From contig MEPU01000004.1 in NCBI GenBank assembly GCA_001771815.1, positions 558,001 to 622,000 on the forward strand: a DNA stretch of 64,000 bases. The letters run 5' to 3'. The notes under the pieces are model-generated. The model saw only the letters and a list, made by a program, of their open reading frames with translations. It was not told where the DNA came from and made no database searches. Both the position numbers and the translations under genes were made by a program. Origin of the DNA: Bdellovibrionales bacterium RIFCSPHIGHO2_01_FULL_40_29. Its GTDB lineage: Bacteria; Bdellovibrionota; Bdellovibrionia; Bdellovibrionales; Bdellovibrionaceae. Positions 1 through 64,000 of the stretch are shown in pieces (position 1 is the first letter of the stretch; every line of letters starts with the position of its first letter).

Positions 1-2089
1 AATCATCCTGAGGATAGATTCGCTTCTCGGCGCGCTGCTTTTCCAAAAAATCTTCAGGACTGATAGTCTCTTGAGGGTTTGTTAAATGTTCGAAAAGTTG
101 ATGAAGCAAGCTTCCCTTTTGACGTGGGTCTAAATCCACAGCAACCTGAGGCAGATCCTTAATTAAAAATGCTTTTTGCACCAACAACTTAAAAGGGCAG
201 CTAAAGTAGTCTTCCAGATCTGATGGCGACATCGTTTCAAACAATGGAATTTTGACAATATTTTCAGCCGGCCTTAAATCACGCAATACGGCCGGAGATA
301 TTGTCGAATCTTCAAAAACAGTCGCTGCCAAATAGTTCTGAACTTGATCGTGGCGAGTAGCCTGAGGCAATGTCAGATCATGTTGTGAATTATTCTCTAA
401 AAAAAATAATGAGGGCGCCAGTGGCTCAGCTTCGAAACTGGAATTCGCACACAAATAGATTCTTTCTTGAGCAGCTTTCCAAGAAAGCCACCGTATATTG
501 AAATCATAAAAGCTTTCCTCTGGATAATCGATGGCGAAATCAAATTTCGTTTTTAATTCAAAAACATCAGCGGTTGGAATAAGATTCTTTCGCGCCGAAG
601 CCAGAGAATGCTCATCCAATCCCAACCAAACTTGATACGGTGAACGATTAAGATGGGACGACATCAATGGTAGCACCTTCACGCCTTCAAGCGAATGGGT
701 TTCAAGCTTAATTTCTTTCGAATTGATACAACTTTGTAAAAAGTGATGCCAATTCTTAAAATCAGTTGAGATCTCGACACTTCGAGATAAAAAATCTTTA
801 AAAATCAATTCAAACAAACTTGGAATTGATTCTGTCTGCGCGGGTGTCAGTTCATGAAGCTTCAAAGCCTCAACCCAGATTTTTACAATCTGAATTAAAA
901 ATTCATCTCTAGAAATTTTCTTTGTCAGATCTATTTTTCTATAAAAAAGATTCTTTATTTTTTCGTCGCGAATCAGATCAGTCTCGTCATACAACTGATA
1001 AAATAACGATTTAAATGTTTCATACTTAAGATCTGATGATTTGCTTTTGGAATAGAGTGATATTTCAAGAGACTCCCATCCGACTTCTTGTTGCAAATTA
1101 TTTGCATATGCTAAAAAGTTTTGAATGGGTGCCAGGCTATTTAATTTAACAACGTGATCTTTTTGATATGTTATACCCTCTTCATCCAAAAAATATTTCA
1201 GTATCGGCCAATAGCTTTTATCCACATCGGCAGCAATCACAGCGATATCATTAATAGAAATACCCTGATCAATCCACTGACGTATTTTTGAGACAGTAAA
1301 TTTGACTTCAGCCAATTGAGTTGAAAGTCGAACAAACTGAGCTGTCGGGCGTTCTGTTTGCGATCCCTTATCCAACACTTGCGTCACGCCGAACCCAACG
1401 CTGTCATTGTATGTTTTCAATAAAAATTGAAAACGGTCTTGCCATTCCGGCGATGGCCAAAGAATTTTAACATCTACTTTTTGCGCCAGTGTTCGAAATA
1501 AACCCATTTCAACAGAACTCATTTCAGATCCAAGATCTACAATTAAGTTCGTCTGCCATCCCAAGTGATTGATATCAAGCGTTTGCAAGTAAGCTGCAAT
1601 CCATTTGTGATCGATAACCTGATACTCCTTCGAAATATAAGCCATGCAGGCTCGACTCAGTAAATGCCAGCGTTGCCATTTTTTCACTTTTGTTTGAGTC
1701 TCGAACCATTCTGCAAGAACGGAATCACTTTCAGGATGTAATAATATCGGCGCCAACTCTGTAACATAGGCATGGAGCGTAGAGGCTTCAAAAGGTTGAA
1801 TTTCTAAATTGGCTCCATATTTTTCAATAAAATTATCAATAATAATCTTAATAAAATCAGACGATACAATTTGAACTTGCGGAGCCAATCGTCGGAGAGT
1901 AATTTTCCAAAAATCACTGGCCCGCAAAATTGAAGTTTCAAGAAAAAAACCTTGTTGCTGCAAAAGTGTTTTTTGAATTTCATTTTTTGATTTGAGATCT
2001 GAGACAATCCACGTTGCTGAACCCAATTCATGGTTTTCGATAAATTTAAAAACAATATCGGGGTGATGGATCGGATAAAATTCTAGCAT
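1..2089 (-). CDS. AddB-like helicase/PD-(D/E)XK nuclease subunit, C-terminus cut by window edge
   Basis: The frame is open from the ATG at 2089 to base 1 (696 codons, no stop), so the end lies outside the window. The N-terminal half resembles an inactive helicase core: I see no Walker A glycine-rich loop near the start. From about residue 618 it has the signature of RecB/AddB-family nucleases: SPSDLEDYFSCPFK (621-634, Cys631) and then GSLLHQLFEHL with His663, the family's metal-binding histidine. Later nuclease motifs and any iron-sulfur cysteines would fall past the edge. In AddAB-type complexes the partner AddA is usually the next gene, which would also be outside. The predicted role is processing of double-strand DNA ends for RecA repair. 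It starts 15 bases after the stop of the upstream outer-membrane protein gene. AddB family membership is fairly secure; the exact subtype is not. Confidence 0.78.
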   Translation of the reverse strand, partial: MLEFYPIHHPDIVFKFIENHELGSATWIVSDLKSKNEIQKTLLQQQGFFLETSILRASDFWKITLRRLAPQVQIVSSDFIKIIIDNFIEKYGANLEIQPFEASTLHAYVTELAPILLHPESDSVLAEWFETQTKVKKWQRWHLLSRACMAYISKEYQVIDHKWIAAYLQTLDINHLGWQTNLIVDLGSEMSSVEMGLFRTLAQKVDVKILWPSPEWQDRFQFLLKTYNDSVGFGVTQVLDKGSQTERPTAQFVRLSTQLAEVKFTVSKIRQWIDQGISINDIAVIAADVDKSYWPILKYFLDEEGITYQKDHVVKLNSLAPIQNFLAYANNLQQEVGWESLEISLYSKSKSSDLKYETFKSLFYQLYDETDLIRDEKIKNLFYRKIDLTKKISRDEFLIQIVKIWVEALKLHELTPAQTESIPSLFELIFKDFLSRSVEISTDFKNWHHFLQSCINSKEIKLETHSLEGVKVLPLMSSHLNRSPYQVWLGLDEHSLASARKNLIPTADVFELKTKFDFAIDYPEESFYDFNIRWLSWKAAQERIYLCANSSFEAEPLAPSLFFLENNSQHDLTLPQATRHDQVQNYLAATVFEDSTISPAVLRDLRPAENIVKIPLFETMSPSDLEDYFSCPFKLLVQKAFLIKDLPQVAVDLDPRQKGSLLHQLFEHLTNPQETISPEDFLEKQRAEKRIYPQDD

Positions 2090-2104
2090 GCCTGAAAGGT
2101 TACA

Positions 2105-3217
2105 CTACCTTCGTTGCTTTAGTCTTCTTTTTTTACCATCCATCGTATTGAGTTTAAAACTTTGATCAAAATCGAGTTCAAGAGTTAAACTATAAACAAC
2201 TCGGTCATTTTTAATTTGACCAGCAGCACCACCCAATTCAGATGAATAGTAGGCGACATCGGCTTGAATAAACCACAAATCAACACCTCCACCGTACGTT
2301 AAATATCCCTGATTAAGACCTGCCCGAAGATCAAACAAACCAAATGAGGCTTCCGTTCCAAGATGAATTTTTTTACTAAAATCCTCGTCAGGAGTATTGA
2401 TAAATTTATACTCCATCGCATGGGTCCAACTGACAATCGACAACTCATGTTGAATAGAAACCCCAAACATTAAATTTTCTGCCTGAGACGGCGGAGCTTG
2501 TAATCCGGCCGTATGCGAAAAAGTTGTTCGACCGACATCCTTCCAAACTGCTGTTAATGTGGTGTTGAGCTGTGTTGGTAGCGTAACCATTGCCGACAAA
2601 TCCATCGCCGTACCAGATCCCTTATCTTGAAAAGCATTCTCTAAAACTTCGCGGTCATCCGAGCCCACTAAGCTTGTGATTAGAATATCTTGTTGCCCAC
2701 CCCACCGCTTCACATGGCGCGCTGTCACTCCCACCGAAGCCTGTGGACCGATTGGAAAAGCTCCTGCGACAAAGTATCCGTAATCGCTAATGAACGTCGC
2801 GTTAAATGTTGGAAACGGAGGATTATTAAAATTTTCTAAAATATAATTCGATGAATAAAAACCCACTCCAAAATAAGGCATCACAAAACCCGAACGGGCC
2901 GTGATGTCAGCAAATGAATTGAGCCCATAAAACCCATTGATATCATCTAAAGTTAAATCCGAACCTGTGCTCTGAGCTTGTTCTACAAAACGAATAGCAT
3001 CACTTGAATAGGCTGCTGTCACTTGACCGAGAATAAAATCGAACCCATCAACACGGGCTAGCGCGGATGGATTATGAAACAATGCATCCGCTCCACGAAC
3101 AAATGAAATATAGGTTCCACCCATCGCCAGCGAACGTGCTGTTGGCCCCTGTTGATATAAATCAGCAGCAAAAATTATCTGAGAATAAAATATAAAACTG
3201 AATAGAATAAACTTCAC
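2105..3217 (-). CDS. Outer-membrane beta-barrel protein, PorV/UPF0164/FadL-like (second of pair)
   Basis: Predicted 370-residue exported barrel. I chose GTG 3217 because a GGGAG Shine-Dalgarno lies 7 bases upstream and the resulting N-terminus (MKFILFSFIFYSQIIFA) is a clean signal peptide. A TTG two codons earlier is the alternative. The mature start has the motif RSLAMGGTYISFVRGADALFHNPSAL, seen here as ARSLAMGG followed by an Asn-Pro-Ser turn. This is the hallmark of the PorV/UPF0164/TraF-like branch of FadL-type barrels, in which an N-terminal hatch carries R-S-x-G-M-G-G and N-P-A. Alternating hydrophobic strands fill the rest. It overlaps the preceding lipoprotein gene by 4 bases (GTGA), and its gene shares the operon with a paralogue (4021-5109). 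The specific cargo or ligand cannot be read from the sequence. Confidence 0.75.
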   Translation of the reverse strand: MKFILFSFIFYSQIIFAADLYQQGPTARSLAMGGTYISFVRGADALFHNPSALARVDGFDFILGQVTAAYSSDAIRFVEQAQSTGSDLTLDDINGFYGLNSFADITARSGFVMPYFGVGFYSSNYILENFNNPPFPTFNATFISDYGYFVAGAFPIGPQASVGVTARHVKRWGGQQDILITSLVGSDDREVLENAFQDKGSGTAMDLSAMVTLPTQLNTTLTAVWKDVGRTTFSHTAGLQAPPSQAENLMFGVSIQHELSIVSWTHAMEYKFINTPDEDFSKKIHLGTEASFGLFDLRAGLNQGYLTYGGGVDLWFIQADVAYYSSELGGAAGQIKNDRVVYSLTLELDFDQSFKLNTMDGKKRRLKQRR

Positions 3218-4020
3218 GGGCAAGCTCCCGGAATCAAAAGTGGATCGCCATTTGTAACCACAGAACCAACTCCGTACTCAATGGTGTTCAGCAAATCACG
3301 CATCACATCTCGCAACGGATCTGTAATTTCAGCAGGATCAATGATTTCGCACGTTGATCCTGCCACAGCACTGCACTGAGTGATAGAATCTGTGATTGAT
3401 GTCTGCGAAGTACTTCCCAATTGCGCGGTAGATAACGCCGAAAAGTTTTTTGACATAAACCCAAATCCTAAAATGACTCGATCAATATCATCATTGCTCA
3501 TGGCACAAACATCAGCATCAATCGTTCCGTCACCGTTCGTTGGCGTCACATCACTCGAGACGCGCGTTTGACTCCCCATCAATACCATTCCCACGACCGA
3601 AACGAATGCATTTTGATTTGTTGTGCGGCTTTCTGTTGTGCCAATTGTTTCCATTAAGTTTAAAGACTGTAAACACGATGGTGAATCCACGACGACTCCA
3701 ACAAACGGATTCATCACCAAACGAAATGCACTGCCGGATGTGGCTGAGGCCAAGCCATTGACAAACGAAGCAAAATTCAATCCGCACTGACCCGCATAAG
3801 CACTTGCTAAGGCCTCTTTAAATTCAAGTTTTGCTTGCGATGAAGCTGAAACTTGCGTTGTCAAAATAGTGATGGCACCTGAATAGTTCAGTGCATTAAT
3901 GGCATCCTTAGCCTCGATCAACAATAATGTATCCGGATCACTACTCGCAACGTCCTCAAAGACATTACTACAACTTGATACCGTAAAAATAATAATACAT
4001 CTTAGAATCCATTTTATCAT
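3214..4020 (-). CDS. Lipoprotein of unknown function, between two outer-membrane barrel genes
   Basis: 268 residues starting with a short signal sequence and a lipobox ending at Cys17 (TVSSC), so it is probably lipidated and lacks a close paralogue in the window. ATG 4020 directly abuts the TAA of the upstream barrel gene, which implies translational coupling. The N-terminal third (about 25-100) is helical, rich in Ala/Leu, and reads like one or two TPR-type helix pairs. A stretch around residue 160 (NGDGTIDADV) resembles a calcium-binding DxDG loop, as in dockerin or EF-hand repeats, but only once. Six or so cysteines in the mature part could form disulfides. I do not recognise a named family. 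By context it may be a periplasmic or outer-membrane partner of the two barrels on either side. Confidence 0.7.
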   Translation of the reverse strand: MIKWILRCIIIFTVSSCSNVFEDVASSDPDTLLLIEAKDAINALNYSGAITILTTQVSASSQAKLEFKEALASAYAGQCGLNFASFVNGLASATSGSAFRLVMNPFVGVVVDSPSCLQSLNLMETIGTTESRTTNQNAFVSVVGMVLMGSQTRVSSDVTPTNGDGTIDADVCAMSNDDIDRVILGFGFMSKNFSALSTAQLGSTSQTSITDSITQCSAVAGSTCEIIDPAEITDPLRDVMRDLLNTIEYGVGSVVTNGDPLLIPGACP

Positions 4021-5109
4021 TTAAAACCTTAATGCGAATTTTGTGCTGAGTCTTCGGTCTTCCCGCGGTGCCAATTCAGTTCCGATCTCTTCACCGTAAG
4101 AACTGACCTGCCATTGAAAACGTTCGCTTGCGATTTCGAATCCTGCGGTCCAGTATCTTTGATTATACCCTAATCTGAAAAAGAAAATATCACGGGTATT
4201 AATTTCCATCCCGAAATGAGCTCTTTTCATTGTGTCCGTATCATTTCTAGAGTTCGTGACATCACTGTATTCTAAAGTCCACACACTACGAACCATATTG
4301 GAATGAATGGGAAAAATAGCAATCGCAGCATCAACGGACTGCTTCACTGTTTCAGGTCGCGAATTCGCGCGTAAGCGAAAACCATCTTGTTTATCGAACT
4401 GCGTATCACCAATATCACGAACCACAGCTCCTAATGTTGGTAAATAAATCCATGGCATTTGAATCAACAAACCACCATCGAAACTAAATCCCGTTCCCTC
4501 AGATCCGATACTAGCTAAATCCATTGAACCTGTTGTTGAAAGCAAAGGATTATTCAGTTCAATTCGATTTAAAGCTTTCACATTGGCGCCAATTTTTATG
4601 CGCCCATCAAATAATCGCAATGTCGCACCCATGACCACCGCTAAATCGCTTTGATACTTAATATCCATTGTTGAACCAGTTGCTTCCGTTTCAGCACTGA
4701 CATCATTCTTCATGAGCAAACCAAAACCAAAATTTCGGCGCACAATCGAAGGCGACACCTGTGCTTTCGCATGATAAAAAGCTTCCCGATTGCTATCTAA
4801 ATTATTCTTTATCTCTTCAATTTCAAAAGCCTTGCCGGTTGAATTCGAAGTGACCTGTTTAACAAAATTAGAGGATCCTTCAAGCTCTGGATCCAAAATT
4901 GTTCCATAGACATCGCGGACACTTCCGAGATTGGCAGGATTTCGATAAAGAGCTGTCTCATCGCTGGTCACGGCAACACTGGCGCCGCCCATCCCTAATG
5001 ATCGCGTGTTGGAATAAAGCTCGAACCATTCGTTGATGGCGAAGGCCTGGGAACAGAAAAAAAACATTATTAAGGCAGCGCATCTTGCGCCAATTGAAAT
5101 CCGTTTCAT
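4021..5109 (-). CDS. Outer-membrane beta-barrel protein, PorV/UPF0164/FadL-like (first of pair)
   Basis: 362 residues from ATG 5109 (a TTG three codons upstream is possible). The signal peptide is basic then hydrophobic and ends near SQAFA. The mature N-terminus carries the family motif twice over: NTRSLGMGGASVAVTSDE and then ALYRNPANL, that is R-S-x-G-M-G-G plus N-P-A-N-L, as in PorV/UPF0164 proteins. The C-terminus ends in Phe (TKFALRF), typical for barrels recognised by BamA. It heads an operon with the lipoprotein and second barrel. No Shine-Dalgarno precedes the ATG. A FliA-like promoter lies 10 bases upstream (5120-5147), so the transcript could be nearly leaderless. It is related to, but clearly diverged from, the 2105-3217 product. 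Confidence 0.75.
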   Translation of the reverse strand: MKRISIGARCAALIMFFFCSQAFAINEWFELYSNTRSLGMGGASVAVTSDETALYRNPANLGSVRDVYGTILDPELEGSSNFVKQVTSNSTGKAFEIEEIKNNLDSNREAFYHAKAQVSPSIVRRNFGFGLLMKNDVSAETEATGSTMDIKYQSDLAVVMGATLRLFDGRIKIGANVKALNRIELNNPLLSTTGSMDLASIGSEGTGFSFDGGLLIQMPWIYLPTLGAVVRDIGDTQFDKQDGFRLRANSRPETVKQSVDAAIAIFPIHSNMVRSVWTLEYSDVTNSRNDTDTMKRAHFGMEINTRDIFFFRLGYNQRYWTAGFEIASERFQWQVSSYGEEIGTELAPREDRRLSTKFALRF

Positions 5110-5119
5110 CTTAGCCAAC

Positions 5120-5147
5120 TTATCGGCTAATTGATTAAAAAACTTGA
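5120..5147 (-). promoter_or_regulatory. Candidate sigma-28 (FliA)-type promoter of the barrel operon
   Basis: Read on the minus strand, TCAAGTTT (5140-5147) is followed by a 12-base spacer and GCCGATAA (5120-5127). The published enterobacterial FliA consensus is TAAAGTTT, 11 bases, GCCGATAA. So 15 of 16 box positions match and the spacer is one base long. It overlaps nothing but the 39-base gap after coaE. Its position 10 bases before the ATG fits a very short or absent leader. Confidence 0.45.
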
Positions 5148-5148
5148 G

Positions 5149-5754
5149 TCAGAGTGAGACAGTTTTCTTAAGCTTTTCGACTAAAGTCTTAACTTGTAAG
5201 TGTAAACTTTCATATGTCGTAGAGTTATCAATACAATGCTGCACTAATGGCAATTTATCACTCAGGGGCATCTGAGCCCGAATACGATCTGAAACCTGTT
5301 CATCCGTTAACTGATTGCGAGCCTTAAGTCGTGCTCGTTGCGTCTGAGGATCACACCAAATTAAAATCACACGATCAAATTGCTTTTCCAATTTTTTTTC
5401 AAAAAGCAATGGAACATCATACATACAGATCGGTGTTCCTATTTTTTGATGATAAGCTTTTTGTTTTTGCACCTCAGCCTGGACTAACGGATGAATAATG
5501 GACTCAAGTTTTTCTTTTTCGTCGATGGATTTAAATATAATTTCTGCCAATGCGGAACGATTCAAATCTCCACTTTGAGATACAACATTTGTCCCAAAAT
5601 AAGACACCACTTGTTGATACCCCACTTGACCAGGTTGCATCACTTGGTGCGCCAATTCATCGGCATCAATGACAGGAATACCTAGACCTTCGAACTGCTT
5701 TTTTGCTGCGGATTTGCCAGTTGCAATACCTCCGGTTAGGCCAATCCATATCAT
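5149..5754 (-). CDS. coaE: Dephospho-CoA kinase
   Basis: Catalyses the last step of coenzyme A synthesis, ATP-dependent 3'-phosphorylation of dephospho-CoA, in the cytosol. The 201-residue length is normal for the family. The P-loop GGIATGKS is at residues 8-15, followed by the VIDADELAHQ motif that binds substrate, and DVPLLFE and the RLKARNQLTDEQ lid helix appear further on, all in the expected order. ATG 5754 is preceded by an AAAGGAA Shine-Dalgarno. The gene runs into the 39-base gap that holds the FliA-like promoter for the outer-membrane operon. It is divergent from the Ser/Thr kinase gene, with 74 bases between start codons. Confidence 0.95.
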   Translation of the reverse strand: MIWIGLTGGIATGKSAAKKQFEGLGIPVIDADELAHQVMQPGQVGYQQVVSYFGTNVVSQSGDLNRSALAEIIFKSIDEKEKLESIIHPLVQAEVQKQKAYHQKIGTPICMYDVPLLFEKKLEKQFDRVILIWCDPQTQRARLKARNQLTDEQVSDRIRAQMPLSDKLPLVQHCIDNSTTYESLHLQVKTLVEKLKKTVSL

Positions 5755-5828
5755 GGTCTATTCCTTTCATAAATCTTTAAGAATTGTCTTATTTAAACCG
5801 ATATTTTGCAAGTAGGAGTACCTTATTG

Positions 5829-7781
5829 ATGTCGTCACAACCTGAGCAAACATATGAAAAATTTGGAAAATATGTGCTTTTGGAAAAGATTGCTGCAGGT
5901 GGTATGGCTGAAGTCTATTTGGCAAAATCAGCCGTTGCCAATGGTCTAAATAAGTTTGTCGCCCTCAAGCGAATCTTACCACAATTTTTCAGCAATGAAG
6001 AGTTCATCGATATGTTTAAAGAAGAAGCCAAAGTGGCCATCAATTTAAATCATGGTAATGTGGTTTCCATTTATGATTTCGGTATCGAGAAAAAACAATT
6101 TTATCTGGTGATGGAATTTGTCGAAGGTCGAAACCTTCGACAAGTCATCAATGAGTTGAAGAAAAACAATAAAAGCTTCAGCATTGATCAGTCTATTTTT
6201 ATTATAAAAGAAGTTGCTGCGGGATTAGACCATGCCCATCGCTGTGTCGATGCCAACTCAGGGCGTCCCCTGAATATCACTCATCGAGATATGAGTCCGC
6301 AAAATATTATGGTTTCCTTTGAAGGTGAAGTAAAAGTTATCGATTTCGGTATCGCAAAAGCAGAAACTGAAAAAGAAGAAACCAAAGCCGGAACTCTGAA
6401 AGGGAAATTCAGTTACATGAGTCCCGAGCAAGCCGAAGGACAGCCGATTGATCCGCGCACTGATATTTTTGCTCTTGGAATTGTTTTATGGGAATTGCTA
6501 GCTAATGATCGTCTTTTTACAGGCAGTAATGAAGCCGCTATCTTAAGAAAAGTTCGCGACTGCCAAATTCCACTGATTCGAAAAGTGAATCCCTTAGTTC
6601 CTCAAGAACTCGAACGCATCGTGATGAAGGCGCTGGCTAAAGACCGCAACGTGCGCTACCAAACAGCAGCCAATCTTCACCGTGATTTGAACCGATTCTT
6701 AAATATGCAGTATCCCGATTTTTCATCGCAAGACTTTAGTTCTTCGTTGAAAGAATCATTTAAAGTTCCTTACTTAGAAGCTCGCGAAAAACTGATTCAT
6801 TATGCAAAAGTTGATTTGGTTCTTAATGTTCCAGAACTGACAATGACAGCAACCGCGACAGCACCTGCTCCAATTGCAAAAGCCGAAGACCCCAATCGCC
6901 CGCCAGTACCTGATCTTCCAATTCCACCCGGAGGATTAAAAATGGATCCTCCTGTAAAAATTAATTTGGATGGCGTCCTTGGAGCCAATATTGGAAAACC
7001 CGCCTTTCGAAACCGAGCGCCTGGAACAGCACTGCCAAACTCAGCTGCGACCCCAAGTCGCGGCGTATCAACAAATGCTGTTGGTCAAAAAACTGGTGTC
7101 ACCTATCAGACTCGTTTGACTCAACTTTCTCAAGGAAGTTTTAAAAAATCATATTTGAATGAGTACTCTGAACTGGCAGGGAAACTTTTGGTTTTTGCTT
7201 TAGTGATTGGCGGAGGTTTTTGGGCTTATAACAATCACAAGACGAAATCCGAATTTGAACAGGTCGCCAAAAAAGCCCTGGCAGAAAATGTGACTGGCCA
7301 AATTGACATGTCCGGCACTGCCGCGATACGTCTTTCCGTCGCCAGTACTCCCAGCGGAGCTCAAATTTTTATTGATGGAAAAGATTCGGGTTACACAACT
7401 CCGGCTATTGTTTCCATCACTGCAAATAAAAATACAATGATCACTTTAAAAAAAGACGGTTACCTCAACTATGAAGTTAGCCAACGCCATAGCCAAACTG
7501 GTCGGCTTGCCGTCACCATGCAAGCCTCGGCCCAAGCAGCGTACGTTAATATCTATGTTCTGAATGGTGGCACTTCGACAAAAATCTATGTCAATGGTAA
7601 AGAGCTCAGTGAGCAAGCCCCCGTCTTGAAGTATCCGATACTTGCCAATATGAATGCATTGATACGGGCCTACAACCCGATCACGCGACAATCTGATGAA
7701 CTTCGTATGCTTCTTAAACCTGGCCAAACAAAAAAAGTTGAACTGATACTTGGCCGCAACCCTGCTTCAAATAAAAAATGA
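5829..7781 (+). CDS. Membrane-anchored Ser/Thr protein kinase with extracytoplasmic PEGA domain
   Basis: 650 residues. ATG 5829 is chosen because AGGAG (5814-5818) precedes it and the kinase domain begins right after; an in-frame TTG at 5784 has no such support. The Hanks-type kinase has a Gly-rich loop (22-29), Lys47 in VALK, catalytic HRDMSPQN (152-159) and DFG (172-174), so all catalytic residues are present. The S-P-Q-N form of the catalytic loop is common in myxobacterial and bdellovibrio kinases. A Pro/Ala-rich juxtamembrane linker (about 340-430) leads to one transmembrane helix (451-467). The outer part has a PEGA domain (about 505-560, STPSGAQIFIDG), which is thought to bind surface structures. 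It overlaps the acyl-CoA ligase gene by 4 bases, so the two are coupled. Substrates are unknown. Confidence 0.93.
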   Translation: MSSQPEQTYEKFGKYVLLEKIAAGGMAEVYLAKSAVANGLNKFVALKRILPQFFSNEEFIDMFKEEAKVAINLNHGNVVSIYDFGIEKKQFYLVMEFVEGRNLRQVINELKKNNKSFSIDQSIFIIKEVAAGLDHAHRCVDANSGRPLNITHRDMSPQNIMVSFEGEVKVIDFGIAKAETEKEETKAGTLKGKFSYMSPEQAEGQPIDPRTDIFALGIVLWELLANDRLFTGSNEAAILRKVRDCQIPLIRKVNPLVPQELERIVMKALAKDRNVRYQTAANLHRDLNRFLNMQYPDFSSQDFSSSLKESFKVPYLEAREKLIHYAKVDLVLNVPELTMTATATAPAPIAKAEDPNRPPVPDLPIPPGGLKMDPPVKINLDGVLGANIGKPAFRNRAPGTALPNSAATPSRGVSTNAVGQKTGVTYQTRLTQLSQGSFKKSYLNEYSELAGKLLVFALVIGGGFWAYNNHKTKSEFEQVAKKALAENVTGQIDMSGTAAIRLSVASTPSGAQIFIDGKDSGYTTPAIVSITANKNTMITLKKDGYLNYEVSQRHSQTGRLAVTMQASAQAAYVNIYVLNGGTSTKIYVNGKELSEQAPVLKYPILANMNALIRAYNPITRQSDELRMLLKPGQTKKVELILGRNPASNKK

Positions 7782-9505
7782 CCGTCGGAAAATGGCTCAT
7801 TGATTTACAAAAACGTTCGTCAGGCGTTGCTTTAAAATACAAAAGTGATGACCAATGGCGCGAAGTATCCTGGCCGGAATACTTAAATAAAGTCATCAGT
7901 CTGTGGATCCAGCTTCAGAAATTGGAAATTAATGCTGGCGATCATGTCGGTATTTTGTCTTCGACTCGGTGGGAATGGGTCATTGCTGATATGGCCTTGG
8001 TGGGCACGGGGATCATTTCGGTTCCGTTATACGCCAATCAAAGTGACGAGGACTTACTATTTATCATCAATCACTCAGCCATAAGTCTTTTAATCATTGA
8101 AGACGATGTGTATCAAAAACAAATCGATCGGATTAAATCACAATTCAGTAAAAATGTTCTGATCAATTCCTTTGCTGATTTTAATTTTGAAAAATCAATA
8201 AGTAAAACTCATCGACAAGATTTTTTTACTGCCTGCAAAAAAGTTAAATTCACAGATATTGCCACCATCGTTTACACATCCGGAACGACAGGAATTCCAA
8301 AGGGAGTTGTCCTTTTACATGAAGCGATCATTTCCGAAGTCGAAGAAATATTTAAACTTATTGGTGTCAAATCCGAATACACATCACTGACGTTTTTGCC
8401 TTATGCTCATGTCATGGGCCGAGTCGAAATGTGGGGAAATTGTTACAATGGACATACCTTAGCCTTTGCCGAATCCATTGATCTCCTCAAGAAAAACTTG
8501 CTCGAAATTCAACCCGATTTCATGATTGCAGTCCCACGCATATTTGAAAAAGTTTATGCGGGAATCATGACCAGTGTCGAAGCTCAACCACTCAAACAAA
8601 AACTATTCAACCAAGCCATTGCGGTGTCTGCAGAAATCGCGAAATATCGCGAGACCAAGCAAACTATCCCCTGGGATCTTTTGCTCCAGCAAGAGACCAT
8701 CTGTCGGGTTGCATTTGCTCCGATCAAAAAGGCCTTTGGTGGAAAATTATTGTTTGCTCTCAGCGGAGGCGCCCCATTAGCGCCTGAATTGGGAAATTTT
8801 TTTTCTTATTGTGGCATTCAAGTGCTTGAAGGATACGGGCTAACTGAAACGTGCGCAGCCATTACCGTTAACACCCCGTACAACTTCCATCCCGGTACTG
8901 TGGGAAATCCTATCGGAGAGGTCCAAATTAAAATTGCAAACGACGGCGAAATTCTAGTTAAAAGCAAAAAATGCTTTAAAGAGTATTACAAGAATCCACA
9001 AGCAACTGCCGAGGTCTTTAACGATGGATACTTTGCTACCGGAGATATCGGTGAATTCACAGCGACTGGCCAACTCAGAATCACAGATCGAAAAAAAGAC
9101 CTGATCAAAACAGCCAATGGAAAATATGTAGCTCCTCAAAAATTAGAAGGCCTTTTGAAACAAGAACCTTTGATTTCTCAGGTTCTGATCCACGGAGATC
9201 AAAAAAAATTCATCAGTGCTCTTATTTGTGTTGAAGAATCCGCAGTCCGCAGTTGGGGTGAAAGCCAAAATCTTCCCACAGAGGATATTCAAAATCTGAT
9301 TCAAAACCCCGCCTTCCATCTGCGAATTCAAAAACAGATTCAACGAACAAACGCAAACTTAGCTGCACATGAATCTATTAAAAAATTTGAAATCGTCAGC
9401 GATGTTTGGTCCATTGAAAATGGAAGCCTGACTCCTTCGCTCAAAGTTAAACGCAAGTTTTTAGAAAAAAAATACGCGACTCTTATCGAGGAAATGTATG
9501 AGTAA
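7778..9505 (+). CDS. Long-chain fatty-acid--CoA ligase (AMP-forming)
   Basis: 575 residues of the ANL adenylate-forming superfamily, closest in layout to bacterial FadD15/FAA1-type long-chain acyl-CoA synthetases. The phosphate-binding loop YTSGTTGIPKG is at 166-176. The A5 motif GYGLTET, the A7 motif TGDIG and the A8 hinge DRKKDLIKTANGKYV follow in order. The catalytic lysine expected in the last 30 residues falls in the Lys-rich end (LKVKRKFLEKKY). It would activate fatty acids to acyl-AMP and then acyl-CoA at the inner membrane. ATG 7778 overlaps the kinase stop (ATGA). The 3' end overlaps the next gene by 8 bases, so kinase, ligase and lipoprotein form one operon. Regulation of the ligase by the kinase is possible but only inferred from context. 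Confidence 0.9.
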   Translation: MTVGKWLIDLQKRSSGVALKYKSDDQWREVSWPEYLNKVISLWIQLQKLEINAGDHVGILSSTRWEWVIADMALVGTGIISVPLYANQSDEDLLFIINHSAISLLIIEDDVYQKQIDRIKSQFSKNVLINSFADFNFEKSISKTHRQDFFTACKKVKFTDIATIVYTSGTTGIPKGVVLLHEAIISEVEEIFKLIGVKSEYTSLTFLPYAHVMGRVEMWGNCYNGHTLAFAESIDLLKKNLLEIQPDFMIAVPRIFEKVYAGIMTSVEAQPLKQKLFNQAIAVSAEIAKYRETKQTIPWDLLLQQETICRVAFAPIKKAFGGKLLFALSGGAPLAPELGNFFSYCGIQVLEGYGLTETCAAITVNTPYNFHPGTVGNPIGEVQIKIANDGEILVKSKKCFKEYYKNPQATAEVFNDGYFATGDIGEFTATGQLRITDRKKDLIKTANGKYVAPQKLEGLLKQEPLISQVLIHGDQKKFISALICVEESAVRSWGESQNLPTEDIQNLIQNPAFHLRIQKQIQRTNANLAAHESIKKFEIVSDVWSIENGSLTPSLKVKRKFLEKKYATLIEEMYE

Positions 9506-11261
9506 AATTCTCATGGTTTTACTTCTAGCAACAATTGGGTGTGCGAATCTACCTTCACGAAAAGTAGCCAGTCAACAACCAGCTGAAGTGACCTTCTACC
9601 ATGCTGATTCCTGCAAAATCAATGGCTGCACTGAGACCTTGTTTTCTCTGACCACTCCAGAAGATCAGCAAGTCTTTGCTGATAACTTAAAAAGCCTGAT
9701 TGAAAAATCAAAAATAGCCAAATCCGAACTCAAAAAATCAAAAAACATGGATGATCTCATCAAATTTCATCTCGGAAATTCAAGTTTAGCCGAAGGCTCC
9801 AAATTTGCGCTGGATCTTCTTGAAAAACACGGTGCTCAATCTGCGACACAAATCAATGAAGTCTTCTGGTCCATTAAAAATAATTTTCGCCCACCATTAG
9901 AGACCGATGTTCAATTATTTCACGCTCCATTATTTTTTTTAAAACTAGTTGCCTACAATTCTGTGACTCCGATTTGGTCCACTGCAGACAAGTTAAAAGA
10001 TCCACAGGCATCTACATTCTGGCAGCCTCAAAATATACAAACTGCTGATACTCACAAAGGATTTGATCGCGAAAATGCCAACCATCTATCAGGCCAAGAA
10101 TGCCAGTACGACAAGGCAAAAGCCGGCTATGGAGTTCACCCGGGGTTTCACATTCGGTGTGGAGAAAAAAAGTTTAAACTCAAACTCGGCGCCGAAGTTC
10201 ATTCGTCGGCATTCAACTCGAGAATCTATTGGGCCTTGGGGTACAATGTACCCCTTATCGATTTCATTGAGCGTCCCATAATTGGCTACAATCGTCGATT
10301 GCTAACAGAATTCAACAGCCGGCGCATAGAAAATTTTCGATTAAAACTGGGGTCGGAAACTCTTTATAAGATCAACAATGAACACTATTACTCACCTTTT
10401 GAGTATATCTCAGAAGTGATACTGAAAGATGGCACATTGCTAACTTCGGATGAGTTTAAAATAAAACTTTTTAAGAATGCCCAACTTGAAAAACCAGAGC
10501 TCGTCTCTGAAAACTTTAATGAAAATTTTGAAAATGAAATTGCATCCATACGAATGCTACCGTCATCATATATTGAAAAGACAAAAGACGATGAAATCGG
10601 ACCTTGGCGATATGATCAGCTGAAACACGCAGAACGTCGCGAGTTACGAGGCCTACAACTTTTAGCGGCATGGGTTGGAAATTTCGATATGCGTATGGAT
10701 AATACCCGATTGATTCGCCAGGCTAAAACCAATGAGCTCAAACATCTTTTTTCAGATGTTGGATCAGGATTAGGTTCGTCCAACTTTCTTATGACAAAAG
10801 GATCAACACGTATTGATAAAATGAATTGGACCGTCACACGCACAATTCCTGCGACTGAAAATAGCACTGACGAGCGTGTTGAAATCAATGGCCTGATGAG
10901 TATCGAAAATAATAAGGCTTTTAGATCGATGACTTTTGAAGATGGACAATGGATGGTAACTAAAATCTGTCAATTCAGCGATGATCAACTGAAATCCTCA
11001 TTGATTGCTGCAGGGTTAACTGGGGCAGAAGCTCGCTTAGCATATGAAAAATTGCTTTTTCGCCGCAATCAGATGGTGACAGATTTTCGATTAGAAACAG
11101 AACTCAAATCATGCTTCCGAGAAGCCAATGCAAAATTAAACTACAATGAAAAAAATGATGGCCCCTTCCAGGCAATCACAATAAGCGGAGAAACTGTGCA
11201 AGCCCGATCGTCTGATCACCTTTTTATTAAAAAAGGAAAACTATTTCCGCGTCAGCCCTAA
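9498..11261 (+). CDS. Lipoprotein with a HipA-like kinase-fold signature
   Basis: 587 residues. A signal peptide ends in the lipobox ATIGC with Cys15, so the protein should be membrane-anchored on the periplasmic or outer face. The first 200 residues are not recognisable. From about 225 I see features of the HipA/atypical kinase fold. FKLKLGAE (226-233) resembles the ATP-lysine strand plus downstream Glu. GYNVP (248-252) and a helical region follow. WVGNFDMRMDNTRL (392-405) carries the D-x4-N catalytic-loop pattern (Asp397, Asn402). SDVGSGLG (419-426) sits where the metal-binding Asp loop belongs. This is pattern reading, not a database match. If real, an extracytoplasmic lipoprotein kinase is unusual, since ATP is not normally available there. 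It is the third gene of the kinase/acyl-CoA ligase operon (8-base overlap). Confidence 0.62.
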   Translation: MSKILMVLLLATIGCANLPSRKVASQQPAEVTFYHADSCKINGCTETLFSLTTPEDQQVFADNLKSLIEKSKIAKSELKKSKNMDDLIKFHLGNSSLAEGSKFALDLLEKHGAQSATQINEVFWSIKNNFRPPLETDVQLFHAPLFFLKLVAYNSVTPIWSTADKLKDPQASTFWQPQNIQTADTHKGFDRENANHLSGQECQYDKAKAGYGVHPGFHIRCGEKKFKLKLGAEVHSSAFNSRIYWALGYNVPLIDFIERPIIGYNRRLLTEFNSRRIENFRLKLGSETLYKINNEHYYSPFEYISEVILKDGTLLTSDEFKIKLFKNAQLEKPELVSENFNENFENEIASIRMLPSSYIEKTKDDEIGPWRYDQLKHAERRELRGLQLLAAWVGNFDMRMDNTRLIRQAKTNELKHLFSDVGSGLGSSNFLMTKGSTRIDKMNWTVTRTIPATENSTDERVEINGLMSIENNKAFRSMTFEDGQWMVTKICQFSDDQLKSSLIAAGLTGAEARLAYEKLLFRRNQMVTDFRLETELKSCFREANAKLNYNEKNDGPFQAITISGETVQARSSDHLFIKKGKLFPRQP

Positions 11262-11364
11262 AATTCTGCAAGCTCATCTGGAGCCAGAGTGTCCCCCAAA
11301 AGTATGGCATCTGATTTGCGATAGTCCCTCCTGAACACTAAAAAAACAAATCACAGGGGGATTT

Positions 11365-11871
11365 ATGAAATTTTTGATACCAGCAATTCTATTTGCTCTC
11401 ATCAGCACAACAGCTATGGCTCAATACAATGATGGCAGCGGCTATCGCCGCCGACCACAACCACCACGCTACCAAGATCCTTACAATCCAGCACCTCCAC
11501 GCTACGGTCATGGCGGCGGAATCAGAGGCCCACAGTACACAACTCATTGGGATGACTTAGGTGTTAATCGCTTGCCTAAATTAGTTTCTGAAATTCAAAC
11601 TATTTATGTTGGTGGACGCTTAGTGAATGAAATTTTAATCAGAGCCATTGATAATCGCGTTGATGTGGAATCCGTCCTTGCCTACCTTGCAAACGGTCAA
11701 GTTGTTCAACTTTATCATATCACTGGATCTATAAAATCAGGTCGTGAAATTCGCGGCTTTGTTGATTCTCGATATTCATTACGAATTGATCGCTTAGAAA
11801 TTCGCGCCATGTCGTCAAATTTAGTTGGTTCACGAGCTCAGATGCAAGTCGCCCTCGGTTTAGCTGATTAA
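11365..11871 (+). CDS. Small exported protein with Pro/Arg/Tyr-rich N-terminus and beta-rich C-terminus
   Basis: 168 residues from ATG 11365, with a strong AGGGGG Shine-Dalgarno 5 bases before. The signal peptide ends at about TAMAQ (residues 1-20). Residues 21-60 are low-complexity (Gly, Pro, Arg, Tyr). From 70 onward the alternating hydrophobic pattern (for example VNEILIRAIDNRVDVESV, then LRIDRLEIRA) suggests a compact beta-sandwich, somewhat like DUF2541 proteins, though I cannot confirm the family. It is monocistronic: 103 bases separate it from the operon upstream, and a strong hairpin follows (11907-11935). A periplasmic or outer-surface location is likely. The function is unknown. Confidence 0.72.
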   Translation: MKFLIPAILFALISTTAMAQYNDGSGYRRRPQPPRYQDPYNPAPPRYGHGGGIRGPQYTTHWDDLGVNRLPKLVSEIQTIYVGGRLVNEILIRAIDNRVDVESVLAYLANGQVVQLYHITGSIKSGREIRGFVDSRYSLRIDRLEIRAMSSNLVGSRAQMQVALGLAD

Positions 11872-11906
11872 TTCTGAGTATTTTGTTGTAAAAAAAATGA
11901 CGGAAT

Positions 11907-11935
11907 AAAAAAAGAGCCCCTTGGGCTCTTTTTTT
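11907..11935. terminator. Bidirectional rho-independent terminator
   Basis: A perfect GAGCCC/GGGCTC stem with a CTT loop is flanked by seven A on the left and seven T on the right. It can therefore end transcripts from both sides: the 11365 gene on the plus strand and the 11936 gene on the minus strand, whose stop codon abuts it at 11936. Confidence 0.93.
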
Positions 11936-13399
11936 CTATTCTGCAGTCGAAGCAGCTGGGTCTTCGCCGCCCTCTTTACACTGATAATTTTGGCGATTTT
12001 TTAAATAGCGATATCCAGAAAAAAGCTGATGCCCAATCATCAGGGCACCCAAAACATATGACTCTTTATTTGAAAACGCGCGCAAGTCTCCGGCTCCTTT
12101 TTTATCTGCCGTACCCGTGGCATATCCACTGCCGCTGACCTTTCCTGAACGCGCCAGCCAGTCTTTACCGAAGTATGTTGCTGTATTTATAAAATTAAAG
12201 AATAGCCACCCTTTTTGAAATTGGCTGTCGTTGTCTTGATTGTTCACAATGATTTCTGAGCTCACATTATGAGATAGCAATCCTGCCATCGCGATGGGCT
12301 TAATCTGTTCTGAACAATTTCTGCATGTCCATGTTCCTGATTTTTTATCCCATTCTAATTTTTTACCCAAAACCCGCCCTGTGACTTCGTGGGATAACTC
12401 ATGGGTTGCAAAGCCTGAGGCCGCACCCAGCATGCCTCGCGCAAGACCACCCAGTGATAAATCTTCAGGGCAGATAACATTCCACTTGAACCGATCACTT
12501 TTAGCCTCTGCGACGGTGGGGCGATCGCCTGGGCCCTCTGTCACCAAATCACCTGCAGCACTTGGTATTTCTAAACTCACTGAATTCAGCTGTGAACCAA
12601 CTGTTGGGTAGAGTTCTTTCACGGCGCAAATTTGACCTTCAATTTCTTTTTCAATCATTTTCATTTTTTGTACGGAGTCATTCGCACAAAGCTGAGTTGA
12701 GTTCGCTGGTGGTGCTAAACATTTCTTGAATATTTCAGCAGCCCTAACCGCCGAGACCTCATCTAAAATAGCCTTTTTAAATTGATAACTTCGCCAGCTG
12801 TCTCGATCGCCAGAGACTTTGAGTAGTTTCATTTTTGGATCTTGAGCCAAACAAACAGAAGGCACGCGAGAGCTAAAATAAAGATCTTTATTTGCATTCT
12901 GAATATACTGACTACTTTTGTATTCACTTTTGATATCGATGAGTAAAGCATTTATTGGTTGCCCCATATCGCGCGGAGTCCAAACGGTTTTCGATTTTAT
13001 TTGTTGAGTCATTTTTTCTAAGTGCTGGCTTGAATTAAAAAATGAAGATCTCAAAATCATTTTTTCAACTTTGTCGATATCACCCGTTGAACTTTTTTTA
13101 ATTTTTCGAGCCTCTTTAATCGACTGCAGCTTTTGTAAAAGTGGAGCTATCCGCGAGGCCTCCCACTTTAATTGCTGCTCTAATTCAACATCGTTCGACG
13201 CCCCAACCTGACATTTTTTTTCAATTCCTGATTGATTAAAATCCTGGATAAAGCGGATTTCGCTTAAATCTGTCATTGATTTGTTTTGAATCAATGCCGT
13301 TGAATCCTCACAGAAAAGTTTTGATTTTATTTGATCACAGGTTTGCGCACGAACAACGTTTAAACTAAAATATAAAATAACGATCCAGAAAACTTTCAT
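11936..13399 (-). CDS. Exported protein with an HExxH motif, possible metalloprotease
   Basis: 487 residues with a signal peptide ending at VVRAQ (1-19) and ATG 13399. The middle has long helical, Lys/Glu-rich stretches (about 60-250) and several Cys. Residues 333-338 read HELSHE within a small, Gly/Ala-rich helix (GAASGFATHELSHEVTG), a plausible zinc-binding HExxH. I could not place a third ligand. A later pair of hydrophobic segments (about 400-475) may be amphipathic or membrane-associated. CxxC near 361-364 (TCRNC) could bind metal or form a disulfide. I do not recognise the family, and the similarity to a protease rests on one short motif. The gene stands alone, divergent from the 13606 lipoprotein across a 206-base region with two dyads, and ends at a bidirectional terminator. 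Confidence 0.7.
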   Translation of the reverse strand: MKVFWIVILYFSLNVVRAQTCDQIKSKLFCEDSTALIQNKSMTDLSEIRFIQDFNQSGIEKKCQVGASNDVELEQQLKWEASRIAPLLQKLQSIKEARKIKKSSTGDIDKVEKMILRSSFFNSSQHLEKMTQQIKSKTVWTPRDMGQPINALLIDIKSEYKSSQYIQNANKDLYFSSRVPSVCLAQDPKMKLLKVSGDRDSWRSYQFKKAILDEVSAVRAAEIFKKCLAPPANSTQLCANDSVQKMKMIEKEIEGQICAVKELYPTVGSQLNSVSLEIPSAAGDLVTEGPGDRPTVAEAKSDRFKWNVICPEDLSLGGLARGMLGAASGFATHELSHEVTGRVLGKKLEWDKKSGTWTCRNCSEQIKPIAMAGLLSHNVSSEIIVNNQDNDSQFQKGWLFFNFINTATYFGKDWLARSGKVSGSGYATGTADKKGAGDLRAFSNKESYVLGALMIGHQLFSGYRYLKNRQNYQCKEGGEDPAASTAE

Positions 13400-13415
13400 T
13401 TCTGTATAATATCAA

Positions 13416-13483
13416 ATTGGCAGCCAATCCATACTCCTAGTCTATAAACTTGCACCTTAGTCCAGTTGTCGATCGTCAATTGG
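13416..13483. promoter_or_regulatory. Two dyad-symmetric sites in a divergent intergenic region
   Basis: Within the 206-base gap between the divergent 11936 and 13606 genes, 13416-13428 is a perfect inverted repeat (ATTGGC, A, GCCAAT). A further one at 13462-13483 is 18/22 symmetric about CGATCG, with CCA-x-TTG arms. The two do not share an obvious half-site, although both end in CCAAT/ATTGG-like arms. They could be operators or a promoter-proximal hairpin. No regulator gene lies next to them. Confidence 0.35.
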
Positions 13484-13605
13484 CTCACGTCAAAAAGTTC
13501 GACATCACACCCTCGCTTAAAATCAATTAAACACCACATGGCTACTGAATACAGTGGCTCTCATATTGAAACATCTTGGGTTGAAATAAGAATAAAGGAC
13601 GTTTT

Positions 13606-14223
13606 ATGAAAATACTTTTAATCATGTATGTGGCACTTGTCGTACTGGCACTTTCGGGTTGTAAGTCTAAGACGGAAACGCAGGCCATTGTTCCACCCAT
13701 CAGTGGGAATTGCGTCACCAGTCAAGTGGGTTGCCAATCCGGAATTTACAATACTCCTGGATATACTCCCTATATGTATAATGGTGGATACAATAATGGG
13801 TATAACAGTGGATATGGTTACACCAATTCCTATCAGTATGGCGGTGGTTATTCCAACGGGCCTTTTTACTATATGAATAATTCGGCTTATCTTTGCAATT
13901 GTGGTCCTGGATATGTGCCCACTTACAATACCTATGCGGGATTGGGTTGCGTGCAAAGTTCTAATATTGGTTCTTCTCATTATGCTTACTACTCTTGGGG
14001 AGCCAATAATAATCAATGGACGAATATCCCTCAGATTAGCAATCATGTCGGCTATCAAAACTCGGGATGCTATAATGGTGTTGTTCAATCCTGCTTAGTA
14101 GATCAACCCAGCACCTGTGCTGTCGGTTTCACGTGTCGTGCGGATTCTGCAAGCTCACGTTTGGGATTATGTCGAGCAAATTCAGCTCAAGGAACCGGAA
14201 CTTATGGTCCCGTGATTCGGTAA
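13606..14223 (+). CDS. Tyr/Asn/Gly- and Cys-rich lipoprotein
   Basis: 205 residues. An AAAGGA Shine-Dalgarno precedes ATG 13606. The signal peptide ends in the lipobox ALSGC (Cys19), so lipidation is expected. Residues 50-95 are a degenerate tandem of short Y-N-G-G / Y-N-x-G-Y units, then come clusters of Cys: CNCGPGYVPTYN, GLGCVQ, and a C-terminal CLVDQPSTCAVGFTC block. About ten mature cysteines imply a disulfide-bonded, EGF-like or small cross-linked surface domain. Such composition fits a surface or adhesive protein, but this is inference and no family is recognised. It is monocistronic; a 7+5 bp hairpin lies 65 bases after the stop. Confidence 0.72.
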   Translation: MKILLIMYVALVVLALSGCKSKTETQAIVPPISGNCVTSQVGCQSGIYNTPGYTPYMYNGGYNNGYNSGYGYTNSYQYGGGYSNGPFYYMNNSAYLCNCGPGYVPTYNTYAGLGCVQSSNIGSSHYAYYSWGANNNQWTNIPQISNHVGYQNSGCYNGVVQSCLVDQPSTCAVGFTCRADSASSRLGLCRANSAQGTGTYGPVIR

Positions 14224-14288
14224 TCAGCGCCCCCTGCACTTTAATGATTCAGAGTGCTCAAAATACCCTCTCAGAATGCCGCGTAAAA

Positions 14289-14318
14289 GAGCCTTAATCT
14301 TCGACAGAAGAAAGGCTC
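14289..14318. other. Stem-loop downstream of the Tyr/Gly-rich lipoprotein
   Basis: GAGCCTT (14289-14295) pairs with AAGGCTC (14312-14318), and inside it TCTTC pairs with GAAGA around a GACA loop, giving a 12-pair hairpin with a two-base bulge. There is no real T-tract on the plus side (four T on the minus side), so it is a weak terminator or an mRNA-end stabiliser. Confidence 0.4.
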
Positions 14319-14381
14319 CTATGCTATTTTCGACCCCATCAACACGCACTCTTTTTTTGCGTCTTTCCAATGGGGGCTTAT

Positions 14382-16430
14382 ATGTCAACTCACACAACTG
14401 ATTCCAATCCTCTTTTACAAAATTTCGATCTTAAAGACCAGGCGACGCCGTTTCATTTAATTAAAACCGAGAATTACCTTCCGGCACTCAATTCTGCGTT
14501 GGCTGTCGCAAAAGAAAAGATCAGTACGATTAAGGCTCAAAAAGAAATCACTTTTGCAAACACCATTGTCGCATTGGAAGAGGCCTCTGAAAAAGTGGAC
14601 ACAATAGCTGGAATTTATTTTAATTTATTTTCTGCTGAAGCCAATGAACAGCACCAGGCTTTAGCGCAAGAGATATCTCAGGTTCTTTCTTCGTTTTCTT
14701 CTGATATTTCATTGGATCTTGAGCTTTTTCAAAAAATTAAGTTTGTTTATGATCATCGTCAGAAATTAAATTTAACTCCAGAACAAGACCGTCTGACCGA
14801 AAAAATGTATTTGGACTTTGCTCGAAATGGAGCACAGCTACCACCTGACAAAAAAAATCGCCTGCGCGAATTGGATCAAGAGCTTTCTATCATGAGTCCT
14901 CAATTTTCAGAGAATGTTTTAAAAGCCACCAATGCCTATGAACTTTGGATTGAAGATAAAAAAGATTTATCAGGTCTTCCCGAGGGAGCTATCGAGGCGG
15001 CGGCCATTGCAGCTGATCAAAAAGGAAAAAAAGGCCAATGGCTTTTTACGCTGAATGCCCCATCTCTTATTCCATTTTTAACTTATGCTGATAACTGCCA
15101 GTTGCGTGAAAAGTTATGGCGAGCTAGCTCCACGAAAGCCTATGGCGGAGAATTCGATAATTCAACACTTGTGAAAAAAACAATCACATTGAAAAATGAG
15201 CGCGCTCAATTGTTGGGGTACACGACATTTGCAGATTATGTCTTAGAAGAGCGCATGGCCAAAGATACAGACACCGTATTCACATTCTTAAAGCGCTTGA
15301 TTGAACCATCAAAGCAGGCTGCCCAGCGTGATCTTGAAGAAGTGCAGGCCTTCCGAAATGAGCTTGAAGGCACATCTGAAATTAAACCATGGGATTTTGC
15401 GTATTACTCTGAAAAACTCAAAGAAAAAAAATATGCTTTTAATGACGAGGAACTGCGTCCTTATTTTAAATTAGAAAATGTCATTGATGGCGTTTTTCAG
15501 CATGCTCAAAAATTGTATGGATTAACATTCAAACCCATAACGGGAATTCCAGTCTATCACCCCGATGTTAAAACATTCGAAGTCCACGATCATTCAACGA
15601 ATGATTACATTGGTTTATTTTATATGGATTTCTTCCCGCGCGAGACTAAAAAAGGCGGCGCTTGGATGACCAGCTACCGCGAACAAGGAACCTGGGGTGG
15701 TTCTGTGAAACGCCCGCATGTCAGTATTGTTTGTAACTTCACTAAGCCAACTCCAACAAAACCGTCGCTGCTCACGTATGACGAAGTGCAAACTTTATTT
15801 CATGAGTTCGGCCATGCCTTGCACGGTTTACTTTCAAAGTGCACTTACCGTAGCCTTTCCGGAACCAATGTGTATTGGGATTTCGTCGAGCTTCCTTCGC
15901 AAATTATGGAAAATTGGACAGGAGAAAAAGAAGGTCTGGATTTATTTGCCCGTCACTTTGAAACCAATGAACCACTGCCGACAGAACTTGTGCAAAAAAT
16001 TAAAAAGGCCGCAAAGTTTCAAGCCGGCTGGATGAGTCTTCGACAGTTGTCTTATGCCTGGTTGGATATGAAGTGGCACACCACCAATCCCGAGTTGATT
16101 AAAGATGTCGATCAATTCGAAACTGAAGTCGATGATTTCACTCGCTTGCTCCCCAAAGAACCAGGAACTAACAAATCTTGTAGCTTTAGCCATATTTTTG
16201 GTGGAGGTTATGCGGCCGGTTATTATTCTTACAAGTGGGCCGAAGTTTTAGATGCCGATGCCTTTGAATTTTTCAAAGAAAAAGGCTTATTCAACGATGA
16301 GGTTGCTGCTAAATTTAAAAATAGCATTTTATCTCGTGGCGGCACGGCTCATCCGATGGATTTGTACAAAGAATTTCGTGGTCGCGAGCCAGATCCAAAT
16401 TCATTGCTACGTCGTGATGGGTTGATTTAA
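14382..16430 (+). CDS. M3-family zinc oligopeptidase (oligopeptidase A / dipeptidyl carboxypeptidase type)
   Basis: 682 residues from ATG 14382. A GGGGG box at 14372-14376 supports this start over an ATG four codons earlier. It is a cytosolic thimet-oligopeptidase-like enzyme that trims short peptides. The zinc site HEFGHALHG has His474, Glu475 and His478, followed about 25 residues on by the SGTNVYWDFVELPSQIMENW region, whose Glu supplies the third ligand. SFSHIFGGGYAAGYYSYKWAE near the C-terminus is the usual substrate-binding Tyr/Gly loop of the family. There is no signal peptide. Its stop overlaps the nadK start by one base, so M3 peptidase, nadK and recN are likely co-transcribed. Confidence 0.93.
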   Translation: MSTHTTDSNPLLQNFDLKDQATPFHLIKTENYLPALNSALAVAKEKISTIKAQKEITFANTIVALEEASEKVDTIAGIYFNLFSAEANEQHQALAQEISQVLSSFSSDISLDLELFQKIKFVYDHRQKLNLTPEQDRLTEKMYLDFARNGAQLPPDKKNRLRELDQELSIMSPQFSENVLKATNAYELWIEDKKDLSGLPEGAIEAAAIAADQKGKKGQWLFTLNAPSLIPFLTYADNCQLREKLWRASSTKAYGGEFDNSTLVKKTITLKNERAQLLGYTTFADYVLEERMAKDTDTVFTFLKRLIEPSKQAAQRDLEEVQAFRNELEGTSEIKPWDFAYYSEKLKEKKYAFNDEELRPYFKLENVIDGVFQHAQKLYGLTFKPITGIPVYHPDVKTFEVHDHSTNDYIGLFYMDFFPRETKKGGAWMTSYREQGTWGGSVKRPHVSIVCNFTKPTPTKPSLLTYDEVQTLFHEFGHALHGLLSKCTYRSLSGTNVYWDFVELPSQIMENWTGEKEGLDLFARHFETNEPLPTELVQKIKKAAKFQAGWMSLRQLSYAWLDMKWHTTNPELIKDVDQFETEVDDFTRLLPKEPGTNKSCSFSHIFGGGYAAGYYSYKWAEVLDADAFEFFKEKGLFNDEVAAKFKNSILSRGGTAHPMDLYKEFRGREPDPNSLLRRDGLI

Positions 16431-17326
16431 TGAAAGAACGAAAGCTCACTCTAAAGACGAATAAACGCATTGCAATTGTGTATCGTCTGCATTCGCCTTC
16501 TGCGGTTCGTTTAGCTAAAAAACTGACGATCCGTCTGAAAAAGAAGCGCTACAAAGTGTTTACAGCTCCGGAACAAAAACAAATCCCTGATACACAACTA
16601 CTGATTAGCTCGAATGAGCTTAAAGAAATGGCGTTGGTGATTGTTCTTGGTGGTGATGGGACTTATTTGCGAGCGGTTCGTTTGCTGCGTGGACACTCGG
16701 TTCCGATCTTAGGATTCAATATGGGTTTCTTGGGTTTTCTAACGGCCCACTCTGTTGATGACGTTTTTGCAACTGTTGATCAGACACTTAGAAATAAAAT
16801 GGTGGTGCACTCCAGGGCTCGACTTCAAGCCTATGTGCATCTGAAGTCTGGCAAAAAAATTCCATTTGCAGCCTTGAATGACATTGTGATTGAACGGGGT
16901 TCATTCTCGCAATTGATCAGCACTGCTTTGTATTTTGATGGGTCTTTAGTTAATCATATCAAGGCGGATGGTTTGATCATTTCCAGTCCAACAGGTTCAA
17001 CGGCCTATAATTTAGCGGCAGGTGGCCCGATTCTGCACCCTGAAGTTCAGGCTATTGTTGTGACTGCTGTTGCCCCCCATTCACTGACGAGTCGCCCGTT
17101 GATCTTTCCAGACAATAAGAAACTTGTTTTGAAATTGAATCAACTGACCAGCGTTGCCCATCTTATTGTTGATGGACAAAAAGTTCTGGAACTTTCGCAA
17201 GAAGACGAAGTTCACATCAGTCGCAGCAGCACAGATCATCTGATGCTACGAGTGCCAGGACATAATTTTTTTAAATTACTCAAAGAAAAACTAAAGTTCG
17301 GAGACCGCTATGTTACAGGAGCTTAA
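16430..17326 (+). CDS. nadK: NAD kinase
   Basis: Phosphorylates NAD to NADP with ATP or polyphosphate, supplying the cellular NADP pool. 298 residues, normal size. The signature GGDGT is at 74-78, the GFNMGFLGFLT loop follows, NDIVIERG appears mid-protein, and the SPTGSTAYNLAAGGPILHP motif lies in the second domain. All are conserved family landmarks. ATG 16430 overlaps the stop of the M3 peptidase, and its own end overlaps recN by 17 bases. The nadK-recN pairing is widespread in bacteria and supports both calls. Confidence 0.96.
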   Translation: MKERKLTLKTNKRIAIVYRLHSPSAVRLAKKLTIRLKKKRYKVFTAPEQKQIPDTQLLISSNELKEMALVIVLGGDGTYLRAVRLLRGHSVPILGFNMGFLGFLTAHSVDDVFATVDQTLRNKMVVHSRARLQAYVHLKSGKKIPFAALNDIVIERGSFSQLISTALYFDGSLVNHIKADGLIISSPTGSTAYNLAAGGPILHPEVQAIVVTAVAPHSLTSRPLIFPDNKKLVLKLNQLTSVAHLIVDGQKVLELSQEDEVHISRSSTDHLMLRVPGHNFFKLLKEKLKFGDRYVTGA

Positions 17327-19004
17327 AGTTTCTCAGTTTGCTATTATTGATTCACTTCATATTGAATTTCAAAATGGGCTTAATATTTTATCCGGCGAAA
17401 CAGGTTCTGGTAAATCTGTTCTACTGAAAAGTCTTGGGCTTCTTATGGGTGAGAAAGCTTCCGCCGATATTATTCGCACGGGGTCCCAACAGGCCGTGGT
17501 TGAAGGTTCGTTTAATCTTAAAAAACGTACCGACATCAAACGTAAATTAATCGATGCGGGAATTGATTGCGATGACAATCAATTGATTGTTCGTCGAGTG
17601 ATTGCCACCGGAGACAAATCCAAAGTTTACCTGAACGGCAGCCTCAGCACAGTGAATCAGCTTCGCGAGATGGTTGCACCGATGATTGAGGTCACGGGAC
17701 CAAATGCACCCCTCATTGAGATGACGGGTCAACATGACAATCGCAATTTACTTTCAAAATCATATCATTTGGATCTTTTGGATCAGTATGCCGGGCACTG
17801 GGATAAACGAAAATCTTTTGAAGAAAAATTTCAAAGCTTACAGGCTCTTCGAACTGAAATTGCTGATTTTGAAAAACAATCTCAAAACAAATCGCAGCGT
17901 CTTGATTTTTTAAAATTTCAGTATCAAGAAATAAAAAATCTCAACTTAGACCCCGCAAATGATATGACATTGGAAGATGATATCAAACAAATGAAAAGCT
18001 CTCATCGCATTTTACAGTTTGTTGATCAGTGTGAAAATTTAGTTTACTCCGACGAAGACTCCATCTCAACCCGATTGAAATTGATTCAGAAAAAAGCCAT
18101 GGAATTGTCGACTTTAGCGCCACAAATCGCAGAAAAGACGAATAAGCTCTCTGAAGCTCAAGCGATTTTGGATGATTTGATTTACGAGTTGCGACAAGAT
18201 CTGAAGAAAATAAACTTGGATGCGGATAGTCTCGAAGAAAAAGAAAATCGTTTAAGCGTCATACGCAAATTGCAAAAAAAATATGGAACTGATTTAGAGA
18301 TGATTCTTCAAGAATTTGATCGCATGAAAAAAGAAATTTCAGATTTAGAAAATTCTGACGAACACCTTGAAAAATTAAAAAAATCGGCAGCTCAGTTAGA
18401 GCTGGATTTAAAACATAAAGCTGAAGATTTGCATAGTGCACGTTCGAAATCAGCCATCAAACTGGTCAACGACGTCAACAAAGAGCTTTTGGATTTAAAT
18501 ATGAAGGGTGTTACCTTTGATATTCAAAATTCAAAATTGGATCACTTGAATTCAACAGGGCTTAGCGACGTCGAGTATTTATGTCAAATCTCCGCTAAAG
18601 ATGTGAAACGCCCTATTGCCAAAGTAGCTTCTGGTGGAGAATTGTCACGTATTTTGCTTTCACTGAAAAAGTGCGTAGGCCAATCTGATTTTCCAAGAAC
18701 CTATTTATTTGATGAGGTGGACACAGGAGTTTCAGGCACCACTGCCGAAAAAGTTGGTCGCAAATTAAAATCCATTGCCAAGGGCCAACAGGTAATTTGC
18801 GTGACTCATTTGCCCCAAGTGGCTGCCTGTGGAGACGTTCACTACTCGATTAATAAATCCATGAAGAAGGATTCCATATCGATGGATGTTATTGAGTTGA
18901 AAACAAAAACACGGGTCGAAGAAATAGCTCGACTTATATCGGGCGAGAAGATCACAAAAACATCTTTGGCCCATGCAGAGCAATTGCTTTCAGAAAGCCA
19001 CTAA
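17310..19004 (+). CDS. recN: DNA repair protein RecN
   Basis: 564-residue SMC-like ATPase that binds DNA ends in double-strand-break repair. The Walker A loop GETGSGKS is at 29-36. The ABC-type signature ASGGELSRILL and Walker B TYLFDEVDTGVSG are in the C-terminal half, and heptad-rich coiled coils (about 150-370, Glu/Lys/Leu-rich) lie between the two ATPase halves, which is the RecN layout. The D-loop and switch (VICVTHLPQVA) are present. ATG 17310 lies inside the end of nadK. No LexA-type operator was searched for beyond reading the short overlap, where none is visible, so expression is probably from the upstream promoter. Confidence 0.96.
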   Translation: MLQELKVSQFAIIDSLHIEFQNGLNILSGETGSGKSVLLKSLGLLMGEKASADIIRTGSQQAVVEGSFNLKKRTDIKRKLIDAGIDCDDNQLIVRRVIATGDKSKVYLNGSLSTVNQLREMVAPMIEVTGPNAPLIEMTGQHDNRNLLSKSYHLDLLDQYAGHWDKRKSFEEKFQSLQALRTEIADFEKQSQNKSQRLDFLKFQYQEIKNLNLDPANDMTLEDDIKQMKSSHRILQFVDQCENLVYSDEDSISTRLKLIQKKAMELSTLAPQIAEKTNKLSEAQAILDDLIYELRQDLKKINLDADSLEEKENRLSVIRKLQKKYGTDLEMILQEFDRMKKEISDLENSDEHLEKLKKSAAQLELDLKHKAEDLHSARSKSAIKLVNDVNKELLDLNMKGVTFDIQNSKLDHLNSTGLSDVEYLCQISAKDVKRPIAKVASGGELSRILLSLKKCVGQSDFPRTYLFDEVDTGVSGTTAEKVGRKLKSIAKGQQVICVTHLPQVAACGDVHYSINKSMKKDSISMDVIELKTKTRVEEIARLISGEKITKTSLAHAEQLLSESH

Positions 19005-19113
19005 AAATTCGCACTCCTAATTCATACCTAGGCAGATCAATCCTACCCACCAAAAGCCTAGCCCAGCCTTGCGCGATCCGGCTCCTTCCTTCAATCTTAA
19101 GGGAGGAGATTAT

Positions 19114-19878
19114 ATGAAAGCATATCGATTTGTTTTTCCGCTTTTTATTTTTATTTTTTCATTACTAGCTTTACCCGATTTAGTTGAAGCTGCTATGGCT
19201 CGCAAGCGTGGTGGGAAAAGTGCTTTTGCCGGTGGTTCGATGTCTATAGGTTTTGGTATTGCTTTACATACAGCCGAACAAAATGGTTTGAATAATATGA
19301 TTCGCTCAGCGAAAGCTCAACCCGGATTAAATGTGACGACCAGTGATCTTAGCTCTGGTTACGAATTCAGCGGACAATTTACATTTCGCTTTTCGAATAA
19401 CTTAGTCGCCATTCAACTTCGACCATCTTATTTCACACAATCTGCATCAGGACGCGGAACCGATGGCTCCTATGATTATGACCTAACAGGTCTCACACTA
19501 TTCCCGTTGGTGCGGCTTGTTCCTCTGAGTAATGACATCATCGACTTTTATCTTCAAGCAGGCATTGGATATGGAAAATTAGATGGCAGTATCACGAATG
19601 GGTCACGAAATGCAAAATTTTCAGGATCGGGTTTTGGAATGCAAGTCGGACTGGGAGCTGATTTTTGTTTGATCCCAGATCATTGCTTTGGAGTTGAAGG
19701 AAATTATCGCTACTTGCCTGTCTCGCGCAATATTGTTTCCAGCGGAACTTCCGCAACCCCTCCGTATGGTGCGACACAAGCCACATCTGATCGTGAACTT
19801 GAAGATGCCAGTGGAAATGACGTGGGCACATCTATGTCCGGAATTTCAGGTGTTTTAAATTACACTTTTATGTTTTAA
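19114..19878 (+). CDS. Exported outer-membrane beta-barrel protein
   Basis: 254 residues. ATG 19114 has an excellent GGGAGGAG Shine-Dalgarno; a TTG 15 codons upstream is not supported. The signal peptide runs through the hydrophobic FVFPLFIFIFSLLALP and is cleaved near VEAA. The mature part alternates hydrophobic and polar residues (YEFSGQFTFRFSNNLVAIQL, PLSNDIIDFYLQAGIGYG) and the last residues are LNYTFMF with terminal Phe, as expected for an 8-stranded OmpW/OmpX-size barrel. I cannot assign a ligand. It follows recN by 109 bases with a weak CTAGGC/GCCTAG inverted repeat between them, and converges on lpxH with an 11-base overlap. Confidence 0.75.
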   Translation: MKAYRFVFPLFIFIFSLLALPDLVEAAMARKRGGKSAFAGGSMSIGFGIALHTAEQNGLNNMIRSAKAQPGLNVTTSDLSSGYEFSGQFTFRFSNNLVAIQLRPSYFTQSASGRGTDGSYDYDLTGLTLFPLVRLVPLSNDIIDFYLQAGIGYGKLDGSITNGSRNAKFSGSGFGMQVGLGADFCLIPDHCFGVEGNYRYLPVSRNIVSSGTSATPPYGATQATSDRELEDASGNDVGTSMSGISGVLNYTFMF

Positions 19879-20623
19879 GAAATTGCTCTAAGTCGACGAT
19901 CTCTATGAGGTCGTCTTTCAATTTCAAAGCAATTGGTTTTTCTAACCACGTTCCCAAATTAATCGATCTCACTGTCGCCGTCCCCACCTTGAACTCGTAC
20001 TCATCTTGAATATGCATATGACCAGTGACAATCAAATCAAATGGTTTTTCGGAATAGGCCTTATGAGCGTAGGCACGAATGAGAGTCCTGCCATTCTCGG
20101 AATTTTCCTGAGCATAAGCGCCAGTTCGTTTGCGACTTTTTGCACTCAGGCGCTCACCGATTGGCTTCCAGAACCAGCTAGGTAAGTAATGTCCAAAAAA
20201 TTCAACCCACGGCTGGCGTACAAATGCGCGGTACTTTTGATAGGCCAAATCATCGGGATTGATAAAATCTCCGTGCTCTAAACGAACCGTCAACTGACCT
20301 ATCTTAAAATAAAACTCGTTCTCATAAACGGGAATATTTAATTTCTTGGTCCAAAACACGTCCACATGGAAATCATGATTTCCTTCGAAATAGTGAACCT
20401 GACCACCAGCCAAACTAAATTTTTGAATTTCATCCACCAGTAGTTGATAGTACTGGCTAAAAGCAGATCCATTTGAAATCCAAAAATCAAAGATATCACC
20501 CAATAAAAATAGCTGATGCTCTTTGGGGTTTTGGCTCAGAAAAAACAAAAAACGCAATAGAATCTGTCCATTGCGTTCATTGATACTTTTTAAGTGGATA
20601 TCAGATACAAACCAAGAGGTCAC
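19868..20623 (-). CDS. lpxH: UDP-2,3-diacylglucosamine diphosphatase (LpxH-type metallophosphoesterase)
   Basis: 251 residues. Hydrolyses UDP-diacylglucosamine to lipid X and UMP in lipid A synthesis, at the inner membrane. The calcineurin-like metal motifs are all present and in order: SDIHL (Asp8, His10), GDIFDFW, EGNHDFH, LEHGDFIN, and GHMHI near residue 210. The GTG start at 20623 is only 2 bases from the ftsZ stop and has no clear Shine-Dalgarno, so translation is probably coupled to ftsZ. Placing a lipid A gene as the last cistron of the dcw block would couple envelope growth to division. It overlaps the convergent barrel gene by 11 bases. LpxH is favoured over a generic phosphoesterase because of length and motif spacing. 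Confidence 0.82.
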   Translation of the reverse strand: MTSWFVSDIHLKSINERNGQILLRFLFFLSQNPKEHQLFLLGDIFDFWISNGSAFSQYYQLLVDEIQKFSLAGGQVHYFEGNHDFHVDVFWTKKLNIPVYENEFYFKIGQLTVRLEHGDFINPDDLAYQKYRAFVRQPWVEFFGHYLPSWFWKPIGERLSAKSRKRTGAYAQENSENGRTLIRAYAHKAYSEKPFDLIVTGHMHIQDEYEFKVGTATVRSINLGTWLEKPIALKLKDDLIEIVDLEQFLKT

Positions 20624-20625
20624 AA

Positions 20626-22251
20626 CTAGTTCTGGTGGCTCTCTTGATTTTGTTGCTTACGACGAATAAATGCTGGCACTTCTAAAATATCACGAGCCAT
20701 TTTTCGAGCCTCTTCGATTTGCTTGCCTTCATCAATCATTGTCAATTGCTCGGGATGAGCTGGCTTTTCAGTTGTTGCCGGTTGACCAACTTGTGATTCA
20801 CGAAAAGCTTTCGCTTTTGCCAACAGCATGTCTCGAGCAATCTGAGAGTTCGATTGAGTGGCAGCAATCGGAGAAACTTCCGTTGAAATTTCGCTATGAG
20901 ATTCAGATGTTGCTACTGGCAGTGGTGTTGTTTCTACAGTCGGAGCAGCAGCTTCATTTGTAAAAGACTTCACAGACTCTTGAACATTATTTATAGACGG
21001 AAAATGGGGTGCAGTAAATGTTGGAGCTGGCTGTTGCTGCTGTTGTGGCATTTGCTGAGGATTCATCCCATTTGCTGACTGTTGCTGATACTGCGGATTA
21101 AAGTTCTGATTAAAATTCTGCTGAAACTGTTGATTCATTAATGCTTGCTGCTGAGCCATCTGCTGAGCTGTCATTTGTTGCGACATCTGTTGTGGCATTG
21201 GCTGATTCATTGATGGTACATCAAACATAATAGACGGAGTTGAATTCAAAAAATTCTGCATAGAATTCATTGTAGGCAAACCCATGATTTTATCTTCACG
21301 AGCAAAACCTGTTGCAATCACTGTAACGTGAACTTCATCAATCAGATTTGGATCAATCACAGCACCAAAAATAATTTCTGCATCTTCACTTGCTGCTTCT
21401 GTAATTAATGTTGATGCTTCATTCACTTCATACAGTGATAAATCAGATCCACCAGTGACATTAATAATGATACCGGTTGCACCATCAATTTTTACATTTT
21501 CTAAAAGTGGTGAAGAGATTGCTTGAGTAGCGGCTTCGATAGCACGATTTTCACCTTTTGCAGAACCAGTACCCATCAATGCCAAACCTTTGTTGGCCAT
21601 GACCGTGCGGATATCAGCAAAATCCAGGTTGATTAATCCACGAATGTTAATCAAATCAGAAATACCTTTAACAGCTTGAAGCAAAACTTCATCTGCTTTT
21701 TTAAATGTATCCAAAAGTGGTGTTTTCTCTGCAGAGATTGTCAGTAACTTTTGATTTGGAATAACAATCAAGGCATCCACGTTATCTTTTAACTCAGCCA
21801 ATCCTGTTTCTGCGTGCTTAGTGCGTTTTTTTCCTTCGAAAGTAAATGGCTTTGTCACAACACCGATTGTTAATGCCCCTAGTTCACGAGCAATTTTTGC
21901 CACGATGGGCGCTCCGCCAGTTCCCGTTCCGCCACCCATTCCTGCGGTGACAAAAACCATGTCTGAACCTTTTAACTGTTCAACGATTTGATTGTAAGAT
22001 TCGATAGCACTGCGACGACCAACATCTGGATTTGCACCTGCGCCCAAACCTTTTGTTAAATCAGCTCCCAATTGGATTTTCTGACCTGCTTTACTAGAAT
22101 TCAAGGCTTGAATATCAGTATTTGCTACGACGAAATCAACTCCGTCCATACCGCCTTCGATCATCGTGGTTACTGCGTTACTACCGCCACCGCCAACGCC
22201 AACAACTTTAATATTGGCCCCGATATTTACGTTTTCTTCTAATTCAAACAT
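20626..22251 (-). CDS. ftsZ: Cell division GTPase FtsZ with a long Gln/Met-rich C-terminal linker
   Basis: 541 residues from ATG 22251 (GGAGGG 4 bases upstream; a TTG six codons earlier is unsupported). It polymerises into the division ring. The tubulin signature GGGTGTG is at 106-112 and the T7-loop region [11 protein letters not shown] follows. The conserved C-terminal peptide that binds FtsA is intact at 521-531 ([11 protein letters not shown]). Unusual: between about 320 and 520 there is a 200-residue linker, whose first part is dominated by Gln, Met, Asn and Pro (Q-Q-M repeats), where most FtsZ have about 50 residues. It follows ftsA by 45 bases and precedes lpxH. The domain calls are certain; the linker length is seen directly. 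Confidence 0.98.
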
Positions 22252-22296
22252 TTTATCCCTCCGTAGCAAAATTTTTTGACCCGCTCCGCAGGCCGT

Positions 22297-23568
22297 TTAA
22301 AATAAGTCGTTAAAAAATTTCTTTACCTTTGTTGTCATTCCATCAATAGATGAATTCATATTCCCAGAAAATAATGGTTGCGTTTCTTTACGAATATAAA
22401 AGTCTTTTCTTAATTCTAAAGCATACATCAGTAAGCCAATTGCCGTTGCAAATTCGCCGCCTTTGACAACATCCTTCAAACCACCAACGGCTTTCGGATA
22501 ACCTCGACGAACTGGAATATCAAAAACGAACTCACCCATCTCGACTAAGCCATCAAGACCACTGGATCCACCAGTTAATACAACACCAGATCCCAGCATC
22601 GGCTGAAGCCCGCTCATGCGAATATCATTTGCAATCATATTCAAACACTCTTCAGCCCGAGCTTCCAGAATGTGAGACAACTCTTTACGAGCTAATGTTC
22701 GCGCTTTACGACCGCCAACACCCTCAACCTCTACAATTTCTTCATCAGAAACCAAAGTGGCAACTGCACACCCGTGTTTTTTCTTTAAAGCTTCCGCGGA
22801 AATCTGCGGAGTTCGCAATCCCACAGCAACATCATGAGTGAAATGAGCTCCACCAACTGGAATGACCGATGTGTGCGCAACGCTGCCATTGATGAAATAA
22901 ATAAGCTTGCTCGATCCGCCACCAATATCCGCTAAGCACACACCTAAGTTTCGCTCGTCTGACGACAAAACCGCAGTGCTTGCAGCAACCTGGTCTAAGA
23001 CCAAACCAGCAACTTTGAAACCAGCTTTTTCAATACATTTTGAAATATTTGCTAATGCGGACTGACTTGCTGTCACGATATGAACATTGGCTTCCAAGCG
23101 AACACCTGACATACCGATGGGATCTGAAATACCATCCTGAGTATCAATTTTATACTCACGAGGAATCACATGGATAACTGTTCGATCCGCTGGAACAATC
23201 ACGGCTTTTGCCGCCTCGATCACGCGCTCGATATCTTGAGTCATCACTTCTTTATTTTTAACAGCAACCATCCCTTTGGAGTCAAAAGAATGAATGTGAG
23301 AACCACTGACTGAAACCCAAACTTCGTTTGTCGTGTAGCCAGACATCAATTCAGCTTCTTCTTTGGCTTTTCTAATAGATTCAGTTGTGGCCTCAATGTT
23401 GACAACAACACCCTGCTTTAATCCAACATTGGGAGCTGTACCAACACCCACAACTTCAATTTCACCTTCAGGATTAACGGAACTAAATATTAATTTTACA
23501 GAAGAGGATCCAATATCAAGACTAGCTAATATGGGGCCATTTTTAACGGAACTGTGTGAAGTACTCAT
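22297..23568 (-). CDS. ftsA: Cell division protein FtsA
   Basis: 423-residue actin-like ATPase that tethers FtsZ to the membrane and links it to septal synthases. I placed the start at ATG 23568 because AAGGA lies 9 bases before it and the protein then begins next to the phosphate-1 motif LASLDIGSSSVK. The SHS2/1C subdomain region, GGSSKLI (phosphate 2), and adenosine motif VLTGGSSGLDGL are in place. The last residues (TTKVKKFFNDLF) form a Lys/Phe amphipathic helix, the usual membrane-targeting sequence. Length matches the family. It follows ftsQ after a 191-base gap carrying a hairpin and probably its own promoter. Confidence 0.97.
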   Translation of the reverse strand: MSTSHSSVKNGPILASLDIGSSSVKLIFSSVNPEGEIEVVGVGTAPNVGLKQGVVVNIEATTESIRKAKEEAELMSGYTTNEVWVSVSGSHIHSFDSKGMVAVKNKEVMTQDIERVIEAAKAVIVPADRTVIHVIPREYKIDTQDGISDPIGMSGVRLEANVHIVTASQSALANISKCIEKAGFKVAGLVLDQVAASTAVLSSDERNLGVCLADIGGGSSKLIYFINGSVAHTSVIPVGGAHFTHDVAVGLRTPQISAEALKKKHGCAVATLVSDEEIVEVEGVGGRKARTLARKELSHILEARAEECLNMIANDIRMSGLQPMLGSGVVLTGGSSGLDGLVEMGEFVFDIPVRRGYPKAVGGLKDVVKGGEFATAIGLLMYALELRKDFYIRKETQPLFSGNMNSSIDGMTTKVKKFFNDLF

Positions 23569-23759
23569 CCTTAAGTCCTTTAGACTATTAAAGTCTTTGG
23601 TGAAATCCTTAGTACGATTTGAACTCAAGCCGGCTGTCCTATCGTTTCCAGCATTTCAATGCAGAAACAGTGTTGTCGTTACATGTTGATCATCGTGTTG
23701 CAAATCAAAAAGACAACTGTCATCCAGACTGATGTCCCTATGACTAAAGCTTAGGAGTC
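23569..23759 (-). promoter_or_regulatory. ftsA leader region with two hairpins
   Basis: This is the longest gap in the main dcw block. On the minus strand it can form GTTTC/GAAAC with an inner GCAT/ATGC and TGAA loop (23644-23668), and AGACT/AGTCT around TTAAT (23582-23596), ending 14 bases before the ftsA start codon. I see no convincing -35/-10 pair, only weak candidates such as TTGCAA, 16 bases, TAACGA. It probably separates ftsA-ftsZ-lpxH expression from the upstream mur genes. Confidence 0.4.
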
Positions 23760-24524
23760 TTAATGCAACCTGACAAGAACTTTTTTGGATAGATTTGCGT
23801 CTATGACGCGCGCCTTAAGATCACGATTTTCGAGGTAATCGATCACTTGTGAGACTCTCGAAGATTTTAATTCAAACTGATCTTCACCATATTTTATTTT
23901 CATATCGGACTGAAGCAAACTAATCCAGTATCCATCTTTTTTATCGTATCCCAACTCTGCAACATAGGACGGTTGAAGTTTGCCAACCTCTGGCAAGGAT
24001 TTCAAAATGGCGATGGCACCCTCACGAATTTTTTGATTTTTTAGAAACTGGTCACCCCGAACAATGACTACGCCTGGCGCTTGCTTTGAGTCCACTCGTT
24101 TTAAAATTTGCGCCGACTCTGTTACCGGAAAAAATTCAGTAGCCCCATGAGATTCTCGAGTCTGAATCAAGTAGGCAATTTCATGAGGGACCAGCTCAAC
24201 TTCTAATCCCGATGGCCAAGCTCTGGAAATTCGAAATTCTGAAATCCATTTTTCATTTTTTAAAATTTCTGAAACTTTTTTCAGAGGGAATTTCCAAAGA
24301 GACTGCCCCTTAAATTGCGTCATTTTTTCATTAACGCTTTCTACATAGGGTTTAATAAATAATTTTTGCGAAGCCTTGACTGAAATCTTAATATCAATTT
24401 CATCAATCATAAAAAAATCTCGCTGATCTAAAGAATAAACTGATAGATAAACCACTGCCGGCAACAGTACAAACGAGGCCAATACTTTTAAGAATCGATC
24501 GAATTTAAAATGAAGCGTCTTCAC
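23760..24524 (-). CDS. ftsQ: Cell division protein FtsQ/DivIB
   Basis: 254 residues, bitopic. The short cytoplasmic N-terminus is followed by one transmembrane helix (about 13-33), then a periplasmic POTRA domain (IDEIDIKI to about 105, with the RISRAWPSGLEVELVPHEIAYLI pattern typical of FtsQ) and the beta domain. It scaffolds FtsB/FtsL and the septal synthase FtsW-FtsI. The start codon is GTG 24524 with no clear Shine-Dalgarno; an internal start would cut into the membrane helix, so I keep it. It lies 87 bases after murB and before ftsA, the order expected for a dcw cluster. A ddl gene, often found at this place, is absent. Confidence 0.88.
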   Translation of the reverse strand: MKTLHFKFDRFLKVLASFVLLPAVVYLSVYSLDQRDFFMIDEIDIKISVKASQKLFIKPYVESVNEKMTQFKGQSLWKFPLKKVSEILKNEKWISEFRISRAWPSGLEVELVPHEIAYLIQTRESHGATEFFPVTESAQILKRVDSKQAPGVVIVRGDQFLKNQKIREGAIAILKSLPEVGKLQPSYVAELGYDKKDGYWISLLQSDMKIKYGEDQFELKSSRVSQVIDYLENRDLKARVIDANLSKKVLVRLH

Positions 24525-24611
24525 CAGTGTAGTTTATTTGAAAATACTCTTTGCAGCATCAATTGCATTGAAACAACTAACCAAGCTAGACCTAAGGCCA
24601 ATCCAAGACGG

Positions 24612-25526
24612 TCATGTCCACTGCCCCAATCGCACCACTTCCGTCTGCAATTCAACACTTTTTTGCTGAAGAACAGTTCTTTTCACATGAGATATAACAT
24701 TCCAGACATCGGTTGCCGTTGCCTTCTTTAAATTAACGATAAAATTCGCATGCTTTAACGACACTTGAGCGTCACCAATACAGAACCCTTTTAATCCACA
24801 CTGATCAATCAACTGTGCCGCCTTTGCGTTATCAGGATTTCTAAAAACAGATCCACAACTGGGCATGTCCAACGGCTGCTTGGTTAAGCGAATCTTATTG
24901 GCTTCGCGAACTTTTAGAATAACATCTTTATCTTGCACCAAGGGCCAACTGATTTGAGCTCGAACAATGACTCCTGGCTGCCATCCATCGCAGTGTCTAT
25001 AAGAAATCTGCAACTTTTCCTTTGAAATTCTTCTAGTCTGACCATCAAAATCCATAACATCTATCCAGGTCACAAAATCCATAAATTCTCGAGGGGAAAA
25101 GTTTTCAGCAACACCAGCATTCATCACCACGCCGCCACCAACATCACCGGGAAGACCTGCTAAAAATAAAGCCGGAGCCAATTGATTCTTCAAAAATAAT
25201 TTAAGCAACTCAGATTTTGCCGTGCCCGCAAGACATTCTATAACCAATTGATTATTTTCAATTTTCGATTCAATAGCCGAAAGTCGCCGCAAACAAATTG
25301 TTAAACCTCGAATTCCCCGATCGGCTATCAAGACATTCGAGCCCCCGCTAAATACCGTTATGGGCCAATTGTTATTTTTTGCTTCTTGAAATGCGGCCCT
25401 AAGCTCGTCCATCGAGGTGGGTAAGCAAAAATGATCGGCATCCCCTCCGATCATCCAGGATGTGTATTCAGCCAAATTAACGTTGCTTAAGATTTTCAAG
25501 AATTTCCATTCCCAATTTCCAACCAT
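24612..25526 (-). CDS. murB: UDP-N-acetylenolpyruvoylglucosamine reductase
   Basis: Reduces UDP-GlcNAc-enolpyruvate to UDP-MurNAc with NADPH and FAD, in the cytosol. FAD-binding motifs YTSWMIGGDADHF and SGGSNVLIADRG are near the N-terminus. The catalytic Ser region PSCGSVFRNP and the C-terminal catalytic Glu area (ELQTEV) are present, and the 304-residue size fits type I or II MurB. The start is ambiguous: GTG 25535, ATG 25526 or TTG 25499 all lie inside the end of murC. I list the ATG; TTG 25499 has GGGAA upstream and would give only a 23-base overlap. Motifs are unaffected. Confidence 0.93.
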   Translation of the reverse strand: MVGNWEWKFLKILSNVNLAEYTSWMIGGDADHFCLPTSMDELRAAFQEAKNNNWPITVFSGGSNVLIADRGIRGLTICLRRLSAIESKIENNQLVIECLAGTAKSELLKLFLKNQLAPALFLAGLPGDVGGGVVMNAGVAENFSPREFMDFVTWIDVMDFDGQTRRISKEKLQISYRHCDGWQPGVIVRAQISWPLVQDKDVILKVREANKIRLTKQPLDMPSCGSVFRNPDNAKAAQLIDQCGLKGFCIGDAQVSLKHANFIVNLKKATATDVWNVISHVKRTVLQQKSVELQTEVVRLGQWT

Positions 25527-26841
25527 CACCGGCACCCAATGTTAAAAAAACATCGCCGATTTTAAGTTCATTCAAAATAGTTTTCATCAGATCATTATTC
25601 TTTGGCACATATTGCTTATGATCTGCCAAAACTTCACCTGTCAATTTTTCAGAGGTGATTCCAGGAATGGGCTGCTCCCCTGCGGAATAAATATCACCTA
25701 AAAACAAAAAATCTGCCTGAGAAAAGCAGGCTTTATAATCGCTCCAACAGTGCTCAGTCCGAGAATAACGATGGGGTTGAAAATAGACAACAACACGATT
25801 TTTTTCATATTTTTCTTTGAAGGCTTGCAAAACAGCTCGAACCTCCGTGGGATGATGTCCGTAGTCATCGTATACTCGCACACCGGAAGCCTCTCCCTTG
25901 TAATGAAAGCGACGATCCACACCCTCAAACTTTTCCAAACCGTGAGCACAATCTTCAAAGCTAATTCCCGCAGCCATTCCCGCAGCGATGCTGGCCGCCG
26001 CATTCAAGGCATTGTGTCGTCCAGGAATACTCAGTTTAAAATTTCCTAATAATTTTTTTTCTTTATCTCCCGCAAGAAATAACTTGTACTGACCCTTTTC
26101 ACCCTCGATCACATAATCATTTTTAGGATCAAAACCATAATACATGATTCGCTTTGGATAATTTTGAAAAATTTCACGAATAACAGGATCATCTCCACAA
26201 ACAATCATCATCCCGTAAAATGGAATGCGATTGGCGAATTCAAAAAAAGCACGCTTCAAATTCTCGAAAGTTTTATAATGATCCATATGGTCGGAATCAA
26301 TATTGGTAATAATGGCAATTTCTGGCGAAAGCTTGTTAAAGCTTCCATCGCTTTCATCGGCTTCTGCAATCAACCATTCACCAGAACCCAAAAGCGCCGT
26401 TGATTTTATTCTCTCGAATCTTCCACCAACAACAATAGTTGGATTCAAATTGGCTTCCAAAAAAACCGAAGAAATCAAACTGGTCGTTGTGGTTTTTCCA
26501 TGAGTCCCTGCTACAGCAATTCCACGTTTCAGCAACATAATTTCAGCGAGCGCTTCAGCTCGAGGGATCAACGGAATTTGTTTTGCTCGGGCTTCAATGA
26601 TTTCAGGATTCGTAAAGGGGATGGCACTTGAATAAACCACCACATCAGCAGAACCAACATGACTTTGATGATGTCCTTTAAAAACCTTCACGCCCAACAG
26701 CCTCAAGCGTTCGGTATTAGCATTTTCTCCCGCATCAGATCCCGTAACCGTTGCACCAATATTATAAAGCAACTCGGCCAACCCGCACATTCCAATGCCA
26801 CCAATACCAATAAAATGAAACTTTGCACTTTCTAATTTCAT
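25477..26841 (-). CDS. murC: UDP-N-acetylmuramate--L-alanine ligase
   Basis: Adds L-alanine to UDP-MurNAc, the first amino acid of the stem peptide, using ATP. 454 residues. The N-terminal UDP-binding Rossmann motif is FIGIGGIGMCGLAE. The ATP loop GTHGKTTT is at 112-119. EADESDGSF and NIDSDHMDHY follow, then HNALNAAASIA and the C-terminal DDYGHHPTEV block, all diagnostic for MurC rather than other Mur ligases. ATG 26841 overlaps the murG stop by 4 bases (ATGA), so translation is coupled. It is part of the continuous mraY-to-lpxH block. Confidence 0.97.
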   Translation of the reverse strand: MKLESAKFHFIGIGGIGMCGLAELLYNIGATVTGSDAGENANTERLRLLGVKVFKGHHQSHVGSADVVVYSSAIPFTNPEIIEARAKQIPLIPRAEALAEIMLLKRGIAVAGTHGKTTTTSLISSVFLEANLNPTIVVGGRFERIKSTALLGSGEWLIAEADESDGSFNKLSPEIAIITNIDSDHMDHYKTFENLKRAFFEFANRIPFYGMMIVCGDDPVIREIFQNYPKRIMYYGFDPKNDYVIEGEKGQYKLFLAGDKEKKLLGNFKLSIPGRHNALNAAASIAAGMAAGISFEDCAHGLEKFEGVDRRFHYKGEASGVRVYDDYGHHPTEVRAVLQAFKEKYEKNRVVVYFQPHRYSRTEHCWSDYKACFSQADFLFLGDIYSAGEQPIPGITSEKLTGEVLADHKQYVPKNNDLMKTILNELKIGDVFLTLGAGDGWKLGMEILENLKQR

Positions 26842-27926
26842 AAGCCTATTTCTTTAAAAATATCATCTGCAATTCTGTCTGCAGCATTCGCTGACGACAT
26901 TTGCTGTAAATTTTTAATCATTGTGTCACGAATAACTAAATCTGTCATGAGTTGATTCACAATTTGCTTCAACACTTCTGGCTGAAATTCTTTTTGTAAA
27001 ATCATGAAGCCTGCATTATTTTTTAAAAGAGCTTCCGCATTTTTTTGCTGATGGTTGTCCGCTGCTGGCAATGGAACCACTATGGGGATCACACCAAAAC
27101 ATGCAGCTTCGGCAATGGTGCTGGCTCCACCTCGACAAAACTGCACATCTGATTTTTGATAGTACTCAGGCATATTGTAAATAAATTCATGAACTTCAAC
27201 ACAGGACAATCCTGCGTACTTTTTTTTCATATTTTCAAAATCAGCAGGTCCCGTCTGATGCACCAAATGGATTTTATCCTGCAGTTGAGGGTTTTGAATC
27301 AGTAAATCTGAAATTTGTTGATTCAAAAAAAGCGAACCCTGACTGCCACCAAAACACAAAATACGAAACTTGGACGACATCGGTTTGGGTAAATTTCGAC
27401 CCAATTCAATTTCTTGACGCAGCGGCATCCCCACAATCTGAGTTTGTTGAGATTTTAAAAATCTCTCGGCCTCAGAAAAAACCAAATAGGCTTTCTTAAC
27501 AAAATAGGACAACAAGCGATTAGCCATTCCAGGGTGAGCATTGGGCTCCCACAGTGCCGTGGGTACATTCATCAATGCGGCCGCCAGTAAAAATGGTGCC
27601 GACGCATAACCCCCAACCCCAAGAACATACAATGGTCGATACTGTTTAATCAGTCGCACAGACTGAAAAAATCCATAAACAATTGCAAACACTGTTTTTA
27701 ATTTTAAAATTGGATTTCCTGAAAAGTTAAGCTTTCCACTTTGAATCAAATGGAGTTCTAACTTTTCTTTGTCCATAATTTTTTGTTCTAATCCCTGACT
27801 GGTTCCCACAAACCGCACTGCAATCTGGGGATTTTTACGTTGGATAGCTCGTCCGATGGCAATAGCGGGGTAGATATGACCACCTGTACCGCCGCCAGCA
27901 ATCATGATACACGATTTAGTTTTCAT
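26838..27926 (-). CDS. murG: UDP-GlcNAc transferase MurG
   Basis: Peripheral inner-membrane GT-B glycosyltransferase that converts lipid I to lipid II. 362 residues. The N-terminal glycine-rich loop GGGTGGHIYPA (11-21) is the lipid I site. GVGGYASAPFLLAA, the Gly-rich FGGSQGS loop, and the UDP-binding C-domain motif FCRGGASTIAEA plus QQKNAEAL match MurG. ATG 27926 overlaps the ftsW end by 11 bases. It is co-transcribed with ftsW upstream and murC downstream, as in most dcw clusters. Confidence 0.97.
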   Translation of the reverse strand: MKTKSCIMIAGGGTGGHIYPAIAIGRAIQRKNPQIAVRFVGTSQGLEQKIMDKEKLELHLIQSGKLNFSGNPILKLKTVFAIVYGFFQSVRLIKQYRPLYVLGVGGYASAPFLLAAALMNVPTALWEPNAHPGMANRLLSYFVKKAYLVFSEAERFLKSQQTQIVGMPLRQEIELGRNLPKPMSSKFRILCFGGSQGSLFLNQQISDLLIQNPQLQDKIHLVHQTGPADFENMKKKYAGLSCVEVHEFIYNMPEYYQKSDVQFCRGGASTIAEAACFGVIPIVVPLPAADNHQQKNAEALLKNNAGFMILQKEFQPEVLKQIVNQLMTDLVIRDTMIKNLQQMSSANAADRIADDIFKEIGL

Positions 27927-29004
27927 GCATTTCTACATTAAGAATAATTCCAAAAAGAAAACTCAGAATAATCAACGAACTTCCACCATAACTTAAAAAT
28001 GGCATGGTCAGCCCCTTTGTTGGCAACAAACCCATAACAACTCCGCAATTGATAAAAACTGAAATTGCAAAAGTTAAAACCAGTCCCAATACCAGCGTTT
28101 TCCTAAATTGATCCGCTGTTTTGATTGCAATTTGGAATCCACGAAAAATAACAAAAATATACAACCCTAATAAGGCCATTAAACCCAAAAATCCCATCTC
28201 TTCACTGAAAACAGCTATTGTAAAATCCGTATGGGCTTCTGGTAAAAAGAAGAGCTTACCCTGTCCTTGACCTAATCCCTGACCGCTTAATCCACCTGAG
28301 TGAACTGAAAGCATACTTTGAATCACTTGAAAACCCTTCTGTGCCGGATCAGACCAAGGATCAAGAAAAGCTTGCACTCGTGCACGTCGATAAGGCGAAT
28401 GCCAAATAATAAAATAAAGAGCCGGTAATGCAGCCAACCCCGTCAACACCAACCATTTTAAATTCATACCAAACGTGAATAATAAGGCCGTAGCCACCAA
28501 CCCGATAATCATAAAACTACCAAAATCAGGTTGTTTCAACAGCAGCGCCATTGGCAAAGTGATGATTAAAAAGATCCATCCCCATTTTACTTTTTTAAGA
28601 TGATTTTGATGACGACAAACCAGACTAGCAAAAAGAAAACTAAAAGCTATTTTTAATAATTCTGAGGGCTCAAAACGAATTCCAAAGGGCAATTGAATCC
28701 ATCTCAGTGCTCCACCAACACGCACACCCAATCCTGGAATGAACGTTGCCACAAGCAAAACAAAAGATACCGGCCAAATAACCCAACCCCATTTGCGAAT
28801 TAATTCTGGAGGAATTTGCACTGCAGAAAACAAGACAAACCCAGCTAAGATTGTAAATACCAACTGGCGCTTGAAAAAATAAAGACCGTCTCCGTAGGAT
28901 TCGGTCGCAAAGATGTAACTGGAACTGTAAACTTGAACTAGCCCTATACCAAAAAGGGCCACAATGGATAAAAACAAACTAGAAGATAAAAATTTGGTCT
29001 TCAA
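27916..29004 (-). CDS. ftsW: Septal peptidoglycan glycosyltransferase FtsW (SEDS family)
   Basis: 362 residues, about ten transmembrane segments. It polymerises lipid II at the septum together with FtsI. SEDS landmarks are visible: the N-terminal VYSSSY, GARRWIQL-like GALRWIQLPFGIRFEPSEL with the conserved Glu, KQPDFGSF, and late PTKGLTMPFLSYGGSS. The Asp of KQPD aligns with the catalytic Asp of SEDS polymerases. The start codon is TTG 29004 with GAGG 4 bases upstream. FtsW is favoured over RodA by its dcw position between murD and murG. Confidence 0.95.
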   Translation of the reverse strand: MKTKFLSSSLFLSIVALFGIGLVQVYSSSYIFATESYGDGLYFFKRQLVFTILAGFVLFSAVQIPPELIRKWGWVIWPVSFVLLVATFIPGLGVRVGGALRWIQLPFGIRFEPSELLKIAFSFLFASLVCRHQNHLKKVKWGWIFLIITLPMALLLKQPDFGSFMIIGLVATALLFTFGMNLKWLVLTGLAALPALYFIIWHSPYRRARVQAFLDPWSDPAQKGFQVIQSMLSVHSGGLSGQGLGQGQGKLFFLPEAHTDFTIAVFSEEMGFLGLMALLGLYIFVIFRGFQIAIKTADQFRKTLVLGLVLTFAISVFINCGVVMGLLPTKGLTMPFLSYGGSSLIILSFLFGIILNVEMHEN

Positions 29005-29027
29005 GGGACCTCAATGTCATTTAAGGG

Positions 29028-30419
29028 TCATTTAAATTTTTTAACGATCTCCTTAAAATAATCGCCTCTCTCGGCATAGCTGTCAAACATATCAAAGCTT
29101 GAACACCCCGGTGACATCAGAACAACATCTGCGATCCTAGACTTTTGGTAAGCTATTAAAATGGCTTCTTCAAAAGTTCCTATCAGATAGGTCTCTGAAA
29201 AATCACCCAAATCACGATTGATGCGCTCTTTGGCCTCGCCCACCAAAATCAGTGTCTTCACTTTGCGTTTCACAATATTGCGAAGAGGCTCATAGTTTAG
29301 GTTTGTATCTTTACCACCAGCAATCAAAATGACATTCTCATCAAAACAATCCAATGCACGCAAAACCGCATGAACGTTTGTCGCCTTTGAATCATTGTAA
29401 AACAACACTCCGCCAACTTTTCGCACATACTCTAACCGGTGCTTTAAACCTAAGAAACTATCGATCACTTTTTGAACAGCTTCATGAGTTGCGCCATACT
29501 CACGCGCCAAAAGCAATGCCGCCATAATATTTTCGATAGAATGCTTGCCCTTCATTTTGATATTTTTAATCGAGAATGTTTCTATTTCAGGTCCGGTGCG
29601 CACGCGCAACTCGTCACCCACATTCACCGCACCACCAATATTCATAATTTGTGGCTCCAAAGCAGGCTTTCGTGAGAAGTAAAAAATACGTCCTCGCTGA
29701 ACTGCTGGATCACGCGCCAACTCAACCACAGCATTATCATCGGCATTCAAAATAGACGTCGATGCTTGACTTGTATTTTTAAAAATACGACGTTTTGCAT
29801 TCACGTATTCTTCCATGGAACGATAACGATCCAAATGGTTTTCGGCTAAATTTGTAAACACGATATTTGCCGGAGAAAATTCATTGCAATGCTCGAGCAT
29901 AAAACTAGAAACTTCTGCAATCACAACTTTGGCTTTCTTATCCTGCAAGAGGTAGTTGGTAATTGGATTTTCATTAGAGCCACCAACCCAAACCTCAACT
30001 CCACTTTCCTTCAACATAGATTCCGCAATACGCGCAACTAATGTTTTACCATTCGTTCCTGTCACGCCAACAATAGGCTCTTGAATAAACTGGGACGAAA
30101 ATTCAAACTCACCAGTAATCTTAATGCCCTGCTGACGAGCGTATTCAAAAATTTTCAAATGGGGAGCCACTCCCGGAGACAAAATCACCAGATCTTGAGA
30201 AAGAAAAGTTTTTGGTGAATGAGATCCCAATTCAAATTTAATATTGGTGTACCCATCCAATTGCTCCAACGTGTTTGCCAACTCAGGTTTTGACTTGTGA
30301 TCGGTGACTGTCACCTGAGCTTCATGCTTGGTTAAAAACTTAGCTAAGGAGACGCCTGTTTTACCAAGGCCTACGATTAAAATTTTCTTGTCTTTTAGGT
30401 CAGCAACATTTTTCCACAT
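29028..30419 (-). CDS. murD: UDP-N-acetylmuramoyl-L-alanine--D-glutamate ligase
   Basis: Adds D-glutamate to UDP-MurNAc-L-Ala. 463 residues. The N-terminal nucleotide fold has GLGKTGVSLAKFL. The ATP loop is GVTGTNGKTLVA, then EVSSFMLE and NLAENHLDRY, HSIENIMAALLLA, and the late NDSKATNVHA and LIAGGKDTNLNYEPL motifs that distinguish MurD. ATG 30419 has AAAGGA 8 bases before it. It lies between mraY (23-base gap) and ftsW (23-base gap). Confidence 0.97.
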   Translation of the reverse strand: MWKNVADLKDKKILIVGLGKTGVSLAKFLTKHEAQVTVTDHKSKPELANTLEQLDGYTNIKFELGSHSPKTFLSQDLVILSPGVAPHLKIFEYARQQGIKITGEFEFSSQFIQEPIVGVTGTNGKTLVARIAESMLKESGVEVWVGGSNENPITNYLLQDKKAKVVIAEVSSFMLEHCNEFSPANIVFTNLAENHLDRYRSMEEYVNAKRRIFKNTSQASTSILNADDNAVVELARDPAVQRGRIFYFSRKPALEPQIMNIGGAVNVGDELRVRTGPEIETFSIKNIKMKGKHSIENIMAALLLAREYGATHEAVQKVIDSFLGLKHRLEYVRKVGGVLFYNDSKATNVHAVLRALDCFDENVILIAGGKDTNLNYEPLRNIVKRKVKTLILVGEAKERINRDLGDFSETYLIGTFEEAILIAYQKSRIADVVLMSPGCSSFDMFDSYAERGDYFKEIVKKFK

Positions 30420-30442
30420 AAATCGGTCCTTTTTTTAAATTA

Positions 30443-31519
30443 TTATCTTAATTTTAAAGTCGCCAAACTCAGCACGGCTAACAAAATTGAAATGATCCAA
30501 AAACGCACGATGATCTTTGTCTCGGTCATTCCACCCAGCTCAAAATGATGATGAATTGGAGCCATTTTAAAAATTCGTTTTCCGGTCAATTTAAATGAAA
30601 TCACCTGAGTGATCACAGAAAGGGCTTCCACCACAAAAATCCCGCCTAGCAAAACCATTAAAATTTCATTCTTGGTGAATACGGCCATCGAACCTAGAAA
30701 GCCACCTAAACTTAAACTGCCCACGTCTCCCATAAAAACTTGAGCGGGATATGTATTAAACCATAGAAATCCCAAACCTCCCGCAACCATAGCTGCTGCC
30801 AGTGGCGCTAATTCTCCTGCTCCACTGACATGAGGAATTTGCAAATAACTAGCAATAGAGGCATGTCCCACAATATAAGAAAACAATCCCAAAGTTGTCG
30901 CCGCGACAATCACTGGAACAATAGCTAAACCATCCAACCCATCTGTCAGGTTCACCGCATTCGCTGTGCCGACAATAACCATCCCGCCAAATAAGGCGTA
31001 GTAAAATCCCAAATCAAATGCCAGAGATTTCACAAATGGAACGGAGATCACAGTGCTGAGATTGTAATACTGAATCAATACAGCCAATGTCGCGATCGCA
31101 ATAAAAAATTCTCCGACTAATCGAACTTTTCCGGATAGGCCCTTTGAATTCTTCTTTGATACTTTAAGATAATCATCCAAGTATCCAATCAATCCAAAAC
31201 CCCAGGTAATTAAGACGGATCCAATCACCAGTGGATTCATCACATCAATCCATAAAACTAACGGAACCAATGTGCTCAGCAGAATCAACCAACCACCCAT
31301 CGTCGGTGTACCGGCTTTTTTCTTATGCGTTTGTGGTCCATCATCACGAATGGATTGGCCAAAATGCTTTTCCTTTAATTTTTGGATAAACTTGGGGCCC
31401 CAAATCAAACACAGAAAAAATCCCGTGAAAAACGCGATAAAAGTACGAACAGTAATGTAACGAAAAACATTGAATGCCGAGAATTGATCGGCAAGCGAAT
31501 AAAGCCATTGATAAACCAT
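30443..31519 (-). CDS. mraY: Phospho-MurNAc-pentapeptide translocase
   Basis: Integral inner-membrane enzyme (about ten helices) that moves phospho-MurNAc-pentapeptide from UDP to undecaprenyl phosphate, making lipid I. From ATG 31519 it has 358 residues, the family size. Key motifs are [18 protein letters not shown] (near the N-terminus), [10 protein letters not shown] with the Asp pair, [13 protein letters not shown], and [11 protein letters not shown], followed by [11 protein letters not shown] with its His triad. No Shine-Dalgarno precedes the ATG; a promoter-like pair ends 7 bases upstream (31527-31556), so the mRNA may be leaderless. It opens the main dcw block and is divergent from queF. 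Confidence 0.97.
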
Positions 31520-31526
31520 TTGGACA

Positions 31527-31556
31527 GTTCTAGCACACCCCCGTGTCAAAACTCAA
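31527..31556 (-). promoter_or_regulatory. Candidate leaderless promoter of mraY
   Basis: On the minus strand TTGAGT (31551-31556), an 18-base spacer and TAGAAC (31527-31532) precede the mraY ATG by only 7 bases. The gene has no Shine-Dalgarno, so transcription may start at or next to the start codon. A nearby TTGACA (rc within 31543-31550) has no suitably spaced -10. Confidence 0.45.
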
Positions 31557-31586
31557 GAAAAATTTTCTAAGTGTTTGAAATGACTA

Positions 31587-31616
31587 TTGATTTTTACTGT
31601 TTGTTGCGTGTATGTT
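31587..31616 (+). promoter_or_regulatory. Candidate leaderless promoter of queF
   Basis: TTGATT (31587-31592), 18 bases, TATGTT (31611-31616), then 7 bases to ATG 31624. No Shine-Dalgarno and no preQ1-type aptamer is visible before the gene. The geometry mirrors the divergent mraY promoter. Confidence 0.45.
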
Positions 31617-31623
31617 GCCAGTC

Positions 31624-32136
31624 ATGAAAACCACAAAAAAACGCACAAATAAAGAGCTCAAAAACTTTTCACTTGGAAAAAAAAGCACAGATTACCCAAC
31701 AACATATTCCCCAAAGCTGTTGGAAGCTTTCGCCAATAAAAATCCTTCTCACATCGCTTGGACCACATTTGTCTGTACGGAATTCACATCCCTTTGCCCT
31801 AAGACGGGACAACCTGACTTTGCTAAAATATTTATAAATTATATTGCTGACGAAAAAATGGTCGAAAGCAAATCTTTGAAGTTGTATTTGTATAGCTTTC
31901 GCAACCATGGTGATTTCCATGAAGATTGTATTCAAACCATTTGCAATGACTTAGTCCATTTGATGAACCCGCGCTTTATCGAAGTTATTGGCGAATTCAC
32001 TCCGCGCGGAGGAATAGCGATTTTTCCATATGCTTCAGCATCCAATGAGGACGAAGTTTTTCAAGATTTGCGCAGTGAACGCCTGTTTGGTTATGCCCCT
32101 GGTAAATATTCTGTAAAACTTGAGCGCGTGTATTAA
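31624..32136 (+). CDS. queF: 7-cyano-7-deazaguanine (preQ0) reductase
   Basis: NADPH-dependent reduction of preQ0 to preQ1, the last free-base step toward queuosine in tRNA. From ATG 31624 it has 170 residues, the short, Bacillus-type unimodular QueF. The catalytic motif [13 protein letters not shown] has the nucleophile Cys58. [22 protein letters not shown], the QueF signature with substrate-binding Glu and the catalytic Asp, matches almost residue for residue, and FTPRGGIAI follows. An ATG four codons upstream is the alternative start; the spacing of the promoter box favours 31624. It sits between dcw blocks with no functional link to cell-wall synthesis, and converges on the LysR gene with a 4-base overlap. 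Confidence 0.95.
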
Positions 32137-32978
32137 GAAGTCAGGCTCTGCACAATTGCTTGAATCAATGCTTGGCCCCGCATTGATTTTCTAAATTCGG
32201 ATTTATATATCAGACACATCCGATCATGAAATTCCGGAGCCTCTTTGATAGTAATAATATTTTGATCACTCAAGGCTCTGATCACCCGTTCGGGTAATAT
32301 TCCACAACCGGCGCCACTATTAACAAGCTGTGAAATCACCTCCAAGCTTGATGACTCTATGATGCGGGTGAAGCGAATTCCCTTCTTTTGCAACTTTCGG
32401 AGTAAATCTTGGGTTTGAAGCAAACTTGGCTCAACAATGAGAACGTCCGGATTTACACAGTTCTTCGCCCTCCACAAGGTGACTCGGTCTTTAGAAATTT
32501 CCTTGATGATCAAATCAGGATGCGCGATCGGATTCACAACAAAAGCGGCATCTAATTTTTGACTGATAACATCCTCGGCCAGATGACGAGACAGGGCGTG
32601 CGAAAATTGCAAGTTGATGGCTGGATACTTCTGTAAAAAATTGGGAACAAAATGTGACAGTGTGTACTGAGCAACAGCGGTGTGACAGCCAAAACGAATT
32701 GTACCGGAAACCTCTTGAACTTCATTCTGGGCTGCCAGAACCACAGCATTCCATTTTTCTATGAGTTCAATGGCCTGATCAGCTAGTCGTTGCCCTGACC
32801 GAGTCAGCGAAACCCCTTTTTTACTTCGAATAAAAAGGACGGTCTTGGTTTCAGCCTCAAGGCGCTTTAAACAATGACTGAGTGCTGGCTGAGTGACTCC
32901 CAGACGTTCGGCCGCGCGAGTTAGATGTAAGCTTTTTGCAACTTCAACAAAATATTTTAGATCAGTCTGGTTTATCAT
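32133..32978 (-). CDS. LysR-family transcriptional regulator
   Basis: 281 residues. The N-terminal winged helix-turn-helix (about 5-60, with [24 protein letters not shown]) is textbook LysR. The remainder is the two-lobed effector domain ([22 protein letters not shown], then [11 protein letters not shown]). It is divergent from a secreted protein plus intradiol dioxygenase operon with 88 bases between starts, the normal arrangement for a LysR protein that controls its neighbour in response to an aromatic pathway intermediate. That target is inferred. No Shine-Dalgarno is evident at ATG 32978 in very AT-rich DNA. Confidence 0.92.
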
Positions 32979-33066
32979 TAATATTATTTATCATATGTTT
33001 AAAAATTATTCATTATATTAATATTAAAAATCTGCTTAAAAGGACTTTACCTTAAAGGAGGTTCTT
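32979..33066. promoter_or_regulatory. Divergent promoter/operator region between lysR and dioxygenase operon
   Basis: An 88-base, extremely AT-rich gap. Two related AT-only arms, TTAATATTAT at the lysR side and ATTAATATTAA about 30 bases on, face each other and could form the dyad that LysR tetramers occupy. A strong Shine-Dalgarno AAAGGAGG serves the plus-strand gene. The sequence is too AT-rich to call -10 boxes. Confidence 0.4.
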
Positions 33067-33546
33067 ATGAAAACTCTCATGCTTTTAATTACGATGGTTC
33101 TGGTCATGACCCAGGCAGCGCAAGCAGATATCATTGAAAAAGTGATCTCGAAACAAATTTATAATACCGTCATGGTTATCAACGAAGATACCTACGTCTT
33201 CAATGTCAATGGCTATGCATGCCAATGGCCCGGCCTTCGAATTGCTCGCCACCAAGTCAATGCTCAGCTCAATCACTTGGATAAGTTTGGAAGTGATGCA
33301 AATTATTTAGCAATGGGAATACAAAATCCTGATCATCAGTTTTGCCATACGACGCGCGAAAAGGCCTTTGGAAAAGAACTCGTTCCAAATGCCGAATTAC
33401 CAATTAAAGTCACTCGCGTCCTCGATATTCGAAGGCATGACAATGGCGATACGTACTTACAAGAATCGATTACTGTAGAAATCAATGACCGCACCGTTGA
33501 ATCAATTGCCCAAGTCCCCCTTTCATTAACTAAGGATAACAAATGA
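33067..33546 (+). CDS. Small secreted protein of unknown function, co-operonic with dioxygenase
   Basis: 159 residues. The AAAGGAGG Shine-Dalgarno is near ideal. The signal peptide (1-20) ends at QAAQA. The mature protein is about 139 residues, with a probable disulfide between Cys52 (NGYACQWPG) and Cys93 (HQFCHTT), and mixed beta/alpha composition. I do not recognise a family. It overlaps the dioxygenase gene by 4 bases (ATGA), so the two products are made together and both are exported, which suggests a shared periplasmic role. Confidence 0.75.
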   Translation: MKTLMLLITMVLVMTQAAQADIIEKVISKQIYNTVMVINEDTYVFNVNGYACQWPGLRIARHQVNAQLNHLDKFGSDANYLAMGIQNPDHQFCHTTREKAFGKELVPNAELPIKVTRVLDIRRHDNGDTYLQESITVEINDRTVESIAQVPLSLTKDNK

Positions 33547-34202
33547 CAATCAATCGCAGAAATTTAATTCGAAATGGTTTGATCTCCACTGCAGCATTAT
33601 TAACAGTACCTCTAAAGCTCAATGCTGCAAATCAGTGCCTCAAAGAAAAAACCCCACCCCAAGTTGAAGGACCATTCTATCCAGTCGTCGATCAAATCGA
33701 CACAGATGCTGATTTGATTCAATTAAGTGGTGGAACACAAATAGCAAAAGGGGAAGTTGTCATTGTCGAAGGCATTGTCACTGATCAAAATTGCAAACCA
33801 GTTCCCGGCACCTTGGTTGAAATTTGGCAAGCCTGTGACTCTGGTCGCTATAACCATCCATCTGATCCCAATAGCGCCCCGCTTGATCCACACTTTCAAT
33901 ATTGGGGAAAGTCTGTCACGGATATGCAGGGTCTGTATCGCTTCCGGACAATTATTCCTGGCGCCTATCCAGCGGATACGAACTGGGTACGACCGCCGCA
34001 TATTCATTTTAAAGTTTCACGCTTAGGCTATATTGAATTAATCACTCAGATGTATTTCTCTGGTAATATCCTGAATAATCAAGATCTCATTTTGAAAAGA
34101 TTGAAAAAATCAGACCAGGAAAAAGTCATTGTGAGCTTTCAACATGTGAAAGATTCTCCTCATTCGGTGGGTGTATTTAATATTCAAATTGAGAAGATCT
34201 AA
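33543..34202 (+). CDS. Exported intradiol (protocatechuate/catechol-type) dioxygenase
   Basis: 219 residues. Non-haem Fe(III) enzyme family that cleaves catechols between the hydroxyls. All four iron ligands are visible in the expected frame: Tyr103 (SGRYNH), Tyr142 (PGAYP), His153 and His155 (RPPHIHF). EGPFYP, EIWQACDSGRYNHPSD and LITQMYF also match PcaH-like beta subunits. Unusual: the N-terminus has a twin Arg (NRRNLIRNG) followed by a hydrophobic stretch ending at LNA, so it is probably exported by Tat, folded with its iron. No partner alpha subunit or downstream ring-cleavage gene is in the window. The substrate is unknown. Confidence 0.9.
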   Translation: MTINRRNLIRNGLISTAALLTVPLKLNAANQCLKEKTPPQVEGPFYPVVDQIDTDADLIQLSGGTQIAKGEVVIVEGIVTDQNCKPVPGTLVEIWQACDSGRYNHPSDPNSAPLDPHFQYWGKSVTDMQGLYRFRTIIPGAYPADTNWVRPPHIHFKVSRLGYIELITQMYFSGNILNNQDLILKRLKKSDQEKVIVSFQHVKDSPHSVGVFNIQIEKI

Positions 34203-35618
34203 CTATTTCTTTTTCCAGTCGATGGGATCAAGACACTCTATAAATCGCTCGGTGGCAGCACCGCGCGATCCTTTAACCACAACAATATCCCCAGGACTTA
34301 TTGATTGGGCCAACTTTGCACCCATTTCTAAGGTGAAATCCGAATTTAAAACAGTCACTCCTGAAAACTTTGCCCGAGCAATACCTTCGGCGACGAACTT
34401 ATAATCTTCTCCGATAAAATAAAGCTCACTAAATCCGGCCTGCGCCATTTTCATTCCCAACTTGATGTGAGCCTCTGGGGATTCTTCGCCTAATTCTTTC
34501 ATTTGACCGAAGGCCCCTATTTTTTTACCTGTATTTTTTAAAAGTGGAATGTTTTCTAAAAGAGCATCCATGCTATCTGGGTTGGCGTTGTAACCGTCAA
34601 ATAAAACATCGGCACCAAGATTGGTTTTAATAAACTGATTTCGTCCCCAGGCTGTGTGGCACTTTTCAAGTGCCTTCCAAATTTTTTCAACTGGCATATT
34701 GCAAACATAGGCAATCGTTGCGGCAGCCATTAAATTTCCTAAATTTTGTTTTCCAAAGACGGGAACTTCAGCAGATCCTTTTCGATCTGCAATTGTCCCC
34801 GTAATTTTCATGGTGGCCATACTCAATTCTTCAATTTTAAAATAAACATCGGCTTTGTCATTGTTTGCAGAAAACGACAACATCCGAGAAGCAGGATATT
34901 TTTTTGCAACTGGATACATCATATCGAATGTCCAGTCTTGATCTTGATTAAAAATCCGTATCGTATCTTCGCGAGAATCCATATAAATTTCGCTCTTCGC
35001 TTTTGCAATATTCGCCAATCCACCCATAGGCCCCATATGTGCCGAACCAACCATCGTGCAGACAACAATATCGGGATCTGCAATTTGAACAAGTTTCGTG
35101 ATTTCACCTGGATGATTCATTCCCATTTCGACAACTGCAAATTCAACATCAGCATCAATTTGCAGAAGGGTCAGCGGCACCCCCCAGTGATTGTTAAAGC
35201 TACCTTGATTATAATGAGTTTTTTTGAATGAACTGAGTATTTGAGCAGTAAATTCTTTGGTGGTTGTCTTACCGTTAGACCCTGTAATTCCAATAATTTT
35301 TGCCTTTAATGTTTTTCGATACTGATGGGAAAAGTCTTGTAATGCTTTTAGCGTGTCATCAACTTTGATGATACTGACTTTGGATTTCAAATTTTCGAAT
35401 TTTGGCTCGAGATGATGAACAATCAAAGCGGCTGCTCCTTGCTTCACCGCTAAATCCAAAAATTGGTGCGCATCAAAGGTGTCTCCTTTGAGGGCGATAA
35501 ATATTTTTCCTGTTAAATCCGTCCGTGTGTCAGTTCCAATTTCATGGAATTCATTTTTGAAGGTCGACAAAAGTTTGCCATTTGTCCATTGAACAACATC
35601 CGCCAATTTCCACTTCAT
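34203..35618 (-). CDS. murF: UDP-MurNAc-tripeptide--D-alanyl-D-alanine ligase
   Basis: Adds D-Ala-D-Ala to complete UDP-MurNAc-pentapeptide. 471 residues. The N-terminal UDP-substrate domain carries GTDTRTDLTGKIFIALKGDTFDAH. The ATP loop GITGSNGKTTTKE follows, then NNHWGVPLTLL, EMGMNHPGEI and, in the C-domain, FDGYNANPDSM and FGQMKELGEES, the MurF hallmarks. Its start overlaps murE by 4 bases. It converges directly on the dioxygenase gene with no gap. murE and murF are a separate block from mraY here, whereas they are normally adjacent. Confidence 0.97.
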   Translation of the reverse strand: MKWKLADVVQWTNGKLLSTFKNEFHEIGTDTRTDLTGKIFIALKGDTFDAHQFLDLAVKQGAAALIVHHLEPKFENLKSKVSIIKVDDTLKALQDFSHQYRKTLKAKIIGITGSNGKTTTKEFTAQILSSFKKTHYNQGSFNNHWGVPLTLLQIDADVEFAVVEMGMNHPGEITKLVQIADPDIVVCTMVGSAHMGPMGGLANIAKAKSEIYMDSREDTIRIFNQDQDWTFDMMYPVAKKYPASRMLSFSANNDKADVYFKIEELSMATMKITGTIADRKGSAEVPVFGKQNLGNLMAAATIAYVCNMPVEKIWKALEKCHTAWGRNQFIKTNLGADVLFDGYNANPDSMDALLENIPLLKNTGKKIGAFGQMKELGEESPEAHIKLGMKMAQAGFSELYFIGEDYKFVAEGIARAKFSGVTVLNSDFTLEMGAKLAQSISPGDIVVVKGSRGAATERFIECLDPIDWKKK

Positions 35619-37120
35619 ACTTGATCCTTTAAATATTTCTGGGCCACTTCCACATCACTGAAATGAATCTTTTCAGTCCCGATAATTTGATAATCTTCGT
35701 GCCCTTTTCCTGCGATCAAAACCACATCGTCAATAGTTGCCAACCGAATAGCAGCCGCGATGGCTTTCTCGCGGTCAGGTTCGATAAGAAATTTCTTAAA
35801 ATCGTCTTCGATTCCTCGCTGAATATCAGCAATAATGGTCATTGGATCCTCGGTGCGAGGATTATCTGAAGTCACAAATACAAAGTCGCTCAACTCCGTG
35901 GCTATTTTTGCCATCAAGGGGCGCTTTATTTTATCACGATCTCCGCCACAACCAAAAACGGTAATCACTTTACTTTTTTTACGACTCTGGCTGCGCACCT
36001 CATGCAGAGATTTCAAAACATTCTCGAGGGCATCCGGAGTATGTGCATAATCCACAAAAACAGTTTTTAGGGACGCGGTCATGACCTTTTGAAGTCGTCC
36101 AGGCACTCCATAAAAACTCGTTAATGCGTGAATCGATTGATCCAAAGAAACACCTGCAGAAATAGCAGCCACCATACTGGCCACACAATTCGAGATCATG
36201 TGATTTCCCGAAAATGGAACCTTCACTGTGTACTGCTCCATCGGAGTTTTTAATTCAAACTCAGTTTCGCTGAAATTCATTTTTAAAATTTTATACTGAA
36301 AATCCGATTCTCGTTGTCCAAAAGTCCACGTCACAGCCGTGTCTGCAACTTTCAACTTACGGCCATAAGAATCATCCATATTTACAACTGCAAATGTTGG
36401 TTTTTTGTTTGTCTCCCAAAGCATTTCTGTAAACAAACGCTGTTTCGCACCAAAATAATTATCCATCGACTGATGATAATCCAAATGATCCAAAGTCAAA
36501 TTTGTAAAAATAACGGTATTGAAATGAACACTAGCTGCACGTTTTTGATCCAGGGCATGTGAAGAGACCTCCATAGCAACAGCAATGGCACCAGCATCTA
36601 CAAACTGTCGGAGTCGATGTTGAAGCGTCAATGGATCCGGAGTCGTCATGTCGGAGGTCCACACCTCGTTTCCAACACGGTGATTGACAGTCCCCATCAC
36701 ACCACAACTTTTGTGGTGAAAATTTAAAATATGTTCTAAAAAATAAGTGATTGAAGTCTTTCCATTTGTGCCCGTCACACCAAAACAAAAAAGCTGCTCC
36801 GAAGGAAAACCATAAAAAATAGCCGCCAATTGATCTAAGGCAACTCTGGAGTCGACGACCTCAAGTACTTTTCCGGTAAAACTTGCTGGAATATTGCTTT
36901 TGTTTTCAACAACTAGAGCCGCAGCACCATTTTCCACAGCTTGAGTCAGAAATTCATGACCATCAGATTTGAATCCCTTAATAGCTACAAATACGCTGCC
37001 ACTGATGACTTGCCGTGCATTAAAAAAAATACCGCTGACTTCTGGCTCGTTCGAATCTGCAAGTTCCTCAACAGAAATCGATTTTGCGTCAAAATATGAA
37101 AATAACTGCTGCAGTTTCAT
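35615..37120 (-). CDS. murE: UDP-MurNAc-L-Ala-D-Glu--2,6-diaminopimelate ligase
   Basis: Adds the third stem-peptide residue. 501 residues. GVTGTNGKTSITY is the ATP loop; FTNLTLDHLDYH, the SNCVASM region and DYAHTPDAL are in place. The late motif SDNPRTEDP contains D-N-P-R, which selects meso-diaminopimelate over lysine, so the cell wall is DAP-type as in Gram-negatives. ATG 37120 has no Shine-Dalgarno; a promoter-like pair ends 8 bases before it (37129-37157). It is divergent from the esterase gene with only 54 bases between start codons. Confidence 0.97.
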   Translation of the reverse strand: MKLQQLFSYFDAKSISVEELADSNEPEVSGIFFNARQVISGSVFVAIKGFKSDGHEFLTQAVENGAAALVVENKSNIPASFTGKVLEVVDSRVALDQLAAIFYGFPSEQLFCFGVTGTNGKTSITYFLEHILNFHHKSCGVMGTVNHRVGNEVWTSDMTTPDPLTLQHRLRQFVDAGAIAVAMEVSSHALDQKRAASVHFNTVIFTNLTLDHLDYHQSMDNYFGAKQRLFTEMLWETNKKPTFAVVNMDDSYGRKLKVADTAVTWTFGQRESDFQYKILKMNFSETEFELKTPMEQYTVKVPFSGNHMISNCVASMVAAISAGVSLDQSIHALTSFYGVPGRLQKVMTASLKTVFVDYAHTPDALENVLKSLHEVRSQSRKKSKVITVFGCGGDRDKIKRPLMAKIATELSDFVFVTSDNPRTEDPMTIIADIQRGIEDDFKKFLIEPDREKAIAAAIRLATIDDVVLIAGKGHEDYQIIGTEKIHFSDVEVAQKYLKDQV

Positions 37121-37128
37121 TGGAATTT

Positions 37129-37157
37129 AGACTAATATTTGATTTTAAAACTAACAA
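37129..37157 (-). promoter_or_regulatory. Candidate leaderless promoter of murE
   Basis: Minus strand: TTGTTA (37152-37157), 17 bases, TAGTCT (37129-37134), then 8 bases to the murE ATG. It interleaves with the plus-strand pair TTGATT (37139-37144), 16 bases, TAAATT (37161-37166), which lies 8 bases before the esterase ATG. Neither gene has a Shine-Dalgarno. Confidence 0.42.
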
Positions 37158-37174
37158 CCTTAAATTAAGAAATT

Positions 37175-37849
37175 ATGTCTAAACAAATGCGTTCTTGCGG
37201 CCCTCTACAAGCTATCGAATTTTTTGAAAATCCGGACGGAAAGTGGATTGTGCTATTCCATGGATTTGGCGCCGACGCTTCGGATTTAGCAGGCCTCAAA
37301 GATCATTTTAATTTTTCTCCGACTTGTAATTGGCTATTTCCAAATGGTCCCTTATCAGTTCCGATTGGTTCTGGTTGGACCGGTCGCGCTTGGTGGTCTA
37401 TTCGCATGAATGAACTTTCTCCGGATCTGGATTGGAGCACACTTCGCCCTAATGGTTTAGATCAAGCCGTTGCTACGGTATTAAAAATGATCACCTCCAT
37501 GAAGTTTGAATGGAAAAACTTGATCCTCGGTGGATTTTCTCAGGGCGCTATGCTGGCAACCGAAGTTTTTTTAAAAGCTCCCGAAAACCCAGCTGGACTA
37601 ATTTGTCTTTCAGGAACATTGCTAAGCCAAGATAAATGGGCCGAACTCGCTCCTCAACGAAAAGGGTGCACTGTTTTCATGTCTCACGGCGAATCCGATC
37701 AAGTCTTGCCTTCGAAGGGTTCTTTGCGTCTGCAAAAATTTTTTGAAGACAACGGAATTAAAACTCAATTTGTTTCATTTCGCGGTGGCCATGAAATTCC
37801 AATTTCGGTGCTTCAGAAAATGAGTACGTACATAAAGGAACGCCTATAA
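37175..37849 (+). CDS. Carboxylesterase/phospholipase-type serine hydrolase
   Basis: 224 residues of the alpha/beta hydrolase family that contains bacterial carboxylesterase EstB/YpfH and acyl-protein thioesterases. The nucleophile elbow GGFSQG has Ser122. FHGFGADASDL near the N-terminus provides the oxyanion hole. The acid (SHGESDQVLP) and the His (RGGHEIP) complete the triad. There is no signal peptide, so it is cytosolic, cleaving short esters or thioesters; the physiological substrate is unknown. It is followed without a gap by an ABC-2 exporter operon (ATG one base after the stop). It opens the second island inside the split dcw cluster. Confidence 0.85.
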   Translation: MSKQMRSCGPLQAIEFFENPDGKWIVLFHGFGADASDLAGLKDHFNFSPTCNWLFPNGPLSVPIGSGWTGRAWWSIRMNELSPDLDWSTLRPNGLDQAVATVLKMITSMKFEWKNLILGGFSQGAMLATEVFLKAPENPAGLICLSGTLLSQDKWAELAPQRKGCTVFMSHGESDQVLPSKGSLRLQKFFEDNGIKTQFVSFRGGHEIPISVLQKMSTYIKERL

Positions 37850-38791
37850 ATGAACTATGCGATTGAAACTAATGATTTAGGCCGAACCTATAAAACCTAT
37901 TCTAAAAAAGAAGGCCTTCTGAATTCATTCAAAGGTTTTTACAGCCGCGAGTATACCGAGAAAATCGCTCTTAAAGGAGCGACTTTGCAACTTGAGGCCG
38001 GAAAAATAGTCGGACTCGTCGGAGCCAATGGCGCAGGCAAAACAACTCTTCTAAAAATTCTTTCGGGTTTGATTTATCCAACTTCGGGAACTGCAACCGT
38101 TTTGGGTTTTGAACCGTGGCGCCGTCAAAATGAATTTCTCAAGCAAATCAGTATTTTGCTGGGACAAAAAAATCAATTATGGTGGGATATTACTCCTCGA
38201 GATTCTTACTCTCTGCTTGGAAAAATTTATGACCTGGATTTGAATAAATCCAGAGCTCGAGTGAACGAACTGGCGCATCTTTTAAAATGCACTCATGTTC
38301 TGGACACACAACTGCGACGTCTGAGCCTCGGCGAAAGAATGAAAATGGAAATCATTGGATCCCTTTTGCATTCTCCGAAAGTTTTATTTTTAGATGAACC
38401 CACAATTGGTTTAGATATTGTTGCTCAGGCGGCTATTCGAGATTTTTTACAAGTCTACGTTCAGGAATACAAACCGGCGATTATCCTGACTTCGCATTAC
38501 ATGGATGATATTGCACAGCTAGCTGATCAGCTCTTGCTGATGTCACAAGGTCAGTTGGTTTATAACGGCACAGTGGATGAATTCATGCAGACCTCCGATT
38601 TAAAGAAAAAATTGATTTATCGATTTAAAAATTCAATGCAAGAAAACGAAAAGATTTTTAATTCACAGGAACTGTCTGCTGTTTTAGCGGAAATTGTAGC
38701 TGAAGGTGATATTGTCGATATTAAAGTTGAAGAGGTTAATTTTGAAGAAGTCATTCGTCGCTTTTTGGCGACGGAATCTAGCCCTCTGTAA
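37850..38791 (+). CDS. ABC-2 type transporter ATP-binding protein
   Basis: 313 residues. The Walker A loop GANGAGKTT is at 58-66, with the Q-loop region ILLGQKNQLWW following, signature LSLGERMKME, Walker B VLFLDEPTIGLD, and switch LTSHYMDD. The C-terminal extension (about 230-313) is of the NatA/CcmA/Vga-like exporter type. It drives two downstream permeases whose genes overlap or abut its own, the classical ATPase plus two PF06182-like membrane proteins (ABC-2 family). The substrate is unknown. The adjacent esterase could modify or release it. Confidence 0.93.
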   Translation: MNYAIETNDLGRTYKTYSKKEGLLNSFKGFYSREYTEKIALKGATLQLEAGKIVGLVGANGAGKTTLLKILSGLIYPTSGTATVLGFEPWRRQNEFLKQISILLGQKNQLWWDITPRDSYSLLGKIYDLDLNKSRARVNELAHLLKCTHVLDTQLRRLSLGERMKMEIIGSLLHSPKVLFLDEPTIGLDIVAQAAIRDFLQVYVQEYKPAIILTSHYMDDIAQLADQLLLMSQGQLVYNGTVDEFMQTSDLKKKLIYRFKNSMQENEKIFNSQELSAVLAEIVAEGDIVDIKVEEVNFEEVIRRFLATESSPL

Positions 38792-39560
38792 TTTGGGAAT
38801 TGCCACCAATTTAGAGTATAGATTTAATTTTATTGTCGATGCTTTTGTTCAACCGATACTCACGGTTGGTATCGAAGTATTGCTATGGCTTGCCATATTC
38901 AAAACTGCAGAATCTGCGCAAATTGGCGGATTCGGCAAAGAATCTTATTTGGCTTATGCTGTGTGGGCACCATTTCTGGGTCGTATTGCCATCAGCTGGA
39001 TGTATGAATCTATGATGGTCGAAGAGGTTGGATCCGGCTCTATCAACACGATACTTTCGCGCCCATTGAGTTTTTATGAATACTACCTCAGTCAAATGAT
39101 GGGTTATAAACTTGTCACAACGGTCTTTTCATTGTTAGTTCCAGTTGCCGCCAGTATTTATTTCAAGCTTCCTGTTTTTTATGACCGCTTACCTGCAGCT
39201 TTGTTGCTGGTTATCTATTACCTGTTTTTAGTTCACACAATGAGTTTTATTATTTCAACGTTGGGATTTTTTCTGACTCGTGTTCGCTCATTCACGTTGG
39301 TTAAAAACTTAACTCTTTGGCTTTTGAGCGGCGAACTTGTGCCAATCGACTTGATGCCTTTAGCCATGCAGAAGTTTTTCCTGATGCTCCCTTTTTCATC
39401 GGGAGTTTATATTCCACTGGCCTACATTACGGGACGATCTGATTCTTCGATGCTTTTTCAGGGCTTTCAGAATGTCACAATTTCATTGGCTATCGCTGGA
39501 GTTTTTAGTTATTTTTTCTGGAAGCGCGGTTTGCATGAATACACAGGAACTGGTGCCTGA
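38742..39560 (+). CDS. ABC-2 type transporter permease
   Basis: I start at TTG 38742 because GAAGAGG lies 6 bases before it and the translation (MKKSFVAFWRRNLAL) begins as related permeases do; a GTG 12 codons upstream lies deeper in the ATPase gene. About 272 residues with six hydrophobic segments. The N-terminus N-L-E-Y-R-F-N-F is shared with the next permease (D-L-E-Y-R-L-N-F) and is the PF06182 signature. It overlaps the ATPase by 50 bases and the next permease by one. Confidence 0.85.
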   Translation: MKKSFVAFWRRNLALCNLGIATNLEYRFNFIVDAFVQPILTVGIEVLLWLAIFKTAESAQIGGFGKESYLAYAVWAPFLGRIAISWMYESMMVEEVGSGSINTILSRPLSFYEYYLSQMMGYKLVTTVFSLLVPVAASIYFKLPVFYDRLPAALLLVIYYLFLVHTMSFIISTLGFFLTRVRSFTLVKNLTLWLLSGELVPIDLMPLAMQKFFLMLPFSSGVYIPLAYITGRSDSSMLFQGFQNVTISLAIAGVFSYFFWKRGLHEYTGTGA

Positions 39561-40369
39561 TGTTTCATAATTTTCTAGTCATTGTTAAAAAATATTTTGG
39601 ACTTTATCAGGCTTTTTTTAAAGTGAGTCTAGTTGCTGATCTCGAGTATCGGCTTAATTTTGTTCTTTTGGTGTGTGCTGAGTTTATTTGGTATTCAACT
39701 CAATTGATTCTTTTTGAAGTGATCTATAGACACACAAAAATTGTCGGTGAATGGAACCTAGATCAAATGCGTGTGTTTATTTTCTTAGTATTATTTGTGG
39801 ATTCAATTTACATGATACTTTGGGATACAAATCTGAGTAATTTTACGGACAATGTTCGTAAAGGCACGTTGGACTTACTTTTAGTAAAGCCCGTAAATTC
39901 TATCTTTATGTTGAGCTCACAAAAAATTTCAATTTCGCACCTACCTTGTCTTTTTGTTACAGGAATAGGTTTTATTTGGGCTCTGACCAATATTCCGGAT
40001 TTTCAATGGCTGAAGCTCTTCTGGCTCCTTATTCTGATTCCGGCGGGACTCTCAGTTATTTTTGTGGGTCGATACGCTCTTAATTGCTCGGCCATCATTT
40101 TTACTCGAGCTGATTTTCTGCAATACGTATGGTATTCGATGTTTCGTCTTGGACTCCGGCCCGATGCGATCTATTCCGGATTCTTAAGATTTATTCTGAT
40201 TTTTCTTATTCCATTTGCAATGATAGCGTCTATTCCTGCGCGGGTTTTACTTGAACCCTTTTCACCATGGATGCTGGTTTGGGCCGTTGTGATGCCTGTT
40301 ATTTTAGTCTACAGTTTAAAAAAATACTGGGCGTACTGTTTACGCCAGTACTCAAGCGCCAGCAGTTAG
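39560..40369 (+). CDS. ABC-2 type transporter permease (second subunit)
   Basis: 269 residues with six predicted membrane helices. Starts at ATG 39560 on the TGA of the previous gene. The D-L-E-Y-R-L-N-F-V-L opening and TLDLLLVKPVN resemble the first permease (SINTILSRPLS), so the two are paralogues that should form the heterodimeric channel with the ATPase. A GTACTG/CAGTAC repeat near its end might fold in the transcript but lacks a T-tract. It ends 8 bases before the convergent ftsI stop. Confidence 0.85.
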   Translation: MFHNFLVIVKKYFGLYQAFFKVSLVADLEYRLNFVLLVCAEFIWYSTQLILFEVIYRHTKIVGEWNLDQMRVFIFLVLFVDSIYMILWDTNLSNFTDNVRKGTLDLLLVKPVNSIFMLSSQKISISHLPCLFVTGIGFIWALTNIPDFQWLKLFWLLILIPAGLSVIFVGRYALNCSAIIFTRADFLQYVWYSMFRLGLRPDAIYSGFLRFILIFLIPFAMIASIPARVLLEPFSPWMLVWAVVMPVILVYSLKKYWAYCLRQYSSASS

Positions 40370-40377
40370 TTCCAGAC

Positions 40378-42354
40378 TCACTCTTTTAAATAGACAGTCA
40401 TATTTCGATCAGCCCCCAAGGCCTCACCCTCGGCGGGCCACGTGGACTCTACTCGCCCGGTCCCCACAAACTTGACTTGAATTTGCTGCTCTGAAGCGCG
40501 AGACAGAACCTCACGCACAGTCAAAGCTTTTAATTTGGGAGCCGCTGTTAAAATTGAATTTTCATCCAGCAGCTCTTCATGACTGATAGGCATTGCTTTT
40601 TCAGCTTCAGAAATTTTTGCAATGGCTTGAGCAAGTGCTGCTTTTGCCAAAGTTTTTTGTGGATGCTCCAACGGAATATCTGGCGTGATTCCATTTTTAC
40701 GAACGGCATATGATGCAATTTTTGAAAAAACCGGCGCCACCACCTGCGATCCATAATAACCTTTTCGGGGACGATCGACTCCAATAAAAATAACATACTC
40801 TGGATTTTGCGCTGGAATAAATCCCGCAAAACTGGCGATATAACCACCAGGCATGTAACCACGTCCAGTTGTTTTCACTTTCTGAGCGGTACCCGTTTTT
40901 CCGCCCACAGAAAAACCTGAAACACGAGCTAAAGTTCCTGTGGCCTTATCTGAAGTCACTGCAACTAACATTTCTCGCATTTGTTCAGCGGTGCTCTCAG
41001 ATATAACTCGGCGAATCGGACGCGGCTCATGGATTTGAACTTCATTGGTTTCTAAATCTGCAATACTCTCGACGATGTACGGCTGATTCAATATTCCACC
41101 ATTAGCCAGAGTTGCATAGGCATTTGCCATCTGAAGCGGAGTTACCGTGATTCCTTGACCAAAAGACACATTCGCTAATAAATGGTCTCGCCACGGTAGC
41201 GGAACTGTGATTCCCTTCGCCTCTCCAGGTAAATCAACACCACTGCGCTCTCCAAATCCAAAGTTATTTAAACCTTGTTTTAATTTTTGATCACCCAACA
41301 TCAATGCAATCTTAGAAGTTCCAATATTAGATGAATAAGCTAAAACTTCAGTCACACTAATTGTTCCTTGAGCATGATCTTTTTCAGCCTCTCGGATAAT
41401 GCGCTTTCCAATCTTGAACGCCCCATCTTCGCAATAAATTTTAGTTGCCGGCTTAACCAAACTACGCTCAAGAGCCTCAGCAATAACAAATGTTTTTAGC
41501 GTGCTTCCTGGTTCAAAAGTATCCGTCACCGCTCGATTTCGACGAACAAATGCCGATGCTGATGCCGGCGCATTGGGATCAAAATGCGGCAAACTAGCTA
41601 GCGCGCGAATAGCTGACGTTTTAGCATCAAGCACAACAGCCCAGGCTCCGTCCGCTTCGTACTTTTTAATTGTTTCATTCAATTCCGATTCAACGAAATA
41701 TTGCAAATCAGAATCAATAGTGAGCTTAATCTCTTTGCCTTGCGGGGTTTCAGTGAACAAGAGTCCATCTTGAACCAAGGGCCGTCCGCGGGCATCTTTG
41801 CGCATGGTTACTTTTTTCTTTTCACCTTTTAAAATGGAATCATAATGCAATTCTAAACCTTCTAAGGCTTGGCCTTCCTTTCCAACAAAACCTAATGTTG
41901 ACGACAACAGTTGATCGTTGGGATAGACACGCTTCCATTCTTCAACAAGACCGATACCACGAATATTCAACTGTCGAATTTCTTCGGCGACCGAAGCCGA
42001 AACCAAGCGCTCCAGCCAAATGAATCTTTTATTTGATTTTTTGATCTTTGAAAAAATCGATACTGAACTTTGATTAATAATTTTGGATAATTTTCTAGCG
42101 ACTGTTTTTTTGCTCTCGATAATCTTAGGATCTGCATAGACTGAATACGCTGGCGACGTCATGGCTAACTCTTTACGATGAGTATCGATAATCGCCCCTC
42201 GACGCGATGGCAATGTCACAACAGTTTGAAATTGACGCTCTTGCAATGCATTCAACCGATCTTGCGGAAGAAACTGCAAGTACGCAGCACGCGCTAAAAG
42301 AATCGACCAAAGACAGCATGTGATTGCAAATAAAGTGATAATTTTTGATTTCAA
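40378..42354 (-). CDS. ftsI: Septal transpeptidase FtsI (PBP3) with PASTA domain
   Basis: 658 residues. A single N-terminal membrane helix (about 5-24), a non-catalytic pedestal domain (SRRGAIIDTHRKELA at 50-64), then the transpeptidase with S284-T-L-K287, S341-S-N343 and K486-T-G488, the three penicillin-binding motifs in full. The last 60 residues (KALTVREVLSRASEQQIQV, then WPAEGEAL) form one PASTA domain, more usual in Gram-positive PBPs and SpoVD-type FtsI, and here in a Gram-negative. It cross-links septal peptidoglycan with FtsW. TTG 42354 overlaps the ftsL stop (TTGA). It ends the first dcw block. Confidence 0.95.
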   Translation of the reverse strand: MKSKIITLFAITCCLWSILLARAAYLQFLPQDRLNALQERQFQTVVTLPSRRGAIIDTHRKELAMTSPAYSVYADPKIIESKKTVARKLSKIINQSSVSIFSKIKKSNKRFIWLERLVSASVAEEIRQLNIRGIGLVEEWKRVYPNDQLLSSTLGFVGKEGQALEGLELHYDSILKGEKKKVTMRKDARGRPLVQDGLLFTETPQGKEIKLTIDSDLQYFVESELNETIKKYEADGAWAVVLDAKTSAIRALASLPHFDPNAPASASAFVRRNRAVTDTFEPGSTLKTFVIAEALERSLVKPATKIYCEDGAFKIGKRIIREAEKDHAQGTISVTEVLAYSSNIGTSKIALMLGDQKLKQGLNNFGFGERSGVDLPGEAKGITVPLPWRDHLLANVSFGQGITVTPLQMANAYATLANGGILNQPYIVESIADLETNEVQIHEPRPIRRVISESTAEQMREMLVAVTSDKATGTLARVSGFSVGGKTGTAQKVKTTGRGYMPGGYIASFAGFIPAQNPEYVIFIGVDRPRKGYYGSQVVAPVFSKIASYAVRKNGITPDIPLEHPQKTLAKAALAQAIAKISEAEKAMPISHEELLDENSILTAAPKLKALTVREVLSRASEQQIQVKFVGTGRVESTWPAEGEALGADRNMTVYLKE

Positions 42355-42680
42355 GGATGGACTCGACTTTTAAAAGATAGATTGTTTTCGGCCACAATAG
42401 GCATTGTTGTTAAATTAATAATTTGCCCAGGCTTAATTTTTCGTAGAGTGAGCTTTTGTGTGGCTACATTTGCAACCAATTGTGGTCGCGTGAGTTTTGC
42501 TAATGAAATCTCTTTCTGTCTAGAAATTTCATTGCTCCTTTTAAATTCGCGAGTCAATTTTAATACCACATAGGATAAACGCCGTTCTTCCATTTTAATG
42601 AAGACCAACCCCATCAATGTACCGATAACAATAAGTAAACTTAAAAATGGTTTCAGCTGCCGTATATCGTTCGAGTTCAT
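42351..42680 (-). CDS. ftsL: Cell division protein FtsL-like
   Basis: 109 residues from ATG 42680 (GAGGTCAGG upstream); longer frames run into rsmH on another frame and are not real. Short cytoplasmic tail, one transmembrane helix (11-29), then a heptad-rich periplasmic stretch (RLSYVVLKLTREFKRSNEISRQ), ending in the LTRPQLVANVATQKL segment where FtsL proteins have their conserved R-P-x-V-A-x-x-x-L pattern. FtsL forms the FtsQLB complex. Sequence similarity in this family is weak, so the call depends on size, topology and position between rsmH and ftsI. Confidence 0.85.
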   Translation of the reverse strand: MNSNDIRQLKPFLSLLIVIGTLMGLVFIKMEERRLSYVVLKLTREFKRSNEISRQKEISLAKLTRPQLVANVATQKLTLRKIKPGQIINLTTMPIVAENNLSFKSRVHP

Positions 42681-42729
42681 CCTGACCTCTTGTAAAAAAC
42701 CAATCGAGTGCTTGGTTACATCAAGCAGG

Positions 42730-43665
42730 CTATTCCTTAGCCCGCTGAGCTCTTCGAAGAGCAAACTTGTCAGGCTTTTCAGGTTTTTGTCCTTTTTGAA
42801 AAATCCGCAATTTAGCGCTTCGAGCTCTGACATTCATTCTACATTCTTCCTCAGTAGGCACAATCACTTTTTTATTCACAAGAAAACCATATTCGCTATC
42901 TTTAAAAAGATTTTTAACAATTCGATCTTCCAAAGAATGAAACGTAATTATAGAAATAAGACCTCCGTCGCGGAGCTGTTGAATCAAAAGCGGAACGGCT
43001 TGCTGAAGCACCTCCAACTCTTGATTCACCACAAGACGAAGGGCCATAAAATACTGCGTGGCTGGATGAAAACCTTTTTTTTGCCACCCATCAACTCGTT
43101 CAATTAATCCGGCTAATTGCAAAGTTGTTATGAATGGTTTTTCACCACGATCTTGAATAATAGCTTTGACCACATGATACGGATTTGGAACTTCGCCAAA
43201 AATTTTAAATATATCCATTAACTCATCGTGATTCAATTCGTTGATCAAATCAGCCGCTGATTTTCGAGCCGTCTGATTCATTCTCATGTCCAATGGTCCA
43301 TCTTTATTAAAACTAAATCCTCGCTCAGCCTGATCCAGCTGAGGAGAACTCACACCCAAGTCCAACAAAATCATATCCAATGGGTTTTGATTTTTTTCAG
43401 CAAATTCTAAAAAACTTCCGTGAAAAATCTCAAGCCTTTTCGATTCAATCCAATCAGACCAATCTTTTCGGGCTGTAGCAATAGCTTCCAAATCCTGATC
43501 TGCAATGAAAGCTTTTTTAAGAGAATACTGTTTTCCAATGGCGCGAAAATGACCGCCTCGACCAAAGGTTCCATCAAAATAAACAAGATCTGTTCGAGAC
43601 TTAAGCGGAGAGTACGATTCAAGCACTTCAGTTAACAAAACCGGAATGTGAGGGGCTGGATTCAC
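42730..43665 (-). CDS. rsmH: 16S rRNA (cytosine1402-N4)-methyltransferase
   Basis: SAM-dependent methylation of C1402 in 16S rRNA. 311 residues from GTG 43665 (GGAG 5 bases before it); the TTG one codon earlier has too short a spacing. Motifs: HIPVLLTEVLE, the SAM-binding YFDGTFGRGGH (the usual G-T-x-G-x-G-G-H), LDLGVSSPQLDQAERGFSF, and ITFHSLEDRIVK. It is the first gene of the dcw cluster. mraZ, which usually precedes it, is not present: the next gene upstream is divergent and unrelated. Confidence 0.95.
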   Translation of the reverse strand: MNPAPHIPVLLTEVLESYSPLKSRTDLVYFDGTFGRGGHFRAIGKQYSLKKAFIADQDLEAIATARKDWSDWIESKRLEIFHGSFLEFAEKNQNPLDMILLDLGVSSPQLDQAERGFSFNKDGPLDMRMNQTARKSAADLINELNHDELMDIFKIFGEVPNPYHVVKAIIQDRGEKPFITTLQLAGLIERVDGWQKKGFHPATQYFMALRLVVNQELEVLQQAVPLLIQQLRDGGLISIITFHSLEDRIVKNLFKDSEYGFLVNKKVIVPTEEECRMNVRARSAKLRIFQKGQKPEKPDKFALRRAQRAKE

Positions 43666-43699
43666 CAAAACTCCAATGGTTGGACTCGACCTAAGTCAT

Positions 43700-43728
43700 A
43701 TCCTAAAATTCGAAAATTTGTGCGTCAA
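43700..43728 (-). promoter_or_regulatory. Candidate sigma-70 promoter of rsmH-ftsL-ftsI
   Basis: Minus strand: TTGACG (43723-43728), exactly 17 bases, TAGGAT (43700-43705). It lies 34 bases upstream of the rsmH GTG, leaving room for its Shine-Dalgarno. It overlaps the divergent plus-strand pair at 43718-43746. Confidence 0.55.
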
Positions 43729-43746
43729 GGTAGAATCGCATACTCT
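43718..43746 (+). promoter_or_regulatory. Candidate sigma-70 promoter of the zinc-ribbon gene
   Basis: TTGTGC (43718-43723), 17 bases, TACTCT (43741-43746), 20 bases before ATG 43767. Its -35 overlaps that of rsmH on the other strand, so the two promoters probably compete. Confidence 0.45.
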
Positions 43747-43766
43747 AAAGCAGTAAGGAAGACTCC

Positions 43767-44765
43767 ATGATCATCAATTGTCCACGCTGCGGTTTCTCAC
43801 AACCTCAAGATCAGTATTGCGCTCAATGTGGCGTCAACATGCAGTCGTTTAGACCCGCTGAAAAATCTTTTGCTAAAAAACTTTCAGAAAATATTGGACT
43901 GCAAGTTTTAATTCTGGTGATTGTTGCTGGATTTGCGGGTTCATATGTGATTCAAAGTGGAACGCCTCCAAAATGGGTGCAAAAATTTTCAAAGTTTCAA
44001 GGTGTCACAAAAAGTACAAAAACAATAACAGCCACGCAAACCACAGCAGAGTCCCAATCAGAACAGGCATTAACTGCAACTCGAAATGAATCTCTTGCAA
44101 ACTTAAAAAATCAAGAAATCATTCTGGATCAATCTGTCAACGCAGGGGCTGCCTCACAGACTTTACCCACAAATAGAACTGAAAATACAAATCTCGCAGT
44201 AGCCCGAACTCAAGAGGCAAAAGATTCCACCTCTGATTCTGCCGGAGTTTCATTTAAATTGACCTATGTCGAAGTCTCGACAGACGTCCTTTCGAAGTGG
44301 ATCTCTGAAAGCTCGCAGTTAGGGCTTTATCAGAACCTTCAAGATTACTCCGCAGGCATTCTGCCTGCCTTTCGAAAGCGTGCTGATCTTATTCAACAAG
44401 TCTTAAAATCTCATGAAAAGAAACTCCTCGTTGGTCAGACCGAAACTTTTCTTTCAGGCGCCGTTGGCGACGATGGCCAAATGATTGGCTTATCAGCAAA
44501 CTTAGAAGTTAAATCCTTCGAAAACAGCGCCGTCCATGGAACTCTTGTTATCACGCGGGCCTTACCTGCCGGTCGTGAGGTTTTTCCTGCTGAATTTGAC
44601 CTCAATAAAGGGGCTGCTTTCTTCATCGTCGACACACTGACTCGCCAAAACTTTTTAACCGAAAAAGATGCCCTGCGAATGGCTCCATTCCAGGTGTTTA
44701 AATCCCTCGACTTTATGGCCCAAAGAACTAAGTTTGTGATCCTCTTAGAACCTGAAATCAAATAA
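43767..44765 (+). CDS. Zinc-ribbon single-pass membrane protein of unknown function
   Basis: 332 residues with AAGGAAG upstream of ATG. The first 24 residues form a CxxC-x9-CxxC zinc ribbon (Cys5, 8, 18, 21; NCPRCGF and QYCAQCG). One transmembrane helix follows (45-62), then a low-complexity Thr/Gln/Ala linker (70-160) and a C-terminal domain (about 165-332) with mixed alpha/beta pattern. Topology would put the ribbon in the cytosol and the large domain in the periplasm. Similar architecture occurs in many delta-proteobacterial proteins of unknown role. It is single and followed at once by a hairpin terminator, and is the first gene beyond the dcw cluster. Confidence 0.78.
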   Translation: MIINCPRCGFSQPQDQYCAQCGVNMQSFRPAEKSFAKKLSENIGLQVLILVIVAGFAGSYVIQSGTPPKWVQKFSKFQGVTKSTKTITATQTTAESQSEQALTATRNESLANLKNQEIILDQSVNAGAASQTLPTNRTENTNLAVARTQEAKDSTSDSAGVSFKLTYVEVSTDVLSKWISESSQLGLYQNLQDYSAGILPAFRKRADLIQQVLKSHEKKLLVGQTETFLSGAVGDDGQMIGLSANLEVKSFENSAVHGTLVITRALPAGREVFPAEFDLNKGAAFFIVDTLTRQNFLTEKDALRMAPFQVFKSLDFMAQRTKFVILLEPEIK

Positions 44766-44769
44766 CCTT

Positions 44770-44788
44770 TCTAACGACACTCGTTAGA
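44770..44788 (+). terminator. Hairpin after the zinc-ribbon gene
   Basis: A perfect 8-bp stem, TCTAACGA/TCGTTAGA with a CAC loop, begins 5 bases after the stop codon. It is followed by CCTTTA, a weak T-tract, so termination is likely but perhaps incomplete. Confidence 0.5.
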
Positions 44789-44849
44789 CCTTTACTGAGC
44801 TTTAGAAACAGGATTCAATACAAGTCTCGAACCCTGCAAGGAGCCCATA

Positions 44850-45383
44850 ATGAATGCAAAAAACCTACAGCTATCAACTTATATCTCAGAAGAACAACTC
44901 CAAAAAAAGATTTCAGAAATTGGGTCTATTTTAACAGACAAGTTCATGAATAAAAAAGTCACTGTTGTTTGCATTCTCAAAGGTTCTTTTATTTTTTACT
45001 CGGATTTAATTCGCAAGATCAATACCGACATCACCTGTGAATTTTTTGGAGTTTCCAGCTACTCGGGAATGACTTCAACTGGAGAAGTCAAAATCACTTT
45101 GGATCTGACCAGCCCCATCTCTGGCCAACATATTGTTTTGGTTGAAGACATCGTTGATACAGGTGTCACTATGGATTATTTGAAAAAAACAATCGAAGCC
45201 CGCAATCCAGCATCACTCACTACCGTGGCGTTACTTGAAAAGCCAGAAGCTCTGAAAGTACCTTGCAAATTAGATCACGTTGGATTTCAAATCACCAATG
45301 AATTTGTTGTCGGATATGGTTTAGATTATCAAGGGTACTATCGAAATCTTCCGTACATTGCCCAAGTCCAAAACTTTCAATAA
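44850..45383 (+). CDS. hpt: Hypoxanthine phosphoribosyltransferase
   Basis: 177 residues. Salvages hypoxanthine and guanine to IMP and GMP with PRPP. The PRPP loop IVLVEDIVDTGVTMDYL is diagnostic. CILKGSFIFYSDLIR, the Gly-containing SSYSGMTSTGEVKI flexible loop and the base-specificity end (FVVGYGLDYQGYYRNLPYIA) fit the bacterial family closely. The AAGGAG Shine-Dalgarno lies 7 bases from ATG. It sits 9 bases before a barrel gene that starts a string of genes in the same direction ending with thyA-folA, a nucleotide-metabolism grouping. Confidence 0.96.
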   Translation: MNAKNLQLSTYISEEQLQKKISEIGSILTDKFMNKKVTVVCILKGSFIFYSDLIRKINTDITCEFFGVSSYSGMTSTGEVKITLDLTSPISGQHIVLVEDIVDTGVTMDYLKKTIEARNPASLTTVALLEKPEALKVPCKLDHVGFQITNEFVVGYGLDYQGYYRNLPYIAQVQNFQ

Positions 45384-45392
45384 GGAATAATT

Positions 45393-46199
45393 ATGAAACT
45401 CATTTTTACAGCATTATTTTTCTTAAGCTTCACGGCTATTGCACAAACTGATCCTGTCGTCGCCGATCCTGCTCCCGACACGGAAACCGCCACTATCGTT
45501 CAACCAACCCCTGCTCAGAAGGCCACCATCACGGAAGCCGCAAAGAAAGCCGAAAGCGAAACAGAAAAAAGGACTGAGTCAGGCTCGCCTGAACCTCACC
45601 ATTTCGGTGTTCATGCTGACTTAAATTTGCCCCATATTCTTAATTATGGAGTTGATTACTGGCATGCCTCTCGTTGGTTTTCAGGAGCCATCAATTTTGG
45701 AGGCTACTCGCTGAATGGACTTGCAAAAGGCACTGATACTCCTAACGGCGTTGATTTGAAATTTGCCAATCAAGAATTGATGTTACGATTCCATCCCTTC
45801 CGTGGTTCTTTTTATGCAGGCCTCGGGTATGGCTCACATACAATTGATGTCAAAACTCAACGCACAATTTCTGTCACAACACCAGTCCCAGGCTCAGCAG
45901 ATGTTGAAATTCTTGATGTGATCAAAGCCAACTATTTGCTTCCGCATGTGGGGTGGATCTGGACATGGCCATTTGGATTAACTCTCGGAATGGATGTTGG
46001 ATACCTTTCGCCAATCAACCCGTCTGTTGATTTAACAACGACAATTTCAAATATTAGCAATCCCTTAATCACTCAATCGGATATCGAAGCCACAACGGAA
46101 TATCAAAATGCTCGTTCTGAGATTATTGATCAATCTGAAAAGGTTGGAAAAACCGGATTACCCTATTGGACAATGTTTCGAATTGGATTCTTGTTTTAA
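45393..46199 (+). CDS. Exported outer-membrane beta-barrel protein with acidic/Ala/Thr linker
   Basis: 268 residues. The signal peptide ends at TAIAQ (1-18). Residues 19-70 are low-complexity (Asp, Pro, Ala, Thr, Glu, Lys), probably a periplasmic linker. From 70 to the end, strands such as FGVHADLNLPHILNYGVDYW, ELMLRFHPFRGSFYAGLGYG and a final FRIGFLF with C-terminal Phe indicate an 8- to 10-strand barrel, OmpW- or OmpA-sized. It follows hpt by 9 bases and precedes thyA by 20, and its position among nucleotide genes may be incidental. The function is unknown. Confidence 0.74.
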   Translation: MKLIFTALFFLSFTAIAQTDPVVADPAPDTETATIVQPTPAQKATITEAAKKAESETEKRTESGSPEPHHFGVHADLNLPHILNYGVDYWHASRWFSGAINFGGYSLNGLAKGTDTPNGVDLKFANQELMLRFHPFRGSFYAGLGYGSHTIDVKTQRTISVTTPVPGSADVEILDVIKANYLLPHVGWIWTWPFGLTLGMDVGYLSPINPSVDLTTTISNISNPLITQSDIEATTEYQNARSEIIDQSEKVGKTGLPYWTMFRIGFLF

Positions 46200-46219
46200 T
46201 CTTTTGAACGGAGAAAACT

Positions 46220-47014
46220 ATGAAGCAGTTTCATGACTTACTTCATCACGTACTTGAAAATGGAAATACGAAATCAGATCGCACTGGCACCGGAACAATC
46301 AGTGTTTTTGGATACCAAATGCGTTTCAACCTCCAAGATGGATTTCCCCTGCTCACAACAAAAAAACTTCACACGCGCTCCATCTTTCACGAACTTCTTT
46401 GGTTCCTTAAAGGCGAAACTAATATTAAGTATTTGAATGAAAACAAAGTCACAATCTGGGATGAATGGGCCGATGAGAATGGTGATCTCGGACCCGTTTA
46501 TGGAAAGCAATGGCGATCTTGGGAAACTGCCAATGGGCAAACTGTTGATCAGATATCAAATGTCATTGAACAAATTAAAACAAATCCTGACTCGCGACGC
46601 CTTTTGGTTGTTGCATTTAATCCTGGTGATGTGGACAAAATGGCGCTACCTCCATGTCATGCTTTCTTTCAATTTTACATCGCAAATGGAAAACTCTCGT
46701 GTCAGCTGTATCAACGTAGTGCTGATATATTCTTGGGAGTCCCTTTCAATATCGCAAGCTATGCATTATTAACCCACATGGTCGCCCAAGCCTGCAACCT
46801 AGGCGTTGGGGAATTCATCCACACATTGGGTGATGCTCACATTTATTCAAATCATATCGAACAGGTTAAACTTCTTTTATCCCGAACTCCTCGCCGCTTG
46901 CCGCAACTTAAGTTGAATCCTGATGTGAAAAATATTTTTGATTTTAAGTACGAAGATATTACGATTGAAGGTTATGATCCACTTCCTGCGATTAAAGCGG
47001 AGGTTGCCGTTTGA
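46220..47014 (+). CDS. thyA: Thymidylate synthase
   Basis: 264 residues, the same length as E. coli ThyA. Methylates dUMP to dTMP using methylene-tetrahydrofolate. SDRTGTGT near the N-terminus, the Trp-rich [13 protein letters not shown], the nucleophile Cys146 in [10 protein letters not shown], and the [20 protein letters not shown] region are all intact. ATG 46220 has GGAGAA upstream. It overlaps folA by 4 bases, the common coupling, as ThyA oxidises the folate that DHFR reduces back. Confidence 0.98.
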
Positions 47015-47523
47015 TTCTATCCCATATCGTTGCCGTTAGCGAAAATGGCGTCATTGGAAAGAACAATCAATTACTGTGGCATTTCTCAGAAGATTTGACC
47101 TATTTTAAAAAACGCACAACAGGCAAAATCATGATCATGGGACGGAAAACTTATGATTCGATTGGTAAACCATTACCAAAACGATTTCATATCGTTGTCT
47201 CACGCGAATCTCACTCTAGTTCACCGGAGAACGTGCAGTATGTTTCCTCTTTACAAGAAGCTTATACCGTCGCTGAAAAACTTATTTCCTCGGGCGGTTG
47301 GCCTGAAGAAGTTATGATTGTCGGAGGTGGTCAGATTTACAAAGACACTCTTCCCGATACTAATTTTATTTATATCACACGAATTCCTGGTCACTTTGAT
47401 GGTGATACCTATTATGATTTAAAACTTCCCGCTGACTTCGGCATTGCCTTTAGTCAGTTCAGCGAGGCCCATCCTGGGCTTCGTTATGAGATCTGGTCCA
47501 AAGCACAAACCCTTGCTGATTAA
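47011..47523 (+). CDS. folA: Dihydrofolate reductase
   Basis: 170 residues. Regenerates tetrahydrofolate with [36 protein letters not shown] contains the landmark Trp and Asp-27 equivalents, with Trp-His in place of the usual Trp-Pro/Trp-Asn after it. [16 protein letters not shown] and [13 protein letters not shown] complete the family pattern. TTG 47011 is within the thyA stop region; GCGGAGG 7-8 bases before it is the Shine-Dalgarno. Tandem hairpins after the stop end the transcript. Confidence 0.95.
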
Positions 47524-47529
47524 AATTCA

Positions 47530-47593
47530 CCAAGACAACCTGGCACATGTCTGAAATGCGTCTTGGAGTGTCGAACTCGTTGACACTATTTTT
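47530..47593 (+). terminator. Tandem hairpins and T-tract after folA
   Basis: Hairpin 1 pairs CCAAGAC (47530-47536) with GTCTTGG (47560-47566). Hairpin 2, immediately adjacent, pairs AGTGTC (47567-47572) with GACACT (47582-47587), extended by two further pairs, followed by ATTTTTG. The second alone is a reasonable intrinsic terminator. Confidence 0.65.
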
Positions 47594-47655
47594 GAAACAT
47601 ATTTTTCAATTTCGCTTCGTAAAATTCCGATTAAAATAGGAACTGAGGAACGCCA

Positions 47656-47985
47656 ATGCAAATATCGGAAAATGTCCCACCCCCTAAACGTTATCAAACA
47701 AAAGAACATGCTCAAATCGAAGTCTATGGACGCATGGGGAAAATTTATTGTCGCTTAACGAACCTGTCGACGACAGGCGCCTTTCTGGAAATTATCAATT
47801 CGAAATATATGCCCAAACAGGGCGATTTGATTCACGTTTCTGTGATTTTGCGCCAGCTCAATAAAACTCATACCCTTGATGCCGAAATTATCTGGTGCAA
47901 AGGCTTAGGTCTGGGTATTTCCTTTGTTCGCAAAGAGCAACTTTTCGAGAAGTTAACAGCTCGCACGTCAGCGCCAGCCCAATAA
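47656..47985 (+). CDS. PilZ-domain protein
   Basis: 109 residues, essentially a lone PilZ domain, which normally binds cyclic di-GMP. The second motif (N-L-S-T-T-G, about residue 37) is present, with G-D-L-I-H-V and G-L-G-I-S-F strands of the barrel. The first motif is R-Y-Q-T-K rather than R-x-x-x-R, so binding may be altered. It is a free-standing small cytosolic protein with TGAGGAA upstream of ATG. A possible target is motility, but nothing adjacent proves it. Confidence 0.8.
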   Translation: MQISENVPPPKRYQTKEHAQIEVYGRMGKIYCRLTNLSTTGAFLEIINSKYMPKQGDLIHVSVILRQLNKTHTLDAEIIWCKGLGLGISFVRKEQLFEKLTARTSAPAQ

Positions 47986-48139
47986 GTATTCCCTGATCTT
48001 GGAAGTTCTTAGACCATAGTCTAGTTTCGTCATAAATTATTGGTTCCATTAAAGCCCTGGGTCTAGTCTTGAAATGCACTCATCGCTGTGGATTGGCAGT
48101 GAGGCCCATATTGCATTCATTTCCCAAGGAAGGGGATTT

Positions 48140-49375
48140 ATGAAAAAACTCAAACTTATTGGTTTGTCACTTTTTTGTCTTTTTACATTTTCGTCAATTA
48201 AACAGGTTCAGTCGAAGGACTATCAATACTACTGGTTGAAAGTTTCAGCTCATGACAAGTTTCAACGTTCAGTGATTGCCAACACAGGAGTCGCTATTGA
48301 AATTGTCAAAGACGATTATGTCATTGCTTACGGAAATGACCTTCAGAAAGAAGCCCTTGAAAAATTAGGCTGGCTCGAAGCGGCCTCAAATCTGGCCTTT
48401 GAAAAAGATTTTCCTACTAAAGATTCTGCTTACCATAATTATGCTGAACTCACAGATGCCATAACAAAATTAGCAAATGAAAACCCAGACATCGTAAAAA
48501 TGACTTCCATTGCAAAAACAAACGAAGGCCGAGATATCTGGGCGCTTCAAATCACTGCAGATCACGCGCATGCATCAGATAAACCAGCGGCTATTTTTAT
48601 GGGTGGACATCATGCACGCGAACATCTGTCTGTTGAAATGCCATTGCTGTGGGCTCAGTACTTAGTGACTCAATTTCGAGGTGGAAATCCACGTGTGATT
48701 GGATTACTGAATTCTCGCGATGTGCATATCATTCCTGTCGTTAATCCTGATGGCATGGAATACGACATCAAAGATGGCAGCTACAAAATGTGGAGAAAAA
48801 ATCGCAGCCGCAACGCCAACGGAACCTACGGCGTTGATTTGAATCGAAACTATGGCTATCAATGGGGAACTGGAGGATCATCATCTGACGGCAATAATGA
48901 GACGTATATGGGACCAAAAGCGTTTTCAGAAATTGAATCCACTGCTATTAAAAACTATGTCGATACTCATACCAACATCACTATTCTTTTATCGTTTCAC
49001 TCATTTTCAAAATTAATTCTCTATCCGTGGGGCCATAAATACGCAGGAATTGAAACCGCCAATGACAAACTTGTTCACGAAAAAATGGCTACAACAATGG
49101 CTGAATGGAATGGATACCAACCTCAGCAAAGTTCGGAGTTGTATATTGCCAGCGGAGACACAACTGATTGGTCTTATGGAGTTCATAAAATTATTTCATT
49201 CACATTTGAATTGGATCCAGCCAACAATGGATTTGGTGGAGGTGGTTTTTATCCTGGACCGGGCGTTATTGACCCGGTCTTTCAGAAAAATTTAGAACCT
49301 TTATTGTATCTTTTAGATTATTCAGACAACCCATATCGGGTTCTGAATGTTGGCATAGGACCAATTAAGCCTTAA
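48140..49375 (+). CDS. Secreted zinc carboxypeptidase, peptidase M14 family
   Basis: 411 residues from ATG 48140, with AAGGAAGGGG upstream; the longer frame is not supported. The signal peptide (about 1-25) is followed by a propeptide-like segment (26-95) and then the enzyme. HxxE zinc ligands are His158 and Glu161 (GGHHAREHLS), followed by VVNPDGMEYD, NRSRNANGTYGVDLNRNYGYQW, the third zinc ligand His in LLSFHSFSKLILYPWG, and the catalytic Glu in SFTFELD. This is the carboxypeptidase T/A layout, removing C-terminal residues from peptides outside the cell. Such enzymes are typical of predatory bacteria. It converges with the next gene (4-base overlap). Confidence 0.95.
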   Translation: MKKLKLIGLSLFCLFTFSSIKQVQSKDYQYYWLKVSAHDKFQRSVIANTGVAIEIVKDDYVIAYGNDLQKEALEKLGWLEAASNLAFEKDFPTKDSAYHNYAELTDAITKLANENPDIVKMTSIAKTNEGRDIWALQITADHAHASDKPAAIFMGGHHAREHLSVEMPLLWAQYLVTQFRGGNPRVIGLLNSRDVHIIPVVNPDGMEYDIKDGSYKMWRKNRSRNANGTYGVDLNRNYGYQWGTGGSSSDGNNETYMGPKAFSEIESTAIKNYVDTHTNITILLSFHSFSKLILYPWGHKYAGIETANDKLVHEKMATTMAEWNGYQPQQSSELYIASGDTTDWSYGVHKIISFTFELDPANNGFGGGGFYPGPGVIDPVFQKNLEPLLYLLDYSDNPYRVLNVGIGPIKP

Positions 49376-50184
49376 ACAAATAAAAAGTCAGATAAAGACT
49401 GCGTGAATTGTTTTGGATTCTCCACATTCGCGCAGTGTCCACACCCCATCAAAACTTCAAACTGACCATTTTTAAAGAGCTGGGACAACTTTTCAGATTC
49501 GACTCTTGAAAGTAATTGATCAAATTCCCCGTGCACCACTTTAACAGGATGAGTCACTTCTTTTAATTGCGAACGAACATCCAAACCATCAATCGCTTTC
49601 AACACCAAATGTCCAACTGCTTTCACTGAACGAAATGCGTCTTCAACAATGATATCTTTAAAGAATGAAGTCGTCGCATCATTGTTATAAATTGTTGAAC
49701 CAATAATTGCCGCTGTTAAATTTTTATCCACCTTCATTTGATCAAAAGCTTGAATCATAGCTTCATCAAATTTCACACCTTCCGCACCAACTGGATCTAA
49801 CAAATAAGCCTTGTTAAACAACTCCGGAGCGGCTGCCAACATCATGGCTGCAATTAATCCTCCAGTTGAATGCCCTACCAGATTGACAGGGCCCCAATTC
49901 ATTGAACGAATCAGCATAATAAAATCATTGGCAAAATTTTGCATAGTCACTTCGGACTCTGATTTTGGATCTGAACTTTTCCCACAACCACGAAATTCGA
50001 CGCAGACAATGGATCCTTTTTTATCTGATATTGTGGCGTACTTTGCCTTCAGCATCTCAACTGACGGAATCCACCATCGATTGGACGATAAATTCCCATG
50101 AAGAAAAACAGTTGTGGTTGGGATCGTATTTGGAAAAACATCGTAACTGATTTTGGTTGCCGAGTTCATTTCAAAAAAAGCCAT
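49372..50184 (-). CDS. Alpha/beta hydrolase (serine nucleophile), cytosolic
   Basis: 270 residues, no signal peptide. FLHGNLSSNRWW supplies the oxyanion hole, the elbow GHSTGG has Ser106, the acid is likely the Asp in VHGEFDQLLS, and the His is in MGCGHCANVEN near the end. The order and spacing are those of the epoxide-hydrolase/lipase-like fold with Ser nucleophile, so an esterase, lipase or thioesterase is likely. It sits 3 bases from the next hydrolase gene in the same direction. The two plus the FabG-like gene form one minus-strand operon. The substrate is unknown. Confidence 0.85.
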   Translation of the reverse strand: MAFFEMNSATKISYDVFPNTIPTTTVFLHGNLSSNRWWIPSVEMLKAKYATISDKKGSIVCVEFRGCGKSSDPKSESEVTMQNFANDFIMLIRSMNWGPVNLVGHSTGGLIAAMMLAAAPELFNKAYLLDPVGAEGVKFDEAMIQAFDQMKVDKNLTAAIIGSTIYNNDATTSFFKDIIVEDAFRSVKAVGHLVLKAIDGLDVRSQLKEVTHPVKVVHGEFDQLLSRVESEKLSQLFKNGQFEVLMGCGHCANVENPKQFTQSLSDFLFV

Positions 50185-50187
50185 TTC

Positions 50188-51099
50188 CTACTCCTGAGTT
50201 TTCTTACTAGCGATAACAATTTTCCGAACAATTTCTGCAGCTTTTTTAGGGACAGCTTCAGGAATTTTATGTTCAGATCCTTCGACATACACACGACTCG
50301 CACGAGATGCTACAGGAATAGAATCCCAAAAAGAATCTAAAATTGCTTGAGGAATATACTGATCTTTTTTGGCAATAATCAAATGAACTGATTTTTTTGG
50401 AAAACGATCCACTTCATCTGTCGCTCGAAATTTACGGATCCCTTGAGTTAATCGAAATGTCGCTTCTAACTTAAACGGATTTTCCAAAACGACAGGTTCA
50501 AGTGCAGGATACGTTGAGTAACAAATTTGTTTCAGAAAATAGTCATACAGCTCATCATTGCTATAAGGATTGTAGGGATACATCGCTCGGGTCACAGCAA
50601 TTTGAGTTTTAATCCATTGATCCTGTCCATCCAGAGGTGCCGTATAAGGTGCCATTAAAATGGCATTCTTCACATGGCGTGGATACTTAAAGCTATAAGC
50701 CGCTGCGATCCCACCACCGTAAGACAATCCAACAAGGTTATATGGTTTTTTAATTTGCAAAACAGTCAGAAGCTGATCCAGCTCAACAACCTGGTCGTCG
50801 TAATGATAGGGTGCATACTTCACTCCGTACTTTAATAACGTTTTCCCCATCCCGCTCATATCATATCGAAGGACACCAATACCCATTTTTTTAAGTTCTG
50901 CCGTCATGGCATCCCATTGACGAGTGCTGTATGTTAAACCATTCAACAAAACAACAGTAGGCTGATTTTTTTGAGGTGCTGAGTACTCAACATAAAGGTC
51001 CGTTGAATCAATTGAAATAAAGCCATGGAAGTCTTGGCTCAAATTGAATGCATGAGCCAAATTCACCATTGATAGAATAACTAAAAATAAAAACTTCAA
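50188..51099 (-). CDS. Secreted alpha/beta hydrolase (serine nucleophile)
   Basis: 303 residues from TTG 51099, with GAGGGG upstream. The signal peptide MKFLFLVILSMVNLAHA is cleaved after residue 17, so this one acts in the periplasm or outside. The elbow GLSYGG has Ser126, the oxyanion strand is VVLLNGLTYSTRQW, the acid is in AKKDQYIP, and the His in EGSEHKIPE. An esterase or lipase is likely. It differs enough from the neighbour to be an ancient duplication or an unrelated pair of the superfamily. A 31-base gap separates it from the FabG-like gene. Confidence 0.85.
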   Translation of the reverse strand: MKFLFLVILSMVNLAHAFNLSQDFHGFISIDSTDLYVEYSAPQKNQPTVVLLNGLTYSTRQWDAMTAELKKMGIGVLRYDMSGMGKTLLKYGVKYAPYHYDDQVVELDQLLTVLQIKKPYNLVGLSYGGGIAAAYSFKYPRHVKNAILMAPYTAPLDGQDQWIKTQIAVTRAMYPYNPYSNDELYDYFLKQICYSTYPALEPVVLENPFKLEATFRLTQGIRKFRATDEVDRFPKKSVHLIIAKKDQYIPQAILDSFWDSIPVASRASRVYVEGSEHKIPEAVPKKAAEIVRKIVIASKKTQE

Positions 51100-51130
51100 A
51101 ATACATCCCCTCGGTTATTTGAAATAAAAA

Positions 51131-51880
51131 CTATAAAACGATTCCGCCATCAACACTGATAACTGTCCCATTGACGTATGCCGCTTGCTCTGATGATAAA
51201 AATAGGACTGCATTTGCAATATCACTGGTTGAACCTAAACGTTGAACTGGAACTTTGCTGGCCATGGCATCCAATGTTTCTTTTGGCATTGCGTTCGTCA
51301 TTGCTGTTGCAATAAATCCAGGTGCTACTGCATTAACAGTGAATCCTTTGCGTCCCAATTCTTTGGCCAAGGTTTTAGTCATTCCAATCACACCCGCTTT
51401 TGCAGCTGCATAATTTGTTTGACCAAAATTTCCATACAATCCAACTACGCTTGAAATATTGATAATTCGCTTATGAGTTGAAGTGGCGTTGAATTTTTCT
51501 GATAATGTTTTTGTGACATTAAATAAACCCGTCAGATTTGTATTGATGACGGCGTTCCAATCTTCGAAAGTCATTTTTGCAAAAGACTTATCGCGAGTAA
51601 TGCCCGCATTGTTCACTAAAATGTCACAAGCCCATGGCAAACCAGCCGCTGCTTTTTCACAAGATTCTTTTTGAGTGACATCGACCTGAGCAAAGTGAAC
51701 TTGACCAGCAAACTGAGCCAATTCTTTTTTAGCTGTTTCAATGGCCTGTTCAGAATAATCCCAGATCGCAACCTGGCCACCTGACTGCAGGAATGACAAG
51801 GCGATTTGAAAACCAATTCCTTGAGCGGCTCCGGTGATAACTGCATTTTTGTTCGCGAATGAAAATTTCAAGTTTACCAT
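51131..51880 (-). CDS. 3-oxoacyl-(ACP/CoA) reductase, FabG/PhaB-like SDR
   Basis: 249 residues, classical short-chain dehydrogenase. ATG 51880 has AAAGGAG at 8 bases; a TTG-type start ten codons earlier is unsupported. The cofactor motif is TGAAQGIG (16-23), NNAGITRDKSF follows, and the catalytic residues are Ser143/144, Tyr157 and Lys161 (YAAAK). The sequence FGQTNYAAAKAG and the C-terminal VNGTVISVDGG are of FabG/acetoacetyl-CoA reductase (PhaB) type. It would reduce 3-oxoacyl thioesters with NADPH. It is divergent from a KASIII-like gene and ligase, which may make such 3-oxo substrates. It is not called fabG because the essential copy is usually in the fab operon. Confidence 0.88.
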   Translation of the reverse strand: MVNLKFSFANKNAVITGAAQGIGFQIALSFLQSGGQVAIWDYSEQAIETAKKELAQFAGQVHFAQVDVTQKESCEKAAAGLPWACDILVNNAGITRDKSFAKMTFEDWNAVINTNLTGLFNVTKTLSEKFNATSTHKRIINISSVVGLYGNFGQTNYAAAKAGVIGMTKTLAKELGRKGFTVNAVAPGFIATAMTNAMPKETLDAMASKVPVQRLGSTSDIANAVLFLSSEQAAYVNGTVISVDGGIVL

Positions 51881-52047
51881 GCTAGGACTCCTTTGAGATC
51901 TTAAGTTCACATGAAGTTCTGCTTCGGTAGTGCTCTGAGGTCAACTGGAATAAGCATGAAAAAAATTCCCTTGTAACGCCAAGTATAAAGGGTTACCCAA
52001 CACACCCAATGAGCAGTAGAACCTGTACTGCCCTCAAAGGAGCTCAC

Positions 52048-53058
52048 GTGACAGAAAAACGACGATTTGCGACGATCAAAGGTACGGGTCATTACGCCCC
52101 TGAACGAGTCATTCCCAACTCTTATTTTGATAAACTTTACAATAAAGATATTGGCTCGTTCCTGGAAAGTTCTCGAAATATCAAAGAGCGCCGCTGGATG
52201 GATGACAACCAACGCACCAGTGATCTCATCTTACCCGCAGCTCAACAGGCGCTGAAAAACGCTGGTATCACTGCCAATGAATTGGATTTAATCGTAGTGG
52301 CAACAGATACTCCCGATTACCTATCGCCATCGACAGCCTCGGTTTTACAATTTAAATTAGCCGCGAAAAATGCTGGCACATTCGATTTGAACTCTGCATG
52401 CGCTGGATTTGTGACAGCTTGTGATTTAGCAGGAAAATATATTCAAGCCGATGAAAAGTATAAAAATATCTTAGTTGTTGGGGCCTATGCGATGAGTAAA
52501 TGGCTCAACTTTGATGATTATAAAATTGCATCGCTTTTTGCTGATGGCGCAGGAGCGGCTGTTATTCAAGCGACATCTGAACCCTATGGAGTTTTAAGTA
52601 GTACAATGTACACTGACGGCCAATATCATGATTACATGGGGATCTATGCTGGTGGATCAGCAGAAAAAATCAGTTCTGAAACAATTGAAAGCAAAAGACA
52701 TTTACTGGCTTTTCCTAAAAAAATTCCACCGGAAACAAACGGTATTCATTGGCCACGCCTCACACGTCAAGTTTTGGAACCGATTGGCAAAACACCACAA
52801 GATGTAAAACATTTTTTTATCACTCAATTCAATGTTCAAAGTATTTACGAAACATTGGATCGTCTCGAGCTTCCACGAAATCGCGCCCATTATATTATGG
52901 ACCGCTACGGCTATACCGGCAGTGCTTCGATTGGTATGGCTATCAGTGATGCCGTTCTTCAGCATAAGTTAAAAAAGGACGATCTGGTTGTACTGCTTGG
53001 TTCTGGAGGCGGCATGAGTATGACTGCCCTTGCGCTTCGCTGGAGCTACGATACTTAA
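52048..53058 (+). CDS. KASIII (FabH)-like thiolase-fold enzyme with altered catalytic triad
   Basis: 336 residues from GTG 52048, with AAAGGAG 5 bases upstream; the ATG 13 codons earlier has no site. The fold is beta-ketoacyl-ACP synthase III: TDTPDYLSPSTA, nucleophile Cys118 in NSACAGF, and the GSGGGMSM tail. The His of canonical FabH (HQAN) is replaced by Thr259 in ITQFN, and the Asn (GNTSAAS) by Tyr289 in GYTGSAS. So decarboxylating condensation on malonyl-ACP is unlikely to be normal, and acyl transfer or non-decarboxylating condensation is possible. It overlaps the acyl-CoA ligase gene by one base, so the ligase probably feeds it. Confidence 0.85.
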   Translation: MTEKRRFATIKGTGHYAPERVIPNSYFDKLYNKDIGSFLESSRNIKERRWMDDNQRTSDLILPAAQQALKNAGITANELDLIVVATDTPDYLSPSTASVLQFKLAAKNAGTFDLNSACAGFVTACDLAGKYIQADEKYKNILVVGAYAMSKWLNFDDYKIASLFADGAGAAVIQATSEPYGVLSSTMYTDGQYHDYMGIYAGGSAEKISSETIESKRHLLAFPKKIPPETNGIHWPRLTRQVLEPIGKTPQDVKHFFITQFNVQSIYETLDRLELPRNRAHYIMDRYGYTGSASIGMAISDAVLQHKLKKDDLVVLLGSGGGMSMTALALRWSYDT

Positions 53059-54569
53059 TGGAAACTGCAGATTCTTTCGAACTCGATTGGCTTAAACAAT
53101 GGGCTTACCTGTCGCCAACAGCCACAGCCTTGACAGACGGAGATACCGGACGGCAGTTGTCGTATGCTGAATTTTATTCTCAAGCTATAACTGGGGCTCA
53201 GTACCTAAAATCGAAATTCAATCTGCAACCTGGCGATCGTGTCGTGCACTTTTCAACCAACGAATTGTCGAGTTATATTTTATTCTTTGCACTGGCTCGC
53301 CTTGGTGCGACGCTTGTTCCGATCAACTATCGCTTAACGGCTCGTGAACTGACTTATGTGATAACTGACGCCAAACCAAAGGTGATTGTTTTTGAAAATC
53401 AATTTGGTGACACACTTCAATCCATTTCAAAAGATTTTCAGTATGCAGCACTTGAACCCTTTAAGGACTTTGAAGCCGCACTTAACGACACCACCAATCA
53501 GTTTGAAGGTTTTCATTCAACAACTGATACCACAGCTCTGATTATTTACACATCCGGGACAACAGGATTTCCCAAGGGAGCCATGATTTCACACCGTGGC
53601 TTATTTTGGAACTCTGTGAACACCACATTGAGATTAAATATCACACAATCAGATGCTGCTGTGATCTTCTTACCTCTGTTTCACACTGGAGGTTGGAATG
53701 TTCTATCAACTCCATTTTTTCACCGTGGTGCTCATATTATATTAATGAAAAAATTTGATGGAGACCAAATTTTAAAACTTTCAGAAACACATCGCGCCAC
53801 TCTTTTGTTTGGTGTTCCAACAACAATGAAGATGATGTCGCAATCCCCGTTTTTTACACATGTTAACCTGACATCAGTCCGTTATGCTATTGTGGGTGGC
53901 GAGCCCATGCCTCTCGATGAAATTCGCACTTGGGAGAGTAAAAAAATTCCTGTCCGTCAAGGTTATGGTTTAACTGAATTCGGTCCAAATGTTTTTTCAC
54001 TAAACGAAACAGACACCATTCGCAAAATGGGTTCTATTGGATTTCCAAATTTTTACGTCCAAGTTCAAGTGATTAACGAGGCCGGACAACACTGTCACGC
54101 CAACGAAGTCGGCGAACTTTGGCTAAAAGGCCCGATGGCCATGTCTGGATATTGGAATAATGAAAAGGCCACGAAAGATACATTTTCTAATGGATGGCTT
54201 AAAACCGGAGATCTCGTTTATTTTGATACCGAAAAGTATTTTTATATCGTCGGCAGAAAAAAAGATATGTACAAATCGGGTGGCGAAAATGTCTATCCGG
54301 CGGAAATTGAAAAAACACTTTCAGAAATTCCTTGGGTTAGCGAGGTTGCGGTTATTGGCGTGCAAGATCCTCAGTGGGGTGAAGTTGGTCACGCCTATAT
54401 TGTGGCTCGAGAGGCCTCATCCTTTAATCAAGAGCAGTTGCAAAACCACTGTCTTACAAACTTGGCAAAATTTAAAATTCCAAAGTACTTTACCCAAATG
54501 AGCGAACTCCCTAAAGGGGATTCTGGAAAAATACTAAAACGCCTGATAAATCAGTCGCTTAACGCATAA
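53058..54569 (+). CDS. Acyl-CoA synthetase (AMP-forming)
   Basis: 503 residues of the ANL superfamily, of the medium-chain/o-succinylbenzoate-CoA ligase size class. The phosphate loop TSGTTGFPKG, motif QGYGLTEFGPNV, the Asp in LKTGDLVYFD, hinge GRKKDMYKSGGENVYP and the C-terminal catalytic Lys (PKGDSGKILKR) are intact. It should activate a fatty or other carboxylic acid to its CoA thioester. It starts one base into the KASIII-like stop, so the two are translationally coupled. The acid is unknown. Confidence 0.9.
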   Translation: METADSFELDWLKQWAYLSPTATALTDGDTGRQLSYAEFYSQAITGAQYLKSKFNLQPGDRVVHFSTNELSSYILFFALARLGATLVPINYRLTARELTYVITDAKPKVIVFENQFGDTLQSISKDFQYAALEPFKDFEAALNDTTNQFEGFHSTTDTTALIIYTSGTTGFPKGAMISHRGLFWNSVNTTLRLNITQSDAAVIFLPLFHTGGWNVLSTPFFHRGAHIILMKKFDGDQILKLSETHRATLLFGVPTTMKMMSQSPFFTHVNLTSVRYAIVGGEPMPLDEIRTWESKKIPVRQGYGLTEFGPNVFSLNETDTIRKMGSIGFPNFYVQVQVINEAGQHCHANEVGELWLKGPMAMSGYWNNEKATKDTFSNGWLKTGDLVYFDTEKYFYIVGRKKDMYKSGGENVYPAEIEKTLSEIPWVSEVAVIGVQDPQWGEVGHAYIVAREASSFNQEQLQNHCLTNLAKFKIPKYFTQMSELPKGDSGKILKRLINQSLNA

Positions 54570-54698
54570 TTGACTGCCCATTACTCCACCTGGCCAGATC
54601 GCATTTGAGTGCCCCTTAGTGTCACTTCGTCAGAATCATTACAGGTGAAAAATAGTGTGAACTTCAAGTATAGTGATGTCACCTCTAGGAGTTCACGT

Positions 54699-55160
54699 AT
54701 GTCTCGATTCTTCGCCAGTTGTTTTCTATTTTTATTATTCACGAACGCAGCCTATAGTTCTTCATTTGATCTTTGCTTGGAACATGCCGCCAAACAAGAA
54801 CATAAGTTGGACCGACAGGATGGTGTGCAAAATTGTTTTATCAAGAACAAAGCACAACTCAATTCCGAGAAATGTTATCGCTCAATTAAAAAAGTAAACC
54901 TGACCGAAATATCACAAAAAATCAATGAACAGATAAAATCTGTTTGTTTTTATGAGGTCAGCAGATTTAGAACCATAAAATCTTGTCTGGAAAAATCACA
55001 GTTGTTTGAAACAGCAATCAATAAAGATGAAGCAGTTTTTGATTGTTTTGCTCAATTTCAGAATGTTCTTAATCAGCGTCAATGTTTAAATGTGAGCCAG
55101 TATCTCATCTACCCTGCTAAAAAAGAGCATTTAAAAACTCATTGCTTAAATAGCTTCTAA
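54699..55160 (+). CDS. Small secreted protein with two tandem 4-cysteine modules
   Basis: 153 residues from ATG 54699 (GGAG at 8 bases); the longer frame includes non-coding sequence. The signal peptide ends near AAYSS (about residue 20). The mature part has eight cysteines in two homologous modules: Cys26, 46, 59, 83 and Cys96, 116, 129, 149. The first three spacings are identical (20 and 13), and both modules begin C-L-E and carry C-F at the second cysteine and L-N before the third. So it is an internal duplication, probably helical and disulfide-linked. I do not recognise the family. It is the last plus-strand gene before a convergent peptidoglycan hydrolase. Confidence 0.75.
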   Translation: MSRFFASCFLFLLFTNAAYSSSFDLCLEHAAKQEHKLDRQDGVQNCFIKNKAQLNSEKCYRSIKKVNLTEISQKINEQIKSVCFYEVSRFRTIKSCLEKSQLFETAINKDEAVFDCFAQFQNVLNQRQCLNVSQYLIYPAKKEHLKTHCLNSF

Positions 55161-56239
55161 TTAATGGCTAAATGATAATTCTGAATGGGCACTTGCAATG
55201 GAACACCAGCTGGAATTTTTTGATTCTTTGAGATCTTGTTCCAATTCAAATGTGGATTCATTCTTTTAAAAAGTGTGATACTGCCATTATACCATGGCAA
55301 AAGCTTTGACTTCGGCATTGTTCGCCTAAGTTTGTATTCTTTTGTATTGAGTGCCACAGACTTTAAAAGATTTTGTCCAAAAAGTTCTGGTGCACGTCTT
55401 TCAACCTCTAGAGCTGCCAAAAAACAGGCGTAAAAATTTTTCGAGGCAAATCCCCATGTTTTTGTTCGCTCCTCAGATTCAATGAGGTCTTCAAGTTGAT
55501 CCGACTTCGCTTTCACTTTCATTCGCTTAATTCCCGTTAATCCATGATTGTAAGCTGTAATCGCCAATGGCCACGATCCCAGTTTACGATAATTTTGCTT
55601 TAAAATTCGCGCGGCTAATTCTGTCGCATAGACAGGATGATTTCGCTTGTCATAGTTTGCCGTGATATAGCCCTCGGGTTTCGCCACACTGGGCATGATT
55701 TGCCAAATTCCACTGGCACCAACTTTGGACTGCGCCAGAATATTAAATGAGCTCTCAACAAATACTATTCGAGTCAGTTCAATTGGTATTCCATGACGCT
55801 TAAAAATCGCCTCCATCATAGGTAAATAACGTCCCGAAAGAAATAATGCTTTCTGCATTCGATCTTTCAGCCCCATTTGCAGACGAATTTTGCTCACTTC
55901 TGAAATTTTCCATTTTTTAGCGATAGCTTTTCGACTTTTATTGATCTCAGCTTTGATCAATTTACCTTTCATCGAATCATTGAGAACTGAGTTTTGATAA
56001 ATTGACGTTAAATCAACCTCGCCCAGGACAAAATCGGGATCATCGATCATGTGAAAAACACCTTGATGCGTGGTGTACTCCGAGAAAATTTTTCTCCAAA
56101 ATTCAACACGATCTGCCAGCTCATCTGTTGCTGTAAATTTTGATTTTTCAGGCAGCGATGATGTCCATCGAGTCACAGCTGAAAATGAAGTTAATGGTAA
56201 AATCGAGAAAAATAAAATTGTTGATAAGAATTTTTTCAC
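55157..56239 (-). CDS. Lytic transglycosylase (SLT/MltD-like)
   Basis: 360 residues. GTG 56239 is chosen: the N-terminus (MKKFLSTILFFSILPLTSFSA) is then a proper signal peptide, while longer frames run through the dacB end. The Slt fold has catalytic Glu162 in VESSFN, GASGIWQIMP (175-184), YDKRNHP and ITAYNHG, the order of MltD/family 1 enzymes, which cleave glycan strands to 1,6-anhydro-MurNAc. The C-terminal 80 residues include NPHLNWNKI, then PAGVPLQVP, resembling a LysM-like tail without a full motif. The start lies 4 bases past the dacB stop, so the pair is an operon. A role in cell-wall remodelling, or in prey-wall attack if this is a predator, is inferred. Confidence 0.9.
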   Translation of the reverse strand: MKKFLSTILFFSILPLTSFSAVTRWTSSLPEKSKFTATDELADRVEFWRKIFSEYTTHQGVFHMIDDPDFVLGEVDLTSIYQNSVLNDSMKGKLIKAEINKSRKAIAKKWKISEVSKIRLQMGLKDRMQKALFLSGRYLPMMEAIFKRHGIPIELTRIVFVESSFNILAQSKVGASGIWQIMPSVAKPEGYITANYDKRNHPVYATELAARILKQNYRKLGSWPLAITAYNHGLTGIKRMKVKAKSDQLEDLIESEERTKTWGFASKNFYACFLAALEVERRAPELFGQNLLKSVALNTKEYKLRRTMPKSKLLPWYNGSITLFKRMNPHLNWNKISKNQKIPAGVPLQVPIQNYHLAIN

Positions 56240-56243
56240 TCTC

Positions 56244-57632
56244 TTATTGTAATAGAGAAAGTAGTATTTGATCAAAAGCTTCTCGAACAATCGACTCATC
56301 TCGTGGACCATTGTACAGAAACGTATATGTGTATACTTCGCCGTTCTTTCGTCCGGCATAACCCGCCAACGACACCACCGTGTCCAAGTATCCCGTTTTG
56401 CCCCGCACCCAGCCTTGAGTCACAGGCCCCTTCATTCGTTTTTTAAGAGTGCCATCGATACCAGCGATCGGAAGACTTTCTAAAACTAAAGAATAGGTCC
56501 GAAAATCTTTTTTCAATGCGGATAGTATTTCATTTCCTGCGGCGGCTGATAGTCGATTATCCGGAGTTAATCCCGATGGATTTTCAATAATAAAATCTTT
56601 GCTTGTTAAGCCAAGTTGTTCGATCTCTTGACGAATAAGTTCCACACCTTTTTTTAATGTAGCCCCTGATTTCATTTCCTGAGCTGCTAAGGATTTAGTT
56701 AACATTTCAGCCACATAATTATTCGAAAATTTATTCATATCAGCTAAAATTTCAGCCAAGCTTTTGCTTTCAGACACCGCAACAACAACGGCTTTACTCG
56801 GAATCTCGCCGCGTCGAACTTTGCCCTGAACTGAAATTCCACGTTGCTTTAAAAATGATTTCAACTGATTGCCAGACCATATCCCAGGGTCGTCGATACT
56901 TTTATAAATTGGTTTCTCTAAAGCGGATTTTGAAACTTCTCCTGTTACTGTAATTATCTTCTGTGAGTTTGAAATAGACACCGACAAATCTTTCTTAATA
57001 GCTTTAGACACTGTTTTAGTTTGATTCACCAATTGATAGTAGTCGCTCTCGGGATCTAAATACACCATGGCTTTTTCGCCAATACTTTCTGCAGGTCTCA
57101 CAAAAATATTGATTGAATTCCAATTGAAACTTAATCCCCCTACTGGTGAATCATAAGCCCGATCAACACGCACATTTTCTCGGCTTGGATCAAAGCGAAC
57201 CTGATCAAAAATAGAATCATCGATAATAATATCTTTGACGGAAAAAATCTTTGAACGCACAAATTCATTCACTAAAAACCACATTTTTTCGGAAACAAAC
57301 GAGGGGTCACCACCACCCTTGATATAAATATTTTCGTTGTCATACAGCAATTCTGTTCGAAAGCGATGCCCCAATGGTAATCGCTGTAAAATTCCATATG
57401 TCGTTAAAATTTTTGAAACCGACGCCGGCACTTTTAGTGTTTTAGAATTGATTGAATCCACAATTTTTTTATCATTACGAATTTCTATACTGACATGAGC
57501 CCTGTCAATTTTATGTTTTTTCAAAATTTCTTGTGAATTGACGTCCGACTCTTTTCCAAAAGCTGGACTAAAGTTTAATAGCAAGAATAAAAACCCGACT
57601 GTAATGATTGCAAATTTTAAAAGGCATTTCAT
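56244..57632 (-). CDS. dacB: D-alanyl-D-alanine carboxypeptidase/endopeptidase (PBP4, S13 family)
   Basis: 462 residues. The signal peptide ends at SPAFG (about 26). SxxK is Ser71-V-S-Lys74 in PASVSKILT, SxN is in KFSNNYVAE near residue 300, and the KTG box is in VRGKTGYLD near 425. The inserted domain between the first two motifs (about 90-280) is characteristic of S13/PBP4. It removes terminal D-Ala and cuts cross-links in the periplasm. ATG 57632 has no Shine-Dalgarno; a TATACT box ends 7 bases upstream, so the mRNA may be leaderless. It is divergent from lspA with 29 bases between starts and is followed by the lytic transglycosylase. Confidence 0.92.
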   Translation of the reverse strand: MKCLLKFAIITVGFLFLLLNFSPAFGKESDVNSQEILKKHKIDRAHVSIEIRNDKKIVDSINSKTLKVPASVSKILTTYGILQRLPLGHRFRTELLYDNENIYIKGGGDPSFVSEKMWFLVNEFVRSKIFSVKDIIIDDSIFDQVRFDPSRENVRVDRAYDSPVGGLSFNWNSINIFVRPAESIGEKAMVYLDPESDYYQLVNQTKTVSKAIKKDLSVSISNSQKIITVTGEVSKSALEKPIYKSIDDPGIWSGNQLKSFLKQRGISVQGKVRRGEIPSKAVVVAVSESKSLAEILADMNKFSNNYVAEMLTKSLAAQEMKSGATLKKGVELIRQEIEQLGLTSKDFIIENPSGLTPDNRLSAAAGNEILSALKKDFRTYSLVLESLPIAGIDGTLKKRMKGPVTQGWVRGKTGYLDTVVSLAGYAGRKNGEVYTYTFLYNGPRDESIVREAFDQILLSLLQ

Positions 57633-57639
57633 TTTTAGA

Positions 57640-57668
57640 AGTATAGCCGCAGAATACCTGTATGAAAA
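57640..57668 (-). promoter_or_regulatory. Candidate leaderless promoter of dacB
   Basis: Minus strand: TTTTCA (57663-57668), 17 bases, TATACT (57640-57645), then 7 bases to the dacB ATG. The -10 matches the sigma-70 consensus at 5 of 6 positions. The -35 lies on top of the lspA start, so lspA and dacB promoters must overlap or lspA is read from within dacB. Confidence 0.42.
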
Positions 57669-58597
57669 GAAAAGATTGGTTTATTGTTATTGCTGTTTTG
57701 GTTTTTGTTGTTCTGGTTGATCAGTTTTCAAAAAATTGGGCAAGCAATCTGCCTGAGCAATGGTATGGCGCGCTTCATCTCATTCTTATTCATAATCATG
57801 GCGCCATGCTCGGATTATTTTCAGATCTACCTGCCGTTCTTCGAATCGTCACTTTATCTACAAGTGGAGTTTTCCTTTTGAGTATTTACGCCATCATACA
57901 GTACCTCATTCCTGTTCGACTGATGGTTTTGCGAATTGGTTTATCGATTCTAGTAGGAGGTATTCTTGGAAATGTTTTGGATCGAATTCTCTATGGATAT
58001 GTTATTGATTTTATAGCAGTTCAAATTTCTTCTTGGCATTCACCCATTTGGAATGTTGCTGATGTGATCCAATGGTTTGGTTACATTATGATAGTCTACT
58101 CTGTAATCAAACATGGCGAACTTTTATGGCCGGGCAATAATATTCGTAAAGTTTTCTGGGTCAATCGCCGATTTCAGTTAAAATACTCAGCTTTATTTAT
58201 GTCTGTGGGTTTGTTTCTAACTCTAATCAGTTTGGTTTTTTCTTACACCTATTTAAAAGTCACTATTGAAGAAATTAGTGGAAATCCAATACTTGTTGAA
58301 AAATTTTCCACTCCATTTTTGTATTCCTTTTCAGCCTTAGCGGTTACTTTTTCATTCGTTTTATTCTTCATTGGAAAACTGATTTCCCATCGAATTGCAG
58401 GGCCACTTTATGCCTTTGAGCGTTTTTTAAATGAAATACTCGAGGGTAAGGGTCTCACAAAAAATAGCGCAGCCTTGAAACTGCGTGCCGGAGATGATTT
58501 TAAGCACCTCGAGCAACTTGCCGAACAAATTAAAATCAAACTTATCAAAATGAATTCAGAAAAGACTGTGGAAACGATTGAGTACAAAGAAGATTAG
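57662..58597 (+). CDS. lspA: Signal peptidase II fused to a HAMP-like membrane domain
   Basis: 311 residues, about twice the usual 160. Residues 1-155 are a complete LspA: four membrane helices, DQFSKNW, HNHGAMLGLF, GNVLDRILYGYVIDF and WNVADVIQWFG, with the catalytic aspartates Asp116 and Asp134. It removes prolipoprotein signal peptides. The extra part (170-311) has two more membrane helices (about 175-198 and 216-240), followed by HRIAGPLYAFERFLNEIL (243-260) and a DDFKHLEQLAEQIKIKL helix. This resembles a HAMP domain (conserved Pro after the second helix, then the D-x-F/L second helix). It has no kinase or methylation domain after it. I see no frameshift or repeat to suggest an error. The start is ATG 57662; no Shine-Dalgarno. 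Confidence 0.88.
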   Translation: MKRKDWFIVIAVLVFVVLVDQFSKNWASNLPEQWYGALHLILIHNHGAMLGLFSDLPAVLRIVTLSTSGVFLLSIYAIIQYLIPVRLMVLRIGLSILVGGILGNVLDRILYGYVIDFIAVQISSWHSPIWNVADVIQWFGYIMIVYSVIKHGELLWPGNNIRKVFWVNRRFQLKYSALFMSVGLFLTLISLVFSYTYLKVTIEEISGNPILVEKFSTPFLYSFSALAVTFSFVLFFIGKLISHRIAGPLYAFERFLNEILEGKGLTKNSAALKLRAGDDFKHLEQLAEQIKIKLIKMNSEKTVETIEYKED

Positions 58598-58600
58598 AAC

Positions 58601-59425
58601 TTATTTTTCCCAATCCCGAATTTTATTCAGATAGAATCGCTTGCGCTTCATATCCAGCCCACACTCGGCATGTATGTAATCTCCGTCAGGATTTCGAACA
58701 ATGCCATATGGCCGAATCGGTCGCATTTTTGATTTTGTTTGACCACCATCATAAACAATATTCAAAGTTTTTTCATTTCGAATACAATCCGCAAGCATCA
58801 GCAGCTTTTCATCGACACCACTCATGATTCGGTAGTGATCCCATTGCAATACCTTTTTTTGAACTTGCAAAAGTTGCTCTAACGTAACGGACTCTCCCAT
58901 TTTCTCAACACACTTCATAAATACCTGTAGACACGCGTACGCATCATCGTAGGCACGATGAGCGTCTCCGCCCGTTAAGCCGAGTTCTTTCACCAAGGTC
59001 TGCAGCTTATGATTTGTGGTCGTCAATAAAGCCCGCGACAAAAGACTGCTGCAGAAATGTAAATTTCGAGGGAAAATTAAATTACCTTTTTCTATATCTA
59101 AGGTCACAAAACCCAGATCAAATGGGGCATGATGAGCCAATAAAATGCTGCCATCAATAAACTCGCAGAACTTAAGAATCTGATCTTGCATCAGTGGAGC
59201 ATCTGCTACCATTTCATTCGTTATCCCATGAATTCGTATATTTTCTGGCACCAAAGGTTTTGAAGGTCTCAATAAAGTTTGAAACCTTCCCACAATTTGA
59301 CCGTGATGCCATTTGACGGCTCCCAGCTCAATAATTTCAGCCTCTAAAGGATATGCACCGCTCGTTTCTGTATCAAAAGCAACAATGGGGTACTCTGACC
59401 AGGGCATTTGCAAATTAAAACTCAT
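58601..59425 (-). CDS. DEDDh 3'-5' exonuclease with C-terminal WYL-like domain
   Basis: 274 residues. The N-terminal 175 residues are a DnaQ-type exonuclease, with Asp18 and Glu20 (FDTET), Asp103 in HHAPFDLGF, and His156/Asp161 in DAHRAYDDA, the complete DEDDh set. The last 60 residues (LNIVYDGGQTKSKMRPIRPYGIVRNPDGDYIHAECG..RKRFYLNKI, abbreviated) match the beta-barrel pattern of WYL domains, which bind nucleic acid or ligands. A role in repair or RNA turnover is possible. ATG 59425 lacks a Shine-Dalgarno; ATTCTA (rc TAGAAT) lies 6 bases upstream. It converges with lspA, 3 bases between stops. Confidence 0.85.
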   Translation of the reverse strand: MSFNLQMPWSEYPIVAFDTETSGAYPLEAEIIELGAVKWHHGQIVGRFQTLLRPSKPLVPENIRIHGITNEMVADAPLMQDQILKFCEFIDGSILLAHHAPFDLGFVTLDIEKGNLIFPRNLHFCSSLLSRALLTTTNHKLQTLVKELGLTGGDAHRAYDDAYACLQVFMKCVEKMGESVTLEQLLQVQKKVLQWDHYRIMSGVDEKLLMLADCIRNEKTLNIVYDGGQTKSKMRPIRPYGIVRNPDGDYIHAECGLDMKRKRFYLNKIRDWEK

Positions 59426-59468
59426 TCAAAGATTCTACTTTATTGGACTGAAAAGGTCTAGCTATCGA

Positions 59469-59496
59469 TTGCAACTCAAGAACATTGATCTAAAAT
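59469..59496 (+). promoter_or_regulatory. Candidate leaderless promoter of the TorF-like gene
   Basis: TTGCAA (59469-59474), 16 bases, TAAAAT (59491-59496), then 6 bases to GTG 59503. The gene has no Shine-Dalgarno. The divergent exonuclease gene has TAGAAT (plus strand 59432-59437) 6 bases before its ATG. Confidence 0.45.
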
Positions 59497-59502
59497 GAAT
59501 AC

Positions 59503-60207
59503 GTGATTCGACTTTTGACATGTGTCTTTATTTTTATGATCTCTTCTGCAATAGCGCTGGCCGCTAGCAAAAAGGAAAGTGATGGCTCTCAGCCAACGTA
59601 TCGCTTTTCAGGCGATGCGGAACTGTTAACGCAATTCATCGATCGAGGACTCTCCATCACAGATAAAAACCCTGCACTCAATGCTTCTTTTTTATTTAAT
59701 CTTGGTCAGCAATTTCGCGCAGGTTTTTGGGGTACCAATGTGTCCAATGTCACCACAACAGACGACAATTTATGGTTAAAACTGATGATGGAAATCCATG
59801 TTGATTTCAGCAACGATTCCATTTTTAAAATCTATATTCAGGATGATCATTTTTACAAATCAGACTTACGAAATGGTCAACAGTTTGGTTTGAAATTTGA
59901 TTTTCGAAGTTATCGCACCCATTTGGAATGGATGAACAACTACCAAGGAACAAAAACGGATGCGATTTATTTTAAACTTGGAAAAACATTTCCACTGTAT
60001 CGCGGAATTGTACCGGAAATCTCCGCTGGCTACACCATGCAAAAAGCTTCAGAGTATTTAAATTATTTAGATATTAAAGCCAGCGCCAGCTACTCAATAA
60101 CCAGCACATTTGATATTGATGGCGGGATAACGGCTGTCAGCAACAGCACACAGTTTAATGGCCGTGGTGATCCCGCAGTTTATCTAGGAATAAAATTAAA
60201 CTACTAA
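59503..60207 (+). CDS. TorF-like (TIGR02001/PF09694-type) outer-membrane protein
   Basis: 234 residues from GTG 59503. The signal peptide ends at IALAA (about 21). The motif FSGDAELLTQFIDRGLSITDKNPALNASF, followed by GFWGTNVSN, reads like the PF09694 pattern (F-S-G-N, then Y-x-x-R-G-x-S, P-A-L-x-A, G-x-W-x-S-N-V). The rest alternates strand residues and ends in LGIKLNY, with terminal Tyr as in barrels. The family is found in outer membranes and is mostly uncharacterised, and has been linked to small-molecule uptake. It overlaps the convergent motB gene by 4 bases. Confidence 0.75.
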   Translation: MIRLLTCVFIFMISSAIALAASKKESDGSQPTYRFSGDAELLTQFIDRGLSITDKNPALNASFLFNLGQQFRAGFWGTNVSNVTTTDDNLWLKLMMEIHVDFSNDSIFKIYIQDDHFYKSDLRNGQQFGLKFDFRSYRTHLEWMNNYQGTKTDAIYFKLGKTFPLYRGIVPEISAGYTMQKASEYLNYLDIKASASYSITSTFDIDGGITAVSNSTQFNGRGDPAVYLGIKLNY

Positions 60208-61184
60208 CGAGCCGTTGGATTTGTTTCACTCTCGACGCGTTGAATTTCCGTATCCACAGGATTAATCAGGTTTGGATCTGAACCATTTGCAGGATTTGCA
60301 GAGTTCTCATCTCTTGTATTTTGATTTGTAACCTGGTCCGCAAAATTTCCATAAATGTCCTTGTTGGCATCCGATGGACCAAATGCTGTTTCTAACTTAC
60401 GACGCGAACGCTTCGAATCAGTGGATTCTTTCTGAGTAATTGAAACGCGAATAAAACCGATCAGCTTATCTGGCTCAATCTCGCCTTTCTTATCTTTGAT
60501 AGAAAGACTTCCCTTGATTGAATTGGTGGTGTGCTCAAAACTGGCTTTGACTTTATTTAATACAAGATCAAGACGCTCTTGGGCTACTTTTTTTGCAGTT
60601 GCTTCTTTTTGATCCGGAACTGCTTGAATGAACATTGCCGAAGTCAATTTAATGTCAGCGTCTTGCATTCCCGATGTGACTTGCTTTAAACGCTCCATCA
60701 CTTCAACAAATTTTTTATTTGGCGTCGATGTTCCACGCTCAAATAAATAAATATCCGGAATATCAAAGTTAAAACCATCCTGCGATATTGTGACATTCTT
60801 TGCCGTATCAGTCATTTTATCTGCCATAAAGGCTGCAACAACTTTAGCGGACCCCATATCCAAAACATTTGGAGTTTTATCCGCAGGTTCTAAAAAGCTT
60901 TGAAACGCTTTGAGCGGCTCATTGACGAAATCTAGAAAAAGCTTTTCTAACGTGAGCTCAGCACCAAAATTTTGAAAGTTATACTCGATAACTGATGGGG
61001 TTGAAAAATAATCTGAAATCGTTTTTTTAGACTCTTCACTTTGACCAATCAGCCACATCACTAAAAAGAAAGCCATCATCGCTGTCATAAAATCGGCTAA
61101 GGCAACTTTCCATGATCCGCCATGATGCCCGTGCCCCTGCACATAAATTTTCTTAATGACGATGACTTGTTTTTTTTGTGCCAC
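60204..61184 (-). CDS. motB: Flagellar stator protein MotB, divergent peptidoglycan-binding domain
   Basis: 326 residues. The N-terminus has a basic tail, then the single stator helix with the proton-binding Asp31 (ALADFMTAMMAFFLVMWLIG), followed by a plug helix segment (SDYFSTPS). The C-terminal region, normally OmpA-like and peptidoglycan-binding, is only weakly recognisable: the T-D-x-x-P loop is missing (QAVPDQKEA in its place), though an A-x-E-R-L-D-x-V helix remains. The last 60 residues are Asn/Asp-rich and low complexity. GTG 61184 has AGGAAG upstream. It follows motA by 14 bases. This is probably one of several MotAB pairs. Confidence 0.9.
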   Translation of the reverse strand: MAQKKQVIVIKKIYVQGHGHHGGSWKVALADFMTAMMAFFLVMWLIGQSEESKKTISDYFSTPSVIEYNFQNFGAELTLEKLFLDFVNEPLKAFQSFLEPADKTPNVLDMGSAKVVAAFMADKMTDTAKNVTISQDGFNFDIPDIYLFERGTSTPNKKFVEVMERLKQVTSGMQDADIKLTSAMFIQAVPDQKEATAKKVAQERLDLVLNKVKASFEHTTNSIKGSLSIKDKKGEIEPDKLIGFIRVSITQKESTDSKRSRRKLETAFGPSDANKDIYGNFADQVTNQNTRDENSANPANGSDPNLINPVDTEIQRVESETNPTAR

Positions 61185-61198
61185 TTCAACTTCCTATT

Positions 61199-62068
61199 TT
61201 ATGCTGCTGATTTTTTGATTTCTTTTGTTGCTTTATCCAATTCGTCAAATGTAGGTCTCTCTTCCGGAGAAATAGTCCGACGCGCATACTCGATGCAAAC
61301 GATTGGTGGAGCTCCACGCTGAAGTGCCACCATAGCTGATTTGATACACTGTAAAAATCGCCCTTCAGCTTCAATATCTGCGGCCATTTTTGTTGCTGTG
61401 GGGCCAATAAAACCATAAGCTCCAAACACTCCAAGCATCGTTCCAACCAATGCGCCCGCAACGAGAGCTCCAATTTTTTCAACACCTTCAGTTAAATGAC
61501 CCATCGTTTTGATAATACCTAAAACAGCTGCAACAATACCCAAGCCTGGGAAACCATCAGCTACTGCCTGCACAGCACTCTGTGCTAAATGCTCTTCCGC
61601 ATGAATCGCTCGAATATCATTATCCATCAAATCATCGACATCATATGGGGAAAGATCTGTTGATAATGTCATTTTCATTGTGTCGCAAATAAAGGAAACA
61701 GCATGATGATTTTTTGTGACAGATGGATAGGCTTTAAAAATATCACTTTGATCTGGATTTTCGATATGTTTTTCGACTCCCTGAGGACCTTCTTTACGAA
61801 ATGTTTGAAAGAGCTGAAACATCATCTGCAATAAATCGAGATAATCTTTTTTCTGTGGCCCTTTTGCTGTCATGGCCTTTATGCCTAAGCGGAATCCCGC
61901 TTTAATCACTTTCATTGGATTTGCTATAACATAAGCACCAAAGGCAGCTCCTGCAATAATCATCAGTTCGAGCGGCGCGGCTTTCATAATAATTGACATA
62001 TGCCCACCGGCTAAAAGAAAGCCGCCGAAGACGCCAATAAAAACAACAATAATACCTACAAAACCCAT
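61199..62068 (-). CDS. motA: Flagellar stator protein MotA
   Basis: 289 residues, four transmembrane segments (about 3-23, 30-50, 170-190, 203-225). The PGLGIVAAVLGIIKTMG motif with the conserved Pro, the cytoplasmic loop with DLSPYDVDDLMDNDIRAIHAEE, and the C-terminal GAPPIVCIEYARRTI motif match MotA. With MotB it forms the 5:2 ion-driven stator. The Ala/Ser/Thr identity in the channel helix suggests proton use. ATG 62068 has GAGGTC upstream. No chemotaxis or flagellar genes adjoin it. Confidence 0.95.
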   Translation of the reverse strand: MGFVGIIVVFIGVFGGFLLAGGHMSIIMKAAPLELMIIAGAAFGAYVIANPMKVIKAGFRLGIKAMTAKGPQKKDYLDLLQMMFQLFQTFRKEGPQGVEKHIENPDQSDIFKAYPSVTKNHHAVSFICDTMKMTLSTDLSPYDVDDLMDNDIRAIHAEEHLAQSAVQAVADGFPGLGIVAAVLGIIKTMGHLTEGVEKIGALVAGALVGTMLGVFGAYGFIGPTATKMAADIEAEGRFLQCIKSAMVALQRGAPPIVCIEYARRTISPEERPTFDELDKATKEIKKSAA

Positions 62069-62092
62069 GAGTGACCTCTTTATGTAAGCTCT

Positions 62093-62120
62093 AGATCGGT
62101 CAGTTCCAGGGATGAATTAA
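62093..62120 (-). promoter_or_regulatory. Weak FliA-like promoter candidate before motA
   Basis: Minus strand: TTAATTCA (62113-62120), 12 bases, ACCGATCT (62093-62100). Compared with TAAAGTTT-11-GCCGATAA it matches about half of the -35 and five of eight -10 positions. This is much weaker than the box at 5120-5147, but it is where a flagellar promoter would be expected. Confidence 0.22.
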
Positions 62121-62219
62121 CTGGACCATATTGAAACTAGCAAATCGTCTAGGCAATTTGGCTGAGCCCCTCTCTATTGGAGCTTTGCTCTTACATACGA
62201 TTCTGATAATCTAAGGATT

Positions 62220-63950
62220 ATGAAAATCCAGTCCTGTTTAGCAGTGCTTTTTGCCTTGCTTTGCTCTTTTTCGGTCTTTGCAAAAACATTTGAAATTCAA
62301 TCCGTGCGACCTGTACAAAAATGGAGTGCTGATAAAATTCAGGAAACTCAAATCACGATCACTTTGCCGCAAAATTTTCATGCCTACAAAGATCAAATCA
62401 AAATATTGAATATAAAACCTGCAGGATTTAAATCTGGACAAATCAAACTCACTCCTGAAGTGGAATTTTACGATAAATTCAGTCGCAAAAATCGAACTGG
62501 TTTTGATGATCGCGGTGGCGTAATTTCTATCTTAATCGAAGCCCCCGACCAGCTTGCCGATGCGGAACAATCTATCGAATTTGATTTGCGTCATCAAATT
62601 TGCAGCGACGTGAATTGTTATTTTCCAAAGACAGTCAAAATCACTGTCCCTGTCACGCGCACCCCGGCCACCATCACCGAACCTGTTTCTCAAAAATCAG
62701 AAGGTCTGCTTTTTAATTTTGAAAATTCGCTGGCTACAAATTTACCGCTGGCATTTTTATTGGTATTCTTAGCTGGTGTTCTGACGAGCTTCACGCCGTG
62801 CATTTTCCCAATGCTACCTATCACTTTATCTATTCTTGGTCACAATGCCGAAAAGCGCAGTCGATTACAGAATCTCGGACGATCTGTCGTTTATGTCGGC
62901 GGTATTGCCACAACTTATTCTTTGCTCGGAGTTGCTGCTGCCATCACGGGAAGTCTTTTCGGATCGGCACTCACCAATAAGTATGTGCTTCTCGGACTCT
63001 GTCTGCTTTTCTTTGCGATGGCGTTGAGTATGTGGGGTTTTTTTGAATTACAAGCGCCGGCATTTGTTCGAAATCGCTTGGGAACAGGAAAAAGTAAGAA
63101 CAATTTTGAGGCTTACATCATGGGCCTTGTTGCTGGAATAGTTGCAAGTCCTTGCGTTGGACCCGTGCTGATTTCAATTTTAACCTTCGTTTCCACGTCT
63201 AAAAATGTAGGTTTAGGATTTTCTTTACTCTTTGTTTTCGCGTGTGGATTAGGAATGTTATTTATTCTGATTGGAATGTTCGGAGAGACTTTGCGCTTTC
63301 TACCACGCTCAGGCCCTTGGATGAATCGAGTCAAATTTTTTCTAGGCGCCAGTATGTGGGGGGCGGCTCTTTATTACTTACAATTTATTTTGAATGATCG
63401 CTGGTGGTTAACTTCTGTAGCCTTAAGCTTACTAGCCCTTTCCATTTGGAAAGGAGCCTTCTCATTTAAGAAAAAAACTTATTTTCGACAAAGCTTTTTA
63501 ATGGCGTTATTTATATTTTCATTCACGGTCGCTTTGCTTGGTTTTATACGCCCTCAATACCTTGAATCAGCGTTTTCTCTTCGAAAAAATACGGTCCAAA
63601 GTATCCAATGGACCCCCTATAGCGAAGCTGAGATTCAAGATGCCCAGGCTAAAAACCAACCCGTTATCATTGATTTTTTCGCCAAATGGTGTGGCGCCTG
63701 CCATGAGCTAGAGGAAAAAACTTACACGAATCCTGAGTTTATTCAGCTGTCGGCTTCTTTTAAGCTGCTCCAGGTGGATGCCACTGAGGATACCGAGGCC
63801 ACCCAGACCATTCTCAAAAAATATCAGGTTCAAGGCTTGCCAACAGTTCTATTTATCAATAGAAAAGGAGACCTGCTAAAACATCTCACGTTCACTCAGT
63901 TTATTACTTGGGATCAGTTAAAGCCTAAAATCTTGGAGAGCGTAAAATGA
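62220..63950 (+). CDS. dsbD: Thiol:disulfide interchange protein DsbD
   Basis: 576 residues. The signal peptide ends at VFAKT. The periplasmic alpha domain carries Cys128 and Cys133 (QICSDVNCYFPK), the membrane domain has about eight helices with the redox pair Cys194 (FTPCIFP) and Cys312 (ASPCVGP), and the C-terminal thioredoxin-like gamma domain has Cys491-x-x-Cys494 (KWCGACHE). So the electron relay from cytosolic thioredoxin to periplasmic clients is complete. This fits the number of cysteine-rich secreted proteins in this genome. The AAGG site before ATG is close. Its stop overlaps the next gene start (ATGA). Confidence 0.96.
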   Translation: MKIQSCLAVLFALLCSFSVFAKTFEIQSVRPVQKWSADKIQETQITITLPQNFHAYKDQIKILNIKPAGFKSGQIKLTPEVEFYDKFSRKNRTGFDDRGGVISILIEAPDQLADAEQSIEFDLRHQICSDVNCYFPKTVKITVPVTRTPATITEPVSQKSEGLLFNFENSLATNLPLAFLLVFLAGVLTSFTPCIFPMLPITLSILGHNAEKRSRLQNLGRSVVYVGGIATTYSLLGVAAAITGSLFGSALTNKYVLLGLCLLFFAMALSMWGFFELQAPAFVRNRLGTGKSKNNFEAYIMGLVAGIVASPCVGPVLISILTFVSTSKNVGLGFSLLFVFACGLGMLFILIGMFGETLRFLPRSGPWMNRVKFFLGASMWGAALYYLQFILNDRWWLTSVALSLLALSIWKGAFSFKKKTYFRQSFLMALFIFSFTVALLGFIRPQYLESAFSLRKNTVQSIQWTPYSEAEIQDAQAKNQPVIIDFFAKWCGACHELEEKTYTNPEFIQLSASFKLLQVDATEDTEATQTILKKYQVQGLPTVLFINRKGDLLKHLTFTQFITWDQLKPKILESVK

Positions 63951-64000
63951 CCGGCGTATTAAAGACCACACAAGTTCGATTAAATAAACTTCTAGCAGAG
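63947..64000 (+). CDS. 5' end of a probable S4-domain pseudouridine synthase (cut by window edge)
   Basis: Only 18 codons are visible. From residue 9 they read QVRLNKLLAE, which is the usual opening of the S4 RNA-binding domain in RluB/RsuA-family 23S/16S rRNA pseudouridine synthases. ATG 63947 overlaps the dsbD stop by 4 bases, which supports it being a real, coupled gene. The identity of the family rests on ten residues. Confidence 0.5.
   Translation, partial: MTGVLKTTQVRLNKLLAE

Follow-up and report, generated by a model that had tools for sequence, protein, structure and literature searches.

A conserved LspA–HAMP-like fusion in Bdellovibrionota and its link to lipoprotein-like genes with an atypical lipobox

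The window, by which we mean the whole 64-kb stretch of DNA that was analysed, contains a gene that extends a complete signal peptidase II (LspA) by two further membrane helices, followed by a divergent HAMP-like segment. The fusion, here called LspA-HAMP, is conserved, has an intact active site, occurs as an extra LspA beside the housekeeping copy, and is linked to and co-distributed with lipoprotein-like proteins carrying an atypical lipobox. Its distribution and its gene neighbours suggest a role in the maturation of these proteins. We put the probability at roughly 55% that LspA-HAMP works as an accessory type II signal peptidase, active in the maturation of a separate class of lipoproteins with the box [FYL][QNT][NQH]C. 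The wider proposal, that Bdellovibrionota have a second, parallel maturation route in which [FYL][QNT][NQH]C lipoproteins and a dedicated LspA-HAMP are co-inherited and sometimes share one operon, stands in our judgement at about even odds.

The fusion gene and its peptidase domain

The gene lies at 57662..58597 (+). When the sequence was read directly, it formed a single frame of 311 codons plus a stop, with an ATG start and no internal stops. The initial annotation had described one frame running from a complete LspA with Asp116 and Asp134 into two extra membrane helices, and each part of this description held. A stop or frameshift between residues 155 and 175 was looked for in independent assemblies and none was found, and the full-length fusion had an intact frame in 57 out of 60 related genomes. 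It is not an artefact.

The AlphaFold2 model of the full fusion, made with an alignment of 50 homologues (mean pLDDT 84, pTM 0.72), has an LspA fold followed by helices at residues 169–206, 209–260 and 282–305, with a connector before the last. The LspA (Peptidase_A8) domain comprises residues 1–155 (57662..58126, +), with four membrane helices and the strands of the beta-cradle. PF01252 matched residues 13–149 with an E-value of 4.1e-24 and 85.8 bits, against a gathering cut-off of 25, and the core matched the solved LspA structures 5DIR, 6RYO and 6RYP with a Foldseek probability of 1.00 (E 1.5e-6 to 7.1e-6). Membrane helix 5 (about residues 175–199; 58184..58258, +) falls within the first of the additional helices and membrane helix 6 (about residues 219–240; 58316..58381, +), which is continuous with HAMP helix 1, within the second; the exact limits of both are estimates.

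The codons of the catalytic residues Asp116 (58007..58009, +) and Asp134 (58061..58063, +) were identified in the sequence, and D20, K24, N45, G47, G103, N104, D107, R108, D116, F117, N131, A133 and D134 were invariant among 50 homologues with identities down to 33%. No difference between fused and canonical LspA was seen in the catalytic residues, whereas many residues nearby were invariant only in the fused group. Fixed in fused LspA near the active site are M49, L50, V105 (Tyr in canonical LspA), Q137 (Ile) and W138 (Val). Q137 was present in 50/50 fused sequences and W138 in 49/50, while the canonical enzymes had I in 15/15 and V in 15/15 at these positions. Judging from helix periodicity, Q137 and W138 would lie one turn past D134 on the same helix face, which makes Gln137-Trp138 (58070..58075, +) candidate specificity residues. 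The five residues M49, L50, V105, Q137 and W138 would be the likely cause of an altered specificity of the fused enzyme.

Occurrence, gene neighbourhood and paralogues

In named genomes, including that of B. bacteriovorus strain kdesi, the fusion was found at about 75 loci. It is distributed across the whole of Bdellovibrionia, including B. bacteriovorus, and has a patchy presence in other classes. The possibility that the C-terminal part might be missing from relatives did not materialise: the tail residues are constrained as strongly as those of the enzyme, and 21 of 138 were invariant over 30 homologues. Conserved tail motifs include R, N and FQ of the linker, S-H-x-x-A-G-P-x-x-A-F, and R-x-x-D-x-F-x-x-L-E.

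The gene neighbourhood is also conserved, with dacB upstream, a DnaQ-like exonuclease downstream and MotAB-like genes further on. In the window, the divergent upstream neighbour is a separate gene for a dacB-type D-Ala-D-Ala carboxypeptidase (56244..57632, −) and the convergent downstream neighbour encodes a DnaQ-like 3'-5' exonuclease (58601..59425, −); both functions were named from reading the sequence. Of 73 loci, about 54 had the dacB-type family upstream of the fusion and about 49 had the DnaQ-like family on its downstream side. As listed, the dacB frame (56244-57632, −) and the frame of a lytic transglycosylase (55157-56359) overlap by 116 bases; the true start of the latter gene is probably further in than listed.

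Few Bdellovibrionia genomes are without the fusion, and these are mostly fragmented. Neither fusion nor dacB was detected in G010 and G203, and because dacB is missing too, the locus may be absent from those MAGs. The dacB gene of G057 is divided between the ends of two contigs, and that of G026 is followed closely by the end of its contig. In G219, dacB is present and no fusion was seen on the stretch read.

An ileS–lspA–lgt array is the usual housekeeping setting of LspA. The source genome of the window has three LspA genes, the fusion and two canonical ones, of which one has ileS and an lgt-like gene as its immediate neighbours on either side. Typically, the 60 relatives had one strong canonical match (about 120–150 bits) and one fusion (about 76–97 bits), and some had an additional second canonical LspA (about 90–113 bits). 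LspA-HAMP is thus an extra LspA beside the housekeeping copy. In an LspA-domain tree (n = 50), all 29 fused domains fell on one side of a branch with support 98/99; those from other classes were inside the same group, some on long branches. The tree traces the fused LspA domains to a single origin. The other canonical-type LspA of the source genome (L141 6194-6730, −, on contig C10) adjoins beta-oxidation-like genes, of fadB/fadA type by sequence reading. Second canonical copies of this type occur in part of the genomes and form their own group in the tree.

Neighbouring genes and the atypical lipobox

The canonical lipobox follows the rule [LV](−3) [ASTVI](−2) [GAS](−1) C(+1) (PMC8689077). 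Outside Bdellovibrionia, the fused gene usually has neighbouring lipoprotein-like genes whose products instead carry [FYL][QNT][NQH]C; the boxes seen were GYNQC, AFNQC, GFNHC, VFQNC, VLQNC, TYQNC and SYQQC, all of which fail the canonical rule. Because that rule is [LV][ASTVI][GAS]C (PMC8689077), boxes of the FQNC and [AG][FY]N[QH]C types are off at all three positions.

We counted such genes at 20 fused loci outside Bdellovibrionia proper, with unrelated loci of the phylum as background. Genes within three places of the fusion that encode a signal sequence and a Cys with N, Q or H at −1 numbered 20/98, compared to 1/298 in the background (Fisher 2.5e-12, an optimistic value that overstates independence, since the loci are phylogenetically related). 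Atypical-box neighbours came from 15 of the 20 loci, and none was found at the other five (L131, L229, L231, L333 and L334). In Bacteriovoracia, the fused gene ends a five-gene run that holds two lipoprotein-like genes with the Cys after [AG][FY]N[QH] (GYNQC, AFNQC and GFNHC). In a genome of another class (G316), the fused gene is followed by a VFQNCG gene (...GIFTVFQNCGRT...), and in one of a third class (G287), a VLQNCG lipoprotein-like gene (...LLFVLQNCGVKT...) lies directly before it. A Bacteriovorax MAG has a Bdellovibrionia-type fusion directly followed by a TYQNCG gene (...AVLLTYQNCGKKK...); both genes are on one contig, and contamination of the MAG is a possible source of the pair. The mature domains of the linked proteins are mostly unrelated, including NHL repeats, DUF4331, DUF7151 and cytochrome c-like domains, and the feature common to these proteins, as judged from their sequences, is the box.

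The full Bacteriovoracia run (L133-L137, L139, L393 and L400) encodes two CxxCH-containing proteins, an RRDFLS protein whose start is Tat-like, and the NQC/NHC lipoprotein-like proteins, with the fused LspA last; it is patchy in the family. Two Bacteriovoracia genomes, G092 and G095, have FNHC lipoprotein-like genes (L398 9426-10604, +, and L399 7826-9040, −) with no fused LspA in the approximately 7–9 kb on either side.

The co-distribution was also seen at the level of whole genomes. We counted matches to the DNA pattern of [FY]QNC[GS] across 369 genomes, with the same pattern reversed as a control; these are counts of DNA patterns complemented by sampled sites, and the NQC/NHC pattern was left out as too noisy. 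The 144 Bdellovibrionia genomes, in which the fusion is near-universal, had 1169 matches versus 336 for the reversed control. The corresponding numbers were 276 versus 327 in family f12 (129 genomes) and 156 versus 130 in families f13-f29 (96 genomes), so genome-wide enrichment was found only in Bdellovibrionia. A lipoprotein-like context, consisting of a start, a hydrophobic stretch and then the Cys, was present at 14 of 30 sampled matches in Bdellovibrionia and at 1 of 31 in f12, and that one was a fusion-linked gene. Genome G120, with 12 pattern matches against 0 for the control and no strong fusion match, was considered as a counterexample and rejected, as its sampled sites had no lipoprotein-like context. 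The source genome has no atypical-box protein encoded next to the fused gene, and no [FY]QNC[GS] protein was found within the window; one was confirmed elsewhere in this genome, on G000:C13 (...SGLVVFFQNCSPQQN..., MKLVKTLILIILVSGLVVFFQNCSPQQN...).

These data bear on whether the fusion could be a redundant extra LspA that acts on ordinary substrates, with a tail that merely stabilises or dimerises it and a QNC/NQC link that reflects shared operons of some other function. Such an enzyme would be expected to look as this one does at its active site, which is the same as in canonical LspA, and in some loci the neighbouring lipoprotein does have a canonical box (e.g., solute-binding-type proteins at −1). 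However, at least three classes and several families show this recurrent linkage, the mature domains of the linked proteins are mostly unrelated, and genome-wide enrichment of the motif is confined to the group in which the fusion is general. We consider redundancy unlikely and favour a dedicated peptidase for the atypical-box proteins. Points against a dedicated peptidase are the five loci lacking an atypical-box neighbour, the FNHC genes of G092 and G095, and the source genome, whose single confirmed [FY]QNC[GS] protein is encoded away from the fused gene.

The HAMP-like tail and its possible role

The initial annotation had also called the C-terminus HAMP-like, which was upheld through free-standing relatives and predicted structure but not by a direct match to Pfam HAMP (PF00672). 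That family gave no score against the window protein even at E ≤ 10 and was absent among the families listed for 30 homologues at E ≤ 1. Searches with the tail in Pfam and NCBIfam returned no family, and a sequence search among solved structures gave no match. The connection to HAMP runs through free-standing two-helix proteins of Bdellovibrionota, which are about 150 amino acids long, number up to 9 per genome and mostly have no Pfam name. The fusion C-terminus was homologous to these over its full length (hhalign 99.7%, E 5.5e-27). They in turn matched the HAMP domains of kinases and receptors from the same group (hhalign 96.9%, E 1.9e-10), and their cytosolic part alone matched the HAMP alignment at 94.6%, whereas column-shuffled full-length profiles reached at most 2.2%. 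One free-standing relative exceeded the Pfam HAMP cut-off (28.7 bits versus 25). The fusion tail including the membrane helix matched the HAMP alignment at 66.6%, and the cytosolic half of the tail alone gave no signal against the HAMP profile (1.6%).

When the tail was modelled alone by AlphaFold2 as a monomer (pLDDT 87), the best structural match was WalK (Z 8.6, rmsd 3.1 over 133 residues), and Af1503 HAMP (Z 5.7, rmsd 2.7 over 55 residues) and NarQ were also among the matches; these Z values are modest for helical proteins and come from monomer models only. A membrane helix, AS1, connector and AS2 are all present in the models. The HAMP-like segment was placed at residues 242–305 (58385..58576, +) from the models, profile comparison and structure matches, with AS1 at 242–260 (SHRIAGPLYAFERFL), the connector at 261–281 and AS2 at 282–305 (LEQLAEQI...). 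Since the intermediates match HAMP, one of them passes the Pfam cut-off and the tail model resembles WalK, the tail can be labelled HAMP only in the qualified form of a divergent HAMP-like module, as predicted from profiles and models.

Compared to HAMP (PF00672; WalK, NarQ, Af1503), the tail has the same passage from a membrane helix into AS1, connector and AS2, a conserved AS1 proline and an AS2 that opens with D-[EDQ]-[FY], and it is detectable via intermediates. It differs in falling below Pfam detection, in lacking the DExG glycine and any sensor or output domain, and in being placed behind an enzyme instead of before one. It shares with the free-standing proteins an R..(x)..N..FQ start, the SHR.AGP and R..D motifs and homology over the full tail, but those proteins are not fused to LspA.

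HAMP domains as signal transmitters had led to the suggestion that an envelope or membrane signal, relayed by the HAMP-like segment, might raise or lower lipoprotein maturation. The homology to HAMP via the free-standing relatives, the predicted AS1–connector–AS2 helices and the matches to WalK, NarQ and Af1503 are in line with this. However, helices 5 and 6 are joined almost directly in the model, so there is no periplasmic sensor domain between them, and no output domain follows AS2; a sensor role of the tail was rejected on the first ground, and the idea of signal tuning is weak on both. In addition, the order of parts is opposite to that in receptors, the AS2 motif is divergent, a Pfam score is absent and nothing indicates an envelope signal. 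Signal-regulated maturation thus appears quite improbable, and a dedicated peptidase for an atypical lipoprotein class is better supported. The alternative in the initial annotation, a scaffold that joins LspA to other proteins, may hold. A role outside lipoprotein maturation, in which the QNC cysteine stays unlipidated and the fused protein processes or holds signal-anchored proteins, is very unlikely: although FQNC breaks the lipobox rule at all three positions (PMC8689077) and the source genome has a single confirmed [FY]QNC[GS] protein, the Cys directly follows the hydrophobic stretch and precedes Ser/Thr/Pro/Gly-rich linkers, as in lipoproteins, and the LspA active site is fully conserved.

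For the dedicated peptidase, we infer that LspA-HAMP cleaves the atypical-box proteins, that these become lipidated and that the HAMP-like part has a supporting role. In the simplest model, D116 and D134 would work as in any LspA and the cleft would take a polar −1/−2 pair, with substrates whose −3 residue is aromatic or large and whose −2 and −1 residues are amides, Thr or His. The most likely task of helices 5 and 6 and the HAMP-like segment would be parallel dimerisation or the binding of a related HAMP protein with two helices. A HAMP-type parallel bundle would hold two peptidases together or tie the enzyme to a free-standing partner, so assembling or positioning the peptidase.

The usual view of LspA is of a single enzyme with a single substrate rule, on which lipoprotein predictors are built. 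The fusion and canonical LspA (PF01252; 5DIR, 6RYO, 6RYP) have in common the catalytic Asp dyad, the conserved residues and a fold with a four-helix core, but the fusion differs in its two additional helices and HAMP-like tail, its own tree subgroup (98/99) and its fused-specific active-site surroundings, and in being a second enzyme besides the ileS–lspA–lgt copy, linked to an atypical lipobox. Myxococcus xanthus, also a predatory bacterium with more than one LspA, has multiple paralogues associated with resistance to TA, an inhibitor of LspA; we know of none that are HAMP fusions. A search of the open-access literature returned nothing on an LspA–HAMP fusion, Bdellovibrio LspA or lipoboxes whose −1 residue is Asn, Gln or His. 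The atypical-box substrate class, if confirmed, would to our knowledge be new. Part of the surface proteome of Bdellovibrio and its relatives would then be currently missed, and LspA substrate selection would be directly testable with two paralogues from one cell. The fusion is also a setting for studying a HAMP-like module without a sensor or output domain.

Free-standing HAMP-like proteins were not detected in the source genome. Loci L192-L221 and L142-L151 represent this family, with the motifs FQ, SHRIAGP and R..D. In G019, a free-standing HAMP-like gene (L144 3452-3961, −) lies immediately downstream of the fusion, and its product is a possible partner of LspA-HAMP there. In G287, the fused LspA-HAMP (L222 924-2384, −) is 487 amino acids long and, by eye, has an extra C-terminal thioredoxin/peroxiredoxin-like domain.
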